The notes under the pieces were generated by a model. That model did no database searches, was not told the DNA's origin, and saw nothing but the letters and a program-made list of their open reading frames with translations. Shown here in pieces: positions 1 to 64,000 of a stretch of 64,000 nucleotides of DNA. The DNA is from Acidihalobacter aeolianus. GTDB taxonomy: Bacteria; Pseudomonadota; Gammaproteobacteria; DSM-5130; Acidihalobacteraceae. The position numbers and the translations under genes were made by a program. The stretch covers positions 1,320,462 through 1,384,461 of the forward strand of contig NZ_CP017448.1 in the NCBI RefSeq assembly GCF_001753165.1, in the 5' to 3' direction. Each line of letters opens with the position of its first letter. The stretch's first letter is position 1.

Positions 1-870
1 TTGCACTGGCCTGCCTTCCGCGACGATTTCATCGAGCATGCTGATCACGGCCTCGTTGGCACCGCCATGCGCGGGTCCCCACAGCGAGGCGATGCCCGCG
101 GAGATGGCGGCGAAGGGGTTGGCCTCCGAACTGCCGGTCAGGCGCACGGTCGAGGTCGAGGCGTTCTGCTCGTGATCGGCGTGCAGGATCAGTATGAGGT
201 CCAGTGCTCGCACGAATCGTGCGTCCGGCACGAAGGGTTCGGTGGGCACGGCGAACATCATGCGCAGGAAGTTTTCGGTGAAACCGAGCTTGTTGTCGGG
301 ATAGACGAAGGGTTCGCCGATAGAGTGCTTGTAGCTCCAGGCGGCAATGGTCGGCATCTTGGCGATCAGGCGGTGCGCCGATATCTCGCGTTGGCGGGCA
401 TTGTGCACGTCGGTCGAATCGCTGTAGAACGCTGACAGTGCACCAACCACACCGACCATGGTGGCCATCGGGTGGGCATCGTGACGGAAGGCGCTCATGA
501 AACGGCGCATGGCTTCATGCAGCATGGTGTGACGGGTGATGTGATTGCCGAATTCGCCCAGTTCCGTGGCGCTGGGTAACTCGCCGTACAGGAGCAGATA
601 GCAGACTTCCAGGTAGCTGCTGTGCTCGGCCAGTTGTTCGATGGGGTAACCGCGGTAGCGCAGAATTCCCTCGTTGCCGTCGATGTAGGTGATGGCGCTC
701 TGGCAGCTGGCGGTCGACAGGAAACCGGGATCGTAGGTGAAGTAACCCAGCTCACGATAGAGTGTGCGCACGTCGATCGTGGCTGGACCGTCCGCCCCGC
801 GCAGAACGGGCAGTTCGATCTGCTTGCCCGTGAGGTTGTCGGTCAGCGTAACGGTATCCTTGTCGGTCAT
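1..870 (-). CDS. gltA: Citrate synthase, N-terminal 290 residues (cut by window edge)
   Basis: Condenses acetyl-CoA and oxaloacetate to citrate, the entry step of the TCA cycle. The reading frame is open to the window edge with no stop, so the C-terminal third is missing. [15 protein letters not shown] (about residues 229-243) and [10 protein letters not shown] (about 264-273, containing the active-site His equivalent to E. coli His264) are diagnostic of type II hexameric citrate synthase. The start at 870 is preceded by a clear AGGAG ribosome site. No operon partner is visible: the next gene on this strand is a separate small membrane protein. Confidence 0.96.
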
Positions 871-933
871 GGCGCTCTCCTGGTCCGGTGTCGCGTCGGC
901 TGGGCGATTATCGTAGCAGATCAGGTGACAGCT

Positions 934-1374
934 TCAGTTGTCATCATTGTTCAATCCCAGGGCTTCGCCACGCTGATAGACGAGTACGGAACCGATGCGT
1001 AGGGCGCCGAGCACGAACAACAAGGCACTCAGGGCGTAGGTTCGGTCGACGATGAGCTTGCCTTCGAACAGTTCGATCATGATTTCGCGCAGCACGAAGA
1101 CGATGGCGGCATCGACAATGAAGGTCAGGCGCAGACGATTGACCCGGAAATACTCAGCCAGCGAGCGCGACAGTTCGATCAGTACGAACAGCGACAGTAC
1201 CTCGGAGATGATGTCGAGATAGCCGCGTGTGATTTCATCGGATCGCGCCATCTCGAACACCTGCATGAACAGATGCCCGGTGCCCAGGATGATGCCGATG
1301 GTCAGAAACAGCAGCATGAGCCCGAACACGATGCCGGTGACGCGGTTGAACAGACGTTTGGGGCTGAATTGCAT
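934..1374 (-). CDS. PsiE-family small inner-membrane protein
   Basis: A 146-residue protein with about four predicted membrane helices (roughly residues 10-38, 55-75, 83-101 and 112-132). The pattern of membrane segments and the LFEGKLIVDRTYALSALL region resemble the phosphate-starvation-inducible PsiE family, whose biochemical role is unknown. It lies 5 kb from the pst phosphate transporter but is not in its operon, and I see no Pho box directly upstream. Family assignment is moderately sure. A function in phosphate stress is inference only. Confidence 0.7.
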   Translation of the reverse strand: MQFSPKRLFNRVTGIVFGLMLLFLTIGIILGTGHLFMQVFEMARSDEITRGYLDIISEVLSLFVLIELSRSLAEYFRVNRLRLTFIVDAAIVFVLREIMIELFEGKLIVDRTYALSALLFVLGALRIGSVLVYQRGEALGLNNDDN

Positions 1375-1470
1375 CTAAATTCCTTGTCGTTGGCATGCGA
1401 TGTCGGTGGGCTTGCGACGGGAGCATCTTCGCCGTCCGTGCCCGTTCTGTCCAGAAGCCGCGGCTACGAT

Positions 1471-2520
1471 TCAGACGTCGGGCTCGGCCCCTGGCGGCTG
1501 AAAGTCCGCACCCAGCGAGGGCTCGCCCTGGAATATTTCCAGGCTGCTGACGACCGCCTCCGGGGCCTTGAAGCGCGCGAGATGATAGAGCGCCTCACCC
1601 TCGTGGATCAGCGGTATCTGCGTGCGCCCGATGACCACGCCGGCCGCCGGTGCACGCACCTCGCTCTCGTTGTCGCCGAAGGGGTCGGCCACGATGCCGA
1701 GCAATGCATCGCGATCGACGTAGGCGCCGAGGGCGGCGTAGCTGCGCAGAATGCCGCTGGCCGGCGCCCGGACCCAGCTCGAGCCATACGCCACGAAGGG
1801 CCGTGCGTCGCTGCGCCGGGGTTTGCGTGCGGGCGGCAGCATATCGAGCGCACGCATGACGTTGAGGATGCCGGAGACGCCGAGGCGCACGCTCAGATCG
1901 TCGAAGCGCAGGGCCTCGCCGGCCTCGTAGAGCAGAATGGGCACGCCGACTGCGTCCGCTGCCTGGCGCAACGAGCCTTCCGGCAGTTCGCCGTTGAGCA
2001 GCACGCTGACGCCGAAGGCGCGTGCCAGGCGGCCGATTTCGGGATCGTCAAGGTTGGCGCGGATCTGCGGCAGGTTGGTGCGATGGACCGCACCGGTGTG
2101 TAGGTCGATGCCGTGGCTGCATCGTGCCACGACCTCGCTCAGGAAGGCGTTGGCGATGCGTGCCGCCAGGCTGCCATGATCGGAGCCGGGAAAACTGCGG
2201 TTGAGGTCGCGGCGGTCTGGCAGATAGCGCGACTGGGCGACCAGCCCGTAGACATTGACCACCGGAACGGCGATCAGCGTGCCGCGCAGGCGGTCGAGCT
2301 GCCGGTGCGCGAGCAGACGACGGATGATCTCGACGCCGTTGATCTCGTCGCCGTGCACCGCCGCGCAGACCAGCAGGCGCGGTCCCGGCCGGCGTCCATG
2401 CACGACGTGCAGACGCATGGTCAGCGGGGTATGGGTATAGAGCGGCGGCAACGGCAGTTCGATCGCGCAACGCGTGCCGGGGGCAATCTGGCGGCCCAGT
2501 ATCTCGAAGCCTTCTCGCAT
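1471..2520 (-). CDS. Succinylglutamate desuccinylase/aspartoacylase-family zinc hydrolase
   Basis: A 349-residue member of the AstE/ASPA branch of M14-like zinc carboxypeptidases, which remove acyl or amino acid groups through a zinc-bound water. Visible metal-site motifs are AAVHGDEING (about residues 53-62, His and Glu ligands) and GIDLHTGAVHR (about 138-148). The C-terminal half is the beta-barrel-like domain of this family. It lies 5 bp downstream of rimK in a tightly packed cassette (MscS channel, RimB, RimK, this gene). It is unlikely to be arginine-catabolic AstE because no ast genes are nearby. The context instead suggests a role linked to RimK-dependent glutamylation. The true substrate cannot be read from the sequence. 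Confidence 0.85.
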   Translation of the reverse strand: MREGFEILGRQIAPGTRCAIELPLPPLYTHTPLTMRLHVVHGRRPGPRLLVCAAVHGDEINGVEIIRRLLAHRQLDRLRGTLIAVPVVNVYGLVAQSRYLPDRRDLNRSFPGSDHGSLAARIANAFLSEVVARCSHGIDLHTGAVHRTNLPQIRANLDDPEIGRLARAFGVSVLLNGELPEGSLRQAADAVGVPILLYEAGEALRFDDLSVRLGVSGILNVMRALDMLPPARKPRRSDARPFVAYGSSWVRAPASGILRSYAALGAYVDRDALLGIVADPFGDNESEVRAPAAGVVIGRTQIPLIHEGEALYHLARFKAPEAVVSSLEIFQGEPSLGADFQPPGAEPDV

Positions 2521-2525
2521 GCCGC

Positions 2526-3431
2526 CTAGCCCTTGCCGCGAGTACGCGTCCGATTGGGCCGGGCGTTCTGTTCGATGAAGCGGACGATGTCGCTGGCGAT
2601 GTCCTTGCCCGTGGTGTTCTCGATGCCTTCGAGCCCGGGCGAGGAGTTCACCTCCATCACCACCGGGCCATGGTTTGAGCGCAGAATGTCGACCCCGCAG
2701 ACGTTGAGGCCCATGATCTTGGCGGCACTGACCGCCGTGGCACGTTCCTGCGGCGTCAGGCGGATGGGTAGACCCTTGCCGCCGCGATGCAGATTGGAGC
2801 GGAACTCGCCTTCCTTGGCCTGCCGTTTCATTGCCGCGATGACCTTGCCGCCGATCACGAAGCAGCGGATGTCGGCACCGCCGGCCTCCTTGATGAATTC
2901 CTGCGCCAGGATGTTGGTCTTGAGTCCCATGAAGGCCTGAATGACGCTCGCCGCGGCCTGGCGGGTCTCGGCCAGCACCACGCCGACGCCCTGGGTCCCC
3001 TCGATCAGCTTGAGCACCATCGGCGTACCGCCGACGAGGTCGAGCAGGTCGTCGATGTCGTCCGGCGAATGGGCGAAACCGGTCACCGGCAGACCGATGC
3101 CCTTGCGCGAGAGCAGCTGCAGCGAACGCAGCTTGTCGCGCGCACGGCTGATGGCCACGGATTCGTTGACCGGGAACACGCCCATCATCTCGAACTGACG
3201 CAGCACGGCGGTGCCGTAGAAGGTGATCGAAGCGCCAATGCGCGGGATCACCGCGTCCACATCCTCGATCGGCTCGCCCTTGTAATGGATCGAGGGCTTG
3301 AGCGAAGTGATGTTCATATAGCAGCGCAGGGGATCAAGAACGATGACTTCGTGCTCGCGCGCCTCCGCCGCTTCGATCAGGCGCCGCGTGGAATAGAGCC
3401 TGCGGTTGCGCGACAGGATCGCAATCCTCAT
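2526..3431 (-). CDS. rimK: Ribosomal protein S6 L-glutamate ligase RimK
   Basis: An ATP-grasp ligase that adds glutamate residues to the C-terminus of ribosomal protein S6, and in some species makes poly-glutamate. Its 301 residues match the usual length (E. coli 300). It opens with the [18 protein letters not shown] pattern. The ATP-grasp core carries [18 protein letters not shown] (about residues 140-157) and the Mg-binding [15 protein letters not shown] (about 263-277). It overlaps rimB by 4 bp (ATGA), implying translational coupling, and is followed closely by an AstE-like hydrolase. The assignment is secure. The target protein in this organism is inferred from the family. Confidence 0.95.
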
Positions 3432-3907
3432 GGGAGTGATTCCGGGGTGGTGGACGGATTGGCCGCCAGGAAGGAGCGCGTCGGGTCGACCAGGAAGCGG
3501 TGATGCATCGCCGTGCGTCCGAGTAGCATGCGAAAGTGCATGGTATCGCGATTGGTCAGGGTCAGTTCAATAGGCATGACCCAGGCGCCGATCACCACCG
3601 GGGTCTGGATGACCAGACGGCGCTCGCGATGGCCGCCCGAATCGCTGACTACGCGCGCGTCGATGACGGGGGCATCGCACTCGACTACGCGAGCGGTGTC
3701 GTCCTGGTCTGGGTGCAGGCGGAAACGGACGCGCGGGCGCCCGTCGGCGTCATGATAGGGCTCGCTGTAAAAGGCATGCAGGGCCGAGGTGCGCGCGCCG
3801 GTGTCGACCTTGCATTTGATGCGGTCGATGCCCAGCTGGGGCAGAGCGACCCATTCGCGCCAGCCCAGACAGCGCGGCGTTGACGAGATCGTGGCACTCA
3901 TCCTCAT
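3428..3907 (-). CDS. rimB: RimB-type putative ATP-dependent zinc protease (retropepsin-like)
   Basis: A 159-residue protein of the family annotated as ATP-dependent zinc protease, the RimB partner of RimK in pseudomonads. The signature [14 protein letters not shown] (about residues 33-46) resembles a retropepsin-type DTG active-site loop, and the C-terminal [20 protein letters not shown] block is typical. Its start overlaps the stop of the upstream channel gene by 4 bp, and its stop overlaps rimK by 4 bp, so the three genes look translationally coupled. An alternative Met two codons later is possible. Enzymatic activity in this family is poorly established. Confidence 0.85.
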
Positions 3908-6306
3908 CCCGGCGGCGTCTGCCCGGACGGCGTGGCCGGCTCTGGAGGTTCAGCTGCGGGCGACTGCGGCATTGGGCGTACATCGTCGTCCGCATCGGCA
4001 TCCGCGGCGTCCTGCGGAGCGCGGATTATATGGATATCGCGCTGCGGGAAGGGAATCGAGATCCCAACCTTTCGGAAGGCGGCGTCGATGGCGAAATTCA
4101 GATCGCTCAGCACCGACAGGCGGTTGCTGACGTCGCGGATATAGGCGCGCAGTTCGAAATTGAGCGAGCTGTCGCCAAAGGACATGAACAGCACGTAGGG
4201 ATCGGGAATCGCCGCATCGCCGAGTACGATCTGTGGATGCTCGTGGGCGACGGCGAGCAAGGTCTCCTTGACCAGCTGGGTATCGGTCCCGTAGGCCACG
4301 CCGATGGGTGCGCGAACGCGTCCGAAGGTGTCGCGCAGCATCCAGTTGGTTACCGGGCCCGAGATGAGATCGGAGTTCGGTACCACCACGTCGGCCCGGT
4401 CGAAGGTCTCGATCTGCGTCGAGCGGATGCTGATCTTGCGTACGTGTCCCTCGACCTGGCCGACAGTGACCCAGTCGCCGGTGCGGATAGGGCGTTCGAA
4501 AAGCAGGATCAGGCCGGAGACGAAGTTGTTGACGATGTTCTGAAGTCCGAAGCCGATGCCCACCGACAGGGCACCGGCGATCAGTGCGAGATTCTGGAAA
4601 TTGAAGCCGGCAACCGAGAGGGCGATCAAGCCGGCGGCGATCGCGGCCAGATAACCGGTGATGGCAACCGCGGCCTCGCGGGCACCGCGTTCCATACGGG
4701 CATGAACGAGACGTTGATCCAGTGCCGAACGGGCCCAGGAACCGATCGACAGCAGCAGGGCGAGCACCAGCAGTGCAATGGCGATGCGCGAAGGGACGAT
4801 ACTGATTTTGCCCAGAGTGAAGCCGTGGGTCAGATAGTGGAACAGCAGGGCCTGCCCGGCCGCTGAGAGCCCCCAGATACGCAACAGAACGAACAATACC
4901 ACGGCCAGTACGGCTGCATTGAGCAGCAGGCGCAGCCAGAACAACCCAGGAATGAAGCCGTCCTCGCGCAATGCAAGGCGACGGCGCAGGCGTTGCTCCC
5001 AGGGGTGGCGGCCTTCCTCCAGGCTGTTGAACAGATCGTTGATCAGGGTGACGACGAGCCAGGTCAGCAACAAGACGATCAGCGAGTACACGATGCCGCC
5101 GACGATGAACTGGCTGAGATTGCGGTAACCCAGCCATTCCGCGATCAGGCCGGCCACCAGTGCAGCCGAGAAACCAAGTTGCACGATGCCGAGCCCGCTG
5201 CGGTGCCGTAGACGCCGGAACAGCCACAGCGTGACAAGCAGGTTGGCGACGAACAGTGCACCCCAGAACGAGCGTGCCAGCAAGATGATCGACTCGTTCA
5301 TCGCATCCGTCAGCGGCGTCGCGAACAGGATCAGACCGATTAGCGCGTTGAAGGTAAGCCAGCGCAGAGTCCGTGCGAACGAGTGGCACAGGTCTGCCGG
5401 GAAGGGCAGGTGGTGGCTTGCGGGGGGCGGTGGGTCGAACACGCCGCGAATCACGACCAGGGCTAGATGGTAGACGAAGAGTACGAAGCTCACCGCCGCC
5501 AGTACCGGCCAGGGACCGCCCTCCTGTCCGGATACGAGCCAGAACACCGACCATACGCCGGTGAGCAGCAATCCCGGTCGATAGCGATTGAGGCTTACGA
5601 TGAGGGCGAGGGCGATGGCGCGCGCATGATCCTTGGCCGGATCGACGGGACGCAGTCGAGCATACAGGCGCTTGCGCCCGAACAGGCCTGCGAATAAGCC
5701 GAGCGCACTCAACAAGGCCAGTAGAGCCCCACTCAGGGGGGTGAGGTCTCCCAGGTGCATTTGCAGATCAGGCCAGTGCACCCAGTCTTTGATCGGAGGG
5801 GGCGAGCTCAGGTAGGCGCCAATCAGGGAGACAGTGCCGCGCCCGCGAATCATCAGCTGGGTCGCCATCTCTTTGCTTCGACGTGTCTGCAGCGACTTGT
5901 ACAGCGCATTGCTGTTGACGAGGAGCAGTCTGCAATCTGCGAGGTTTTGTGCAGCCTGCGCAGCCTGTCGTTCGAGGCTGTAGCGTTTGGAGGTGACCTG
6001 CCAGGATTCCCCCTTGACCAGGGGGCCAAGGGCCGTGATTTCCGCCTTGAGGGACTGCGCGGCACTCTGCTGCGAAGTGACGCAGGCCTCCGCCTGTTGG
6101 CGGTCACGCACCACTTCATCGAGCCATTGTTGCAGTTGTGTGACGCCGATCAGCTCGTTTTGGAGCTGGTTCTGGATATCGGAGACCGATTGCTGAGCCG
6201 ATCGTAACTGGGCTGCATCGAAGTCCGAGGGCTTTGCGTAAGCCGTGCCTGAGCCCAGCAATGCAAGCGCACTGCAGACCAAAAATACATTTCTGATCAA
6301 TCGCAT
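3904..6306 (-). CDS. Large MscS-family mechanosensitive channel with periplasmic coiled-coil domain
   Basis: An 800-residue multidomain channel. Residues 1-24 form a signal peptide ending TAYA. Residues about 28-160 form a glutamine-rich coiled coil similar to the DUF3772 periplasmic region. About ten membrane helices follow, and then the MscS pore and beta domain: SVGIGFGLQNIVNNFVSG (pore helix TM3) followed by LLFERPIRTGDWVTVG (beta domain). The C-terminus is Pro/Ala-rich. It releases solutes on hypo-osmotic shock by family analogy. It is first in a leftward cassette, overlapping rimB by 4 bp, and its promoter must lie in 6307-6534, shared with divergent pstS. Confidence 0.9.
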   Translation of the reverse strand: MRLIRNVFLVCSALALLGSGTAYAKPSDFDAAQLRSAQQSVSDIQNQLQNELIGVTQLQQWLDEVVRDRQQAEACVTSQQSAAQSLKAEITALGPLVKGESWQVTSKRYSLERQAAQAAQNLADCRLLLVNSNALYKSLQTRRSKEMATQLMIRGRGTVSLIGAYLSSPPPIKDWVHWPDLQMHLGDLTPLSGALLALLSALGLFAGLFGRKRLYARLRPVDPAKDHARAIALALIVSLNRYRPGLLLTGVWSVFWLVSGQEGGPWPVLAAVSFVLFVYHLALVVIRGVFDPPPPASHHLPFPADLCHSFARTLRWLTFNALIGLILFATPLTDAMNESIILLARSFWGALFVANLLVTLWLFRRLRHRSGLGIVQLGFSAALVAGLIAEWLGYRNLSQFIVGGIVYSLIVLLLTWLVVTLINDLFNSLEEGRHPWEQRLRRRLALREDGFIPGLFWLRLLLNAAVLAVVLFVLLRIWGLSAAGQALLFHYLTHGFTLGKISIVPSRIAIALLVLALLLSIGSWARSALDQRLVHARMERGAREAAVAITGYLAAIAAGLIALSVAGFNFQNLALIAGALSVGIGFGLQNIVNNFVSGLILLFERPIRTGDWVTVGQVEGHVRKISIRSTQIETFDRADVVVPNSDLISGPVTNWMLRDTFGRVRAPIGVAYGTDTQLVKETLLAVAHEHPQIVLGDAAIPDPYVLFMSFGDSSLNFELRAYIRDVSNRLSVLSDLNFAIDAAFRKVGISIPFPQRDIHIIRAPQDAADADADDDVRPMPQSPAAEPPEPATPSGQTPPG

Positions 6307-6422
6307 AAGTGATGTCGGTTCGGGTTTGGCAAGCGGTGTCAGGCAGGCGCTCTTTGGTGGTGTGTTTTGCGCCCGAAAATCCTAGCACACCGGCGTATGC
6401 AGCATGGATGAGGCGGGAAGAG

Positions 6423-6440
6423 ATGTCACGACACTGTCAT
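6423..6440 (+). promoter_or_regulatory. Pho box (PhoB operator) upstream of pstS
   Basis: Two 7-bp half-sites, ATGTCAC (6423-6429) and CTGTCAT (6434-6440), are separated by 4 bp. This gives the 11-bp period expected of the PhoB consensus CTGTCAT-N4-CTGTCAC. A degenerate third repeat, CCTGCCT, follows 11 bp later at 6445-6451. The site lies 95 bp before pstS and 117 bp before the divergent channel gene. Confidence 0.75.
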
Positions 6441-6450
6441 ATGGCCTGCC

Positions 6451-6456
6451 TAGACT
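6451..6456 (+). promoter_or_regulatory. Putative -10 element of PhoB-dependent pstS promoter
   Basis: TAGACT matches TATAAT at 4 of 6 positions and lies 10 bp after the Pho box, the spacing at PhoB-activated promoters where the Pho box replaces the -35 element. It is supported by position more than by sequence. Confidence 0.45.
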
Positions 6457-6534
6457 GCCGATAGCCAGTTGACGAGGGGGGGACCCCGATTCTGGCGGGC
6501 TTGATTACATACACCATAATCGAGGTACACAGAC

Positions 6535-7596
6535 ATGTTGAGGTATATCAACGCGGGCTTGGTCGTCGGGGCTGCCCTGATGGCATCGGGCGTGGCCCAG
6601 GCAGAAATCAAACAGATCAACGGCGCCGGTGCGACGTTCCCGTATCCGGTCTACTCCCAGTGGGCCGACGCCTACCACAAGGCCAAGGGCGTCGAATTCA
6701 ATTACCAGGCGATCGGTTCCGGCGGTGGCATCAAGCAGGTCAAGGCCAAGACGGTCGATTTCGGCGCCTCCGATGCCCCGCTCAAGGCCGAGGAGCTGGA
6801 CAAACACGGCCTGATGCAGTTCCCCATGATCATGGGCGGCGTCGTTCCGGTGGTGAACATTCATGGCCTCGGCATGGGGCATATGCGCCTGGACGGCGAA
6901 GTCCTGGCCGACGTCTTCCTCGGCAAGATCAAGTACTGGGACGACAAGGCGATCAAGGCGCTCAATCCCGAACTCAAGCTGCCGCACCGTGCGATCACGG
7001 TGGTACACCGTTCCGATGGTTCGGGTACGACCTTCATCTACACCAACTACCTGACCAAGGTCAGCAAGTCGTGGGCGGATAAGGTCGGCAACAACAAGTC
7101 GGTCGACTGGCCAGTGGGCGTGGGCGGCAAGGGCAATCAGGGCGTGGCCAACTATGTGAACCGCATCAACGGTTCGATCGGCTACGTCGAGTATGCCTAT
7201 GCGCTGCAGAACAAGATGAACTATGTGCGCCTGAAAAATCATGACGGGCACTATGTCGCACCGACGGCGGAAAACTTCCAGTCTGCGGCGGCAGGGGCCG
7301 ACTGGCAGCATGCCCCTGGCTATTACATGGTGCTGACCGACCAGCCCGGTGCGAAGAGCTGGCCGATCACCGGTGCCAGCTTCATTCTGGTGTACAAACA
7401 GGCAGACAAGCCGGAGGTGACCAAGGCCGTCCTTAAGTTCTTTGACTGGTCTTACCATCATGGGCAGTCGATGGCCGAGAAACTCGACTACGTGCCGATG
7501 CCTGAAGCGGTCGTGCGGATGGTCGAGGCGACCTGGGCAAATGACATCAAGGGTGCCGATGGCACCGCCGTATGGTCCGCAGCAGATTCCATGTAA
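6535..7596 (+). CDS. pstS: Phosphate ABC transporter periplasmic phosphate-binding protein PstS
   Basis: Captures inorganic phosphate in the periplasm and delivers it to PstCA. It has 353 residues, with a signal peptide of about 23 residues ending GVAQA. The mature N-terminus carries the hallmark INGAGATFPYPVYSQW (about residues 29-44), and phosphate-binding loops follow: GSGGGIKQ (about 62-69) and RSDGSGTTFIY (about 160-170). Expression is probably induced by phosphate starvation through the upstream Pho box. A strong terminator hairpin separates it from pstC, so it can be made in excess over the membrane components, as fits a binding protein. Confidence 0.97.
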   Translation: MLRYINAGLVVGAALMASGVAQAEIKQINGAGATFPYPVYSQWADAYHKAKGVEFNYQAIGSGGGIKQVKAKTVDFGASDAPLKAEELDKHGLMQFPMIMGGVVPVVNIHGLGMGHMRLDGEVLADVFLGKIKYWDDKAIKALNPELKLPHRAITVVHRSDGSGTTFIYTNYLTKVSKSWADKVGNNKSVDWPVGVGGKGNQGVANYVNRINGSIGYVEYAYALQNKMNYVRLKNHDGHYVAPTAENFQSAAAGADWQHAPGYYMVLTDQPGAKSWPITGASFILVYKQADKPEVTKAVLKFFDWSYHHGQSMAEKLDYVPMPEAVVRMVEATWANDIKGADGTAVWSAADSM

Positions 7597-7617
7597 GCCG
7601 CCGCTACCGGCACGCGG

Positions 7618-7656
7618 ACAGGGGGACGACTCCGTCGTCCCCCTGTTTTGTTTTGT
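7618..7656 (+). terminator. Intrinsic terminator/attenuator between pstS and pstC
   Basis: A perfect 12-bp stem (7618-7629 paired with 7635-7646) with a 5-base loop is followed by the T-rich tract TTTGTTTTGT. It lies 21 bp after the pstS stop and 57 bp before pstC. It would let most transcripts end after pstS while read-through supplies pstCAB. Confidence 0.85.
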
Positions 7657-7702
7657 CTCGCAAGGCCGATGCCTGTAAATTCACCCTCTGGACCTTCGTG
7701 CC

Positions 7703-8710
7703 ATGCCTCCGATGACCTCCGTGAATACTGACAGCGGGCAGAAGACGTTTGCCCATGGCTCGGTCGCTGCCGTACGCCCCATTGTCTGGGGGGACCGCGC
7801 ATTCCGTCTGACCACCCAGTTTTTCGCGCTGGCCGTATTGCTGGTGCTTGCGGTCATTCTGGCGACACTGGCCTGGGCGGCCTGGCCCGCCTTCCGCCAT
7901 TTCGGCTGGGATTTCCTGGCGAGCACGGAATGGAATCCGGTCACCCAGCAGTTCGGCGCACTGTCGCCGATGGTCGGCACGCTGGTGACCTCTCTGATCG
8001 CAATGCTGATCGGTATACCGGTCAGTTTCGGCATTGCCCTGTTCATCACCGAAATCGCACCGGTCTGGCTCAGGCGGCCGGTAGGCACCGCGATCGAGCT
8101 GCTCGCCGCCATCCCCTCGATTATCTATGGCATGTGGGGGCTGTTCGTCTTCGCGCCTTTCTTCACCGACTATATCCAACCGCTGATGAGCGAAACGCTG
8201 GGCGCGATTCCTCTGGTCGGTGTGGTATTTCAAGGCCCACAGATCGGTATCAGCGTCTTCAATGCTGGCTTCATCCTGGCCATCATGGTGATCCCGTTCA
8301 TCGCGGCGATCACGCGCGACGTGTTTGATGTCGTACCGCGAACGCTCAAGGAATCGGCCTATGCGATGGGGTTGACCCGCTGGGAGGTCATCTGGCGTGT
8401 GGTGCTGCCATTCACCAAGGTCGGCGTGATCGGCGGTATCATGTTGGGTCTAGGCCGCGCACTGGGCGAGACCATGGCTGTCACCTTCGTGATCGGCAAT
8501 TCGCACGATCTGCATCTTTCGCTGTTCATGCCGGGCAATACGATTTCTTCCACGCTGGCCAACGAGTTCACCGAAGCGGACGGCGAGTTGTATACCTCAT
8601 CGCTGATCGCGCTGGGGTTTCTACTGTTCGTGATTACGGTGATCGTGTTGTCCTTCGCCCGTCTGCTGCTGATGCGCCTCGAACGCGCACAGGGTGGCCA
8701 AAAGGCCTGA
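7703..8710 (+). CDS. pstC: Phosphate ABC transporter permease PstC
   Basis: One of two membrane subunits forming the phosphate channel. It has 335 residues with six predicted membrane helices, the first at about 38-62. The binding-protein-dependent permease (EAA) loop appears as PRTLKESAYAMGLTRWEVIW (about 213-232), and AAIPSIIYGMWGLFVF is typical of PstC. The start at 7703 has only a weak ribosome site, and Met at 7712 is an alternative. It is followed 10 bp later by pstA, so the two are clearly co-transcribed. Confidence 0.96.
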   Translation: MPPMTSVNTDSGQKTFAHGSVAAVRPIVWGDRAFRLTTQFFALAVLLVLAVILATLAWAAWPAFRHFGWDFLASTEWNPVTQQFGALSPMVGTLVTSLIAMLIGIPVSFGIALFITEIAPVWLRRPVGTAIELLAAIPSIIYGMWGLFVFAPFFTDYIQPLMSETLGAIPLVGVVFQGPQIGISVFNAGFILAIMVIPFIAAITRDVFDVVPRTLKESAYAMGLTRWEVIWRVVLPFTKVGVIGGIMLGLGRALGETMAVTFVIGNSHDLHLSLFMPGNTISSTLANEFTEADGELYTSSLIALGFLLFVITVIVLSFARLLLMRLERAQGGQKA

Positions 8711-8720
8711 GGGAGATGCC

Positions 8721-9563
8721 ATGAGCCGTTACGCACGTCGTCGTGCCATGAATTACTTCAGCCAGGCGATGGCCATGGCCGCCACGGCCTTTGGCCTGTT
8801 TTTCATGGGGTGGTTGATGTGGACGCTGATCGCCGAGGGCGCGGCGTATATCGACTGGCGCGTGTTCACCGAAAACACGCCCGGGCCGGGCAGTCAGGAC
8901 GGTGGCTTGGCCAATGCCATCGTCGGCAGCCTGCTGCTGACCGCCTTCGGCGTTCTGTTCGGCGCACCGATCGGCCTTCTTGCCGGCACCTATCTGTGCG
9001 AATTCGGACGACGCTCGTGGATCACCCCGGTCGTGCGTTTCATCAACGATGTGCTGCTGAGTGCGCCCTCCATCGTGCTGGGGGTCTTCGTGTATGAGGC
9101 CATGGTCGCGCACATGGGCCGATTTTCAGGTTGGGCCGGAGCTGTCGCGCTGGCCCTGATCGTGATTCCCGTGGTGGTGCGTACTACCGACAACATGCTG
9201 GGGTTGGTGCCCGACAGCATGCGCGAGGCCGCGGCAGCACTAGGCGCCCCGCGCTGGCGGGTGACGGTGTGGATCGTGTATCGCGCGGCCATGGCCGGGC
9301 TGGTCACCGGCATCGTGCTGGCGACCGCGCAGATCATCGGCGAAACTGCGCCGCTGCTATTTACCTCCCTGGGCAATCAGTTCTGGAACGTGGACATGAA
9401 CAAGCCCATGCCAGCGCTACCGCTTGTGATCTTCAATTTCGCGATGAGCCCGTACGAGCGCTGGCAACACCTCGCCTGGGCCGGCGCGCTGCTGATCACC
9501 TTGTCGGTCCTGATCATGAATATCGCGGCACGGGTTGCACTGCGTTCGCGCCGCACCGATTGA
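8721..9563 (+). CDS. pstA: Phosphate ABC transporter permease PstA
   Basis: Second membrane subunit of the phosphate importer, 280 residues with six predicted helices. It carries the EAA loop [20 protein letters not shown] and the family pattern [20 protein letters not shown] chose the ATG at 8721 because GGGAG lies directly before it at 8711-8715. An upstream in-frame Met at 8694 would overlap pstC and lacks a ribosome site. The frame ends 17 bp before pstB. Confidence 0.96.
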
Positions 9564-9580
9564 TAACCGGAGTGACGTCC

Positions 9581-10435
9581 ATGAAACACCCCTCCATCAA
9601 GCAACAGCAAGCCATCGATGCCGCAGCTCCTTCCGGCGGTGCGGAAGCCGGTCATCGGCACGTCGGTCTGCACGAGGTGCCGAATCCCAAGATCGTGGTC
9701 AAGGGTCTGAATTTCTACTACGGCAAGTACCATGCCCTGCATGGCATCGATCTGCAGATTCCCGAGCGTCAGGTCACGGCCTTCATCGGTCCTTCGGGTT
9801 GCGGCAAATCGACCTTGCTGCGTACCTTCAACCGGATCTACAACTTGTACCCCGATCAGCGGGCCGAGGGCAAGATCCTGCTCGACGGGCGCAACATCCT
9901 CGGCTCTGGCGAGGACCTGAACCTCTTGCGCGCCAAGGTCGGCATGGTGTTCCAGAAGCCGACGCCGTTCCCGATGTCGATCTACGACAACATTGCATTC
10001 GGGGTGAAGCTGTACGAGCGGCTGGCCAGGGCGGAAATGGACGATCGCGTGGAATGGGCGCTGCACAAGGCCGCGATTTGGGATGAGGTCAAGGACAAGC
10101 TCAAGCAGAGCGGTACCCAGCTTTCCGGTGGCCAGCAGCAGCGTCTTTGCATCGCCCGCGCCATCGCGGTGAAACCTCAGGTGCTGCTGCTTGACGAACC
10201 GGCCTCGGCGCTGGATCCGATTTCGACGCTCAAGATCGAGGAGCTGATCTACGAGCTCAAGAACGACTACACCATCGCCATTGTCACCCACAACATGCAG
10301 CAGGCGGCGCGCGTTTCCGACTACACCGCCTTCATGTATCTCGGCAAGCTGGTGGAGTTCAATGACACCAACACCATCTTCACCAACCCCGGCAGCAAGG
10401 AAACCGAGGACTACATCACCGGGCGTTTCGGATAG
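9581..10435 (+). CDS. pstB: Phosphate ABC transporter ATP-binding protein PstB
   Basis: ATPase that powers phosphate import. It has 284 residues with Walker [10 protein letters not shown] (about 70-78), ABC signature [14 protein letters not shown] (about 184-197), Walker [15 protein letters not shown] and switch [18 protein letters not shown]. The start at 9581 follows a CCGGAG ribosome site, and a much longer upstream open frame is only a shadow over pstA. An N-terminal tail of about 30 residues precedes the ABC domain. No phoU follows: the next gene is an amino-acid oxidoreductase. Confidence 0.97.
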
Positions 10436-10548
10436 AATCGGGGCTGTTGCCGCGCCGAGTCGCGGCCATGCCGGGTGATTGACGGGGCGCCTCCAGGCGC
10501 TGCCAGGATTGCCCGATCCCGAATCGCATGAGCAGCAAGGAAGGCCAC

Positions 10549-11802
10549 ATGAAGGTCCTGATCGTGGGCGCCGGGGTCATCGGCGTGACCAGCGCGTGGT
10601 ATCTGCAGCGCGCCGGCCATGACGTTACCGTGGTGGATCGGCAGCAGGGTCCGGCGCTGGAAACCAGTTTCGCCAATGCCGGCATGGTGTCCTGGGGCTA
10701 TGCCACGCCCTGGGCCGCTCCCGGCGTTCCGCTCAAGGCGCTGCGCTGGCAGTTCGAGCGTGATGCCCCGCTGGTGATGCACTGGCGTGCTGACCCCGCG
10801 CAATGGCGTTTTGTCGGTGCCATGCTGCGCAATTGCGCAGCCGACCGCTATGCCGTCAACAAGGCGCGGCTGTTGCGCCTCGGACGTTACAGCTATACCG
10901 CGATCGTTGAGCTGCGCGAGTCGCTGGGGCTGCGTTATGACGAGGGAAGCGGTGGCACGCTGGAACTGTTCCGCGACGCATCCCAGCTTGAAGGCATGGA
11001 CCGGGAGCTCGAACTGCTGGCGCAGGCGGGCATACCCGCGCGCCTGCTGTCGACCGACGAATGCCTGGAAGTCGAGCCGGGACTGGCGCGCGTACGCGAG
11101 CGTTTGGCCGGTGCGCTTTCGTTCCCGGGCGACGAGATCGGCGATTGCCGTAAATTCACGGAGTCCCTGGCTGCGCATTGCGCCGCCGCCGGCGTCACCT
11201 TCCGCTACGGCGTGGACGTCGCCGGGCTGCAGGCAGCTGGCGCACGCGTGGAAGGCGTCGAAACGGATCAGGGGACGTTGACTGCAGATGCCTATGTGCT
11301 GGCGGCCGGCAGCTATACGCCGGGTCTGCTCGCGCCGCTGGGCATTCGTCTGCCGGTTTTCCCGGTCAAGGGTTATTCGCTGACCGCGCCCATCGTGGAC
11401 CCGGAAGCCGCCCCCGTCTCGACCATGATCGACGAGGCGCGCAAGGTGGCCATCACGCGCCTGGGCGACCGCCTACGCGTTGCGGGCATTGCGGAACTGG
11501 CCGGTTTCGATATGTCGCTGTCCGAGACGCGCTATGGGGTGATCGAACGCGTCGCGCGTGACTGGTTCCCGGACGCGGCCGATCTTTCACAAGCGGAATA
11601 CTGGTGCGGGCTGCGGCCGATGACGCCGGACGGACCGCCGGTTGTCGGCCCGACGCGCTATGGCAATCTGTTTCTGAACAATGGCCACGGTACCCTGGGC
11701 TGGACCCTGAGCTGCGGCTCCTCGCGTCTGCTGGCCGATCTCGTGTCTGGGAGGGAGACGGAAATCGACCCTGAGGGGCTAACGCTGGAACGCTACGCCT
11801 GA
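10549..11802 (+). CDS. dadA: D-amino acid dehydrogenase small subunit (FAD-dependent)
   Basis: Oxidatively deaminates D-amino acids such as D-alanine to keto acids, feeding electrons to the respiratory chain. It has 417 residues and starts directly with the FAD-binding Rossmann motif VLIVGAGVIGVTSAWYL. The C-terminal MTPDGPPVVGPTRYGNLFLN (about residues 367-386) and NGHGTLGWTLSCGSSRLLAD are characteristic of DadA. I prefer the ATG at 10549 over 10528 because AAGGAAGG lies just before it. No alanine racemase gene is adjacent, so its role could be D-amino acid use or cell-wall D-alanine recycling. Confidence 0.92.
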   Translation: MKVLIVGAGVIGVTSAWYLQRAGHDVTVVDRQQGPALETSFANAGMVSWGYATPWAAPGVPLKALRWQFERDAPLVMHWRADPAQWRFVGAMLRNCAADRYAVNKARLLRLGRYSYTAIVELRESLGLRYDEGSGGTLELFRDASQLEGMDRELELLAQAGIPARLLSTDECLEVEPGLARVRERLAGALSFPGDEIGDCRKFTESLAAHCAAAGVTFRYGVDVAGLQAAGARVEGVETDQGTLTADAYVLAAGSYTPGLLAPLGIRLPVFPVKGYSLTAPIVDPEAAPVSTMIDEARKVAITRLGDRLRVAGIAELAGFDMSLSETRYGVIERVARDWFPDAADLSQAEYWCGLRPMTPDGPPVVGPTRYGNLFLNNGHGTLGWTLSCGSSRLLADLVSGRETEIDPEGLTLERYA

Positions 11803-11825
11803 GAACGGCAATCCACTGCCCGCAG

Positions 11826-12380
11826 TCAGTGGGCGTCCAGCTTGCCGAGTTCCTCAAGTACGGCCAGCAGCAGCGATTCACCCTGAGCACTCATGCCCTT
11901 GGTGAGTTTATCGGCATCCCGTTCGCCATCCACCAGGCGGCGGATCAGTCCGCCCATTCGTCCCATGTCTCCGCCGACGCGAGTCATCTGTTCGGCCATG
12001 CCGGACAGCAGCTGCAGGGCCTGAACGTCGCCGCGGCTGCTTGCGTGGATCATCGCGGCGAGACCCGGTGCGGCGAGTACTGGGTCCGCCTTGGCGCTGG
12101 GATCGGGTAGCGTCGCTGGATCCTGGATGCCGCGCAGGATGGCCTCGACGATCACGCTGTCTTCCTCGTCCAGACCCTCGATCAGTCCCAGTTCGCGCTC
12201 GCCGCCCAGAATTCTCCGGATCGCCGCAACGAGATCGCCCCAGCCGTTTTCCGCGCTGACGCGCAGCACCTCCTCGAGCGGAGGTCTCAGGGTGGGGTTC
12301 TGTACCGCCTTTACCACGTTGACGATGAGGGCGGCGTGGGTTTGCACGATCTGTTCGCGTCGCGTCGGCAGCGGGTTCAT
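11826..12380 (-). CDS. Uncharacterised soluble protein downstream of valS
   Basis: A 184-residue, mainly helical, acidic protein with no family I can name with confidence. Visible features are a leucine/valine-rich N-terminal half, a short Pro/Ala linker near residues 88-102, and a methionine/glycine-rich stretch (MTRVGGDMGRMGGLIRRL, about residues 134-151) before a helical C-terminus. It has no signal peptide or membrane segment. It lies 22 bp after valS on the same strand and is probably co-transcribed with it. Its 3' end faces dadA with a 23-bp gap. Coding status rests on strand context and the long open frame. Confidence 0.65.
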   Translation of the reverse strand: MNPLPTRREQIVQTHAALIVNVVKAVQNPTLRPPLEEVLRVSAENGWGDLVAAIRRILGGERELGLIEGLDEEDSVIVEAILRGIQDPATLPDPSAKADPVLAAPGLAAMIHASSRGDVQALQLLSGMAEQMTRVGGDMGRMGGLIRRLVDGERDADKLTKGMSAQGESLLLAVLEELGKLDAH

Positions 12381-12402
12381 CGGATCGCCCTCCAGGGCCG
12401 GT

Positions 12403-15171
12403 TCATAGTGCCTGAATCCGCGCGTGCTGTTCGCGCAGGCGCGTCAGGGCGCTTTCCATGTCGCGCACGCGGCCGCGTTCCTGTTCGACCACCTCGACGG
12501 GCGCCCGAGCGACGAAGTTCTCGTTGGCGAGCTTGCCGTGGCTCTGTTTCAGACCGTTTTCGAGTTTGCCGATTTCCTTGGTGAGCCGGGCAAGCTCGAC
12601 ATCCTTGTCGATCAGGCCGGCAAGCGGGATCAGCAGGCGGGTTTCGCCGAGCAGGGCGGTGGCCGATTCAGGCGGGTTTTCGCTCGCGCAGAGCCAGCTG
12701 ACCTCGGACAGCCGGGCCAGGGCGTCGATGAACCCGCGGTGCGCCGCGTAGCGGCTCTGCTCGGCTTCGGTGTGCCCCTGCACCAGCAGTGGCAGCGGTT
12801 TGCCGGGTGCGATGTCCATTTCCGCACGGATGCGACGCACCGCCAGGATGAACTGCTGCACCCATTCCATCTCGCTTTCCGCAGCCTCGTCGATCAGGGC
12901 AGCGTCGGCCTCGGGGTAAGGATGCAGCAGGATCGTGGGGCCGTGCTCGCCGGCCAGTGGCGCGACCTGCTGCCAGATCTCCTCGGTGAGGTAGGGCATG
13001 ATCGGATGCAGCAGTCGCAGTACGGTGTCCAGCACTCGAACCAGGGTACGCCTAGTGCCCCGTTGTGCCTCCGCGCTCGCCTGCTCGTCAGTGAGCACCG
13101 TCTTGGCGAGTTCCAGGTACCAATCGCAGTAGGTGTGCCAGGTGAATTCGTAGAGTGCCCTGGCCAGCAGGTCGAAGCGGTAGGCTTCGATTTGCGTTTG
13201 CGCTTCCTGCGCGAGACGTTGCAGGCGCGACAGCACCCAGCGGTCTGCCAGCGAGAGAGTCACCGACGCATCGCCGAGGCCGGTGTCCTGGCCCTCGGTG
13301 TTCATCAGCACGTAGCGCGCCGCATTCCATATCTTGTTGCAGAAATTGCGGTTGCCCTCGATGCGTCCCAGGTCGAAGCGGATGTCGCGACCGGTGGTGG
13401 CGAGGGCGGCGAAGGTGAAGCGCAAGGCGTCGGTGCCGAAGGCGGGGATGCCTTCGGGGTATTCCTTGCGCGTGTTTTCGGCGATCCGTTCGGCCATTTG
13501 CGGCTGCATCAGCCCGCGCGTGCGCTTGGCCAGCAGGTCGTCCAGCGAGATGCCGTCGATGAGGTCGAGCGGGTCGAGTACGTTGCCCTTGGATTTCGAC
13601 ATCTTCTGGCCTTCCGCGTCGCGCACGAGGCCGTGTATGTACACCTCCCGGAAAGGCACGTCACCCATGAACTTGAGCCCCATCATGACCATGCGGGCGA
13701 CCCAGAAGAAGATGATGTCGAAGCCGGTCACCAGCACGCTGGTCGGGTAGTAGCGCTTCAGGTCGGCGCTGTCGTCAGGCCAGCCGAGCGTGGAAAACGG
13801 CCATAGCGCGGAGGAGAACCAGGTATCGAGGACATCCTCGTCCTGGCGCAGCGCCACGTCATCGCCGAGCCCGTGTTGGTTGCGCACTTCGGCTTCGGAA
13901 CGCGCGACGTAGACGTTGCCGGCGTCGTCGTACCACGCCGGAATGCGGTGGCCCCACCAGAGTTGGCGCGAGATGCACCAGTCCTCGATGTTGCGCATCC
14001 ATTCGAAGTAGGTCTTGTTCCAGTTCTCGGGGATGAAGCGGATGCGCCCGTCCTTGACCGCGCGGATGGCCGGTTCGGCGAGCGGGGCAACCTTGACGTA
14101 CCACTGGTCGGTCAGATAGGGCTCGATGACGCTTCCGGAGCGGTCTCCGATCGGTACCATGAGTTTGTGATCGTCGACCTGTTCGAGCAGGCCCAAGGCC
14201 TTCATGGCTGCGACCACGCGCTTGCGTGCGTCGAAGCGATCGAGCCCCTGGAACGCATCCGGTGCCTCGTTGTTGATGCGCGCGTCGGGGGTGAAGATGT
14301 TGATCAGCGGCAGGTTGTGACGCTGACCTACGGCATAGTCGTTGAAGTCATGGGCAGGGGTGATCTTGACGCAGCCGGTGCCGAATTCGGGGTCGACGTA
14401 TTCGTCTGCGATGATGGGTATCAGGCGGTCGGTCAATGGCAGACGAATGCTGCGGCCGACCATGTCGTGGTAGCGCGCGTCGGCGGGGTGAACGGCCACT
14501 GCCGTGTCCCCGAGCATGGTTTCCGGTCGGGTGGTGGCGACGACGAGATAACCGTCGCCCTCGGCGAGCGGATAGCGGAAGTGCCAGATCTGGCCCTGAC
14601 GTTCCTCGGAAACGACCTCAAGATCGGAAATCGCGGTGTGCAGTACCGGGTCCCAGTTCACCAGGCGCTTGCCCCGGTAGATCAAGCCTTCCTCGTGCAG
14701 GCGGACGAAGACCTCCTGCACCGCGTGCGACAGCCCTTCGTCCATGGTGAAGCGTTCGCGGCTCCAGTCCAGCGAGGCGCCCATGCGGCGTAGTTGACGC
14801 GTGATGTTGCCGCCGGACTCCTCCTTCCACTGCCAGACGCGTTCGACGAAGGCCTCCCGTCCCAGATCATGGCGCGTCTTGCCCTCGGCATTGAGTAGTC
14901 GTTCGACGACCATCTGGGTGGCGATGCCGGCATGGTCACTGCCTGCCTGCCAGAGGGTGTCATCGCCGCGCATGCGGTGGTAGCGGATCAGGGCATCCAT
15001 CAGCGTGTCCTGAAACGCGTGCCCCATGTGCAGCGTGCCCGTGACGTTCGGTGGCGGGATCATGATGCAGTAGGGAGTCTGTCCGCTGCCTTGCGGCGCA
15101 AAATAGCCGCGCGCCTCCCATTCCTCGTACCAGCGTTGTTCGATTGCGTGAGGGTCGTAACTCTTGTCCAT
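12403..15171 (-). CDS. valS: Valine--tRNA ligase
   Basis: Charges tRNA-Val with valine and edits misactivated threonine. It has 922 residues (E. coli 951), with class I motif HIGH present as LHMGH (about 46-50), the KMSKS loop as [10 protein letters not shown] (about 532-541), a CP1 editing domain between them, and a C-terminal coiled-coil arm ([20 protein letters not shown]) that contacts tRNA. It is downstream of holC, as in E. coli pepA-holC-valS, but with one extra gene between. A candidate -10 box precedes it at 15204-15209. Confidence 0.98.
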
Positions 15172-15203
15172 GAAGGGGTCCGGTGGGCATTGCCAAGCGG
15201 GGG

Positions 15204-15209
15204 ATTATA
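15204..15209 (-). promoter_or_regulatory. Possible -10 box for valS
   Basis: A perfect TATAAT reads leftward, 32 bp before the valS start. No good -35 hexamer is seen at the proper distance, and the position is instead occupied by a 7-bp hairpin (15214-15220 with 15226-15232). Tentative. Confidence 0.35.
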
Positions 15210-15246
15210 ACGGCGGCAGCCGGGTGCTGCCGAGCGTGGCGGGACT

Positions 15247-16182
15247 TTAGTCGGACCCGGATTCGAGTTCGCGCAATACCGCGGCAACGATACGCTGCTG
15301 AAAGTCCGGCCATTCGGCCGCGAGCGCGCGGGTCAACGCCATTTCGATACGCGCATTGATGTCGGTAGTTTCGGTGGAATTGGCCATGTTTTGCGGTGGC
15401 ACGGGCTCATTCGGGGTGATCGTGTCGATTGGTGTTGGAGGCAGCGCTGATTCGGCGACATCGATTTCCAGGCTTGCGTACGCATCTTCCGCTGGCGCGT
15501 CCTCAGGCGTCTGTATTGTGGGCGATGGGACGGTCGATATGTCGAAGTCAAGCAAGGGCCATGCGTCTTCGGCTGGCTGATCGGCAGCCTCGGATTTCTC
15601 TTGAGTTTGCTGTTCGACAGGGTCCGGGGCAGGCGTAACGTCTAAGTCGAAGTCGTGTGCGGAATCATCGTAATCGGCTAGCTGGCCCTGACGATCCTCC
15701 ACATAGAGTTTCGGTTCATCGGACTCGTCGGCGTGTTCGCTGTCGAGTTTGCCGAATACCGGGAACCTGGGCTCGTCGTCATCGCGAGGATCGTCATCAA
15801 GTCCCGTGCGACTATTTACGGAAGCGATGTAGGGATCTCGGTGCCAGTCGTAGGGGCCAAACGCCGAGGGAGCAGCGTTGTCCGCCGATAGATCTTCTGG
15901 TAGTGACGTTGCCGCGTCAGGCGTTTCTTCGTGGTTTGGGTCATGCTGATAGGGTGCTGATGCAAACGTAAACTTGTCACCGGATGGTCTGAGTTGCGCG
16001 GTCGAGCCAATGATCGGCTCGACTGGCAATGATACAGGAGGGGACTTTTCGCGCGCTGTCTCGTCGGTAGATTCGAATTCGGCGGTGTCGAGTGAAGCCA
16101 AGTCGAGATCGCTGACGCCGTGTTCCCCTGGGAACACGAGGTCATCCAAGGTGGGGATATCACGCGGGTCGGGGCGTTTCAC
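15247..16182 (-). CDS. Acidic low-complexity protein of unknown function between holC and valS
   Basis: A 311-residue protein with no recognised domain. It is very rich in Asp, Glu, Pro, Ser and Thr, so residues about 20-260 look intrinsically disordered. Only the C-terminal 45 residues look folded: an amphipathic helix around RIEMALTRALAAEWPDFQQR ending RELESGSD. It overlaps holC by 4 bp (ATGA), so translation is coupled to a DNA polymerase III subunit. The DNA is less GC-rich than valS. A role as a tether or adaptor is possible but only inference. Confidence 0.7.
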   Translation of the reverse strand: MKRPDPRDIPTLDDLVFPGEHGVSDLDLASLDTAEFESTDETAREKSPPVSLPVEPIIGSTAQLRPSGDKFTFASAPYQHDPNHEETPDAATSLPEDLSADNAAPSAFGPYDWHRDPYIASVNSRTGLDDDPRDDDEPRFPVFGKLDSEHADESDEPKLYVEDRQGQLADYDDSAHDFDLDVTPAPDPVEQQTQEKSEAADQPAEDAWPLLDFDISTVPSPTIQTPEDAPAEDAYASLEIDVAESALPPTPIDTITPNEPVPPQNMANSTETTDINARIEMALTRALAAEWPDFQQRIVAAVLRELESGSD

Positions 16183-16628
16183 GAGGTCTGTCCCAAAGCA
16201 TGGTGCTGCAGATCGCAGCCGTAACTTCTGTATAGCCGGTAATGTTCACGGCCGCGAATCTTGATGTCGGGGTTCTCGTCTACGATCTCGGCGATCTGGT
16301 CGAACAGCGCATAGTGGTCCGGTACATCCGGGGCGAGATTGAGCAGCGCCGATCCCCCGGTCAGAGAATCGGCGGTGCAGCCGAGTGTGATTGGATAATC
16401 AGTGTTTCCAGCATCGGTAATCGCATGCGGGCGGAAACTGATATCGCCGTAAGTCCAGAGCAGCCGGCCAAGCATTTCGCATTCGGAGCGGTCGCCGGTC
16501 AATACATGCAGACGCCTGCCGCTGGCGAGTGCCTTGTCGGCCAGCTTGCAGGCAAACTGCAGGCGCGCAAGCGGCTCAGCCGTCGGCAGGAGGTAAAAGT
16601 CGACCCGAGTTGCGGTCGCTTCGTTCAA
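16179..16628 (-). CDS. holC: DNA polymerase III chi subunit
   Basis: Chi links the clamp loader (through psi) to single-strand-binding protein. Its 149 residues match the family length. The pattern RVDFYLLPTAEPLARLQFAC (residues 8-27), the central RLHVLTGDRSECEMLGRLLW and the GGSALLNLAPDVP segment resemble chi proteins. It overlaps pepA by 4 bp upstream and the acidic protein gene by 4 bp downstream, forming a coupled pepA-holC-unknown-valS string. Confidence 0.93.
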   Translation of the reverse strand: MNEATATRVDFYLLPTAEPLARLQFACKLADKALASGRRLHVLTGDRSECEMLGRLLWTYGDISFRPHAITDAGNTDYPITLGCTADSLTGGSALLNLAPDVPDHYALFDQIAEIVDENPDIKIRGREHYRLYRSYGCDLQHHALGQTS

Positions 16629-18124
16629 AGCGTTTTACCCGCCCGGCCGAGCAGGAATTGAAGCAGCAGGGGTACGGGACGCCCGGTTGCTCCCTTCTTG
16701 TCACCGCTCACCCATGCGGTGCCCGCGATGTCCAGATGCGCCCAATGGTAGGCCTTGGTGAAGCGCGCCAGGAAGCTCGCTGCCGTAATGGTGCCTGCCG
16801 AGCGCCCACCGATGTTTGCCATATCGGCGAAATTGCTCTTGAGCTGTTCCTGATACTCTTCCAGCAGCGGCAGTTCCCAGGCGCGATCGAAGCTGCTTTG
16901 GCCCGCCTGAAGGATTTCCTGGACCAGCGGCGCATGATTACCAAGCACGGCGCTGACCTGATGTCCCAAGGCGACGATACAAGCCCCGGTGAGCGTGGCC
17001 ATGTCGACGACCGAGTCCGGCTCGAAGCGTTCGACATAGCTGAGTGCGTCGCACAGCACCAGGCGGCCTTCCGCGTCAGTATTGAGGATTTCAACCGTCT
17101 GTCCCGACAATGTCTTCACGATGTCACCGGGCTTGCTGGCTCGTCCATCGGGCATGTTTTCGGCGGCGGCGATGACGCCGATGACGTTGAGGGGGAGCTC
17201 GAGCTCGGCACAGGCTGCGAGGGTACCGAGCACGCTTGCAGCGCCGCCCATGTCATATTTCATTTCATCCATCTGTGCGCCGGGCTTTAGCGAGATGCCG
17301 CCGCTGTCGAAGGTGATTCCCTTGCCAACCAGAACGATGGGCTTGGCCTGCTTGTCACCGCCGTCGTAATTGAGAACGATCAATTTGCCGGGTTCTTCAC
17401 TGCCTTTGGAGACGGACATGAAGGCACCCATGCCCAGTTTCTCCATGTCGGCCTCTTCGAGTACGTCGAGGCTCATTTTGGCGTATTGCTTTTTGAGCGC
17501 CTTGGCCTGCTTGGCCAGATAGCTTGGCGTGCAGACGTTGCCTGGGCGGTTGGCGAGATCCCGAGCCAGGGAGACGCCAGAGAGCAGGGCGTTGCCCACG
17601 CGGATCGCCTCTTGTGCGTCCGCAACCTGAATTTCTGTGTCGGTCCACAGGTCGAGCCGACGCAGCGGGTTTTTCGGTTTTTCAGCCTTGCTCTTGAATT
17701 CGTTGAAGGTATAGAGCGCGATGCCGGTATTGAACGTGGCTTGCTGCAACATCCAGCCCGGGCTGCGTCCCTTGACAGGCAAGGCCGGTAGGCTCGAAAC
17801 GGCCTGTTTTGCACCGCCGCCATTCAGGGTTCTGGCAGCCAGCTGGCTGGCTTCGGCATAGGCCCGTTCGCCGAATTCGCCGGAGGCGCCGCAACCGATG
17901 AGCAGCAGACGTTCCGCAAGCAGTCCCGGGGGATCATAGAGATACTGGGACTGACCTTTGGCACCGGTGAAATCACCTCGCTTGAGTTGCTTGAGCAACC
18001 AACCACCTGTTGCTTCATCAATTTGTTTGATCAGTGCGGTATGACGCGAACCGGAAAACACACCGATGACGAGGCAGGGGGTCTTGATTTCCGGGAGAGA
18101 CTGGCTGAGCGGCGAGAATTCCAT
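16625..18124 (-). CDS. pepA: Leucyl aminopeptidase (cytosol aminopeptidase) PepA
   Basis: Manganese/zinc M17 aminopeptidase that trims N-terminal residues from peptides. In E. coli it also binds DNA as a regulator and Xer cofactor. It has 499 residues. The signature NTDAEGRLVLCDAL (about residues 344-357) and the metal/catalytic segments VGKGITFDSGGISLKPG and DMGGAASVLGTLA are intact. It is the first gene of the leftward pepA-holC-valS unit and is divergent from lptF, with a palindrome in the shared gap. Confidence 0.97.
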   Translation of the reverse strand: MEFSPLSQSLPEIKTPCLVIGVFSGSRHTALIKQIDEATGGWLLKQLKRGDFTGAKGQSQYLYDPPGLLAERLLLIGCGASGEFGERAYAEASQLAARTLNGGGAKQAVSSLPALPVKGRSPGWMLQQATFNTGIALYTFNEFKSKAEKPKNPLRRLDLWTDTEIQVADAQEAIRVGNALLSGVSLARDLANRPGNVCTPSYLAKQAKALKKQYAKMSLDVLEEADMEKLGMGAFMSVSKGSEEPGKLIVLNYDGGDKQAKPIVLVGKGITFDSGGISLKPGAQMDEMKYDMGGAASVLGTLAACAELELPLNVIGVIAAAENMPDGRASKPGDIVKTLSGQTVEILNTDAEGRLVLCDALSYVERFEPDSVVDMATLTGACIVALGHQVSAVLGNHAPLVQEILQAGQSSFDRAWELPLLEEYQEQLKSNFADMANIGGRSAGTITAASFLARFTKAYHWAHLDIAGTAWVSGDKKGATGRPVPLLLQFLLGRAGKTL

Positions 18125-18155
18125 TCGATAGCTCCGGGTTTTATGGTTTGTACGG

Positions 18156-18182
18156 GCCTGCGTGCCGTTGCGGCACGCAGGC
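18156..18182. promoter_or_regulatory. Perfect 12-bp palindrome in the pepA/lptF divergent promoter region
   Basis: Arms 18156-18167 and 18171-18182 are perfect inverted repeats with a 3-base spacer TTG. No T-tract follows on either side, so a terminator is unlikely. It sits 31 bp from pepA and 46 bp from lptF, where an operator or an mRNA hairpin in one leader would be expected. Function is unknown. Confidence 0.55.
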
Positions 18183-18228
18183 TATTCTATGGCAAACTTG
18201 CGCGGTCTAAAAATCCCGTTGCTCATCG

Positions 18229-19332
18229 ATGAGAATTCTTGCTCGTTATATTGCGGTTGAAGTTTTACTTTCCATGCTGGCTGTGGGATTCGTTCTCGGG
18301 CTTGTGATTATCGGCAGTACTTTTGTACGCCTGCTTGGGATGTCCGCGAGCGGTGCCTTGCCGGTGGAGTTATTGGCGTCATTGGTGGCGGTTGAAAGCC
18401 TCAAGGCGATGATGCTGTTGCTGCCTGTGACCTTATTCATCGCGGTTATGCTGACCTTGGGGCGGCTTTATCGCGACAGTGAAATGTCGGCGATGGCTGC
18501 TGCAGGCATGGGACCCCGTAGGTTGTATGCAAGCTTGATGCTGCTCGGTTTGCCGATGGCGGTTATTTCAGCTTATCTGATGTTGGTGGCATATCCCTGG
18601 GCCTCCGAAAAAAGTGTCGTGATCCAGCGCGAAGGTCAGCAGCGTATGGATTTTGCCGTTGTGGAGGCAGGCCGTTTCATACCCTTGAATAATGGCCGCG
18701 CGGTAGCTTTTGTATCCTCGCTTGGCGAGCAGGGGAAGCAATTGCAGGATATTTTTGTACACACCGATGCGATCAAGGGGTGTGCCACCGTGCTGAGTGC
18801 TCGATCAGGGATACTGCATGTCGAACGGCAAGCGGGTTTGCGTATATTGAATCTGACCGATGGGACGCGCTACGTCGGTACGCCTGGCAAGGCGGATTAT
18901 AGTGTGTTGCAGTTCGCTCATTATCAGGTACGCATGCCGTTGGCTGCCGTAAAATCCGATCACTCACCACGCCGCATTGAAATGTCCACCTTGACGCTGT
19001 GGCGACAGGGTGGGCCTGGTGATCTGGCTGAAATCGAGTGGCGCCTGGCGGTACCCATTTCTGCGCTGATTCTGATCTTGTTGGCAGTGCCGATGAGCCA
19101 CGTCAAACCACGCCAGGGGCGCTATGGGCAACTGGTTTTCGGCATGCTCTCTTATGTGGTTTATGCCAATTTGTTACTGATCGCAAAATCCTGGATGGAA
19201 AAAGGTGTTGTGCCTGTCTGGCTGGGTATGTGGTGGCCGCATTTGCTGATGCTGGGATTCGTCGGGTTGTTGTGGTGGATTCGTGGTGGTAGGCGTTCCA
19301 CCGGTTTCAGGCGCCGTAGGGTGGCAGCATGA
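18229..19332 (+). CDS. lptF: LPS export ABC transporter permease LptF
   Basis: With LptG and the LptB ATPase it extracts lipopolysaccharide from the inner membrane and pushes it onto the LptC-LptA bridge. It has 367 residues, with three membrane helices at each end (starting at about residues 12, 55 and 98, and at about 268, 297 and 325) flanking a periplasmic beta-jellyroll domain, as expected. It overlaps lptG by 4 bp (ATGA). Only lptF and lptG are here. lptB, lptA and lptC are outside the window. Confidence 0.96.
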   Translation: MRILARYIAVEVLLSMLAVGFVLGLVIIGSTFVRLLGMSASGALPVELLASLVAVESLKAMMLLLPVTLFIAVMLTLGRLYRDSEMSAMAAAGMGPRRLYASLMLLGLPMAVISAYLMLVAYPWASEKSVVIQREGQQRMDFAVVEAGRFIPLNNGRAVAFVSSLGEQGKQLQDIFVHTDAIKGCATVLSARSGILHVERQAGLRILNLTDGTRYVGTPGKADYSVLQFAHYQVRMPLAAVKSDHSPRRIEMSTLTLWRQGGPGDLAEIEWRLAVPISALILILLAVPMSHVKPRQGRYGQLVFGMLSYVVYANLLLIAKSWMEKGVVPVWLGMWWPHLLMLGFVGLLWWIRGGRRSTGFRRRRVAA

Positions 19333-20393
19333 GACGAATCAATTTCTATTTGGTGCGTTCTGTAATCAGTGGTAGTGCAGTTGCGTTATTGCTCTTGACA
19401 CTGTTGGACTGGGTATTTGCTTTTCTGGCGGAAATCGACAGTGTCGGGCGAGGGCATTACGGCTTGGCGCAGGCTTTGCTGTTTACTCTGTATACGGAAC
19501 CGCAGCGCATGTACACCTTGTTTCCCACGGCGGTGCTGATCGGAACGCTGCTGAGCCTGGGCAATCTCGCTGCCCATAGCGAATTGATCGCAATTCGTGC
19601 GTTGGGTGTATCCGTAACCGGTGTGGTCAAAGCCGCATTGGCCGCCGGAATATTGATGGTGGTGGTGGCCTTGCCATTCGGCGAGTGGGTGGCACCGGCT
19701 GCGGCGCGTAGTGGGCAAGCGTTCAAGTTGGCTGCGGAAAGCGGACAACAATTGATCCGTGAGGGTAACGATATATGGGCCAGGGATGGGGATCGTTACA
19801 TCCATATCGAGCATGTGCTCCCCGGTAGACGATTGCTCGATGTGAACGTTTACACCATTTCTCCAGCAGGGAGGATGCGTTTTGCGCTACACGCTACCAG
19901 TGCGCATTACGGAGATCATGCATGGGTGCTACAAGGCGTCAGCGAGACTCATTTTGGTGTTGGGCAGATTGGAGTTCAGCATCTAGAAAAGCAGATGATG
20001 CCGGCTTTGATTTCTCCCAAGCTGTTTGACTTGCTCGACACGCGCCCCGGTGAAATGACGCTCCCCGCCCTGGCTCAGTATGTCGTTTACCTTAAAAGAA
20101 ATCATTTGGACGCGGCGCGCTACGAGCTGTCGTTCTGGCAGCGCTTTACCACGCCTTTGTCCGCTTTGGTCATGCTGATCCTGGCCATTCCCTTCGTATT
20201 TGGATCGCAGCGCTCGGGGGGGGCTGGGCAGCGACTTTTTATCGGGATCGTGGTTGGTATCGGCTTTTATTTCCTGAACAGGCTGAGTGCTCAAGTGGGC
20301 TTGGTGTTTGGTTTGGCGCCTCTGTTAAGCGCCATGCTACCCCTTGGTATTTTCCTGTTCGGTGGCCTGTTCGCTCTGAGAAGATTTCAGTAA
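19329..20393 (+). CDS. lptG: LPS export ABC transporter permease LptG
   Basis: Partner permease of LptF, 354 residues with the same 3+3 helix layout around a periplasmic jellyroll. Family-typical segments are LLLLTLLDWVFAFLAEIDSV (about residues 19-38) and TTPLSALVMLILAIPFVFGS (about 274-293). Its last 57 bp overlap the 3' end of the oppositely oriented RDD-protein gene, an unusually deep convergent overlap, and no terminator is visible between them. Confidence 0.96.
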   Translation: MRRINFYLVRSVISGSAVALLLLTLLDWVFAFLAEIDSVGRGHYGLAQALLFTLYTEPQRMYTLFPTAVLIGTLLSLGNLAAHSELIAIRALGVSVTGVVKAALAAGILMVVVALPFGEWVAPAAARSGQAFKLAAESGQQLIREGNDIWARDGDRYIHIEHVLPGRRLLDVNVYTISPAGRMRFALHATSAHYGDHAWVLQGVSETHFGVGQIGVQHLEKQMMPALISPKLFDLLDTRPGEMTLPALAQYVVYLKRNHLDAARYELSFWQRFTTPLSALVMLILAIPFVFGSQRSGGAGQRLFIGIVVGIGFYFLNRLSAQVGLVFGLAPLLSAMLPLGIFLFGGLFALRRFQ

Positions 20394-20831
20394 ATCTGAA
20401 GGCGATGGGATTTTGATCAGTCTTGTGTGACTCAGGATGTCGTGTAGGCATCTTTTCTCTCGATCGACCAGAGACCATAAGAAACCGGTGCCAAGTAGCA
20501 ACCAGGAGAGGATCGAGAGGAAAAATCTCAGTGTGGCTCGGGTCCAACCGATGGGTTTACCATCGTCACTGACGAGGCGGATCCGCCATGCCTTCATGCC
20601 CAGTGTTTGTCCGCCATGTACCCAGAACCAAGCTAAAAATAGATATAGAACGTAGAGCAGATAAAGTTGAAAGAGATGGTTTCCAGGGGCGACGGCTTGC
20701 CCATGCTGAAATGGGATCAAAAGCGCGCTGGCGATCATAAGCAATGCGAACATCAACAAGCCATCGTATGCCATTGCGAGCAAGCGGCGTGGTAGTCCTA
20801 CACGATTATCCATAGTTTTATTCGGGTTCAA
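20337..20831 (-). CDS. RDD-family membrane protein
   Basis: A 164-residue protein with the RDD signature: Arg and Asp in RRLLAMAYDGLLMF (about residues 15-28) and a later Asp in the C-terminal SLVDREKRCLHD segment (about 121-132). Membrane segments are near residues 22-42, 54-74 and 107-123. RDD proteins are mostly uncharacterised inner-membrane proteins, some linked to ion exchange. The central HGGQTLGMKAWRIRLVSDDG block is the conserved loop. It converges on lptG with a 57-bp overlap, and its upstream side now borders the insertion sequence. Confidence 0.88.
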   Translation of the reverse strand: MNPNKTMDNRVGLPRRLLAMAYDGLLMFALLMIASALLIPFQHGQAVAPGNHLFQLYLLYVLYLFLAWFWVHGGQTLGMKAWRIRLVSDDGKPIGWTRATLRFFLSILSWLLLGTGFLWSLVDREKRCLHDILSHTRLIKIPSPSDLLKSSQSEQATEQENTKG

Positions 20832-20904
20832 TGTCGTACCTGGTCAGATTGTTTGAACAAGATTGGATTATGCGCAATAGACATTGCATGCGGATTGATC
20901 TGGC

Positions 20905-20908
20905 TTAA
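20905..20908. repeat. Target-site duplication TTAA, left copy
   Basis: TTAA directly precedes the left inverted repeat of the insertion sequence and recurs at 22207-22210. It fits the YTAR target duplication of IS5-type elements. Because TTAA is palindromic, the exact element boundary has slight ambiguity. Confidence 0.7.
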
Positions 20909-22206
20909 CAGGCTGTTGAAAATTCCCCCGATTTAGCGGTTATCATGTTGATCAGGGTCCATTGGCGACGTGCCCCTTCGGATCTGGGGCCTGATTTTTC
21001 CCGAAAACAGCCCAAATCCCGATCTCTGGGCGCACCGATCCCTTGATGTGTGCCTTCAACATGCTGCCAGTCCCAGATTGCGCATCCGCACCAGGTTGTA
21101 GGCCGCCGCGCTGAGCACAAACTGGAAATCCAGTTTCTCGCGTCCGACAAACCGACTTTTGCGCAGACCCGCAATGGTCTTGAGCCAACCGAAGCATTCT
21201 TCGATCCGCTTGCGGATCGTCAGGCTGGTTCGGTAACCGGGATGGCCGATGGTGCGCCCGTCGATGGCCGAGCGGCGCCCGGCCGTGTTCTGAGCCACAT
21301 GCGGCGTGACGTTTCGTCCACGCATCGCCGCCACAAAGCCTTGCGTGTCATAGTTCTTGTCCGCGCCCAGCGTGATCCGGTGGCTCCCGCCGAGCGCGTC
21401 GACAAGCTCGACACCGGCCTCGCGCTCGGCCGTGCCGGTGGCCTGGCTCGTCTGCGACTCGACGATCAGGCCGTGGCGGTTTTCCATCAGCAGGTGTCCG
21501 AGGTAGCTGAGCTTGGCGGTCGTGCCTTCGCTCTTGCGATACAGCAAGGCATCCGGGTCGGTCCTGGAGACGTGCGTTTCCCGACACCGCTTCTGCCCGC
21601 GAAAGTCCACCGTGGGATTGCGCCCGCCACCGCTCGGCGGCGCGTCCTCGTCCCGGGGCCGGTAGCTCTTGTGCGAGGCCAGCGCTTCGATCAACGTGCC
21701 ATCGACGCTGAAGTGTTCGCTAGACAGCAGATCGGCCGCACGGGCCTGATCCAGCACCCGGGCGAAGAAGGTGCGGGCCACATCGCCTGCAAGCAGGCGG
21801 TCACGGTTCTTGGTAAACGTGGAGTGGTGCCAGACCGGATCGTCCATGGAAAAGCCCACAAACCAGCGAAACAGCAGGTTGTAGTCGATCTGTTCGACCA
21901 ACAGGCGTTCGCTGCGGATGGTGTAGAACGCCATCAACAGTTGCGCGCGCAGCAGCTTCTCCGGCGGGATCGAGTCACGGCCCATATGGGCATACAGCGC
22001 ATCGAAGTCAGCGTCGAGTTCTTTGAGCGCTTGATCGACCATCCGCCGGATCGGGCGCAGAGGATGGTCCTTCGGCACCCGTTGCTCCGGGCTGACCGTG
22101 CTGAACAGCCCATCCTGATGTATGTCGGCACCGCGCATCGGCCACAACCCTCACTCAACAATACAAAACCAATCTTCCGGGTTTACAGGACTTTTTCAAC
22201 AGCCTG
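20909..22206 (-). mobile_element. Complete IS5-family insertion sequence (about 1.3 kb)
   Basis: The 1298-bp element is bounded by a 14-bp perfect inverted repeat CAGGCTGTTGAAAA (20909-20922, and its complement at 22193-22206). It carries one intact transposase gene leftward and has TTAA on both sides. The 147 bp between the transposase stop and the left end is noncoding. It sits between the divergent RDD-protein and AT-hook-protein genes and interrupts no coding sequence. Intact ends, gene and target duplications suggest a fairly recent and potentially active insertion. Confidence 0.9.
21056..22147 (-). CDS. IS5-family DDE transposase
   Basis: A 363-residue transposase with an N-terminal DUF772-type helical domain (about residues 20-120, containing FYTIRSERLLVEQIDYNLLF). 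The catalytic triad is visible as Asp149 in FSVDGTLIEA, Asp263 in GADKNYDT and Glu316/317 in RIEECFGWLK. It appears full length with no frameshift. The start may be Met4 rather than Met1. The opposite strand has a 386-codon open frame that is a shadow of the GC-rich codons. Confidence 0.95.
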   Translation of the reverse strand: MWPMRGADIHQDGLFSTVSPEQRVPKDHPLRPIRRMVDQALKELDADFDALYAHMGRDSIPPEKLLRAQLLMAFYTIRSERLLVEQIDYNLLFRWFVGFSMDDPVWHHSTFTKNRDRLLAGDVARTFFARVLDQARAADLLSSEHFSVDGTLIEALASHKSYRPRDEDAPPSGGGRNPTVDFRGQKRCRETHVSRTDPDALLYRKSEGTTAKLSYLGHLLMENRHGLIVESQTSQATGTAEREAGVELVDALGGSHRITLGADKNYDTQGFVAAMRGRNVTPHVAQNTAGRRSAIDGRTIGHPGYRTSLTIRKRIEECFGWLKTIAGLRKSRFVGREKLDFQFVLSAAAYNLVRMRNLGLAAC

Positions 22207-22210
22207 TTAA
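22207..22210. repeat. Target-site duplication TTAA, right copy
   Basis: Right-hand copy of the TTAA duplication flanking the insertion sequence. It is 26 bp upstream of the probable -35 box of the AT-hook protein gene. Confidence 0.7.
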
Positions 22211-22236
22211 GCTATAAGGAAATAAAAAATAAGGGC

Positions 22237-22264
22237 TTGTATTGGAAAGCTGCGAGAATATATT
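22237..22264 (+). promoter_or_regulatory. Probable sigma-70 promoter of the AT-hook protein gene
   Basis: TTGTAT (22237-22242) and TATATT (22259-22264) with a 16-bp spacer lie 43 bp before the start codon in an AT-rich patch. It begins just 26 bp after the insertion-sequence target duplication, so any more distal regulatory sites were moved away by the insertion. Confidence 0.5.
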
Positions 22265-22307
22265 CTAGTATTGACATATCGCAATTGTTTTAACTAAGGG
22301 GAATTGA

Positions 22308-23024
22308 ATGTCGGTTGAAAATTTGGATGAGAAGACAGTCGCCGAGCCTGTCACAAAAGACAACGTGACGACTGCGGAAAAGTCCGAAGCCAGCACGCCA
22401 GCTGCGGAGCCCAAGGCAAAAAAAGTCCGGGCTAAAAAGCAATCAGCCAAATCGGGTGAGGCCGTGAAGAAGAAACGAGGCCCAGGTCGTCCGCCGAAGT
22501 CAGCGACGGCTGCAGCCACGGCGGCGCCGAAGAAGAAACGCGGTCCGGGTCGTCCGCCGAAGTCAGCGACGGCTGCAGCCACAGCGGCGCCGAAGAAGAA
22601 ACGAGGCCCGGGTCGCCCACCGAAGTCAGCGACGGCTGCAGCCACAGCGGCGCCGAAGAAGAAACGAGGCCCAGGTCGTCCGCCGAAGTCAGCGACGGCT
22701 GCAGCCACAGCGGCGCCGAAGAAGCGCGGTCCCGGTCGTCCGCCTAAGTCGGCGACCGCTGCGTCAACGAGCGTTTTGGAACGTGAACGTACAGTCAAAG
22801 CCAATTTCAAGGATAAGCTGGCCGAGGCCAAGCTCGAAATCGCTTCGCTGAAAAACGAGCTCAAGACCGTTCTCAAGCGCGAAGCCTCCATGGCTAAACT
22901 TTTCGAAGCACGCGAAAAGGCAGTTGCCAAATTTGCGGATTCCTGGTTGTCGCGCGAAATGGCCAAGCTCCAGCGTGCTGTTACGCCGAAAAAGCGTCGA
23001 GGTAGGCCGCGTAAGAGTTCGTGA
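22308..23024 (+). CDS. Repetitive lysine/alanine-rich AT-hook (histone H1/AlgP-like) protein
   Basis: A 238-residue, strongly basic protein. Residues 1-53 are a charged leader. Residues 54-137 are four identical 21-residue repeats of the form KKKRGPGRPPKSATAAATAAP, and a shorter fifth copy follows to about 153. A likely coiled coil spans 155-225, and the protein ends in a canonical AT-hook, KKRRGRPRKSS. Each repeat holds a GRP core flanked by basic residues, so it could bind the minor groove of AT-rich DNA. The Lys/Pro/Ala repeats resemble AlgP and histone H1 tails. The start at 22308 follows AAGGGG. It is a DNA-compacting or regulatory protein by inference. Confidence 0.85.
   Translation: MSVENLDEKTVAEPVTKDNVTTAEKSEASTPAAEPKAKKVRAKKQSAKSGEAVKKKRGPGRPPKSATAAATAAPKKKRGPGRPPKSATAAATAAPKKKRGPGRPPKSATAAATAAPKKKRGPGRPPKSATAAATAAPKKRGPGRPPKSATAASTSVLERERTVKANFKDKLAEAKLEIASLKNELKTVLKREASMAKLFEAREKAVAKFADSWLSREMAKLQRAVTPKKRRGRPRKSS
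22467..22766 (+). repeat. In-frame 63-bp tandem repeats within the AT-hook gene
   Basis: Four 63-bp units begin at 22467, 22530, 22593 and 22656, and a fifth partial unit begins at 22719 and lacks one Lys codon. The units are nearly identical in DNA, with only a few silent changes (for example GCCACG/GCCACA), so the array probably expands and contracts by recombination or slippage. Confidence 0.92.
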
Positions 23025-23055
23025 ATGACCATCAAGCGTCTTCGCTAGGCTAAAC

Positions 23056-23087
23056 GCAAAGCCCCCGCCATCGTGTGGGGGCTTTGC
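23056..23087 (+). terminator. Intrinsic terminator between the AT-hook gene and dapE
   Basis: An 11-bp perfect stem (23056-23066 with 23077-23087) around a 10-base loop, followed by ATTTCT, lies 31 bp after the AT-hook gene stop. Its position between convergent genes suggests bidirectional use with dapE. Confidence 0.75.
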
Positions 23088-23108
23088 ATTTCTAACGGGA
23101 TGTTGTGT

Positions 23109-24269
23109 TTATTCTGAGTTCACCGACTCGTCGGCTGCGGACGCAAGAAACAACATTTCAAGGGTGCGCTCGTACATAAGGCTGAGTGCATCCAGGGAAT
23201 CGATATCCACATGTTCGTCGATTTGATGAATGCTGTCGTTCACTGGGCCGAGTTCGACGACCTGCGCACCCATCGGCGCGATGAATCGGCCATCAGAGGT
23301 TCCGCCAGCGGTCGAGAGGCTGGGGCTTATCTGGTTGACCGAGCTGGCTGCCGCGCAAACAGCATTCACCAGGTTCCCAGGTGGTGTCAGGAATGGGGAG
23401 CCCGAGTGTATCCACTGCAACTCGTATTTTAGTGAGTGACGTTGCAGTGTTTCTTCAACGCGTTGTTGCAGTGTGTGCGCAGTGTTTTGTGTCGAGTACC
23501 TGAAGTTGAATTCGACATCCATCTCACCAGGAATGATATTGCCGGCGCCGGTGCCTGCATGGATGTTGGATATCTGGAATGACGTGGGAGGGAAATAGGC
23601 GTTGCCCGTGTCCCATTCGGTTTGAATCAGTTCCTCCAGCGCAGGGGCTGCCAGATGTATCGGATTCTCAGCCAAATGCGGGTAGGCGATGTGACCTTGC
23701 TTACCCTGGATTCGTAGGCGCCCGGTCAGCGAACCGCGACGGCCGTTCTTGATCACGTCACCTACCTGGGCAGTGCTGGATGGCTCGCCGACGATGCACC
23801 AATCGATTCTCTCGCCACGTTGCTGCAGTGTTTCCACGACCTTGACGGTGCCGTTTACGGCAGGCCCCTCTTCATCGCTAGTTAGGAGTAGGGCGATTGA
23901 ACCATGACTATCCGGATTCGCTGCTATAAATCGCTCGATGGCGGTGACCATCGCCGCGATGGAGCCCTTCATGTCGGCCGTTCCGCGTCCGTAGAGCATG
24001 CCGTCACGTACGGTTGGCACGAATGGAGGGCTATTCCATTTTTCCAGTGGCCCAGTCGGGACCACATCGGTATGACCGGCGAAACAGAAAACGGGCCCAT
24101 CGTTGCCGCGGCGAAGCCAGAGGTTGTCAACCTCCCCGAAACGTAAATGCTGTGCAACGAAGCCAAGCCTTTCCAAACGTTGTGCAATGAGTTGCTGGCA
24201 GCCAGCATCTTCCGGTGTCATCGAGGATCGGGAAACCAGTTCGATGGTGAGTTCGAGTGTTGCTGACAT
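23109..24269 (-). CDS. dapE: Succinyl-diaminopimelate desuccinylase
   Basis: Hydrolyses N-succinyl-LL-diaminopimelate to LL-diaminopimelate in lysine and peptidoglycan precursor synthesis. It is an M20 di-zinc enzyme of 386 residues with metal-site motifs [18 protein letters not shown] (about residues 62-79), [14 protein letters not shown] (about 128-141) and the C-terminal [14 protein letters not shown] prefer the start at 24269 (MSATLEL) because GGGA lies 8 bp before it. An in-frame ATG two codons earlier overlaps the upstream stop. It is last in the leftward dapC-dapD-yccF-yffB-dapE string. Confidence 0.97.
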
Positions 24270-24271
24270 GA

Positions 24272-24634
24272 TCATTTCCCGTTGGGCGAGCCGAACACAT
24301 TGGAATAGTCGGCTTCATTGAAACCCACCAGTAACGAATCTGCGAAATCCAGGACGGGGCGCTTGATCACGGTCGGATTTTCGAGCATCAACTGAATCGC
24401 GCGTGGTTTATCGAGCCCGTCCTTCCATGATTCGTCGAGCCGTCTCCAGGTGGTGCCGCGGCGATTCACCAGGATTTCATGGCCGAGCCGAGAAACCCAG
24501 CCCTGCAGTAATTCTGGCGATAGACCCTCGACCCGAAAATCGTGGAATTCATAGTCGATATGCCGTGCCTCCAGCCATTTTCGGGCTTTTGTCACGGTGT
24601 CGCACTGGCGGATGCCGTATAGCGTGGCTTTCAT
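24272..24634 (-). CDS. yffB: ArsC/Spx-family thioredoxin-fold protein YffB
   Basis: A 120-residue thioredoxin-fold protein of the ArsC/Spx superfamily, YffB branch. The N-terminal [20 protein letters not shown] contains the single conserved Cys, and [15 protein letters not shown] is the family C-terminal block. It is not a true arsenate reductase by context: it sits next to dapE, as in E. coli, and function is undefined (possibly glutathione-linked). A much longer upstream frame exists but the start at 24634 gives the usual length and overlaps yccF by 4 bp. Confidence 0.9.
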
Positions 24635-25047
24635 AGGGCGTCGTTGGGTATGACGGTTTTGCCGATGGGAAACAAGGATAGTTGGGCGAGCTTGATGTGT
24701 TGCAACCCGAAGGGGATGCCGATGATGGTCAGGAAGCAGACCAGAGCAGCGAGCAGGTGGCCGATGCCCAGCCACACCCCAGCAAATACGAACCAGACGA
24801 GATTGCCGAGCAGGCCGAGAAAACCGGTACCGATATCGCCTCGCTGAAATAATGTGCGTCGCTCGACGATGCGGTAGCCAAAGGGGAAAAAGGTAAACCG
24901 GCCGATTACGAAGGCAGCACGTGCCCAGGGGATGCCCACGATCGTGATGATCATGACGAGTGCGGCCAGCCACCATGCGAGCCCGGCAGCAAAGCCACCG
25001 AGGATGAACCACAGCACATTGCCGAGCAGGGTCGGGAAATCGCGCAT
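24631..25047 (-). CDS. yccF: YccF-domain inner-membrane protein
   Basis: A 138-residue membrane protein with two copies of the YccF repeat: residues about 7-60 (LGNVLWFILGGFAAGLAWWL onward) and about 77-130 (LLGNLVWFVFAGVWLGIGHL onward). Each holds two hydrophobic helices followed by the VGIPWARA/IGIPFGLQH motif. Function is unknown. It overlaps yffB by 4 bp and begins 22 bp after dapD, so it belongs to the dap operon by arrangement. The start at 25047 matches the family length. The longer frame reaching 25221 would run into dapD. Confidence 0.9.
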   Translation of the reverse strand: MRDFPTLLGNVLWFILGGFAAGLAWWLAALVMIITIVGIPWARAAFVIGRFTFFPFGYRIVERRTLFQRGDIGTGFLGLLGNLVWFVFAGVWLGIGHLLAALVCFLTIIGIPFGLQHIKLAQLSLFPIGKTVIPNDAL

Positions 25048-25069
25048 GGAGCTGGTCCGAGTGGGGGTG

Positions 25070-25891
25070 TCAGATGTCGCGCAGCAAGGCGTTGATGCCG
25101 ACCTTGGCGCGAGTTTTTTCGTCGACCCGCTTGACGATGACGGCGCAATACAGACTGTATTTTGCATCCTTCGAAGGCAGGTTGCCGGAGACCACCACGG
25201 CTCCGGCAGGGACGCGCCCATAAAGGATTTCGCCGGTTTCGCGGTCGTATATCTTGGTGCTTTGGCCGATGTAGACGCCCATCGAGATGACGGCGCCTTC
25301 CTCTACGATGACGCCTTCGACGATCTCCGAACGCGCGCCGATGAAGCAGTTGTCCTCGATGATGGTGGGTGCTGCCTGCAGTGGTTCAAGTACACCACCG
25401 ATGCCGACGCCGCCGGAAAGATGGACGTTCTTGCCGATCTGCGCGCAGGACCCGACGGTCGCCCAGGTGTCGACCATGGTGCCGCTGTCCACATAGGCGC
25501 CGATATTCACATAGGAGGGCATGAGTACGACGCCGGGGGCAATGAATGAGCCCTTGCGCGCAGTGGCCGGCGGTACCACGCGGACCCCGCCCTCACGGAA
25601 TTCGCGCGAGCTGGCATCGGCGTATTTCGACGGGACCTTGTCGTAATAGTTGGTAAATCCGCCCTTGATGAACTCGTTGTCCCAGATCCTGAATGAGAGC
25701 AGCACGGCCTTCTTCAGCCATTCGTTGACGACCCAGGCACCGTCGCGCTTTTCGGCGACGCGCAGCGTTCCCGCGTCGAGCCGTGCGATGGCCTCGACGA
25801 TGGCGTCCTTGACGTGGGTTTCCACGTTGCGCGGTGTGATTTCGGCGCGGCGCTCGAAGGCCTCTTCGATGATGGGTTGGATATCGGACAT
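25070..25891 (-). CDS. dapD: Tetrahydrodipicolinate N-succinyltransferase
   Basis: Transfers succinyl from succinyl-CoA to tetrahydrodipicolinate, committing carbon to the succinylase branch of lysine and diaminopimelate synthesis. Its 273 residues match E. coli (274). The left-handed beta-helix hexapeptide repeats run from about residue 105 to 240, with the typical [20 protein letters not shown] and [20 protein letters not shown]. It lies 18 bp after dapC. Together with dapC and dapE in the same unit, the cell clearly uses the succinylated pathway. Confidence 0.98.
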
Positions 25892-25909
25892 GCAAAACTC
25901 CGGATTGGG

Positions 25910-27103
25910 CTAAAGGGATTCGATCAAGTGTCGGATGCGCTGCGCACCCTCAATGCATTCGTCGAGGGGGGCGACCAGGGCGATGCGTATGCGGTTCTCG
26001 CCAGGATCACCCTGCAGTTGTGGACGGGAAAGATAACGGCCTGGCAGCACGGCCACGTTTTCGCGCGCATACAGCAGGTGGGCGAATTCGGTATCGTCTA
26101 TCGGCGTGCGGGGCCATAGATAGAATCCGCCGTCCGGGCGGATAACGTCCATGACCGGGCTCAGGATTTCCAGCACGCGGTCGAATTTCTCCCGATACAG
26201 GGCGCGATTCTCGCGCACGTGCGCCTCGTCCTGCCAGGCCTTCGCGCTGGCGGCCTGTGTGGGCGGTGGCATCGCGCCGCCCTGGTAGGTGCGGTACTGA
26301 AGAAAACGCCTGAGGATATCCGCATCGCCAGCGACGAATCCCGAGCGCAGGCCAGGGGCGTTGGATCGCTTTGAAAGGCTGTGAAAAACTACGCAGCGCT
26401 TGAATTCGATGTTGCCGGCGCGGATGCATGCGCCGAGCAGGCCGGGCGGAGGCTCTGCCTCGTTGGGGTAGATTTCGCTATAGCATTCGTCGGACGCGAG
26501 CACGAAATCGTAGCGTTCGGCCAATTCGAGCAGTCGGATGAGATCGCTTTCCGGCATCACTGCGCCGGTCGGGTTGCCGGGGCTGCACAAATAAAGGAGT
26601 TGGCAGCGCTGCCAGTCCTCTTCGGGCACGCGGTCGATATCAGGCAGGAAGCCGTTCTCTGCTACACAGGGCATAAAGTAAGGCTGCGCGCCGGCAAGCA
26701 GGGCCGCTCCCTCGTAGATCTGGTAGAAGGGGTTGGGCATGAAAACCTGTGCCGGCCTGCTGCGGTCGATCACTGCCTGGGCGAAGGCAAATAGCGCTTC
26801 CCGAGTCCCGTTTACCGGCAATATGTGATGTGCCGGGTCGAGGGACATGGCTGGTAGGTCGAAACGCCATGCCAGCCAACTCGCGATGGAAGTGCGCAGT
26901 TCGGCACTTCCCTGGGTGGTCGGGTAGGTCGCCAGCGTATGTAAATGTTCCAGCATCGATTCGCGAATGAAACCGGGTGTCGGATGCTTGGGTTCGCCGA
27001 TGGAAAACGCGATGGGCGATCGGTCGCCGGGGTGAGTGCCCGCGAACAGGCCCGCGAGTTTCTGGAAAGGGTAAGGGTGCAGGCGGTCGAGTTCAGGATT
27101 CAT
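25910..27103 (-). CDS. dapC: Succinyldiaminopimelate aminotransferase
   Basis: Class I PLP aminotransferase converting N-succinyl-2-amino-6-ketopimelate to N-succinyl-LL-diaminopimelate. It has 397 residues beginning MNPELDRLHPYPFQKLAGLF, the typical DapC N-terminus. The PLP lysine lies in VVFHSLSKRSNAPGLRSG (about residues 229-246), and DECYSEIY is the cofactor-contact motif. The start at 27103 is chosen from family length, although the open frame extends further. It sits between glnD and dapD, the usual gammaproteobacterial order. Confidence 0.96.
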   Translation of the reverse strand: MNPELDRLHPYPFQKLAGLFAGTHPGDRSPIAFSIGEPKHPTPGFIRESMLEHLHTLATYPTTQGSAELRTSIASWLAWRFDLPAMSLDPAHHILPVNGTREALFAFAQAVIDRSRPAQVFMPNPFYQIYEGAALLAGAQPYFMPCVAENGFLPDIDRVPEEDWQRCQLLYLCSPGNPTGAVMPESDLIRLLELAERYDFVLASDECYSEIYPNEAEPPPGLLGACIRAGNIEFKRCVVFHSLSKRSNAPGLRSGFVAGDADILRRFLQYRTYQGGAMPPPTQAASAKAWQDEAHVRENRALYREKFDRVLEILSPVMDVIRPDGGFYLWPRTPIDDTEFAHLLYARENVAVLPGRYLSRPQLQGDPGENRIRIALVAPLDECIEGAQRIRHLIESL

Positions 27104-27152
27104 CGGCCTAAATATTCCAAATTCAGGTTTTGACGCGGTTTCTGGCGCAAGC

Positions 27153-29885
27153 CTATAGGGCTGACGTCTTGGGAGCGTGGTGATCGAGCGCATGCAGGGC
27201 GTCGATCATGGCGGTGCGGATGGATTCCTGCGCTGCGGGATCGTCGATCGGGTCTCCGTCCATTGTGGTTACGTAGAACACGTCGCTGGCCTGCTCGCCA
27301 ATCGTGGAAATTTTCGCATTATGGATGCGTACGCCATGATCCGCCATAGCTTGACTGACCGCCGACAGCAGCCCGGGGCGGTCGTTCGTGTCGATACCGA
27401 GTGCGGTCCAGTGCCGTGGCGCATCGTGACTGAATGAGATTCGTGGCGGTATGTCGAAATGCTTCAATCGCCGCGGCATGCGGCGTCGGACCTGTTCCGG
27501 TGGACGGTTGAGCTGAGTCAGCGTGGTGCGCAGGCGGTGGACGATTTCCTGTGCCCGGAAACCGTCATCGACGGTTGTCCCATCCCCTTCCAGGACCATG
27601 AAACTGTCCAGCACCCATCCATGGCGGGCAGTGGTAATGCGCGCATCGACGATGTCGAGGCCTAGACCGTCGAGTGCGCTTGTGATGTGGGCAAACAGGT
27701 GGGTGGTGTTGTGCGCATAGATGAAGATCTCGCTGCCGCCGCGCTCGGTGGTGCGCCGGATGCGGATCACGGGGCGTTCTTCATTTTCCAGGATAGCGGC
27801 AGTGTGCCAGGCGACCTCGTCGGCCGAGTGGCGCAGGAAATAATCGTCGCTGAGATCGCCCCATAGTTTTTGTGCGGTCTCGGCGGAAAAATCGAGACGC
27901 AACAGGCGGGAGAGGGATTCCTGCTGGACGGCGGTGATGATGGCCGTGTGGTCGCGGGAGGTATCCAGGCCGCGTGCGAGTTCGTGTGTGGTCGCTGCGT
28001 AAAGGTCCGCAAGCAGAGTTTCACGCCAGGCGTTCCACAGCTCCGGGTTGGTGGCCCGGATGTCCGCGATGGTCAGTAGATAGAGGCTGTCCAGATGAAG
28101 CTGCGTGCCGACCAGTTGTGCAAACTCGTGGACGATTTCGGGATCGCTGATGTCCTTGCGCTGAGCGGTCATCGACATCAGCAAATGGTTGCGCACCAGC
28201 CAGCTCACCAGTTCGCCGTCCGTGTCCGAAAGGCCGTGTAGCTTGCAGAAGTCCTCAGCTTCGACGGAACCGATATGCGAGTGGTCTCCACCGCGACCCT
28301 TGCCGATGTCATGAAACAGAGCACCCAGATAGAGGAGCTCGGGTTTCGGTTGTGCGTTGAAAATCTCGTGATATCGCGGTGAGTCTCCGGCCACCTGTGC
28401 CAAGCTGAAGCGGCGCACGTTACGTAGAACCATCAGCGTATGTTCGTCTACGGTGTAGACGTGGAACAGGTCGTACTGCATGCGCCCGACAATACTGCCG
28501 AAGGCAGGCAGGTAGGCGGCAAGGATTCCGTAACGGTTCATCCGGCGCAGCTGCTGTGTCACACCGCGCGGTTCGCGCAGGATTTGCATGAACAGGTTGC
28601 GACAGATCGGGTCGTGCCGGAAGGCATCGTCGATTAGGTGGCGGTGTTGACGGATCAGTCGGATGGTGGCCGCACGCACGCCTTCGATTTGCGGATGCTG
28701 TGCGCACAACAGGAAGATTTCCAGTAGGGCTGGCGGGTATTCGCGGAACACGGCGTCGTGCCGTACTTCGACGAAGTTCAGGCGTACTTGGAAGCGGTCG
28801 TTGATCGGCTCGGGAACGCAGGTGTCGTCGGCGTGCAGGATGCATTCGCGATAGTGCTGCAGCAGCATTTCGTTCAGCCGCTCCAGATTCATTACCACAC
28901 GGTAATAGCCCTGCATGAATTGCTCGACCGCGAGGTTGTTGTCTTCGTCGCTGAAATGACAGATGCGGGCGAGGGCCACCTGCTGGTCGAACAGCAGACG
29001 CTCTTCGGCGCGACCGGTAAGCGTGTGCAGGGCGAAACGGATGCGCCATAGATAGGACTGGCCGGCCTTCAGTTCGCGGTATTCGTCCTCGGTCAGAAAA
29101 CCGTGACGCACGAGGTCGCTCATGCGCCGCGCGCCGAGGTGGCGTTTGCTGACCCAGCCGATCATCTGGATGTCACGCAGGCCGCCCGGGCCGTCCTTGA
29201 CGTTGGGCTCCAGACGGTAAGCAGTGTCGCCGAATTTTTGATGTCTGCGTGACTGCTCGGTCAGCTTGGCGGCGAAGAACTCGCGGCTCGGCCAGATGCG
29301 GTCCGGGCCGATCGCTTCCATCAGGGTAGAGAAGAGCGCATCGCTACCGTCGAGCCGCCGCGCTTCCATCAGGTTGGTCACCACGGTGATATCGCGTGTA
29401 GCCTCACTGATACATTCATCGAGGGTGCGTACGCTATGCCCTACGTGCAGGCCGCTGTCCCACAATCGCCTTAGAAATTCAGCGATGCTGCCTTGCTGAT
29501 TCTCCGTTGCAGCGTCGGGTGTCAGTAAAAGCAAATCGACGTCAGACGCAGGAAGCAGCTCGCCGCGACCGTAACCGCCTACCGCGAACAGTCCGATTTC
29601 GGACTGTTCCATGAGCCCGGTGTCGGCCCAGATGTGACGTAACAGGCGGTCGACAAAGGCCGCACGGCCGTGCACCAGATCATCAGCCGGCACGTCATCC
29701 GCGAATGCGCGCTCGAGCGCGTGCGATACGGATTGGATCAGGTCCCGGTAATGACCAGCCTGCATGGCTGGGCTGGGCAATCCCGCAATGGATTGGTCAA
29801 GATCGAGATAAGGATTGAGGGACTCAGGCCAGGCGATCAGCGAGGGTGCCGCACCCCGTCCGGCATCAGGCGGCGCCAAGGGCAT
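27153..29885 (-). CDS. glnD: Bifunctional PII uridylyltransferase/uridylyl-removing enzyme
   Basis: Senses glutamine and modifies or demodifies PII signalling proteins to control nitrogen assimilation. It has 910 residues, with a nucleotidyltransferase domain (GGYGRGELLPASDVDLLLL, about 103-121), a helical linker, an HD hydrolase domain (GALFHDIGKGRGGDHSHIG, about 514-532), and two C-terminal ACT domains (from about 720 and about 830). All domains are intact. The start at 29885 overlaps the end of map by 20 bp. Its position between map and dapC is conserved in gammaproteobacteria. Confidence 0.97.
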   Translation of the reverse strand: MPLAPPDAGRGAAPSLIAWPESLNPYLDLDQSIAGLPSPAMQAGHYRDLIQSVSHALERAFADDVPADDLVHGRAAFVDRLLRHIWADTGLMEQSEIGLFAVGGYGRGELLPASDVDLLLLTPDAATENQQGSIAEFLRRLWDSGLHVGHSVRTLDECISEATRDITVVTNLMEARRLDGSDALFSTLMEAIGPDRIWPSREFFAAKLTEQSRRHQKFGDTAYRLEPNVKDGPGGLRDIQMIGWVSKRHLGARRMSDLVRHGFLTEDEYRELKAGQSYLWRIRFALHTLTGRAEERLLFDQQVALARICHFSDEDNNLAVEQFMQGYYRVVMNLERLNEMLLQHYRECILHADDTCVPEPINDRFQVRLNFVEVRHDAVFREYPPALLEIFLLCAQHPQIEGVRAATIRLIRQHRHLIDDAFRHDPICRNLFMQILREPRGVTQQLRRMNRYGILAAYLPAFGSIVGRMQYDLFHVYTVDEHTLMVLRNVRRFSLAQVAGDSPRYHEIFNAQPKPELLYLGALFHDIGKGRGGDHSHIGSVEAEDFCKLHGLSDTDGELVSWLVRNHLLMSMTAQRKDISDPEIVHEFAQLVGTQLHLDSLYLLTIADIRATNPELWNAWRETLLADLYAATTHELARGLDTSRDHTAIITAVQQESLSRLLRLDFSAETAQKLWGDLSDDYFLRHSADEVAWHTAAILENEERPVIRIRRTTERGGSEIFIYAHNTTHLFAHITSALDGLGLDIVDARITTARHGWVLDSFMVLEGDGTTVDDGFRAQEIVHRLRTTLTQLNRPPEQVRRRMPRRLKHFDIPPRISFSHDAPRHWTALGIDTNDRPGLLSAVSQAMADHGVRIHNAKISTIGEQASDVFYVTTMDGDPIDDPAAQESIRTAMIDALHALDHHAPKTSAL

Positions 29886-30654
29886 TCGCCTTTTGTTCTT
29901 CCCGACGCAGGGTCAGCACCTCGTGCCCGTCTTCGGTAACCAGGATAGTGTGCTCCCATTGCGCGGAAAGGCTGTGATCGCGCGTGACCACGGTCCAGTC
30001 ATCGGCCAGTACCTTCACATCGGCGCGGCCCGCGTTGACCATGGGTTCGATGGTGAAGGTCATGCCGGGCTTGAGTACCAGTCCGGTACCCGGCGTACCG
30101 TAGTGGAGCACCTGCGGGTCTTCATGAAAGCCGCGGCCGATGCCGTGCCCACAGTACTCTCGAACCACCGTCGCATGTCGCGATTCTACGTGTCTCTGAA
30201 TAGCTGCGCCGATGTCGCCCAGGCTTGCCCCGGGGCGGACGAGATCGATACCTATCCACAGGGCATCGTGGGCGATCTCGCAGACACGGCGGCCGGCCAC
30301 GGTAGGTTTGCCTACGCAGAACATCTTGCTGGTATCGCCGTGGAAGCCGTCCTTGATCACGGTGATGTCGATGTTCACGATATCGCCCTGTTTCAGGCGG
30401 CGGTCGCCCGGGATGCCATGGCAGACCTGATGGTTGACCGAGGTGCAGATGGACTTCGGGAAGCCGTGGTAATTCAGCGGCGCTGGGATTGCCTGCTGTT
30501 CGTCGACGATGTAGTCGTGGCAGATCCGGTCGAGCTCGTCGGTGGTTACGCCGGGTTTGACATAAGGTTCGATCATCTCGAGCACCTCGGCGGCCAGGCG
30601 GCCGGCGACGCGCATCTTCTCGATTTCTTCAGGGGTCTTGATCGTGACGCTCAT
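29866..30654 (-). CDS. map: Methionine aminopeptidase type I
   Basis: Removes initiator methionine from nascent proteins. It has 262 residues with the type I metal ligands in NIDITVIKDGFHGDTSKMF (Asp pair), EYCGHGIGRGFHEDP (His) and FTIEPMVN (Glu). I place the start at 30654 (MSVTIKTPEEIEKMR), the usual N-terminus. The open frame extends to 30741, but that extension would include the rpsB promoter region. It is divergent from rpsB, the classic map/rpsB arrangement, and glnD follows with a 20-bp overlap. Confidence 0.97.
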   Translation of the reverse strand: MSVTIKTPEEIEKMRVAGRLAAEVLEMIEPYVKPGVTTDELDRICHDYIVDEQQAIPAPLNYHGFPKSICTSVNHQVCHGIPGDRRLKQGDIVNIDITVIKDGFHGDTSKMFCVGKPTVAGRRVCEIAHDALWIGIDLVRPGASLGDIGAAIQRHVESRHATVVREYCGHGIGRGFHEDPQVLHYGTPGTGLVLKPGMTFTIEPMVNAGRADVKVLADDWTVVTRDHSLSAQWEHTILVTEDGHEVLTLRREEQKANALGAA

Positions 30655-30693
30655 GGGCACTCGCGGGTAGAGCTCCGGCGCCGAATGCCAGAG

Positions 30694-30722
30694 TTGGTTG
30701 GTCAGGTCCTTTATGGTATAAA
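30694..30722 (+). promoter_or_regulatory. Probable rpsB-tsf promoter
   Basis: TTGGTT (30694-30699), a 17-bp spacer and TATAAA (30717-30722) form a good sigma-70 promoter reading toward rpsB. It leaves a leader of roughly 180 bases before the rpsB start, in line with the long regulatory rpsB leaders of gammaproteobacteria. I could not verify a specific S2-binding fold by eye. Confidence 0.6.
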
Positions 30723-30907
30723 GCGCCGGCGCGTCGCGCAAACCCGCAAAGCTTGGGGTTGTGCGCGCGACTCAAGTCGATGCCTTTGCTGGCATCCGTA
30801 ACGACACACATGCGCCGTCACGGCTCGCTGGGTGCCCAATCCGTTGAAGCGGAAGGGTTGCGGGTCGGGGCGTATGGAGGTCCAACCCGAAACTGGAGAA
30901 CAACCCC

Positions 30908-31663
30908 ATGGCACACATTACCATGCGCCAGATGCTCGAAGCTGGCGTGCATTTCGGCCACCAAGCCCGTTACTGGAACCCCAAGATGGCACCCTACATC
31001 TTCGGGGAACGTAACCGCATACATATTATTAACCTGGAACACACGCTGCCTCTGTTCAACGAGGCCATGAATTTCCTCGGCAAGCTGGCGTCCAAGGGCG
31101 GCAAGGTGCTGTTCGTCGGCACCAAGCGTTCGGCGCGTGACACGATCCGCGAAGAGGCCGAGCGCGCGAGCATGCCCTACGTCAACCACCGTTGGCTCGG
31201 CGGTATGCTGACCAACTTCAAAACTGTGCGCCAATCCATCCAGCGTCTCAAGGACCTGGAAAGCATGGAGCGCGACGGCGGCTTCGATCGCCTGAGCAAG
31301 AAGGAAGCGCTGGGTCTGCGCCGCGAGATGGAGAAGCTGGAAAAGAGCCTGGGCGGCATCAAGGACATGGGCGGTCTGCCTGACGCGCTGTTCGTCATCG
31401 ACGTCGGCCACGAGCGGATTGCCGTGAACGAAGCCGCGAAACTGGGTATTCCCGTGGTTGCCGTGGTCGACACGAATAACCCGCTCGACAACATTGACTA
31501 CGTGATCCCCGGCAACGACGACGCCATGCGTGCCATCCAGCTTTACGTGACTGCGGCGGCGGATGCGATCAACGAAGGCCGTCTGGTCGCGCGCAACAGT
31601 GCCGCTGCGGCGAAGGACAAGACCGAAAGCGCCGAGCAGGCCGCAGACGCCGCCGCTTCCTGA
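30908..31663 (+). CDS. rpsB: 30S ribosomal protein S2
   Basis: Small-subunit ribosomal protein, 251 residues. The first segment, [20 protein letters not shown], and the later [20 protein letters not shown] and [19 protein letters not shown] are S2 signatures. The C-terminal tail from about residue 225 is Ala-rich, as common. The start follows a GGAG ribosome site. tsf follows after 40 bp. S2 usually represses this operon through the leader. Confidence 0.99.
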
Positions 31664-31703
31664 GCGCGGCGTTAACTATCAGAATTAAGGAGATATTGGA
31701 GAC

Positions 31704-32585
31704 ATGCAAATCACCGCAAGTCTGGTCAAGGAGCTCCGTGAGCGTACCGGGGCCGGCATGATGGAATGCAAGAAGGCCTTGACCGAAAGCAACGGCGACA
31801 TCGAGGCCGCCATTGAGGCCATGCGCAAATCCGGTGCTGCGAAAGCCGTGAAGAAGGCGGGCCGTATTGCGGCCGAAGGGCAGGTCGTAGCCGCCCAATC
31901 AGAGGGCGGACGCAGTGCCGTCCTGCTCGAGGTCAATTGCGAAACCGATTTCGTCGGCAAGGATGAGAACTTTACTGGCTTCGTGGCGGGTGCCGCGCAA
32001 TCCATTCTCGACAGCAATCCCGCTGATGTCGAAGCCCTGTCAGCCCTTGCGTCGCAGGGTGGCGGCACGATTGAGGAGCAGCGCCAGGCCTTGGTGTCGA
32101 AAGTCGGTGAGAACGTGCAGATCCGCCGCTTTGTGCGTTTCGAGGCAGAGGGGGACCGTCTGGGCACCTATGTGCACGGTACACGCATCGGCGTCGTGGT
32201 GGACATGACCGGTGGAGACGAAACGCTGGCGCGCGACATCTGCATGCATATTGCGGCCTCGCGCCCGGTGTGCGTGGATGTGAATGAGGTACCTCAGGAT
32301 CTGCTCGACAAGGAGCGCGAGATCTATGCGGCTCAGGCGGCCGAAAGCGGCAAGCCGGCCGAGATCGTTGCGAAGATGGTGGAAGGGCGGATCAAGAAGT
32401 ATCTGGGTGAAATCACGCTGCTGGGACAGCCTTTTGTGAAGCAGCCCGACGTGAGCGTGGCCAAGCTTCTGGCGGACGCCGGCGCCACGGTAAAGCGCTT
32501 CGTGCGCTATGAGGTTGGCGAGGGCATCGAGAAGCAGACGGAAAATTTCGCCGAAGAAGTGATGGCGCAGGTCAAGGGCGCCTGA
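31704..32585 (+). CDS. tsf: Elongation factor Ts
   Basis: Exchanges GDP for GTP on EF-Tu. Its 293 residues begin with the UBA-like domain ([20 protein letters not shown], residues 6-25). [15 protein letters not shown], the conserved core motif, is at about 75-89. The start follows AAGGAG. A strong terminator follows the gene, so rpsB-tsf can be expressed separately from pyrH-frr. Confidence 0.99.
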
Positions 32586-32600
32586 CCCTTTCCATCTGCC

Positions 32601-32638
32601 GCGCGGATTGGTTCTGTCAGAGCCGATCCGCGCGTTTT
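32601..32638 (+). terminator. Intrinsic terminator between tsf and pyrH
   Basis: A 15-bp stem with two G-T wobbles (32601-32615 with 32619-32633), a 3-base loop, and then GTTTT. It lies 15 bp after the tsf stop and 72 bp before pyrH. Confidence 0.82.
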
Positions 32639-32705
32639 GTATCCGAGCCCGGGAGTTCGTCGCCCGGGTTTCTTCTATATCAAACATAGGGAATGTCTCC
32701 GCCCC

Positions 32706-33434
32706 ATGAGTGAGCCCGCCAAACCTGCCTACCGACGCATTCTTCTGAAACTCAGCGGCGAGGCCCTGATGGGCGACCAGCCTTTCGGCATCGATCCCGA
32801 TATGATCCAGCGGGTCGCCAGCGAAGTGACGGAGCTGACGCGATTGGGCGTGCAGGTGGCGATGGTGATCGGCGGCGGCAACCTGTTCCGTGGGGCGGGC
32901 CTCGCGCAGGCGGGCATGGACCGCGTCACCGCCGACCAGATGGGTATGCTGGCGACCGTGATGAATGCACTTGCCATGCAGGATGCCCTGGAGCACCAGG
33001 GTGCCTACTGCCGGGTGATGTCGGCGATCAAGATCAACCAGGTCTGCGAGGACTACATCCGCCGCCGCGCCGTGCGGCATCTGGAAAAGGGGCGGGTGGT
33101 GGTGTTCGCCGCAGGTACGGGTAACCCCTATTTCACCACGGATTCCGCGGCCAGCCTGCGGGCAAGCGAAATCAATGCCGATCTGATGCTCAAGGCGACC
33201 AAGGTCGACGGCGTTTACGATTCGGACCCGATGCTGAACCCCGCGGCGCAGCGTTACGAAATGCTGACCTACGACGAGGCGCTGAATTCGCGTTTGGAGG
33301 TCATGGATCAGACCGCATTGGTGCTGTGTCGAGACAATTCGATTCCGCTCAGGGTTTTTGACGTGTACCAGCCCGGCAACCTCAAGCGTGTGGTGATGGG
33401 GGAAGCCGTCGGTACCCTAGTGAAGCGAGACTGA
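32706..33434 (+). CDS. pyrH: UMP kinase
   Basis: Phosphorylates UMP to UDP for nucleic acid, UDP-sugar and lipid A precursor synthesis. It has 242 residues of the amino acid kinase fold: [19 protein letters not shown] (about residues 13-31), [15 protein letters not shown] (about 55-69) and [20 protein letters not shown] (about 134-153). I chose the ATG at 32706 because it gives the normal length. The open frame upstream runs into the terminator. It is followed after 2 bp by frr. Confidence 0.98.
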
Positions 33435-33436
33435 AC

Positions 33437-33994
33437 ATGATTGACGAAATCCAAGCCGATGCAAAATCCCGGATGCATAAAAGCATCGATTCACTCAAGC
33501 ACGAGTTCGCCAAAATCAGAACGGGGCGGGCGACGCCGAGCCTGCTGGAACATATCACCGTCGATTACTACGGCAACGCCACGCCGCTGAATCAGGTGGC
33601 GAAGGTCGCGATCGAGGATGCCCGGACCTTGAGCATCACGCCCTGGGAAAAAACGATGGTAGGGGCTATCGAGAAGGCGATCATGACCTCGGATCTCGGT
33701 TTGAATCCAGCTACCAGCGGGCTAGTCATACGCGTACCGATGCCGCCTCTGACCGAAGAGCGTCGACGCGACCTCGTGAAGGTGGTCAGGCAGGAGGCCG
33801 AAAATGGCCGCGTGGCCATCCGCAATATCCGGCGTGATGCCAACAACGACCTCAAGTCGCTGGTCAAGGACAAGGAAATATCAGAGGATGATGAACGGCG
33901 CGCCCAGGATTTGATCCAAAAGTTGACTGATCAAAGTATCGCCGATGTGGACGCGATGCTGGCGCAGAAGGAAAAGGAGCTGATGGAAATCTGA
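33437..33994 (+). CDS. frr: Ribosome recycling factor
   Basis: Splits post-termination ribosomes together with EF-G. The 185 residues match the universal length, with [15 protein letters not shown] (about residues 26-40) and the long three-helix bundle ending [20 protein letters not shown]. It starts 2 bp after the pyrH stop, so the two are co-transcribed, and uppS follows after 37 bp. Confidence 0.99.
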
Positions 33995-34031
33995 CCCCAC
34001 CGGATTTCCGGTCCGGTAACCTCTCGACTCC

Positions 34032-34766
34032 GTGCATACTGATCACATTAATCTCGTCTCGATTCCCCGGCACATTGCCATCGTTATGGATGGCAATGGA
34101 CGCTGGGCGAGGACCCGTCACCTCCCGCGTACCGAGGGGCATCGGCGCGGTGTCAAGTCTGCGCGTGAAGTGATTGCTGCTTGTGCCGAACGAGGCGTCG
34201 AGGTGTTGACGCTGTTCGCCTTCAGCAGCGAGAACTGGCGTCGGCCGAAAAGCGAGGTCAATGCATTGATGGAGTTGTTCGTGGCGGCATTGCGCCGGGA
34301 GGTCGGAACGCTGGTCGAGAAAGGGATACGACTGCGTTTTATCGGCGATCGAGCTGCTTTTACGGATAGACTCCAGGAGGCGATGTTGGATGCGGAGGCG
34401 CGCACTCGCGGCAATGATCGGATGACCCTCCTCATCGCGGCAAACTATGGTGGTCGTTGGGATATCGCTCAAGCGGCAGCACATCTGGCGGGTAATGAGC
34501 CCGTGCCCGCCGAATGCGGCGAATCGGTGCTCGCTTCCGGTTTGGCCACGGCAGGTCTGCCCGATCCCGATCTCTTTATCCGTACGGGTGGTGAACACCG
34601 CCTAAGCAATTTTCTGCTATGGCAGCTGGCTTATACCGAACTCTATTTCACCGATGTTCTGTGGCCCGATTTCGGTGCGGCGGAACTGGACTCTGCTTTT
34701 GCTGACTACGGACGTCGCCAGAGACGCTTTGGCCGCACAGGCGAACAGGTGGAATCCAGTGTTTAA
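34032..34766 (+). CDS. uppS: Undecaprenyl diphosphate synthase
   Basis: Cis-prenyltransferase that makes the C55 lipid carrier precursor for peptidoglycan and O-antigen. It has 244 residues with HIAIVMDGNGRWA (residues 14-26, catalytic Asp) and LTLFAFSSENWRRP (about 68-81). The C-terminal PDLFIRTGGEHRLSNFLLWQ closes the active site. It uses a GTG start. Its end overlaps cdsA by 8 bp. Confidence 0.98.
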   Translation: MHTDHINLVSIPRHIAIVMDGNGRWARTRHLPRTEGHRRGVKSAREVIAACAERGVEVLTLFAFSSENWRRPKSEVNALMELFVAALRREVGTLVEKGIRLRFIGDRAAFTDRLQEAMLDAEARTRGNDRMTLLIAANYGGRWDIAQAAAHLAGNEPVPAECGESVLASGLATAGLPDPDLFIRTGGEHRLSNFLLWQLAYTELYFTDVLWPDFGAAELDSAFADYGRRQRRFGRTGEQVESSV

Positions 34767-35589
34767 ACAACGTCTGATCACTGGGCTGCTGTTGGGCGGT
34801 GCGACCCTGGCTGGTATTTTCATCCTGCCTAATGCTGCTTTTGGGCTGCTGGTTTTGTTGACATTCCTGATCGGCGCCGATGAATGGGTGCGCCTGACGG
34901 GCGGGGATTCGCCTGTGCTCAGAGCCGGCTTTCTGGCCGGGGTCACGCTGACGGCTGGATTGGCCTGGTGGGTCGCCAGCGACGGCGATTTGCGTATCCC
35001 GCTCGTTATTGGGTTGCTGTGGTGGGTGTTGGCTTCCTGTCTGATCCTGTTTTATCGCCCTGGAGGGCGTACCTGGGAAGGAGACGGTACGCGACTGGCC
35101 TTGCGCGCAGCCCTGTTGCCGGCACTGGTACCCGCATGGCTCGCTATAGTGTGGCTCCAAAGGTATGATTCTGGGCTGCTCGTGTTCCTGATCGTGTTGG
35201 CGGCTGTGGGCGACAGCGCCGCATATCTTGCGGGCAAAAGATTTGGGCGGCATCGCATGGCGCCCCGTTTGAGCCCCGGCAAAACCTGGGAAGGTCTGAT
35301 GGGAGAAGTACTCGTTTCGTTGCTCTTGGCCGCCGCCGGTGCTTGGTATTTCGTGGCTGGTGATGTCTGGCTGCGTCTGAGCTTCGTCGGTTTGTGCATG
35401 CTGACCATCTTTGCTTCCGTGGTCGGGGATCTGTTTGAAAGCCTGCTCAAGCGCCTGGCCGGCGCTAAGGACAGTGGCAGCTTGCTGCCTGGGCACGGTG
35501 GCGTGCTCGACCGCTTCGATAGCCATCTGGCTGCGGCGCCGGTTTTTCTGATGGGCTGGATTTGGTGGTTACGCGGGGGCGGTTTGTGA
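34759..35589 (+). CDS. cdsA: Phosphatidate cytidylyltransferase
   Basis: Makes CDP-diacylglycerol from phosphatidic acid and CTP, the branch point of phospholipid synthesis. It is a 276-residue polytopic protein. The C-terminal signature [19 protein letters not shown] is intact at about residues 236-254. I take the GTG at 34759, preceded by AGGTGG, as start. It gives [14 protein letters not shown], the usual N-terminus, and overlaps uppS by 8 bp. Confidence 0.97.
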
Positions 35590-35597
35590 CCCCATCC

Positions 35598-36794
35598 ATG
35601 CGGCGCATCGCCATTCTCGGAGCGACAGGAAGCATTGGTGGCAGCACCTTGGACGTGGTGGCTCGCCACCCCGACCGTTTTCGCGTGACGGCCTTGACCG
35701 CGCACCGAGATGTCGAGCGCATGTTTGAGTTGTGCCTCAAGTTCAATCCTGCCTATGCGGTGATGGCGGATACGACAGCCGCACGAGACCTTGAGCAGCG
35801 GGTGCGTGGTGCTGGTCTGGACGTGGTGGTGTTGGGAGGTACTGATGGCTTGGTCGAAGTGGCCGCATTGCCCGAGGTGGACATTGTCATGGCCGCTATC
35901 GTCGGTGCTGCGGGATTATTGCCCACCCTGGCGGCTGCCCGTGCCGGCAAGCGGGTGTTGCTGGCGAACAAGGAAGCACTGGTCATGGCGGGCGACCTGT
36001 TCATGGCCGAGATCAGCTCGCATGGGGCCGAACTGCTACCGATCGACAGCGAGCACAATGCGGTGTTCCAGTGTTTACCGCATGGTGACGGTGATCTGCC
36101 GGCGCGCGGCGTCGAACGTATTTTGCTGACGGCCTCAGGCGGTCCCTTCAGGGAATACGCTGCTGGCGACCTCCACGAGGTCACACCTGAGGCTGCCTGC
36201 GCCCACCCCAACTGGTCCATGGGCCGCAAGATTTCGGTCGACTCTGCCACCCTGATGAATAAGGGGCTCGAGGTCATCGAAGCGTGCTGGTTGTTCGGGG
36301 TCGATGCCGGACGTGTCGAGGTGGTTGTGCATCCGCAGAGCGTGATTCATTCGTTGGTCAGCTATAGCGATGGCTCGGTATTGGCCGAGCTCGGCAATCC
36401 GGATATGCGTACGCCGATCGCGCATGCGCTGGCCTGGCCAGAACGTATGGTTTCCGGTGTGGCACCGTTGGATCTGGTGGCCGTCGGGCAGCTAGATTTC
36501 CAGGCAGCGGACACCTCGCGTTTCCCGTGCCTGAGACTAGCCTATGAGGCGATGCGCGCCGGTGGGGCTGCCACCGCCATCCTCAATGCGGCTAACGAAG
36601 TTGCGGTGGCTGCATTTCTTGATCGTCGCCTGCGATTTACCGATATTCCCAGCGTGATCGATGAGGCTCTGTCCGCGCTAGCGCCCGGCAAGGCGGGTGA
36701 TCTGGAGCAGATTCTGGATTGGGATGCCCGTGCACGTCACGTTGCACAGCGTAGCGTTGGCGCACACCAAACGCATATACAGGCTGCGTTGTGA
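35598..36794 (+). CDS. dxr: 1-deoxy-D-xylulose 5-phosphate reductoisomerase
   Basis: First committed enzyme of the MEP isoprenoid pathway, supplying precursors for UppS. It has 398 residues, equal to E. coli: NADPH-binding [18 protein letters not shown] (residues 4-21), [16 protein letters not shown], and [20 protein letters not shown] at the metal and substrate site. The ATG at 35598 matches the family N-terminus. A GTG four codons earlier overlapping the cdsA stop is an alternative. It overlaps rseP by 4 bp. Confidence 0.97.
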
Positions 36795-38152
36795 ACGTGC
36801 TTTGGGACATTGCGGCCTTCATCGTCGCCATTAGCATCCTGGTCACGGTCCACGAGTTCGGTCATTTCTGGGTTGCACGCCGTTTGGGCGTCAAGGTGGT
36901 GCGTTTCTCCATCGGGTTCGGGCGTCCGCTGTTCACCTGGCGCGGCAAAGACCAGGTGGAATATATGGTCGCGGCCCTGCCGTTCGGTGGCTACGTGAAA
37001 ATGGTCGATGAGCGCGAGGGTGACGTGCCTGAGGCCATCCGCGACCGCGCTTTCAACCGCCAGCCTGTGACCCACCGTATGGCGATCGTTGCGGCTGGAC
37101 CGGTCGCCAACTTTCTGCTGGCGATTCTCCTGTATGCCGGCATGTTCATGATCGGCGTGCAAGGCATCCGGCCGTACGTTGGGCCGGTAAGCGCGGGCAG
37201 CGCCGCTGCTGCTGCCGGCGTTCACGAGCGCGACTTGATTCTGTCGGTCAACGGTATCCCGGTGCAGACCTGGGAGCAGGCGCGCCTGACCTTGCTCGCA
37301 CAAGGCATTAGCCACGCAAACCTCATGCTCAAGGTGCGAACGCTGGCAGGCGATATCGAGACACGGGACATACCGACCTCGGGACTGGGCCTGCTGCAGC
37401 ACGGAGACAAGGTGCTGCAATTGATCGGCCTGTCCGTTTGGCGTCCCAGCATGCCCGTCATCATGAAAGTGATGCCAGGTGGTGCAGCAGCCAGTGCAGG
37501 ACTTGAGTCTGGCGACAAGGTACTGGAGATGAACGGCAAGCCCGTGGTGTCAACTTCGGCCTGGATTGCCTCGATTCAAAAGCATCCGGGCGACCGTATG
37601 TCGCTGATCGTCGAACGTAAGGACCATCGGGTCACAGTAAGCATGACCCCGTGGCCGAAGCTCATTGATGGGCGTGCGCGCGGGTTCATTGATGCCCAGA
37701 TCGGCGGTATCTTGCCGCAATCCGTGCGCACGCTGCTGCAGACCGAGGTGCGCTACGGCCCCCTACAGGCCTTTGCCCAGGGCGCCAGGAAAACCTGGGA
37801 AATGACCGTGCTTACGTTGAGAGTAATGGGCAAGCTCGTGGTCGGCCAGGCATCGGTGCGCAATCTCAGTGGGCCGGTGACGATCGCCGAATATGCCGGC
37901 ATCACCGCGGCGATCGGTTTGTCTGCATTTCTCGGATTTCTCGCCGTGGTCAGTCTCAGTCTCGGTGTGTTGAATCTCCTGCCAGTACCCGTACTCGATG
38001 GCGGGCACCTCCTGTATCAGACCATCGAACTGCTGCGCGGTCGGCCGCTCTCGGAGCATGCCGAACTGATCGGTCAGAAGATCGGTCTCATTCTGCTCGG
38101 CGTGCTGATGACGCTCGCTTTTTATAACGACATCTCTAGGTTGCTGACTTAA
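36791..38152 (+). CDS. rseP: Site-2 protease RseP
   Basis: Intramembrane zinc protease that cleaves the anti-sigma factor RseA to activate sigma-E and removes remnant signal peptides. It has 453 residues: [19 protein letters not shown] (zinc-binding HEXXH, about 22-40), two PDZ domains (about 115-185 and 205-280), and [16 protein letters not shown], the second metal-site motif (about 393-408). GTG start, with 4-bp overlap with dxr and 1-bp overlap (TAATG) with bamA. Confidence 0.97.
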
Positions 38153-40446
38153 TGATTTTTAAGCGTTCCTTGTGCGTACCCGTGTTGTTGACTCTGCTCT
38201 GTGGGGAGGCTCATGCCGCCTCGCCTGACAAATTCAAGATTTCCGGAATTGAGGTGGAGGGACTGCAGCGAATTTCCGAAGGTACGGTATTCGCGTATTT
38301 GCCAGTGCACGCCGGTGAAATATTTAATGATTCCGAGTCCAGTAAAATCATAGGCGCGCTTTATCACACCGGATTTTTCAGTGATGTGAGTCTGTATCGC
38401 CAGAATCACGAGCTGATCATCAAGGTCAAGGAGCGGCCTGCGATCAACAACATTAAATTCAGTGGTAACAAGGCGATCAGCACCGACCAGCTCAAACTCG
38501 TGCTGATGCAGGCACATGTTGCCAAGGCCCAAATATACAAACCAGCCGTGCTTGAACAGTTGCAGAATGCGCTGCGGGATCAGTATTTCGCCCGTGGCAA
38601 ATACAATGTGAAAATCGATACGGTGGTAAAGCACCTGCCGCGAAACCGGGTGAATATCGACATCAAGATCGTCGAGGGCAGGACGGCCAAGATCAAGCAG
38701 GTCAATATCGTCGGTAACCATGCCTATCAGGAACAGCATCTGCGCAGTCTGCTGGACGTGGGAATTCCTCCATGGTGGGCATTTCTCAGTGATCGGGATA
38801 AATATTCCAGCGAACGTTTGAATAAATCCCTGGAGGCTCTGCGCTCTCAATACCTGAATCATGGATACATCGACTTTGCGATCAATTCGACCCAGGTGGC
38901 GCTGACTCCGTCGCACCGGCACATCTATGTCGATATCAATATTCATGAAGGCGATCAATACCACATTACCAATGTGAAACTGGCCGGGAATCTGCTCTAT
39001 CCCAAGACCGAGTTGAATAAGCTGGTTCACATCAAGCCTGGTCAGATTTTCTCGCGCAAGCAGGTCACCGACACCATCAAGGCATTGACCGAGCTGTATG
39101 GCGATCACGGTTATGCGTTTGCCAACATCAACCCGATTCCTGATATCAATCGCGAGAAGAAGACCATCGGTCTGACTTTTTTTATCGATCCGGGCAAACG
39201 GGTCTATGTCAACCAGATTCACTTCTTCGGCAACAAGAGTACGCAGGGCGAGGTGTTACGTCGCGAAATGCGTCAGCTTGAAGGCGCACAGTACTCTACG
39301 AAACTGATCGATCGCTCGAAGATCCGTTTGCAACGCCTGCCGTTCATCGAGTCGGTGAATGTCGAAACCCAGCGTGTCCCAGGTAGCGACGACGAGGTCA
39401 ACCTGAATGTGCATGTGAAGGAACGCCTAGCCGGCAGTTTCGTGGCCAGCGTGGGTTACTCGCAGTTCGAAGGCGTGATCCTGTCCACAAGCGTGAGCAC
39501 GAACAATTTCCTGGGTGAAGGCAAGGCGATCCAGTTGGGCGTCAACACCAGCAGCATCAACACCCTTTATCAGCTTAATTACCGGAATCCCTATTACACG
39601 CTCAACGGGGTGAGTCGCTCGGTCAATTTATATTACCAGCGGACTAACACCAGCCAGGTCTACGTGGTCGATTACAGCGCCGACCGCCTGGGAGCGACGG
39701 TTTCATACGGAATCCCGATTTCGGAATACGACAGCCTGGACGCAAGCTACGGCTATCAGGGCCTCAAGGTACTGCCGGGCTCGACCCCATCACAAACGGT
39801 CACTGACTTCGTCGCCAAGCATGGCAACGACTACAATATGCTGACCTTGGGGCTGGGTTATTCGCACGATTCACGCAATCGAACGGTGTTCCCGACTGAG
39901 GGTAATTTGCAAACGCTGAAATTGAGCTTCGTGACACCGGGCAGTACGATCAAATATTACAAGATCGGTTACGACAACCAGGAATATTTACCGATTACAC
40001 ATGACCTGACGTTGTCGATGAGCGGCTCATTGGGTTATGGCGCAGGCTATGGCGGCACACACACACTGCCCTTCTTCGATACCTACTACACGGGTGGCAT
40101 CAGCAGTGTCGCGGGTTATCAGGATTATTCATTGGGGCCACAGGATCCTGTGTCCGGTCTGCCGATCGGTGGTGACGTCAAGGTTGTAGGACGCATGGCA
40201 CTGATCTTTCCAATGCCGTTTTTGAAAAACTCCAGTTCTGTTCGACTTAGTACGTTCTTCGATGCGGGTAATGTATTTGCTTCCCCACAGACTTACAAAA
40301 CCAGTGATTTGCGTACGTCGGCCGGTATCGGTCTCGAATGGTTGTCGCCTATTGGCCCTCTGAGCTTTAGCGTAGCCAAGGCACTCAACGCGCGCCCGGG
40401 CGATCATTTGCAAGTCTTCCAGTTCAACATCGGTACCTATTTCTGA
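38152..40446 (+). CDS. bamA: Outer membrane protein assembly factor BamA
   Basis: Omp85-family barrel that inserts outer-membrane proteins. It has 764 residues: a signal peptide of about 22 residues ending EAHA, five POTRA domains (about 26-425) and a 16-stranded barrel ending in an aromatic residue (TYF). RVYVNQIHFFGNKSTQGEVL marks POTRA5. The family lid-loop VRGF motif is replaced here by VAGYQDYSLGP (about 658-668), a mild deviation. Its place between rseP and skp is conserved. Confidence 0.97.
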   Translation: MIFKRSLCVPVLLTLLCGEAHAASPDKFKISGIEVEGLQRISEGTVFAYLPVHAGEIFNDSESSKIIGALYHTGFFSDVSLYRQNHELIIKVKERPAINNIKFSGNKAISTDQLKLVLMQAHVAKAQIYKPAVLEQLQNALRDQYFARGKYNVKIDTVVKHLPRNRVNIDIKIVEGRTAKIKQVNIVGNHAYQEQHLRSLLDVGIPPWWAFLSDRDKYSSERLNKSLEALRSQYLNHGYIDFAINSTQVALTPSHRHIYVDINIHEGDQYHITNVKLAGNLLYPKTELNKLVHIKPGQIFSRKQVTDTIKALTELYGDHGYAFANINPIPDINREKKTIGLTFFIDPGKRVYVNQIHFFGNKSTQGEVLRREMRQLEGAQYSTKLIDRSKIRLQRLPFIESVNVETQRVPGSDDEVNLNVHVKERLAGSFVASVGYSQFEGVILSTSVSTNNFLGEGKAIQLGVNTSSINTLYQLNYRNPYYTLNGVSRSVNLYYQRTNTSQVYVVDYSADRLGATVSYGIPISEYDSLDASYGYQGLKVLPGSTPSQTVTDFVAKHGNDYNMLTLGLGYSHDSRNRTVFPTEGNLQTLKLSFVTPGSTIKYYKIGYDNQEYLPITHDLTLSMSGSLGYGAGYGGTHTLPFFDTYYTGGISSVAGYQDYSLGPQDPVSGLPIGGDVKVVGRMALIFPMPFLKNSSSVRLSTFFDAGNVFASPQTYKTSDLRTSAGIGLEWLSPIGPLSFSVAKALNARPGDHLQVFQFNIGTYF

Positions 40447-40454
40447 GGTGTTTT

Positions 40455-40973
40455 ATGCATATGCGAAAACTTTTTCTGGGATTGTTTACGGTGCTCGGGA
40501 TGCTGGCGTTTGTGCCGGCAAGTGAAGCTGCCACAGGTAAGATTGGTTTTGTCAATGTCCCTGAAATCATGGCCAAGGCGCCTCAGGCGGAAGCAGCGCG
40601 AGCTGAGCTGCAGAAGGAATTCCAGCCGCGCGAGCAGAAATTAGGTGAACTCCGGGACCAGATTCAGAAAGAGGAAACGGATCTCAAGCGCAATGCATCT
40701 GCCATGTCTGCGGAGCGCAAGAAACAGGCTGAAACGGATCTGATGCAGAAGGAAAACGAGTTCAACAAGCAGTTGGCCTCCTTCCGCCAGGATTTCGGCG
40801 AGAAGCGCAATCAGGTGTTGCAGGGTCTGCAGAAGCAGATTTCCAAGGTGATACTGCGTATCGCCAAGGCGGGCAATTACGATATGATCCTGAGCGATGG
40901 CGTAGTCTATGCGAGCGACAAGATCAATCTGACGAATAAGGTGCTCGCCGAATTGAAAAAATCCGCCAAATAA
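40455..40973 (+). CDS. skp: Periplasmic chaperone Skp/OmpH
   Basis: Holds unfolded outer-membrane proteins in the periplasm for BamA. It has 172 residues, with a signal peptide ending PASEA (about residue 24) and then KIGFVNVPEIMAKAPQAEAA followed by a long charged coiled coil (about 50-130) that forms the tentacles. The start at 40455 follows GAGGTG. It is co-transcribed with bamA and lpxD. Confidence 0.95.
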   Translation: MHMRKLFLGLFTVLGMLAFVPASEAATGKIGFVNVPEIMAKAPQAEAARAELQKEFQPREQKLGELRDQIQKEETDLKRNASAMSAERKKQAETDLMQKENEFNKQLASFRQDFGEKRNQVLQGLQKQISKVILRIAKAGNYDMILSDGVVYASDKINLTNKVLAELKKSAK

Positions 40974-41000
40974 TGCGGGCTGACGAGAGCGCGATCGTCC

Positions 41001-42032
41001 GTGAGCATGACTTTGCACCAGCTATCCGAGGCAGTGGGTTCCATTGTATCGGAGAAATATGCCGATAAGCGGGTTACACGTGTCGCTCCGCTGGAGTCCG
41101 CGGATGGGAATTCGCTGGCTTTCCTGGCGGATGATCGTTATCTCAAGCATCTCCGGTCAACACGGGCCGGCGCGGTATTGCTGCGCGAACGTCATGCGGG
41201 CGCGTGTCCAGTCCCGACACTGGTGGTCGACAACCCGCATGCTGCGTTCGCCCGCGCGGCTAACCTTCTGCATCCGCCCAAGCGTCCCGCAGCTGGCGTG
41301 CATGCCTCGGCAGTGGTTGCCCCTAACGCAACGGTCGATCCAGAGGCGCATATCGGCGCCCAGGCAGTGGTTGGCGAAGGTTGCCGTATAGGGCCAGGTG
41401 CGGTTGTCGGCCCAGGGTGTGTGCTGCTCGAAGACGTGATTCTGGAGGCAGACGTCCGTTTGGTCGCTCGGGTTACCGTAGGTGCAGGTTGTCTGATCGG
41501 TGCGCGTAGTCTGGTCCATCCTGGTGCGGTAATCGGTGCCGATGGTTTCGGTTTGGCGCAGGATCGGGGCCATTGGATCAAGGTGCCGCAACTCGGGCGC
41601 GTGGTGATCGGCGAAGACGTGGAAATTGGTGCCAATTCGACCATCGATCGTGGTGCGCTCGAGGATACGGTAATCGACGATGGCGTGAAGATCGACAATT
41701 TGGTACAGGTGGCGCATAACGTAAAAATCGGTGCGCATACCGCAATAGCCGGTTGTGTCGGTATCGCTGGAAGCGTTGAGATCGGCGCTCACTGTACGCT
41801 GGGAGGCGGCGTCGGTGTGGCCGGTCATCTCAGGTTGGCAGACGGTGTGCACGTGACCGGAATGAGTTTGGTTGCGCGTTCACTGGATGAGCCCGGCGCA
41901 TACTCGTCCAGTATGCCGGCTCAGCCGATGCGACACTGGCAGCGCAACGCGGCTCGCTTTCGTCATTTGGATGAGATGGCACGTTCGGTTGCACGGCTGG
42001 AACGTCAATATAAAAGAGAAGACGGGGATTGA
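41001..42032 (+). CDS. lpxD: UDP-3-O-(3-hydroxyacyl)glucosamine N-acyltransferase LpxD
   Basis: Adds the second hydroxyacyl chain (N-linked at C2) in lipid A synthesis. It has 343 residues with an N-terminal uridine-binding domain (about 1-95), then left-handed beta-helix hexapeptide repeats (about 100-290) containing [20 protein letters not shown] and the catalytic-His region [20 protein letters not shown], then a C-terminal helix. The reading frame ends 40 bp before the fabZ start. Confidence 0.97.
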
Positions 42033-42072
42033 CCCCGGTGGACGGTCGCTGGGACATTTTGAGGCGAGTACT

Positions 42073-42525
42073 TTGAATTCTTTCAATATCCAGGAAATTC
42101 TGAATTATCTCCCGCATCGTTACCCTTTCCTGCTGGTCGACAAGGTGGTCGACTACACACCTGGGGAGTGGCTGACAGCGGTCAAGAACGTGACGGTCAA
42201 CGAACCGTTCTTTCAGGGGCATTTCCCGGGCCGACCGGTGATGCCCGGTGTGCTTATTCTTGAGGCCATGGCGCAGGCGACCGGGTTGCTGGCCTTCAAG
42301 AGTCGTTCAGACGAACCGCCGCCGGACAATTTCCTGTATCTCTTCGTGTCGGTTGATCGCGCCCGTTTCAAGCGTCAGGTGATTCCTGGCGATCAACTGG
42401 TCATGCGCGTTGAACTGTTGCGCGTCAAGCGCGATATGTGGAAGTTTGCTGCAGAGGCTCGGGTGGACGGGGATCTGGCTGCGGCCGCGGAACTGATGTG
42501 CGCTGGACGAGAGGTGATATCTTGA
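42073..42525 (+). CDS. fabZ: 3-hydroxyacyl-ACP dehydratase FabZ
   Basis: Hotdog-fold dehydratase of fatty acid elongation that competes with LpxA for 3-hydroxyacyl-ACP. It has 150 residues: [13 protein letters not shown] (about 14-26, catalytic His) and [20 protein letters not shown] (catalytic Glu). I assign a TTG start at 42073, preceded by GAGGCGAG, because it reproduces the family length. The open frame upstream overlaps lpxD and is not used. The stop overlaps the lpxA start by 4 bp. Confidence 0.95.
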
Positions 42526-43295
42526 TTCATCCACAGGCCATCATCGATCCTGCTGCAGAGCTGGCCGAGGATGTCAGCGTAGGTCCGTTCAGTGTGATAG
42601 GTCCTGGCGTGACCATCGGGGCTGGTACCCAGATAGGTCCGCACGTCGTCATACAGGGGCCGACGCATATTGGTCGCGACAATCGTATCCTGCAATTTAC
42701 GTCGCTGGGTGCCGACCCTCAGGACAAGAAATACCGCGGTGAACCCACGGAGCTTGTGATTGGGGACAGAAATCTGATCCGCGAAAGTGTGACCATTAAC
42801 CGCGGTACGATGAACGGCAACGGGCGCACGGTCGTCGGCGACGACAATCTGCTGATGGCGTATATCCACATCGCCCACGACTGCCGCATCGGGAACAACA
42901 CGATTTTCTCCAACAATGCCTCACTTGCGGGGCACGTGCACATTGAAGACTGGGTCATCCTGAGCGGTTTTACTCTGGTTCATCAATTCTGCAGCGTGGG
43001 TGCGCATGCCTTCACCGGCATGGGCAGTGCGATCGCCAAGGATGTGCCGCCTTACATGATCGTATCGGGTAATCCGGCTCGTCCACACGGCATCAACAAG
43101 GAAGGCCTCAAACGGCGGGGTTTCACAGCGGAACAGATCAATCAGTTACGGCGTGCGTATAAGGTGCTGTATCGTCAGGGGCTGAATCTGGACGAGGCGA
43201 TGCACGAGCTGGAGCAACTGGCAGCGGCTGAGCAGGCGGTACAACCGATTCTGGACTTTCTGCGTGACGGCGTTCGTCGTAGCCTCATCCGCTGA
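42522..43295 (+). CDS. lpxA: UDP-sugar O/N-acyltransferase LpxA
   Basis: First acyltransferase of lipid A synthesis. It has 257 residues from a TTG start (42522) with GAGGTGATA before it, overlapping the fabZ stop by 4 bp (TTGA). Catalytic and structural His residues are present (His116 and His119 in IHIAHDC, His154 in LVHQFCSVG). The hydrocarbon-ruler position, Gly173 in E. coli, is Met167 here in AFTGMGSA, as in Pseudomonas LpxA, which predicts shorter C10-type hydroxyacyl chains. With gnnAB nearby the acceptor may be UDP-GlcNAc3N rather than UDP-GlcNAc. Confidence 0.96.
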
Positions 43296-43310
43296 GTGGC
43301 GGTGTTCTGC

Positions 43311-44510
43311 TTAGTCGTTTGCCGTTTCCAGTGAGCCATCACCGGCGAGTTCCAGCATTTCGAGGGTGAGGCTTGCTATGTCGGTGTCGCGGCGTTCGTC
43401 GCCAAGTTGCTCGCGCACGCGTGCGAAGCCTTCGCGGATGCGCGCGGCATGCGCCGGGTCGGCCAGCATCCGCTTGAGTTCATCGGCGATGCTCGCGGGC
43501 GTGGCCGCATCCTGAATCAGTTCGCTGGCGACCCGCTTGCCCGCCACGATGTTGCACAGCGCGATGTGGTCGACGCGAATCAGGCGACGCATGATGCGAT
43601 AGCTCAGCGGATTGACGCGATAGATCACCGCGAGCGGCTTGCCCATCAGCGCGATTTCCAGGGTTGCGGTACCCGAAGCGCTGACGATGGCATCGCAACT
43701 CTGAATCACGTCGTAGAAGTGCCCGGAAACGCAGGTCACCTCGATCCCCGCGGCCTGCAGGTACGGCGCGAGCAAGTCTTCGTTCAAGGTCGACGCCAGC
43801 GGCATGACGTATTGCACCTCGGGCATCTCCGCGCGCAGCCGCTTGGCGGCTTCCAGCTGTACCGGCAGCAGTCGCTGCAATTCGCTGCGACGGCTGCCCG
43901 GAAACAAACCGGCGATGGGACGGGCAGGGTCCAGCCCGCAAGAAGCGGCGGCCTGGTCGCGCGTCAGCGAGGAGTGCACCTCGCGGGTAAGCGGGTGGCC
44001 GACAAAGCGCGCCGGTACGCCCGCTGATTCGTAGAACGGCAGTTCGAACGGGAAGACCACGGCCATCATGTCGACGCGCTCGCGGATGGTGTACACGCGC
44101 TTCTGTCGCCAGGCCCAGACCTGCGGGCTGATGTAGTACAGCACCTTGATGCCGAGTTCGTGCGCGGTCTTGGCCAGGCGCAGGTTGAAGTCGGGGTAGT
44201 CGACCAGGATCAGCAGGTCGGGGCGCTGCTCGCGCAGGTTCCTGCGCATGGTTTCCAGGGCGTGGCGCAGTGTGGGGTAGTGGATCAGGACCTCGACCAG
44301 ACCGACCACGGCAAGTTGCGCCGAATCGATCACGATCTCCACGCCGGCGCGGCGCATGCGTTCGCCGCCGATGCCGGAAAAACGCACGTCCGGCGCACGA
44401 CGCAGCACGCCTTCGACGAGCTGCGCTGCATGCTGGTCGCCGGAGGCTTCGCCGGCAACGATCATGACGTTTGGGGCCTTCACGATGTTTGCCCGGGCAT
44501 CGGGCTTCAA
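43311..44510 (-). CDS. lpxB: Lipid-A-disaccharide synthase
   Basis: GT19 glycosyltransferase joining UDP-2,3-diacyl sugar and lipid X. It has 399 residues with VMIVAGEASGDQHAAQLVEG (about residues 15-34), LVDYPDFNLRLAKTAHELGI, YYISPQVWAWRQKR and GLFPGSRRSELQRL. The start may be Met16 rather than Met1. It converges on lpxA with a 15-bp gap, opposite to the usual lpxA-lpxB direction, and is downstream of gnnB on the same strand, so the lipid A genes have been rearranged. Confidence 0.96.
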   Translation of the reverse strand: MKPDARANIVKAPNVMIVAGEASGDQHAAQLVEGVLRRAPDVRFSGIGGERMRRAGVEIVIDSAQLAVVGLVEVLIHYPTLRHALETMRRNLREQRPDLLILVDYPDFNLRLAKTAHELGIKVLYYISPQVWAWRQKRVYTIRERVDMMAVVFPFELPFYESAGVPARFVGHPLTREVHSSLTRDQAAASCGLDPARPIAGLFPGSRRSELQRLLPVQLEAAKRLRAEMPEVQYVMPLASTLNEDLLAPYLQAAGIEVTCVSGHFYDVIQSCDAIVSASGTATLEIALMGKPLAVIYRVNPLSYRIMRRLIRVDHIALCNIVAGKRVASELIQDAATPASIADELKRMLADPAHAARIREGFARVREQLGDERRDTDIASLTLEMLELAGDGSLETAND

Positions 44511-44520
44511 GCGTAGACCG

Positions 44521-45618
44521 TCACGCGAGGGCTGCGCCGATGGTTTCGAGGATGAGGTCGACGGCGTCGTCCGCCAGTTCCGGGAAGACCGGGAGGGACA
44601 GGCACTGGGCCGCCACCTGCTCGCTCACGGGCAGGCTGAGTCCCTGGCAGTCCTCGGCGAAGACCTCCTGACGGTGCAGCGGGATCGGGTAGTACACGGC
44701 ACAGGCGATCTCCGCCTTCTGCAGGGCCGCCATGATTTCGTCGCGGCGCGGGCTGAGCAGCGTGTACTGGTGATAGACATGTACGCCGCCGGCGGTTTCG
44801 TAGGGTGGGGTGACGCCGTTGAGTGCGTGCAGGCCTGCGGTGTAACGCTGGGCGACGCGGCGGCGCCCGGCATTGAATTCGTCGATGTGCTTGAGCTTGG
44901 TACGCAGCACCACGGCCTGGATTTCGTCCAGGCGGCTGTTGAAGCCGAGTTCGGAGTGGTGGTAGCGCTGCCACGAGCCATGGTTGCGCAGCACGCGCAG
45001 ATGCTCGGCGACCTCCGCCGAGCCGGTGGTGATCAGGCCGCCGTCGCCGTAGCAGCCGAGGTTCTTGCTTGGAAAGAAGCTGAAGCAGCCCGCGGTGCCG
45101 AGGGTGCCGGTCTGCAGGCCGCCGCGGGTCGCGCCGAAGGATTGCGCGCAATCCTCGATCACGAGCAGCCCATGCCGCTCGGCGAGGGCGTTCAGCGCCT
45201 CCATGTCGGCGGGCTGGCCGAACAGGTGCACCGGCAGGATCGCTCGGGTGCGTGGGGTGATCGCCGCAGCCACGAGTTCCGGGTCGAGATTGAAGGTTTG
45301 CGGGTCGATGTCCACGAACACCGGCTTGGCGCCGACGTAGAGAATCGCCTCCGCGGTGGCGATGAAGGTGAAGGGCGAGGTGATGACCTCGTCGCCCGGC
45401 TTGATGCCGGCCGCGACCAGTGCCAGATGCAGCGCATCCGTGCCGGACGCCACGCCGACTGCATGTGCGGCGCCGAGATAGGCCGCCGCCTCTTCCTCGA
45501 AGGCGCGTACATTGGGCCCGAGGATGAACTGGGTGCTCTCCAGCGCCTGCAGAATGCCCCGGTCGATCTCCTCGCGCAGGGCGAGATACTGCGTTTTCAG
45601 GTCAACCATTGGGATCAT
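44521..45618 (-). CDS. gnnB: DegT/DnrJ/EryC1-type sugar aminotransferase, likely UDP-3-oxo-GlcNAc aminotransferase GnnB
   Basis: A 365-residue PLP enzyme of the sugar-aminotransferase fold. The PLP lysine is Lys185 in FFPSKNLGCYGDGG, and IEDCAQSFGA carries the cofactor-contact Asp. Its neighbours decide the substrate: a Gfo/Idh/MocA oxidoreductase is 43 bp upstream and lpxB is 10 bp downstream, with lpxA just beyond. This is the gnnA-gnnB-lpx neighbourhood known from Acidithiobacillus ferrooxidans, where GnnB aminates UDP-3-oxo-GlcNAc to UDP-GlcNAc3N. A WbpE-like O-antigen enzyme is the alternative. Confidence 0.82.
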   Translation of the reverse strand: MIPMVDLKTQYLALREEIDRGILQALESTQFILGPNVRAFEEEAAAYLGAAHAVGVASGTDALHLALVAAGIKPGDEVITSPFTFIATAEAILYVGAKPVFVDIDPQTFNLDPELVAAAITPRTRAILPVHLFGQPADMEALNALAERHGLLVIEDCAQSFGATRGGLQTGTLGTAGCFSFFPSKNLGCYGDGGLITTGSAEVAEHLRVLRNHGSWQRYHHSELGFNSRLDEIQAVVLRTKLKHIDEFNAGRRRVAQRYTAGLHALNGVTPPYETAGGVHVYHQYTLLSPRRDEIMAALQKAEIACAVYYPIPLHRQEVFAEDCQGLSLPVSEQVAAQCLSLPVFPELADDAVDLILETIGAALA

Positions 45619-45661
45619 GCTGGTGTCTCCGCGGAGTCGCGTTCAAGTAGGCGGGTGTGTG

Positions 45662-46609
45662 TCAGCCGGAGGTTTCGGCGAGTAGTTCGGTGATGCGGAT
45701 CGCCGTTTCCAGCGCCAGCCGGCCGTCCTCGCCGGTGACCTGCGCAGGCGTGCCGTTGCTGATGGCAGCCAGGAACGCGACGATCTCGTCGCGGATCGCG
45801 TCGGTGCTTTCGAACAGGCTTTCCTGCGAGGTGATTTCGGGAATGCCGGGAAAGATTTCCTTTTCGCCCTTGCGGTGCACGCTCAGGATCTTGTCCTGGA
45901 AGTCGATCGAGATGTACGCGTCGTTCTGGAACACGCGCATCTTGCGTTGCGGCTTCATGCTCACCCGGCTGGCGGTGACGTTGGCCACGCAGCCGTTGGC
46001 AAAGTGCAGCCGGGCGTTGGCGATGTCGATTTCGGAGGTGAGCACCGACACGCCGTTGGCGTCGATCTTGTCGAGCGGCGAACGCACCATGGTCTGGATG
46101 ATGTCGATGTCGTGAATCATCAGATCCAGCACCACGTTCACGTCCGCGCCGCGCGGGTTGAAGGCCGCCAGGCGGTGCGATTCGATGAAGCGCGGCGTGG
46201 CGAGCACGCCGTCGAGCGCCTGAACCGCGGCATTGAAACGCTCCAGATGGCCGATCTGCAGGGTGCAGCCGTTGGTCTTGGCCAGTGCGATCAGTTCGTC
46301 CGCCTCGGCCACGGTGACGGTCATCGGCTTTTCGAGCAGGACATGGATGCCGCGTGCGAGGCAGTCGCGGGCCACCGCGAAGTGCTGCTGCGTCGGCACG
46401 ACCACGCTGACGGCGTCGACCTCGTCGAGAATGTCGCGGTAGTCGGCGACGGCCCGGGTGCCGCATTCCTCGGCAACCCGTGCGGCCTGTTCGGCGTTGG
46501 GGTCGGCCACCGCAACCAGATTGGCCTGCGGCAGCGCAGCGTATTTTTGCGCGTGGAAGCGGCCCAGGTAGCCTACGCCGATGACGGCAGTCTGCAGAAT
46601 TTCGCTCAA
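45662..46609 (-). CDS. gnnA: Gfo/Idh/MocA oxidoreductase, likely UDP-GlcNAc 3-dehydrogenase GnnA
   Basis: A 315-residue NAD(P)-dependent sugar oxidoreductase. The Rossmann motif AVIGVGYLGRFHAQKYA begins at residue 8. HVLLEKPMTV (about residues 89-98) contains the EKP motif and DLMIHDIDIIQTM (about 156-168) the conserved catalytic His/Asp region. Predicted to oxidise C3 of UDP-GlcNAc so that GnnB can aminate it. No ATG suits the start. I use the TTG at 46609, which gives the usual N-terminus but has no clear ribosome site. The open frame running on to 46807 overlaps rnhB and is implausible. Confidence 0.8.
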   Translation of the reverse strand: MSEILQTAVIGVGYLGRFHAQKYAALPQANLVAVADPNAEQAARVAEECGTRAVADYRDILDEVDAVSVVVPTQQHFAVARDCLARGIHVLLEKPMTVTVAEADELIALAKTNGCTLQIGHLERFNAAVQALDGVLATPRFIESHRLAAFNPRGADVNVVLDLMIHDIDIIQTMVRSPLDKIDANGVSVLTSEIDIANARLHFANGCVANVTASRVSMKPQRKMRVFQNDAYISIDFQDKILSVHRKGEKEIFPGIPEITSQESLFESTDAIRDEIVAFLAAISNGTPAQVTGEDGRLALETAIRITELLAETSG

Positions 46610-46764
46610 AGATGTACGTCTGGTGGTTGCGGCGCAAACGGCGTCGCCGCGTTGCCGGGTAAGTCGTGGCGTCGAATGTTCGCATTTACCGGGAGTCGAG
46701 GCAATGCGTACTCTCGGTGGGGATGATATGGTGCGCGGCGCATGAACAGGGACGACAGGGCGCG

Positions 46765-47370
46765 ATGACAACGGATAGGGAAAGGTCAACAGAGGCCGTC
46801 GAGGCATCCTGGTGGGTGGCGGGCATCGACGAGGCCGGCCGCGGTCCGCTTGCCGGGCCTGTGGTGGCCGCGGCGGTGGTGCTGGATCCCCGACATCCGA
46901 TCGAGGGCCTTGCCGATTCGAAAAAGCTCAGCGCCCGCCGGCGCGAGGCCCTGGCGGTCGAGATCCGCGCACATGCGCTCGCCTGGGGCATCGGCCGCGC
47001 CGACGTCGCGGAGATCGACCGGCTCAATATCCTGCATGCGACCATGCTGGCCATGCAGCGCGCGGTGGCTGCGCTGCCGCGTTCTCCCTTGAGCGTGCTG
47101 GTGGACGGCAACCGGCTGCCTGAACTGGCCTGTCCCGGCAAGGCGGTGGTCGGCGGCGATGCCAGCGTTCCGGCGATCAGCGCCGCCTCGATCCTGGCCA
47201 AGACCGAGCGCGATGCCGAGATGCTCGTGCTGCATGCGAGCCATCCCCAATACGGCTTCGACCGCCACATGGGCTACCCCACCCGACAGCATATCGAGGC
47301 GCTGCAGGCGCATGGTCCGGCCGATTGCCATCGGCGCAGCTTTGCTCCGGTCCGCCGCTGTCTAGGTTAG
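46765..47370 (+). CDS. rnhB: Ribonuclease HII
   Basis: Removes RNA from RNA-DNA hybrids and single ribonucleotides from DNA. It has 201 residues: [20 protein letters not shown] (about 18-37, catalytic Asp-Glu), [12 protein letters not shown], and [13 protein letters not shown]. It ends FAPVRRCLG. The start at 46765 follows ACAGGG. In many gammaproteobacteria rnhB directly follows lpxB. Here the block between has been inverted, so rnhB is divergent from gnnA. Its stop overlaps the FGGY kinase stop by 4 bp. Confidence 0.96.
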
Positions 47371-48653
47371 GCGACCGCCTTCAGGGCCAGCAGGGCGGTG
47401 CCGTGAGCGGCCTCCCGGTGAGTCGGGTTGAGCATCGGCACGCCCAGGCGCGTGCCGCGGATGCGCGTCCAGCCGACGTTGACCGACCCGCCGCCGACGC
47501 TGCGGACGCTGCGCAGCGTCTCGCCGGCAAGCCGCTGCAAATGTGCATAGCCCAGCTGTTCGATCTCGGCCATTCCTTCGAGCATGCCCTGAAAATAACG
47601 GCAGAGGTCGTCAGGTCGCGGTGTCAGGCGCGGTTGCAGGTTGGGAGCGGCGAAGGGGAAGCGTTCGCCGGGCGTCGGCAACGGATAGTAGTCCAGACCG
47701 GTCGGGGCGTCGGGGTGCAGGGCGTCGGTACATCGCGCGATCTCTTCGTCCGTGAAGTGGGCGCGGAGTACCGCGCCGCCGCTGTTCGAAGCCCCGCCGG
47801 CCAGCCACAGGTCGCCCAGGCGATGGCTGTAAATGCCGTATTCGGGTGCGAATGCCGGTTGCCGGCACAGCAGCTTGAGCACCAGGGTGCTGCCGAGCGA
47901 GGTGACGGCTTCGCCGGGTTCGCGCGCGCCGGTGGCGATGAAGGCCGCCATGCTGTCCGTGGTGCCGGCGACCAGGGCAAGATCTGCGGGCAGGCCCAGT
48001 GCGGCTGCCGTCTGTCTGCCGATCGTGCCCACCCGCGCACCGGGTACATGAGCCGAAGGGAGGGCCGTCGGCGGCACGCCCAGCGTTTCCAGCCAGTCCG
48101 GCCAGCGGCGTTCGACGGGGTCGTAGCCGAGCTTGAGCGCGTTGTTTTCGTCGCTGGTGCCGGGCGCTGCGCCGAGCTGGACGAGCAGCCAGTCGGCCTG
48201 GTGCATGGTGCGGAAGCCGTCGGCAGCAGGGCGGTGGCGCATCAGCCAGAGCAGCTTGGCCAGGGCGGAACTCGCGCCATGGGCGCCGCTGGTGGCCGGC
48301 GCAGCGGTGGCGATGCGGGCGGCCTCGGCGGTCGCGCGTCGATCGGCATACATCAGCGCCGGTCCCAGCGGGGTGCCGCTCGCGTTGGTCAGCAGCAGGC
48401 TGCCGGAAGTGCCGTCCAGGGCCAGCGAACGCGGTACGTACCCGCGCGGAATGTCCTGTACCAGGCGGTGCAGCACGGCGAACAGCGTATCGCGCCAGAG
48501 CGCGGGCGCCTGTTCCTGCCAGCCCGCCATCGGAGACTCCGGTGCGGGCAGGGGCAGCGCCGCTTCGGCATGGGTTTCAGCGTGTGCGTCGATGGCGACG
48601 GCACGGATGCCGGACGTGCCGACGTCCACCCCGATCGCCAGCACATCCGGCAT
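47367..48653 (-). CDS. FGGY-family carbohydrate kinase (D-ribulokinase-like)
   Basis: A 428-residue sugar kinase with the ATPase phosphate-1 motif [17 protein letters not shown] (about residues 6-22), [20 protein letters not shown] (about 77-96) and the C-terminal [20 protein letters not shown] in the FGGY signature region. The DGTSG plus [10 protein letters not shown] pattern resembles the D-ribulose kinase (SePSK/XK-1) subgroup more than xylulokinase. It is a lone gene with no transporter or isomerase beside it. Substrate is inferred from motif similarity only. Confidence 0.85.
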
Positions 48654-48659
48654 CGGGTA

Positions 48660-49049
48660 TCAGGGCAGGGTGACGGGCGTGGCGGGCGTCCAGCCTGGCG
48701 CGCGACGTTCGGCGACGACCGTGGTATAGATGCCGCCGCGCACGTTGAATTCCGAAGTCAGGCGGACGAAGCGCGGAGCAATGGCGTTGGCGATGTCGTC
48801 GACGATGCGATTGGTCACCGCCTCGTGGAATGCGCCCTCGTCGCGGTACGACCACACGTATTGCTTGAGCGACTTGAGCTCCACGCAGCGCTGCTCTGGG
48901 ACATATTCGAGATGCAGCGTGGCGAAGTCCGGCTGTCCGGTCACCGGACACAGGCAGGTGAACTCCGGAATGCGGATGCGAATGGTATAATCCCGGCTTG
49001 GTTCCGGGTTGGGGAAGGTCTCAAGCGCCTTGCTCGGCTGACTCGGCAT
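48660..49049 (-). CDS. queF: NADPH-dependent 7-cyano-7-deazaguanine reductase (short type)
   Basis: Reduces preQ0 to preQ1 in queuosine tRNA modification. It has 129 residues, the unimodular YkvM length rather than the longer E. coli type. The active-site Cys sits in [15 protein letters not shown] (about residues 29-43), with the downstream catalytic Asp, and [17 protein letters not shown] is the NADPH and subunit-interface motif. It is divergent from smc and followed after 6 bp by the FGGY kinase. The other queuosine genes are not in the window. Confidence 0.96.
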
Positions 49050-49135
49050 GGGTATGTCCTGACAGGGGTGGGAAAAACCATGCAGTATATCACTGGCGCG
49101 GGACCCCGCCCCGCCGCTTTCAACGCGACTGGCGC

Positions 49136-52100
49136 ATGCGACTGAGCAAAATAAAACTCGCGGGTTTCAAGTCCTTCGTAGACCCCACCACCATCCCCCT
49201 GTCCCGTCAGCTCGTCGGCATCGTCGGTCCGAACGGCTGCGGCAAGTCCAACACCATCGATGCCGTGCGCTGGGTGATGGGCGAATCCTCGGCCAAGCAC
49301 CTGCGCGGCGAGTCGATGGAGGACGTCATCTTCAACGGCTCCTCGGCGCGCAAGCCGGTCGGCCAGGCCTCGGTGGAGCTGGTGTTCGACAACAGCGACG
49401 GCACCCTGGGCGGTGCCTACGCGCAGTACGCCGAGATATCGGTGAAGCGCCTGGCCTCGCGCGACGGCCAGTCGCAGTATTTCCTCAACGGTACGCGCTG
49501 CCGCCGCCGCGACATCACCGACATTTTCCTGGGCACCGGACTCGGCCCGCGCAGCTACGCCATCATCGAGCAGGGCATGATCTCGCGCCTGATCGAGGCC
49601 AAGCCGGAAGAACTGCGCGTCTACATCGAAGAGGCTGCCGGCATCTCCAAATACAAGGAACGTCGGCGCGAGACCGAGAACCGCATCCAGCACACGCGAG
49701 AGAATCTCGACCGCCTCAACGACCTGCGCGAGGAAATCGACAAGCATCTGGCACACCTCAAGCGCCAGGCGCAGACCGCGGAGCGTTACAAGGCCCTGCG
49801 CCAGGAGGAAAAGCAGGCGCAGGCAGAACTCCTCGTACTGCGTCTGGACGCACTGAGCGAGGATATCGCCAAGCGCGAGCAGGGTATCCACGAGGCCCAG
49901 GTCGCGCTCGAGGAGGTCGTCGCCCGATTGCGCGCACGCGAAGCGGAATTGGTCGAGGGTCGCGAGCGCCTGCACGCCGGCAACGAGGCCTTCAACGAGG
50001 TGCAGGGGCGTTTCTACCAGGCCGGTGCCGAGATTTCGCGCATCGAGCAGGGTATTCAACATGCCGAACAGTTGCGCAGCCAGCGCGACCAGGCCCTCGA
50101 ACAGGCCGAGGCGGCGTTGGTCGAGGCGCGTCGGGTGCTCGAGGCCGATGAGGTCAAGCTGACCCGTCTGAACGAATCGCTGGCGGACCGCGCGCCCGAG
50201 GCAGAGGCGGCGCAGCAGCGCGAGCTGGCCTCTGCGCAGGCGCTGGAGCAGGCGGAGACGGCCATCGCCGACTGGCAGGGGCGCTGGGACGAATTCAACC
50301 GCCGTGCCAGCGAACCGGGGCAACGGGCCCAGGTCGAACGTACGCGCATGGAACACCTCGAACGCCAGATACACGGTCTCGGCGAACGCCATCAGCGGCT
50401 CAGCCGCGAGGCCGAGGGGCTGGACACGGCCGGCATCGCGGCGGACATCGAGCGTCTCGAGGCGGAGGCAAGGACGCAGCGCGAGGCGGTCGAGCGCTTC
50501 GACGGTCAGCTCGCGCAGATCATCGAGCGCATCGAGGCACGACGCGGCGGCATCCGTGAGGATACGCAGGCCCTGGACGAGTTGCGTCGCAAGGTGCAGG
50601 GCGTCACCGGTCGGCTGGCCTCGCTGGAGGCATTGCAGGAGGCGGCGCTGGGCAAGCGCGAGGGCGGGCATGCGCAATGGCTGCGTCAACAGGGACTGGA
50701 ATCGGCCTCGCGGCTCGGCGAGTGCCTGCGCGTCGACGCCGGCTGGGAGCCGGCAGTCGAGGCCGTGCTCGGCAGCCTGCTCGGCGCGATCTGTCTGGAC
50801 GATCTCGGCCTCGGCGCGAGTGCGGCTGCCGACGACGGCGCGCCGAGGGAATTCGTGGACCGACAGGGCGACGCCACTGCCTCCGCCCCCGCCGGCGGGC
50901 TTGCCGCCCATGTCCACGCGGATTGGCCCGTGGCCGGCCTGCTTGCCGGCGTGGGTACGGCGGCGAACCTGGACGAAGCGCTGACGCGACGCACCTCGTT
51001 GCCACCCGGCGAATCCCTGATTACCCCGGCGGGTGAATGGGTCGGCCGCGGCTGGCTGCGCCTACCTGACCGCGACGAGGCGCACAGTGGCGTGCTTGCG
51101 CGGGCGGACGAAATCGCAACCCTGCAAGGCGAACGCAATGCGCTGGAAAACGAGGCCAAGGCCCGCGTGGTGTCGCTCGACGCAGGTCAGAGCGAACTGC
51201 GCGAACTGGAGGCCGAGCGCCAGCAGGTGCAGCAGTCGCTGAATCAGGCGCACCGCGAACTGGCCGCCAGCGATGGCCGGCTCAACGGGCAGCGCGGGCG
51301 TCTGCGCCAGCTCGGCGAGCGTGCCGCCGCCATCGCCCAGGAATTGACCGAACTGGATACGCGCTCCGAGGCGGAGCGCGCGGCCCTGGCCCAGGCGACC
51401 GCGGCACGCAACGAGGCGGTCTCCGAGATGGAACGCCTGAGCAGCGAGCGCGAGGCGCTGGAAGGCGAGCGGCGTTCGTGCCAGCAGGTTCTGGCCGAGG
51501 CGCGCCAAGCCGCCCAGGCCGATCGCGAGGCGAGACACCGCCTGTCGCTGGGGCTGGAGTCGCTACGCGTCGAGGCGGCTGCGACCGAGCAGGCGCTGGC
51601 ACGCGGGCGCGGCCAGTGCGAGGAACTGGAACAACGTGTCGCCGGTTTGCATGAAGCCCTGCAGGCGGACGCTGAGCCGACCGCGACCCTGCAGGCTCAG
51701 CTCGGCGAGGCGGTGGAGCAGCGCGCCCGGCTCGAACGCGAGCTGGGCGAGGCGCGTGGCGCCGTGCAGGCGATCGAGAACGCGCTGCGCGAGGCCGAGC
51801 AGGCGCGCACGAACATCGAACGAGAGGCCGAAGGACTGCGCGAGGCCCTGGGCGCGCGCCGGGTCGAACTCGAATCCGTGCGCGTGCGCCGCGAGACCCT
51901 GGCCGAACAGTTGGCGGAGACCGGTCTGGCGGAAGCGGCGGTGCGTGAGGCGCTGGACCCGGCAGTGACGATTTCGGCCTGGGAGGCACGCGCTGCCGAG
52001 CTAGCGCAGCGCATCCAGCGTCTCGGCTCGATCAATCTCGCCGCGATCGACGAATTCAAGACCGAGAGCGAACGGGCCGAATACCTTGCCAGCCAGCACG

Positions 52101-52636
52101 CCGATCTGACGGCGGCGCTGGAGACCCTGGAAGGGGCGATCCAGAAGATCGACCGCGAGACGCGCCAGCGTTTCCGCGACACCTTCGATCAGGTCAACGC
52201 CGGCCTCAAGGACATGTTCCCGCGTCTGTTCGGCGGCGGCGAGGCGCGGTTGGAAATGACCGGCGAGGATCTGCTGAGCACCGGTGTCGCGGTACTCGCC
52301 CGCCCGCCCGGGAAACGGTTGTCGACCATCAATCTGATGTCGGGTGGCGAAAAGGCCCTGACCGCCGTGGCGCTGGTGTTTGCGATTTTCGCGCTCAATC
52401 CGGCACCGTTCTGCATGCTCGACGAGGTCGATGCTCCGCTGGACGAGGCCAACGTCGGACGCTTCGCCCGTCTGGTGCAGGAAATGTCCGAACGGGTACA
52501 GTTCATCATGATTACCCACAACAAGGTCAGCATGGAGGCCACCGAGCATCTGATCGGCGTCACCATGCGTGAGGCCGGCGTTTCCCGATTGGTGGCCGTG
52601 GACATCGAGGAAGCGGCACAGATGGCAGCGGGTTGA
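49136..52636 (+). CDS. smc: Chromosome segregation protein SMC
   Basis: Condensin ATPase organising the chromosome. It has 1166 residues: Walker [17 protein letters not shown] (31-46), long Glu/Arg/Ala-rich coiled coils, a hinge near residues 515-660, signature [19 protein letters not shown] (about 1067-1085) and Walker [17 protein letters not shown] chose the ATG at 49136 ([14 protein letters not shown]). The longer open frame to 48998 overlaps queF. Use of SMC rather than MukB is notable against enterics but normal in many other gammaproteobacteria. scpA and scpB are not here. Confidence 0.97.
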
Positions 52637-52645
52637 GGAACTGTC

Positions 52646-56381
<3,736 letters not shown>

Positions 56382-56442
56382 GGCGGGCGATCCCCGCAAG
56401 AGCTTGCGCACGGCATGAGCTGGCGGGGGGGCGGATCCCAAG

Positions 56443-57003
56443 GTGGGCGCATTCCTGGATGGGGCAGGTCGCTGGCGCGAAGAGATGCCCTGTCCGCGCA
56501 CGATCGCGCTCGACTGCGGTTTGGACGAATCGCTCAAGTGGGGCAAACCCTGCTATTCCCTTCAGGACGGCAATGTGGCCATCGTCCAGCCCTTCAAGCA
56601 TCGCTGCGCGTTCATGTTCTTCAAGGGCGTGCTGCTGGACGACCCCGAGGGCCAGCTGGAACGTCCTGGAGAGCATTCTCATGCTGCCCGCCGGCTGTCT
56701 GCCGGTCTCGGCGAGATCGCGAAGATGGAGCCGGCGCTGCGTGGCTTCATCGCCAACGCGATCGAGGTCGAGCGTGCGGGCCGCACACTGCCGGAACGCC
56801 GCGAATCCGGGTCGATCCCGGAAGATCTGGCGGAGGCATTCGTCCGCGTTCCCGGTCTCGAACAGGCTTTTTCAGCCTTGACGCCGGGCAGGCAAAGGGC
56901 CTCCCTGCTGTATTTCGCCGACGCCAAGCGTGCGGCAACTCGGCTTTCCCGGGTCGAGAAATGCGTACCGGGCATGCTTGCCGGGAAAGGCATGAACGAC
57001 TAG
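56443..57003 (+). CDS. YdeI/DUF1801-family protein with probable frameshifted start
   Basis: A 186-residue protein resembling the YdeI family: CGLDESLKWGKPCYSLQDGN (about residues 25-44), AFMFFKGVLLDDPEG, and a C-terminal EAFVRVPGLEQAFSALTPGR region. Function is unknown, possibly envelope or peptide-stress related. In-frame starts are limited to GTG at 56443, which truncates the usual N-terminus. An ATG at 56415 lies one base out of frame, separated by a run of seven G (56425-56431). With six G the protein would begin MSWRGADPKVGAFL, matching the family. The gene may be phase-variable, mutated or misread. Confidence 0.75.
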   Translation: MGAFLDGAGRWREEMPCPRTIALDCGLDESLKWGKPCYSLQDGNVAIVQPFKHRCAFMFFKGVLLDDPEGQLERPGEHSHAARRLSAGLGEIAKMEPALRGFIANAIEVERAGRTLPERRESGSIPEDLAEAFVRVPGLEQAFSALTPGRQRASLLYFADAKRAATRLSRVEKCVPGMLAGKGMND

Positions 57004-57078
57004 CCTGCGGTTTTGATCTCACTGCTTGACGCAATCAAGCCGCCAGCCATTTTCCCTGTCTTCCGCGAGCTGCACCGC

Positions 57079-57555
57079 ATGATCGAATTCGAGTCCATCG
57101 GTATCATCCACAGCCCGTTTCGGACGCTGACGGGCATGCCGATCCAGCCTGCAGGTGCTGCAGGCGTTCCGGGAACCGTCGAAGTGAACGCCGAATACCG
57201 TGCCGGCCTGCAGGATCTCGACGGTTTCTCGCATGTCATCCTGCTCTACCACTTTCACGGCAGCCGGGGATTCGACCTGCAGGTCGTGCCGTTCATGGAT
57301 ACGCAGCCCCGCGGCGTGTTCGCGACGCGGGCCCCCAAGCGTCCGAATCCTCTGGGGCTTTCCGTGGTGCGCCTGGACAGGATCGAGGACGGGATGATGC
57401 ACATCCTGGACGTCGACGTGCTCGACGGTACGCCGTTGCTCGACATCAAACCTTATGTTCCGGCCTTCGATGCCCAGGGCGCGGTGCGCACCGGCTGGAT
57501 CGAGTCGGCACGCAGAAGCGTTGCGGAGCATCAGGCGGACGACCGTTTCGTCTAG
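57079..57555 (+). CDS. trmO: tRNA m6t6A37 methyltransferase TrmO (short form)
   Basis: SAM-dependent methylation of N6-threonylcarbamoyladenosine at position 37 of tRNA-Thr. It has 158 residues containing only the beta-barrel catalytic domain, lacking the C-terminal extension of E. coli TrmO (YaeB). Motifs: MIEFESIGIIHSPF at the start, then LDGFSHVILLYHFH, FATRAPKRPNPLGLSVV (about 91-107) and DVLDGTPLLDIKPYVPAFD (about 120-138). The ATG at 57079 matches the family N-terminus. The ribosome site is weak. Confidence 0.93.
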   Translation: MIEFESIGIIHSPFRTLTGMPIQPAGAAGVPGTVEVNAEYRAGLQDLDGFSHVILLYHFHGSRGFDLQVVPFMDTQPRGVFATRAPKRPNPLGLSVVRLDRIEDGMMHILDVDVLDGTPLLDIKPYVPAFDAQGAVRTGWIESARRSVAEHQADDRFV

Positions 57556-57566
57556 CCCCGCTGGAG

Positions 57567-57611
57567 CGTGCGGGATACGTTGCCGGTTTGGCGGTTACCG
57601 TATCCCGCACG
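57567..57611. terminator. Bidirectional terminator hairpin between trmO and the class V aminotransferase
   Basis: A perfect 13-bp inverted repeat (57567-57579 with 57599-57611) with a 19-base loop that can form a smaller GCC/GGC stem. It lies in the 76-bp gap between convergent genes. There is no strong T-tract on either side, so termination strength is uncertain. Confidence 0.6.
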
Positions 57612-57631
57612 AAGACGATCCGGCAGCGGGC

Positions 57632-58822
57632 TCAGGCCTCGCCGGTCGACGCGTAGTACGCCTCGGCCGCTTCGAGCGCGGCACCGCGGACCAGGCGATG
57701 GCCCTGCAGGGCCAGGGTATGTTCCATCGCGGCGAGCAGTTCGCGCACATTACGCGCATTGGCGGTCTGCCCCATCAGGCCGATCCGCCAGACCTTGCCC
57801 GCCAGCGGGCCGAGACCGGCGCCGATCTCGATGCCGTGGTGCTCGAGCAGCATGCGCCTCGTTGCCGCCTCGTCGACGTCGCCAGGTACCGCCACGGCGT
57901 TGAGCTGGGGCAGCCGTTCCGTGGGGGCGACGGGCAGTTCCAGGCGCATGGCCTCCAGGCCGGCACGCAGGGCTTCGTGATGGCGGCGGTGGCGCGCCCA
58001 GGCGTTTTCGAGACCTTCTTCCTCGAGCATGACCAGCGCCTCGTGCAGACCGTAGAGGGCGTTGATTGGCGCGGTGTGGTGGTAGGAGCGCTTGGCGCCT
58101 TCGCCCCAGTAACCCATCACCAGGTTGAGGTCGAGGAACCAGCTCTGCACCGGGTGCCTACGTTCACGGATGCGTTCGAGGGCGGCCTCGCTGAAGCTGA
58201 CCGGGGCCAGACCCGGCGGGCAGGATAGGCATTTCTGGGTGCCCGCGTAGACGGCGTCGATGCCCCATTCGTCGGTGAGCACCGGGGTACCACCGAGGGC
58301 GGTGACGGTATCGACAATGACGAGGCTGCCGTGGCGATGGGCGATCTCAACCAACGTACGAGTGTCAGATTCGACGCCGGTGGATGTCTCGGCCTGTACG
58401 AAGGCGACCAGTCGTACCCCTGGATTAGCCTTCAGCGCATCCTCCAGCTTGTCGGGATCGACGGGCTTGCCCCAGGTGTCCTCCACCACGATGGGCTCCC
58501 CGCCGGAGCGGACAATGTTTTCCTTCATGCGGCCGCCGAATACACCGTTGACGCAGACGATCACACGGTCGCCCGGTTCGACCAGATTGACGAAACAGGT
58601 TTCCATGCCGGCCGAACCGGGTGCCGACACCGGCAGCGTCAGCGCATTGCGCGTACGCAGGGTGTTCTGCAGCATCGCCTTGATCTCGTCCATCATGCCG
58701 ACGAAGGCTGGGTCCAGATGACCGATCGTGGGGCGCGACATGGCCGCGAGCACGCGCGGGTCGACTTCCGAGGGGCCGGGGCCCATCAGCAGACGTTTCG
58801 GGGGGTGAAAGCTCTTTGTCAT
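57632..58822 (-). CDS. Class V aminotransferase, alanine/serine--glyoxylate type
   Basis: A 396-residue PLP aminotransferase of the serine-pyruvate/alanine-glyoxylate group. It opens with PPKRLLMGPGPSEVDPRVL (residues 7-25), and the PLP lysine is in YAGTQKCLSCPPGLAPVSFS (about residues 201-220). WFLDLNLVMGYWG and SYHHTAPINALYGLHEAL are the family substrate-loop motifs. Likely moves amino groups between alanine or serine and glyoxylate or pyruvate. The exact pair is not readable. The start at 58822 follows AGGAG at 9-10 bp. The frame extending to 59068 overlaps crcB and is not used. Confidence 0.92.
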   Translation of the reverse strand: MTKSFHPPKRLLMGPGPSEVDPRVLAAMSRPTIGHLDPAFVGMMDEIKAMLQNTLRTRNALTLPVSAPGSAGMETCFVNLVEPGDRVIVCVNGVFGGRMKENIVRSGGEPIVVEDTWGKPVDPDKLEDALKANPGVRLVAFVQAETSTGVESDTRTLVEIAHRHGSLVIVDTVTALGGTPVLTDEWGIDAVYAGTQKCLSCPPGLAPVSFSEAALERIRERRHPVQSWFLDLNLVMGYWGEGAKRSYHHTAPINALYGLHEALVMLEEEGLENAWARHRRHHEALRAGLEAMRLELPVAPTERLPQLNAVAVPGDVDEAATRRMLLEHHGIEIGAGLGPLAGKVWRIGLMGQTANARNVRELLAAMEHTLALQGHRLVRGAALEAAEAYYASTGEA

Positions 58823-58984
58823 TATGGGGGTCTCCTGCTCCTGCTTGCTTAAGCCAGCGAGTATATCGGGTTCGTTGCCGAGCTGCGTTTGTCTGCCGGC
58901 ATTGACGCTTGGCGAGGCACCCGCAAGAATGGCGCATCGTTTGCTTTCCGCGGTTTCACGGCGGACCGACAGAGGAGTCGTTCC

Positions 58985-59362
58985 ATGGGATTGCAGTTGC
59001 TGGCCATTGCGCTCGGCGGCGCGGTAGGTGCCATATTGCGTTTCGGCGTATCCAACGGAGTGTATCAATGGTTGGGACGTGGTTTTCCCTGGGGAACGCT
59101 CGCAGTCAACGTGATCGGCTCGCTGGCGATGGGGTTCCTGACCGCGATGCTGGTCGAGCGTCTTAACGTGGGCCCCGAGGTCCGTGCCGCCGTGCTGACC
59201 GGCGGCCTGGGCGCATTCACCACCTTTTCCACCTTTTCAATCGAAACCCTGAGCCTGATCGAGCAGGGCGACGTGTTCAAGGCAGGGGTGAACATGCTGG
59301 TCAGCGTGCTCGTCTGCGTCAGCGTCTGTTGGTTGGGTCTATCGCTCGGGAGGCAGCTATGA
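58985..59362 (+). CDS. crcB: Fluoride efflux channel CrcB/Fluc
   Basis: Small dual-topology fluoride channel, 125 residues with four membrane helices. Diagnostic motifs are GGAVGAILRFGVS (about residues 11-23), GTLAVNVIGSLAMGFL (about 37-52, pore Asn) and TGGLGAFTTFSTFSIET (about 73-89, the Phe-box). The ATG at 58985 follows GAGGAG. The stop overlaps the DUF190 gene by 4 bp. I found no recognisable fluoride riboswitch in the 162-bp upstream gap. Confidence 0.96.
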   Translation: MGLQLLAIALGGAVGAILRFGVSNGVYQWLGRGFPWGTLAVNVIGSLAMGFLTAMLVERLNVGPEVRAAVLTGGLGAFTTFSTFSIETLSLIEQGDVFKAGVNMLVSVLVCVSVCWLGLSLGRQL

Positions 59363-59673
59363 AGGTCACCGTCGCTCGCGTTTATTTGCACGAAAGCGCC
59401 AACGCACACGAAAAAATCCTGCGTTATCTGCACGATGATGCCAAGGTCTGCGGCGCAACGTTGTTTCGCGGTATCAGCGGTTTCGGCCGATCGGGCGAGG
59501 TGCATACGAGCTCCTTGCTGACTCTTTCACTGAATCTACCCGTGGTGGTCGAGTTCTTCGACCGTCCGGAGCGCGTGGCCGAGGTGGTCAAGCACATCTG
59601 TACCCTGGTCGATCCGAGCCATATTCTGACCTTCGACGCGACGGCGCACGATCCTTCGAACGGGGATGCCTGA
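59359..59673 (+). CDS. DUF190-family protein coupled to CrcB
   Basis: A 104-residue PII-like-fold protein of the DUF190 family. Typical patterns are VYLHESANAHEKILRYLHDD (about residues 8-27), ATLFRGISGFGRSGEVHTSS (about 33-52) and PVVVEFFDRPERV. DUF190 genes are frequently found beside crcB, and a regulatory role in fluoride export has been proposed but not shown. The ATG at 59359 follows GGGAGG, and overlaps the crcB stop (ATGA). Confidence 0.92.
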   Translation: MKVTVARVYLHESANAHEKILRYLHDDAKVCGATLFRGISGFGRSGEVHTSSLLTLSLNLPVVVEFFDRPERVAEVVKHICTLVDPSHILTFDATAHDPSNGDA

Positions 59674-60990
<1,317 letters not shown>

Positions 60991-60997
60991 TCGGCGG

Positions 60998-62551
60998 GTG
61001 ACGCGCCGAGCGCCAGCTTGCAACTCGCCGCCCACTCGCGGCTCGCTCGCTTCCCGACTACTGCTTCTTGTGCTCGCGCTCGGTCCGGTCCAGTCCTTGG
61101 CTGCGGACGCCAAGGTATCAGATCGCCATGCGCTGCCTGCCCTTGAACACCTGGTGCGGCAGGGCGTACGCGTCAGTGCCCGGGTGATCGAGGTGGAAAA
61201 CGGCCGCACGCTGGCGGCCCTGAATCCCGCGCAGGCGCTGATTCCGGCATCGGTGACCAAGCTCTATACCGCCGCTGCCGCGCTTGACCGCTGGGGGGCT
61301 GCGAAACGCTTCAAGACACGGGTGGTGCGGCTGGGCCCGGTGGATCGAGGCGTGCTGCACGGCAATCTGGTCTTCGTCGGCGGCGGGGACCCCGGACTGA
61401 CCAACGCGCAGTTGTGGGCCCTGGCGCAGCGCGTGCGCGAGGCGGGGATCGCCACCGTGGACGGACGTCTGCTGGTCGATCCCCGCGGTTTCGGGCCGGT
61501 CCCCTGCGTCACTCCGGATCGCTGTCACGCCAAGCTCGAGAGTGAAGATGCCTATAACGCGCCGCTGTCCTCGGCCGGCGTGGACTACAGCAACGCCTGC
61601 CTCAGCGTTCGTCCGGGAGACGCTCCGGGCACTCCGGCGCGGCTCGCCTTCGAGCCGTTCGATCTGCCCATGCTGGCGATCCAGGGACACATCGACACCC
61701 GCCAGCCGGGCAGCCCGACGCATATCCGGGTGGTACGTCGCAGCGTGAATGGGCGGGAAGTGTTCGTGGTTTCCGGGAACATTCCGTTGGGTGGCAGGAC
61801 GCGACGGTTCTATCGCTCCATCGCGCACCCCGATCATTATGCAGCGGAGGTTTTCCGTGCGTTTCTCGAACAGGCCGGCGTTGCGGTCAGGGGCGGAGTC
61901 GGCGTGATCCATCGGGACGATACGTTGCCGCGGAGTCTGCGCGTGGCCGCGGTGAAGGGCACGCCACTGGGCGAGCAGTTACGCGGCATGTTGGTCTACA
62001 GCAACAACTACATGGCCGACATCCTGGCGCTGGACTGGGCGGTTGCGGATGGTGCAGCTGTGCCCGTGAGCCTGCCGGAAGCGGGACGGCGTCTGACGGA
62101 CTATGCCCGCAAGGTCAATCAGGAATCGACATTCGACTGGGCGCACGGTGGGCGTCCGTTGCTTGAAAGTGGCAGCGGTCTGACCGTGGGCAATCGCCTT
62201 TCGGCCAACGACGTGACCGCCTTGCTTGTGCATGAATACCATCGTTACGGCGATTTTCCGGCGTTCCTGGCCGGTTTGACGGTGCCGGACCAGACGCCGG
62301 TAGCGATGCTCAAGGGCGGCGATCCGGCTTGGGATACGCGTATTGCGGCCAAGACCGGCTCGCTCAATCAGCCGGTATCCGTCTTTTCGCTGGCTGGTTA
62401 TCTGCGCTTCAGGGGCGGGCGTTGGGGCGCATTCGCGGTGCTGGTGAATGGCAGCCGTCAGCATCCGCATGTCGGCCTGTTTACCGCGATCGCGGCAGTA
62501 CGCTCGGACCTGCAGGGCTTGCTCGCTGCGGACGGCGTAGCGCGCCGCTAG
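60998..62551 (+). CDS. dacB: D-alanyl-D-alanine carboxypeptidase/endopeptidase (PBP4)
   Basis: Periplasmic class C penicillin-binding protein trimming and cleaving peptidoglycan cross-links. It has 517 residues from a GTG start 7 bp after serS: signal sequence about 17-36 (LLLLVLALGPVQSLAADA), catalytic SxxK as PASVTKLYTAAAALDRWG (Ser at about 84), SxN as LVYSNNYMADILAL, and KTG as IAAKTGSLNQPVSVFSLAGY near residue 450. All three active-site motifs are intact. The start is inferred from the signal peptide. No ATG is available. Confidence 0.93.
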   Translation: MTRRAPACNSPPTRGSLASRLLLLVLALGPVQSLAADAKVSDRHALPALEHLVRQGVRVSARVIEVENGRTLAALNPAQALIPASVTKLYTAAAALDRWGAAKRFKTRVVRLGPVDRGVLHGNLVFVGGGDPGLTNAQLWALAQRVREAGIATVDGRLLVDPRGFGPVPCVTPDRCHAKLESEDAYNAPLSSAGVDYSNACLSVRPGDAPGTPARLAFEPFDLPMLAIQGHIDTRQPGSPTHIRVVRRSVNGREVFVVSGNIPLGGRTRRFYRSIAHPDHYAAEVFRAFLEQAGVAVRGGVGVIHRDDTLPRSLRVAAVKGTPLGEQLRGMLVYSNNYMADILALDWAVADGAAVPVSLPEAGRRLTDYARKVNQESTFDWAHGGRPLLESGSGLTVGNRLSANDVTALLVHEYHRYGDFPAFLAGLTVPDQTPVAMLKGGDPAWDTRIAAKTGSLNQPVSVFSLAGYLRFRGGRWGAFAVLVNGSRQHPHVGLFTAIAAVRSDLQGLLAADGVARR

Positions 62552-63054
62552 AGCGAAAGTCGACGCAGATCCGGGTGCTGTTCGGCGACATCCCACATCA
62601 ACTGGAATTCGTGGGCCAGTTCGATTGCCCAGCGACGGTCGCTGTGCGCGGTCAGCGCCTGACTCTTGTCCGCCTGCTCGCGATAGATCACGCTTCGCGT
62701 GTCTGCGATCAGCCATTCTCGGTTTTCCCTCCGGTGGCGCGGTGCCAATAGTCTGATTTCAATGAAGCTAGGCACGCGCTGGGCGAGGGCGAGCAGACGG
62801 TGGCCGTACTGGCGTAGAGGTTGTAGGTCGGCGATCAGGATGCGAATGCGACTGTGACGTTGGCGACGAATCAGGGCGAAGAGATGTCCGGAAACCGTAT
62901 CGTCATCGTACAGTGCGGGGTCGAGGCTGCGGCTCAGAATGATCAGATCGCGCTGCGTGTCATCGATGGCTGCGAGGGTCGCTGGCTGCAGTGCCGGCAT
63001 GCCGTCCACTGGCTTGCGTTTCTGTTCCGGCGAGGGTGGTGGTGGTTCGGCCAT
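62548..63054 (-). CDS. DUF7931-like protein of unknown function
   Basis: A 168-residue soluble protein with a Pro/Lys-rich start and a compact domain from about residue 30. Segments such as QRDLIILSRSLDPALYDDD, RIRILIADLQPLRQYGHRLL and REQADKSQALTAHSDRRWAI are reminiscent of a phospholipase-D-like nuclease fold without clear HKD motifs. Such proteins often lie beside a GNAT acetyltransferase in Proteobacteria, as here. Its 3' end overlaps dacB by 4 bp in convergent orientation. Function is unknown. Confidence 0.7.
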   Translation of the reverse strand: MAEPPPPSPEQKRKPVDGMPALQPATLAAIDDTQRDLIILSRSLDPALYDDDTVSGHLFALIRRQRHSRIRILIADLQPLRQYGHRLLALAQRVPSFIEIRLLAPRHRRENREWLIADTRSVIYREQADKSQALTAHSDRRWAIELAHEFQLMWDVAEQHPDLRRLSL

Positions 63055-63116
63055 GCGCTTCCCTGAATCCCACGGGTCGATTCAACACGACTTTAGCGCA
63101 AGCGTGGAGCAGGCGC

Positions 63117-63563
63117 CTATTGAACAGCCTTCAGGGGCAGCCGCATTTCGCGGTGGGGGATGCCGGCATCGAGAAACTCGGGACCGCAGACGGTAAACCC
63201 GGCGCGCTCGTAGAAGGGGATCGCGTGTACCTGCGCGCTGAGTACGGCTTCGCCGAAGCCGCGGTTTCGTGCTTCACCGATGAGTGCCATGAGCAGCGCT
63301 TTACCGACACCCAATCCGCGATATTTGCACAGCACGGCGAGTCGGCCTATGTGACCGTCCTCAAGCAGACGGCCCGTACCTACCGCCAAGTCACCGTATT
63401 CGGCGAGCAGATGCAGGCTGCGAGGATCGAATTCGTCGATCTCGAGTTCGATCGGCACGCCTTGTTCATGAACGAATACCGTTTCGCGCAGCCCGCTGAG
63501 CAAGTCGCGATCGGTCTCCCAATCGGCTGTGCGGATGTGGAGTGATAGGGGGGAATCCATCAA
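63117..63563 (-). CDS. GNAT-family N-acetyltransferase
   Basis: A 148-residue acetyl-CoA-dependent transferase. The acetyl-CoA loop is RLAVLCKYRGLGVGKALLMA (about residues 73-92), followed by the conserved AQVHAIPFYERAGFTVCGPEFLDAGIPH-type C-terminal region, and an N-terminal EVFVHEQGVPIELEI-like motif of the ElaA/YjcF-related GNAT group. Substrate unknown. It is upstream of the DUF7931-like gene with a 62-bp gap and downstream of petC, beyond a hairpin. Confidence 0.88.
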   Translation of the reverse strand: MMDSPLSLHIRTADWETDRDLLSGLRETVFVHEQGVPIELEIDEFDPRSLHLLAEYGDLAVGTGRLLEDGHIGRLAVLCKYRGLGVGKALLMALIGEARNRGFGEAVLSAQVHAIPFYERAGFTVCGPEFLDAGIPHREMRLPLKAVQ

Positions 63564-63586
63564 TGGAATGACCGGTTAAAAGCTTA

Positions 63587-63620
63587 GCGGCGGTAAGGCC
63601 CTCCCGAGCCTTACCGCCGC
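63587..63620 (-). terminator. Hairpin after petC, probable terminator
   Basis: A perfect 13-bp stem (63587-63599 with 63608-63620) around an 8-base loop lies 38 bp beyond the petC stop. On the leftward strand it is followed by TAAGCTTTTAACC, a modest T-rich run. Confidence 0.7.
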
Positions 63621-63657
63621 CAGTATAGGCAGGCAAGTGCTACCTGCCAAGCAGACC

Positions 63658-64000
63658 CTAGTGTTTCACAGCACGCCAATACTCATGTTTGAGCAGGTAC
63701 GCCACAATGATGAATAGGATCATGAACGCCATCACCCAGATACCCAGATGCTCGCGTTCGGCCTTGTGCGGGTGATTGGCCCAGTAGAGGAAGGTGACGA
63801 CATCGCGCATGGTTTTGTCGAATTCCGCCGGTGAGAGGGTGCCCGGAGAAACCTGCTTCAACCCAGACAGTACCTTGACCTGCTTGCCATTCTCGGTTTC
63901 TTCCTTGTAAACCGGGGCTTGCAGCCCTTGCATCTGCCAAAGCACATCGGGCATGGCGACGTTGTGGAATACGGCATTGTTGACGCCGGTCGCCCGAGTG
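63658..64000 (-). CDS. petC: Cytochrome c1, C-terminal fragment (cut by window edge)
   Basis: Last ~113 residues of the cytochrome bc1 complex haem subunit. AMPDVLWQMQGLQAPVY resembles the axial-Met region of cytochrome c1. FLYWANHPHKAEREHLGIWV leads into the single C-terminal membrane anchor (IWVMAFMILFIIVAYLLKHEYW), followed by RAVKH. The CXXCH haem motif lies outside the window. It would normally follow petA and petB on the same strand. Confidence 0.92.
   Translation of the reverse strand, partial: TRATGVNNAVFHNVAMPDVLWQMQGLQAPVYKEETENGKQVKVLSGLKQVSPGTLSPAEFDKTMRDVVTFLYWANHPHKAEREHLGIWVMAFMILFIIVAYLLKHEYWRAVKH

Follow-up and report, generated by a model that had tools for sequence, protein, structure and literature searches.

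The AT-hook is a short DNA-binding element made of a GRP core with flanking basic residues, and the RGR of the motif inserts into the minor groove (PMC11354804). In HMGA proteins several short basic hooks of this kind (Pfam PF02178) are strung along a disordered chain that ends in an acidic tail. A bacterial counterpart, CarD of Myxococcus, carries four RGRP hooks in an HMGA-like domain at its C-terminus, with an acidic stretch before them and an N-terminal domain that interacts with RNA polymerase. In CarD, HMGA- and H1-like domains are reported to be functionally equivalent (title of Garcia-Heras 2009, cited in PMC4374960). AlgP and PhaF of Pseudomonas combine a helical part with a long, disordered and repetitive arm of Lys, Ala and Pro whose repeat number varies; in AlgP the helical part is N-terminal and the KPAA-type repeats are C-terminal (PMC9239181). 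The xenogeneic silencers H-NS, MvaT and Lsr2 contact DNA through a folded domain.

Here we describe a gene from the salt-tolerant, acid-loving bacterium Acidihalobacter aeolianus, found in a 64-kb stretch of DNA analysed as a whole (the window), whose product resembles each of these systems in part. As in HMGA, several short basic GRP hooks lie in a disordered chain, and the sequence RRGRPRK stands at the C-terminus. Unlike HMGA, the protein has five arm hooks of the form PGRP followed by a long conserved helix, it has no acidic C-terminal tail, and its orthologues may have no hooks at all. With CarD it shares the multi-hook design in a bacterium and an acidic stretch ahead of the hooks, but a single helix replaces the CarD_CdnL_TRCF domain, and both neighbourhood and lineage are different. 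No Pfam or NCBIfam match in the protein corresponds to the polymerase-interacting domain of CarD. The possible logic of H-NS, MvaT and Lsr2, an oligomerizing helix combined with a contact to the minor groove of AT-rich DNA, may apply here as well, although the part that touches DNA is a disordered arm with several hooks and not a folded domain.

A preliminary description of this gene had compared it with AlgP. The comparison is apt for the design and fails for descent: the order of the two parts is reversed, the repeats are of GRPPK type with GRP hooks, there is no link to granules, and no homology was detected. We compared the helix profile (A2) with L078, a genuine AlgP (62% identical to the AlgP query used). 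The score was about 0 bits, a value equalled by 98 of 500 shuffles, and the hhalign probability was 0.3%. With no similarity between L078 and the helix profile, we rejected AlgP homology.

Gene, repeats and predicted structure

The coordinates of the gene and its surroundings are collected in Table 1. An ORF check found the boundaries of the 238-residue reading frame to be exact, and the layout given in the preliminary description (four identical 21-residue units, a fifth hook and the RRGRPRK tail) was borne out. The gene is present once in its own genome of 3.53 Mb, which comprises two contigs including a 162-kb second replicon. A long antisense ORF (22265-23035, minus strand) covers the same DNA and was rejected as a real gene. 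We take the plus frame to be the real one because it has orthologues, is preceded by upstream signals (start and Shine-Dalgarno) and diverges at codon position 3. The synonymous changes in the repeats described below do not separate the strands on their own, since they leave the antisense frame unchanged too. The gene is real and under selection.

Table 1. Features of the gene and its neighbourhood (window coordinates)
Feature	Position	Strand	Basis or remark
lptF and lptG, conserved neighbours	18229..20393	+	locus comparison
RDD-family membrane protein gene, conserved neighbour	20337..20831	-	always on the strand opposite to the gene
Insertion sequence, 20-bp perfect terminal inverted repeats	20903..22212	-	lineage-specific, 1310 bp
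Promoter-like segment TTGTAT, 18 nt, TATTCT	22237..22266	+	by eye; conserved in G001
Shine-Dalgarno-like AAGGGGAA	22296..22303	+	same in G001
Whole gene; product with an AT-hook / H1-like arm and a conserved helix at the C-terminal end	22308..23024	+	single copy, orthologues
Acidic leader, residues 1-36 (4 K+R, 8 D+E)	22308..22415	+	residue composition
Disordered basic arm, residues 37-152 (35 K+R, 1 D+E)	22416..22763	+	structure prediction (pLDDT about 50), composition
Hook unit 1, KRGPGRPPKSATAAATAAPKK	22473..22535	+	tandem repeat
Hook unit 2, protein identical to unit 1	22536..22598	+	tandem repeat
Hook unit 3, protein identical to unit 1	22599..22661	+	tandem repeat
Hook unit 4, protein identical to unit 1	22662..22724	+	tandem repeat
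Hook 5, partial and diverged, KRGPGRPPKSATAA	22722..22763	+	sequence comparison
Long helix predicted as one piece, residues 147-225, containing the family signature	22746..22982	+	structure prediction
C-terminal canonical hook RRGRPRK	22995..23015	+	sequence

Tandem Repeats Finder reports 4.8 copies of a 63-bp unit (score 482) at 22466-22762, the sole substantial tandem repeat within the window. Pairwise, the four 21-residue units lie 1-4 nucleotides apart, and every one of the six variable sites is synonymous. About 30% of random changes are expected to be synonymous, which gives six out of six a P of about 7e-4. The protein sequence of the repeat therefore looks selected; recent duplication and conversion also contribute to the sameness of the units.

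There are six GRP cores, each flanked by Lys or Arg. The five GRP repeats reported earlier for the arm are present, but their cores are PGRP; only the last hook has RGRP. Because the arm hooks are without the first Arg of RGR, specific binding to AT-rich DNA is less sure than had been thought. Searches of the protein gave no NCBIfam match and no Pfam match of note, the AT-hook model PF02178 failing to match even at E 1; two close relatives (L028 and L025) pass the cut-off of that model. In distant orthologues the terminal RRGRPRK gives way to KKRRRRK, KKRKAKKRK and the like.

AlphaFold2, run with a three-row alignment, predicts a continuous helix from residue 147 to 225 (pLDDT mostly 95-98), no structure for residues 1-146 (mostly about 45-55) and a loose tail after the helix. 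The signature in this protein reads KRE..xxKLFE.REKAVAKFA..W..RE, and L27, R33, E34 and W55 are nearly invariant in the family helix alignment. In the family helix, hydrophobic residues recur with a period of 3.61, a signal equalled in strength by 56 of 2000 shuffles. Such a period fits an amphipathic helix; the classical coiled-coil period of 3.5 is weaker. The coiled coil proposed earlier is thus predicted as one continuous helix, for which coiled-coil pairing or self-association is plausible. No membrane segment is predicted in the protein, and a PDB search for relatives returned weak low-complexity or coil matches only.

A family with one helix and two kinds of arm

How far does the gene extend beyond its own species? 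With the whole protein as query, the search reached relatives within its genus and family and in several further families. A profile built from the helix and tail detected orthologues in 33 (about 9%) of the 369 gammaproteobacterial genomes sampled. The window protein, which is also one of the rows of this profile, matches it at E 3.6e-36, and an independent single-sequence search reaches L005, L010 and L011 at E 1e-20 or better. All five sampled genomes of the order carry the gene, among them the Acidihalobacter sp. MAG G003 (contig JALUXU010000069). When contigs were searched with a 6-row alignment, matches appeared in an Acidihalobacter MAG and one gammaproteobacterium; the same search with a single protein gave no match. 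Members consist of a basic disordered arm, the helix KRE.ALxKLxEKKxxAxxKFxxxWxKKELxKI and a short basic tail.

Apart from AT_hook on some of them, no Pfam or NCBIfam family fits the relatives, and we found no name for the family in Pfam, NCBIfam or the literature, most subscription papers lying outside that search. Within that range of libraries and papers the family appears to be undescribed. We do not claim it outside the Gammaproteobacteria, because a phylum-wide sample gave just one weak extra match. The helix matched none of 50,697 phage and 72,556 plasmid records and the locus is conserved on the chromosome, so a mobile or phage origin was rejected. Three genomes have two members each: G363 (on C132 and C165), G141 (C7 and C2) and G267 (C275 and C232); the second members are possible paralogues outside the conserved locus. 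In G002, contig C1 (L003 / L054) ends at 807228, inside the repeat array, probably at an assembly break.

The chromosomal position is shared widely. At 18 of 20 other ten-kilobase loci checked, the gene sits in the arrangement lptF-lptG-RDD / gene / xerD-dsbC, a count that takes in loci where it adjoins lptF-lptG and the RDD-family gene, xerD-dsbC, or both. Its orientation is constant: lptFG and xerD share its strand, and RDD is on the other one; in the window lptFG and the gene are on the plus strand and RDD on the minus strand. Of the two remaining loci, one is truncated where its contig stops and has dapE on the other side, as the window does; the other has none of these neighbours. Within the window's own order, dapE replaces xerD on the far side of the gene. 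Because this position is common across families, the low-similarity matches are true orthologues and not chance basic proteins. At L061 and L070, in two distant families, the interval between RDD and the gene holds three small genes that are related to each other (clusters c11 and c17; about 110 residues each). Elsewhere in the window, a t44 RNA (RF00127) match at 30787-30886 scores 63.9 bits, where the gathering score is 44.

The arm, unlike the helix, changes. Arms are either of hook type, with GRPPK repeats and up to nine GRP, or of a histone-H1-like KKA/KKxA type, and several are mixed; helix and locus are kept in orthologues with KKA arms. When the hook/non-hook label is mapped on a 30-row maximum-likelihood tree of the helix, five changes explain it best, of which two at the least are imposed by well-supported branches; these numbers are rough, since about 80 columns leave the tree weakly resolved. 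Members differ even within family f49, where L033 has RGRP hooks and L042 has none. The repeat unit is 21 residues in the window and 23 in the same-genus genome G001, and other hook-bearing relatives have 4 to 9 GRP. Judged from the sequences, repeats were amplified independently in the sister species, with the hooks kept.

Conservation of the GRP cores thus holds among the nearer relatives only; the wider orthologous family often has KKA/KKxA instead. The preliminary description had handled the helix as secondary, and the orthologues reverse this: the helix is the conserved element. Because it is kept while the arm switches, it defines the family, and the hooks represent one form that a general DNA-binding arm can take. 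This natural exchange matches the equivalence of HMGA- and H1-type domains reported for CarD (Garcia-Heras 2009), and the two together suggest that the role of the arm is generic DNA binding.

Upstream region and insertion sequence

The insertion sequence encodes a DUF772 and DDE_Tnp_1 transposase (21056-22147). It separates RDD from the gene, ends shortly before the conserved promoter-like segment, and is absent in G001. The Acidihalobacter MAG G003 has an unrelated transposase-like ORF (L087, 5077-5637) between lptG and the gene. The spot may be a repeated target of insertion sequences, because that ORF occupies the corresponding interval.

Between the insertion sequence and the start codon lie 95 bp of AT-rich DNA, 31% G+C compared with 62% for the window. 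The stretch is kept in G001, without the insertion, as GCTTGTATTGGAA...GAGAATATATTCTAGTAT...CAATTGTTT...TAAGGGGAATT. A consensus promoter scanner found no plus-strand site in the upstream region. A perfect 12-bp palindrome, AGAATATATTCT (22255-22266), overlaps the -10-like TATTCT and is conserved in G001; it occurs once in the window even when one mismatch is allowed. From its sequence the palindrome is a possible operator, and self-regulation is possible because a conserved AT-rich palindrome lies in the promoter.

Proposed function and alternatives

We think it probable that the protein is a nucleoid-associated architectural protein in which a DNA-binding arm is mounted on a conserved helix. 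The disordered arm, in which five weak GRP hooks follow one another at intervals of about 21 residues, would bind DNA multivalently, by contacts in the minor groove and by electrostatic ones, somewhat favouring AT-rich DNA, and the C-terminal hook would supply one canonical AT-hook. The long amphipathic helix would pair with itself or with a partner and so join two or more arms, by which DNA segments could be bridged or coated. The helix would carry the conserved function, and the gene may regulate itself through the promoter palindrome. We infer DNA binding, AT preference, oligomerization, bridging and autoregulation alike from these features. The earlier proposal of a multivalent binder of AT-rich DNA keeps its basic disordered arm and long helix, which sequence, prediction and orthologues all support; its AT specificity is the less sure part. 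Since orthologous arms are either AT-hooks or a KKA tail, a basic, flexible and repetitive arm seems to matter more than the GRP core. The mechanism is a variant of that of known HMGA/H1-like bacterial proteins.

The protein has no Histone_HNS domain (PF00816), and neither has any other protein of its genome. The H-NS DNA-binding domain is missing from 30 of 31 carriers tested, and 17 of the 22 non-carriers lack it too (P 0.07 in Fisher's test, uncorrected for ancestry). Since its own genome and most carriers are without Histone_HNS, the protein may act in cells that have no H-NS, though the association is weak. A far broader reading is doubtful in our view: a class-wide, hitherto undescribed gammaproteobacterial nucleoid protein whose helix is a new oligomerization or partner-binding domain, whose HMGA- and H1-type arms were repeatedly exchanged at one locus, and which is the main organizer or silencer of AT-rich DNA in mostly H-NS-less genomes.

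Could the helix instead contact the transcription machinery? In a CarD-like cofactor its partner at specific promoters would be RNA polymerase, a sigma factor or some other regulator, with the hooks serving only as an anchor. The nearly invariant Arg-Glu and Trp do suggest a specific protein contact and not a generic coil, and the gene's own promoter has its AT-rich palindrome. Yet Pfam and NCBIfam reveal no CarD, sigma or zinc domain, the domain content is unrelated to that of CarD, and the length and type of the arm vary widely while the helix stays the same; we regard a cofactor as unlikely. Similarly unlikely is a tether between granule and nucleoid like AlgP (polyphosphate), PhaF (PHA) or MLDS (lipid droplets), in which the helix would bind the granule or its coat and the arm DNA or polyphosphate. 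AlgP has the same logic of a helix with a disordered Lys/Pro/Ala arm, its arm repeats are required for granule positioning (PMC9239181), and the Acidihalobacter genome has a polyphosphate kinase. That kinase, however, is unassociated with carriage (25 of 31 carriers, 17 of 22 non-carriers), and three f10 carriers have no match to it. A PHA tether is disfavoured by the absence of a PHA synthase from the gene's own genome; 6 of 31 carriers and 9 of 22 non-carriers have one. Nor is the helix homologous to the AlgP N-terminal domain, and the conserved neighbours include no granule genes.

The arm might also bind RNA or acidic polymers non-specifically, making this an RNA-, ribosome- or membrane-associated basic protein whose place beside lptFG and RDD reflects an envelope role. 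Basic low-complexity arms do bind RNA, as do some AT-hooks (PMC11354804), and envelope genes (lptFG, RDD, dsbC) adjoin. We hold this to be highly improbable: the gene is opposite in strand to RDD and in many genomes nearer to xerD, the prediction has no membrane segment, and hooks are typical of DNA binding.

Read as a nucleoid-associated architectural protein, the gene product is an unannotated candidate nucleoid protein present in about 9% of the gammaproteobacterial genomes sampled, most of which have no H-NS domain. It is usual to regard AT-hook arms and H1-like tails as separate inventions; here orthologues at one locus swap them. With the arms exchanged on a linked, conserved helix, the family is a natural experiment on the needs of a chromatin-like arm, one that sets hook chemistry against charge and flexibility.
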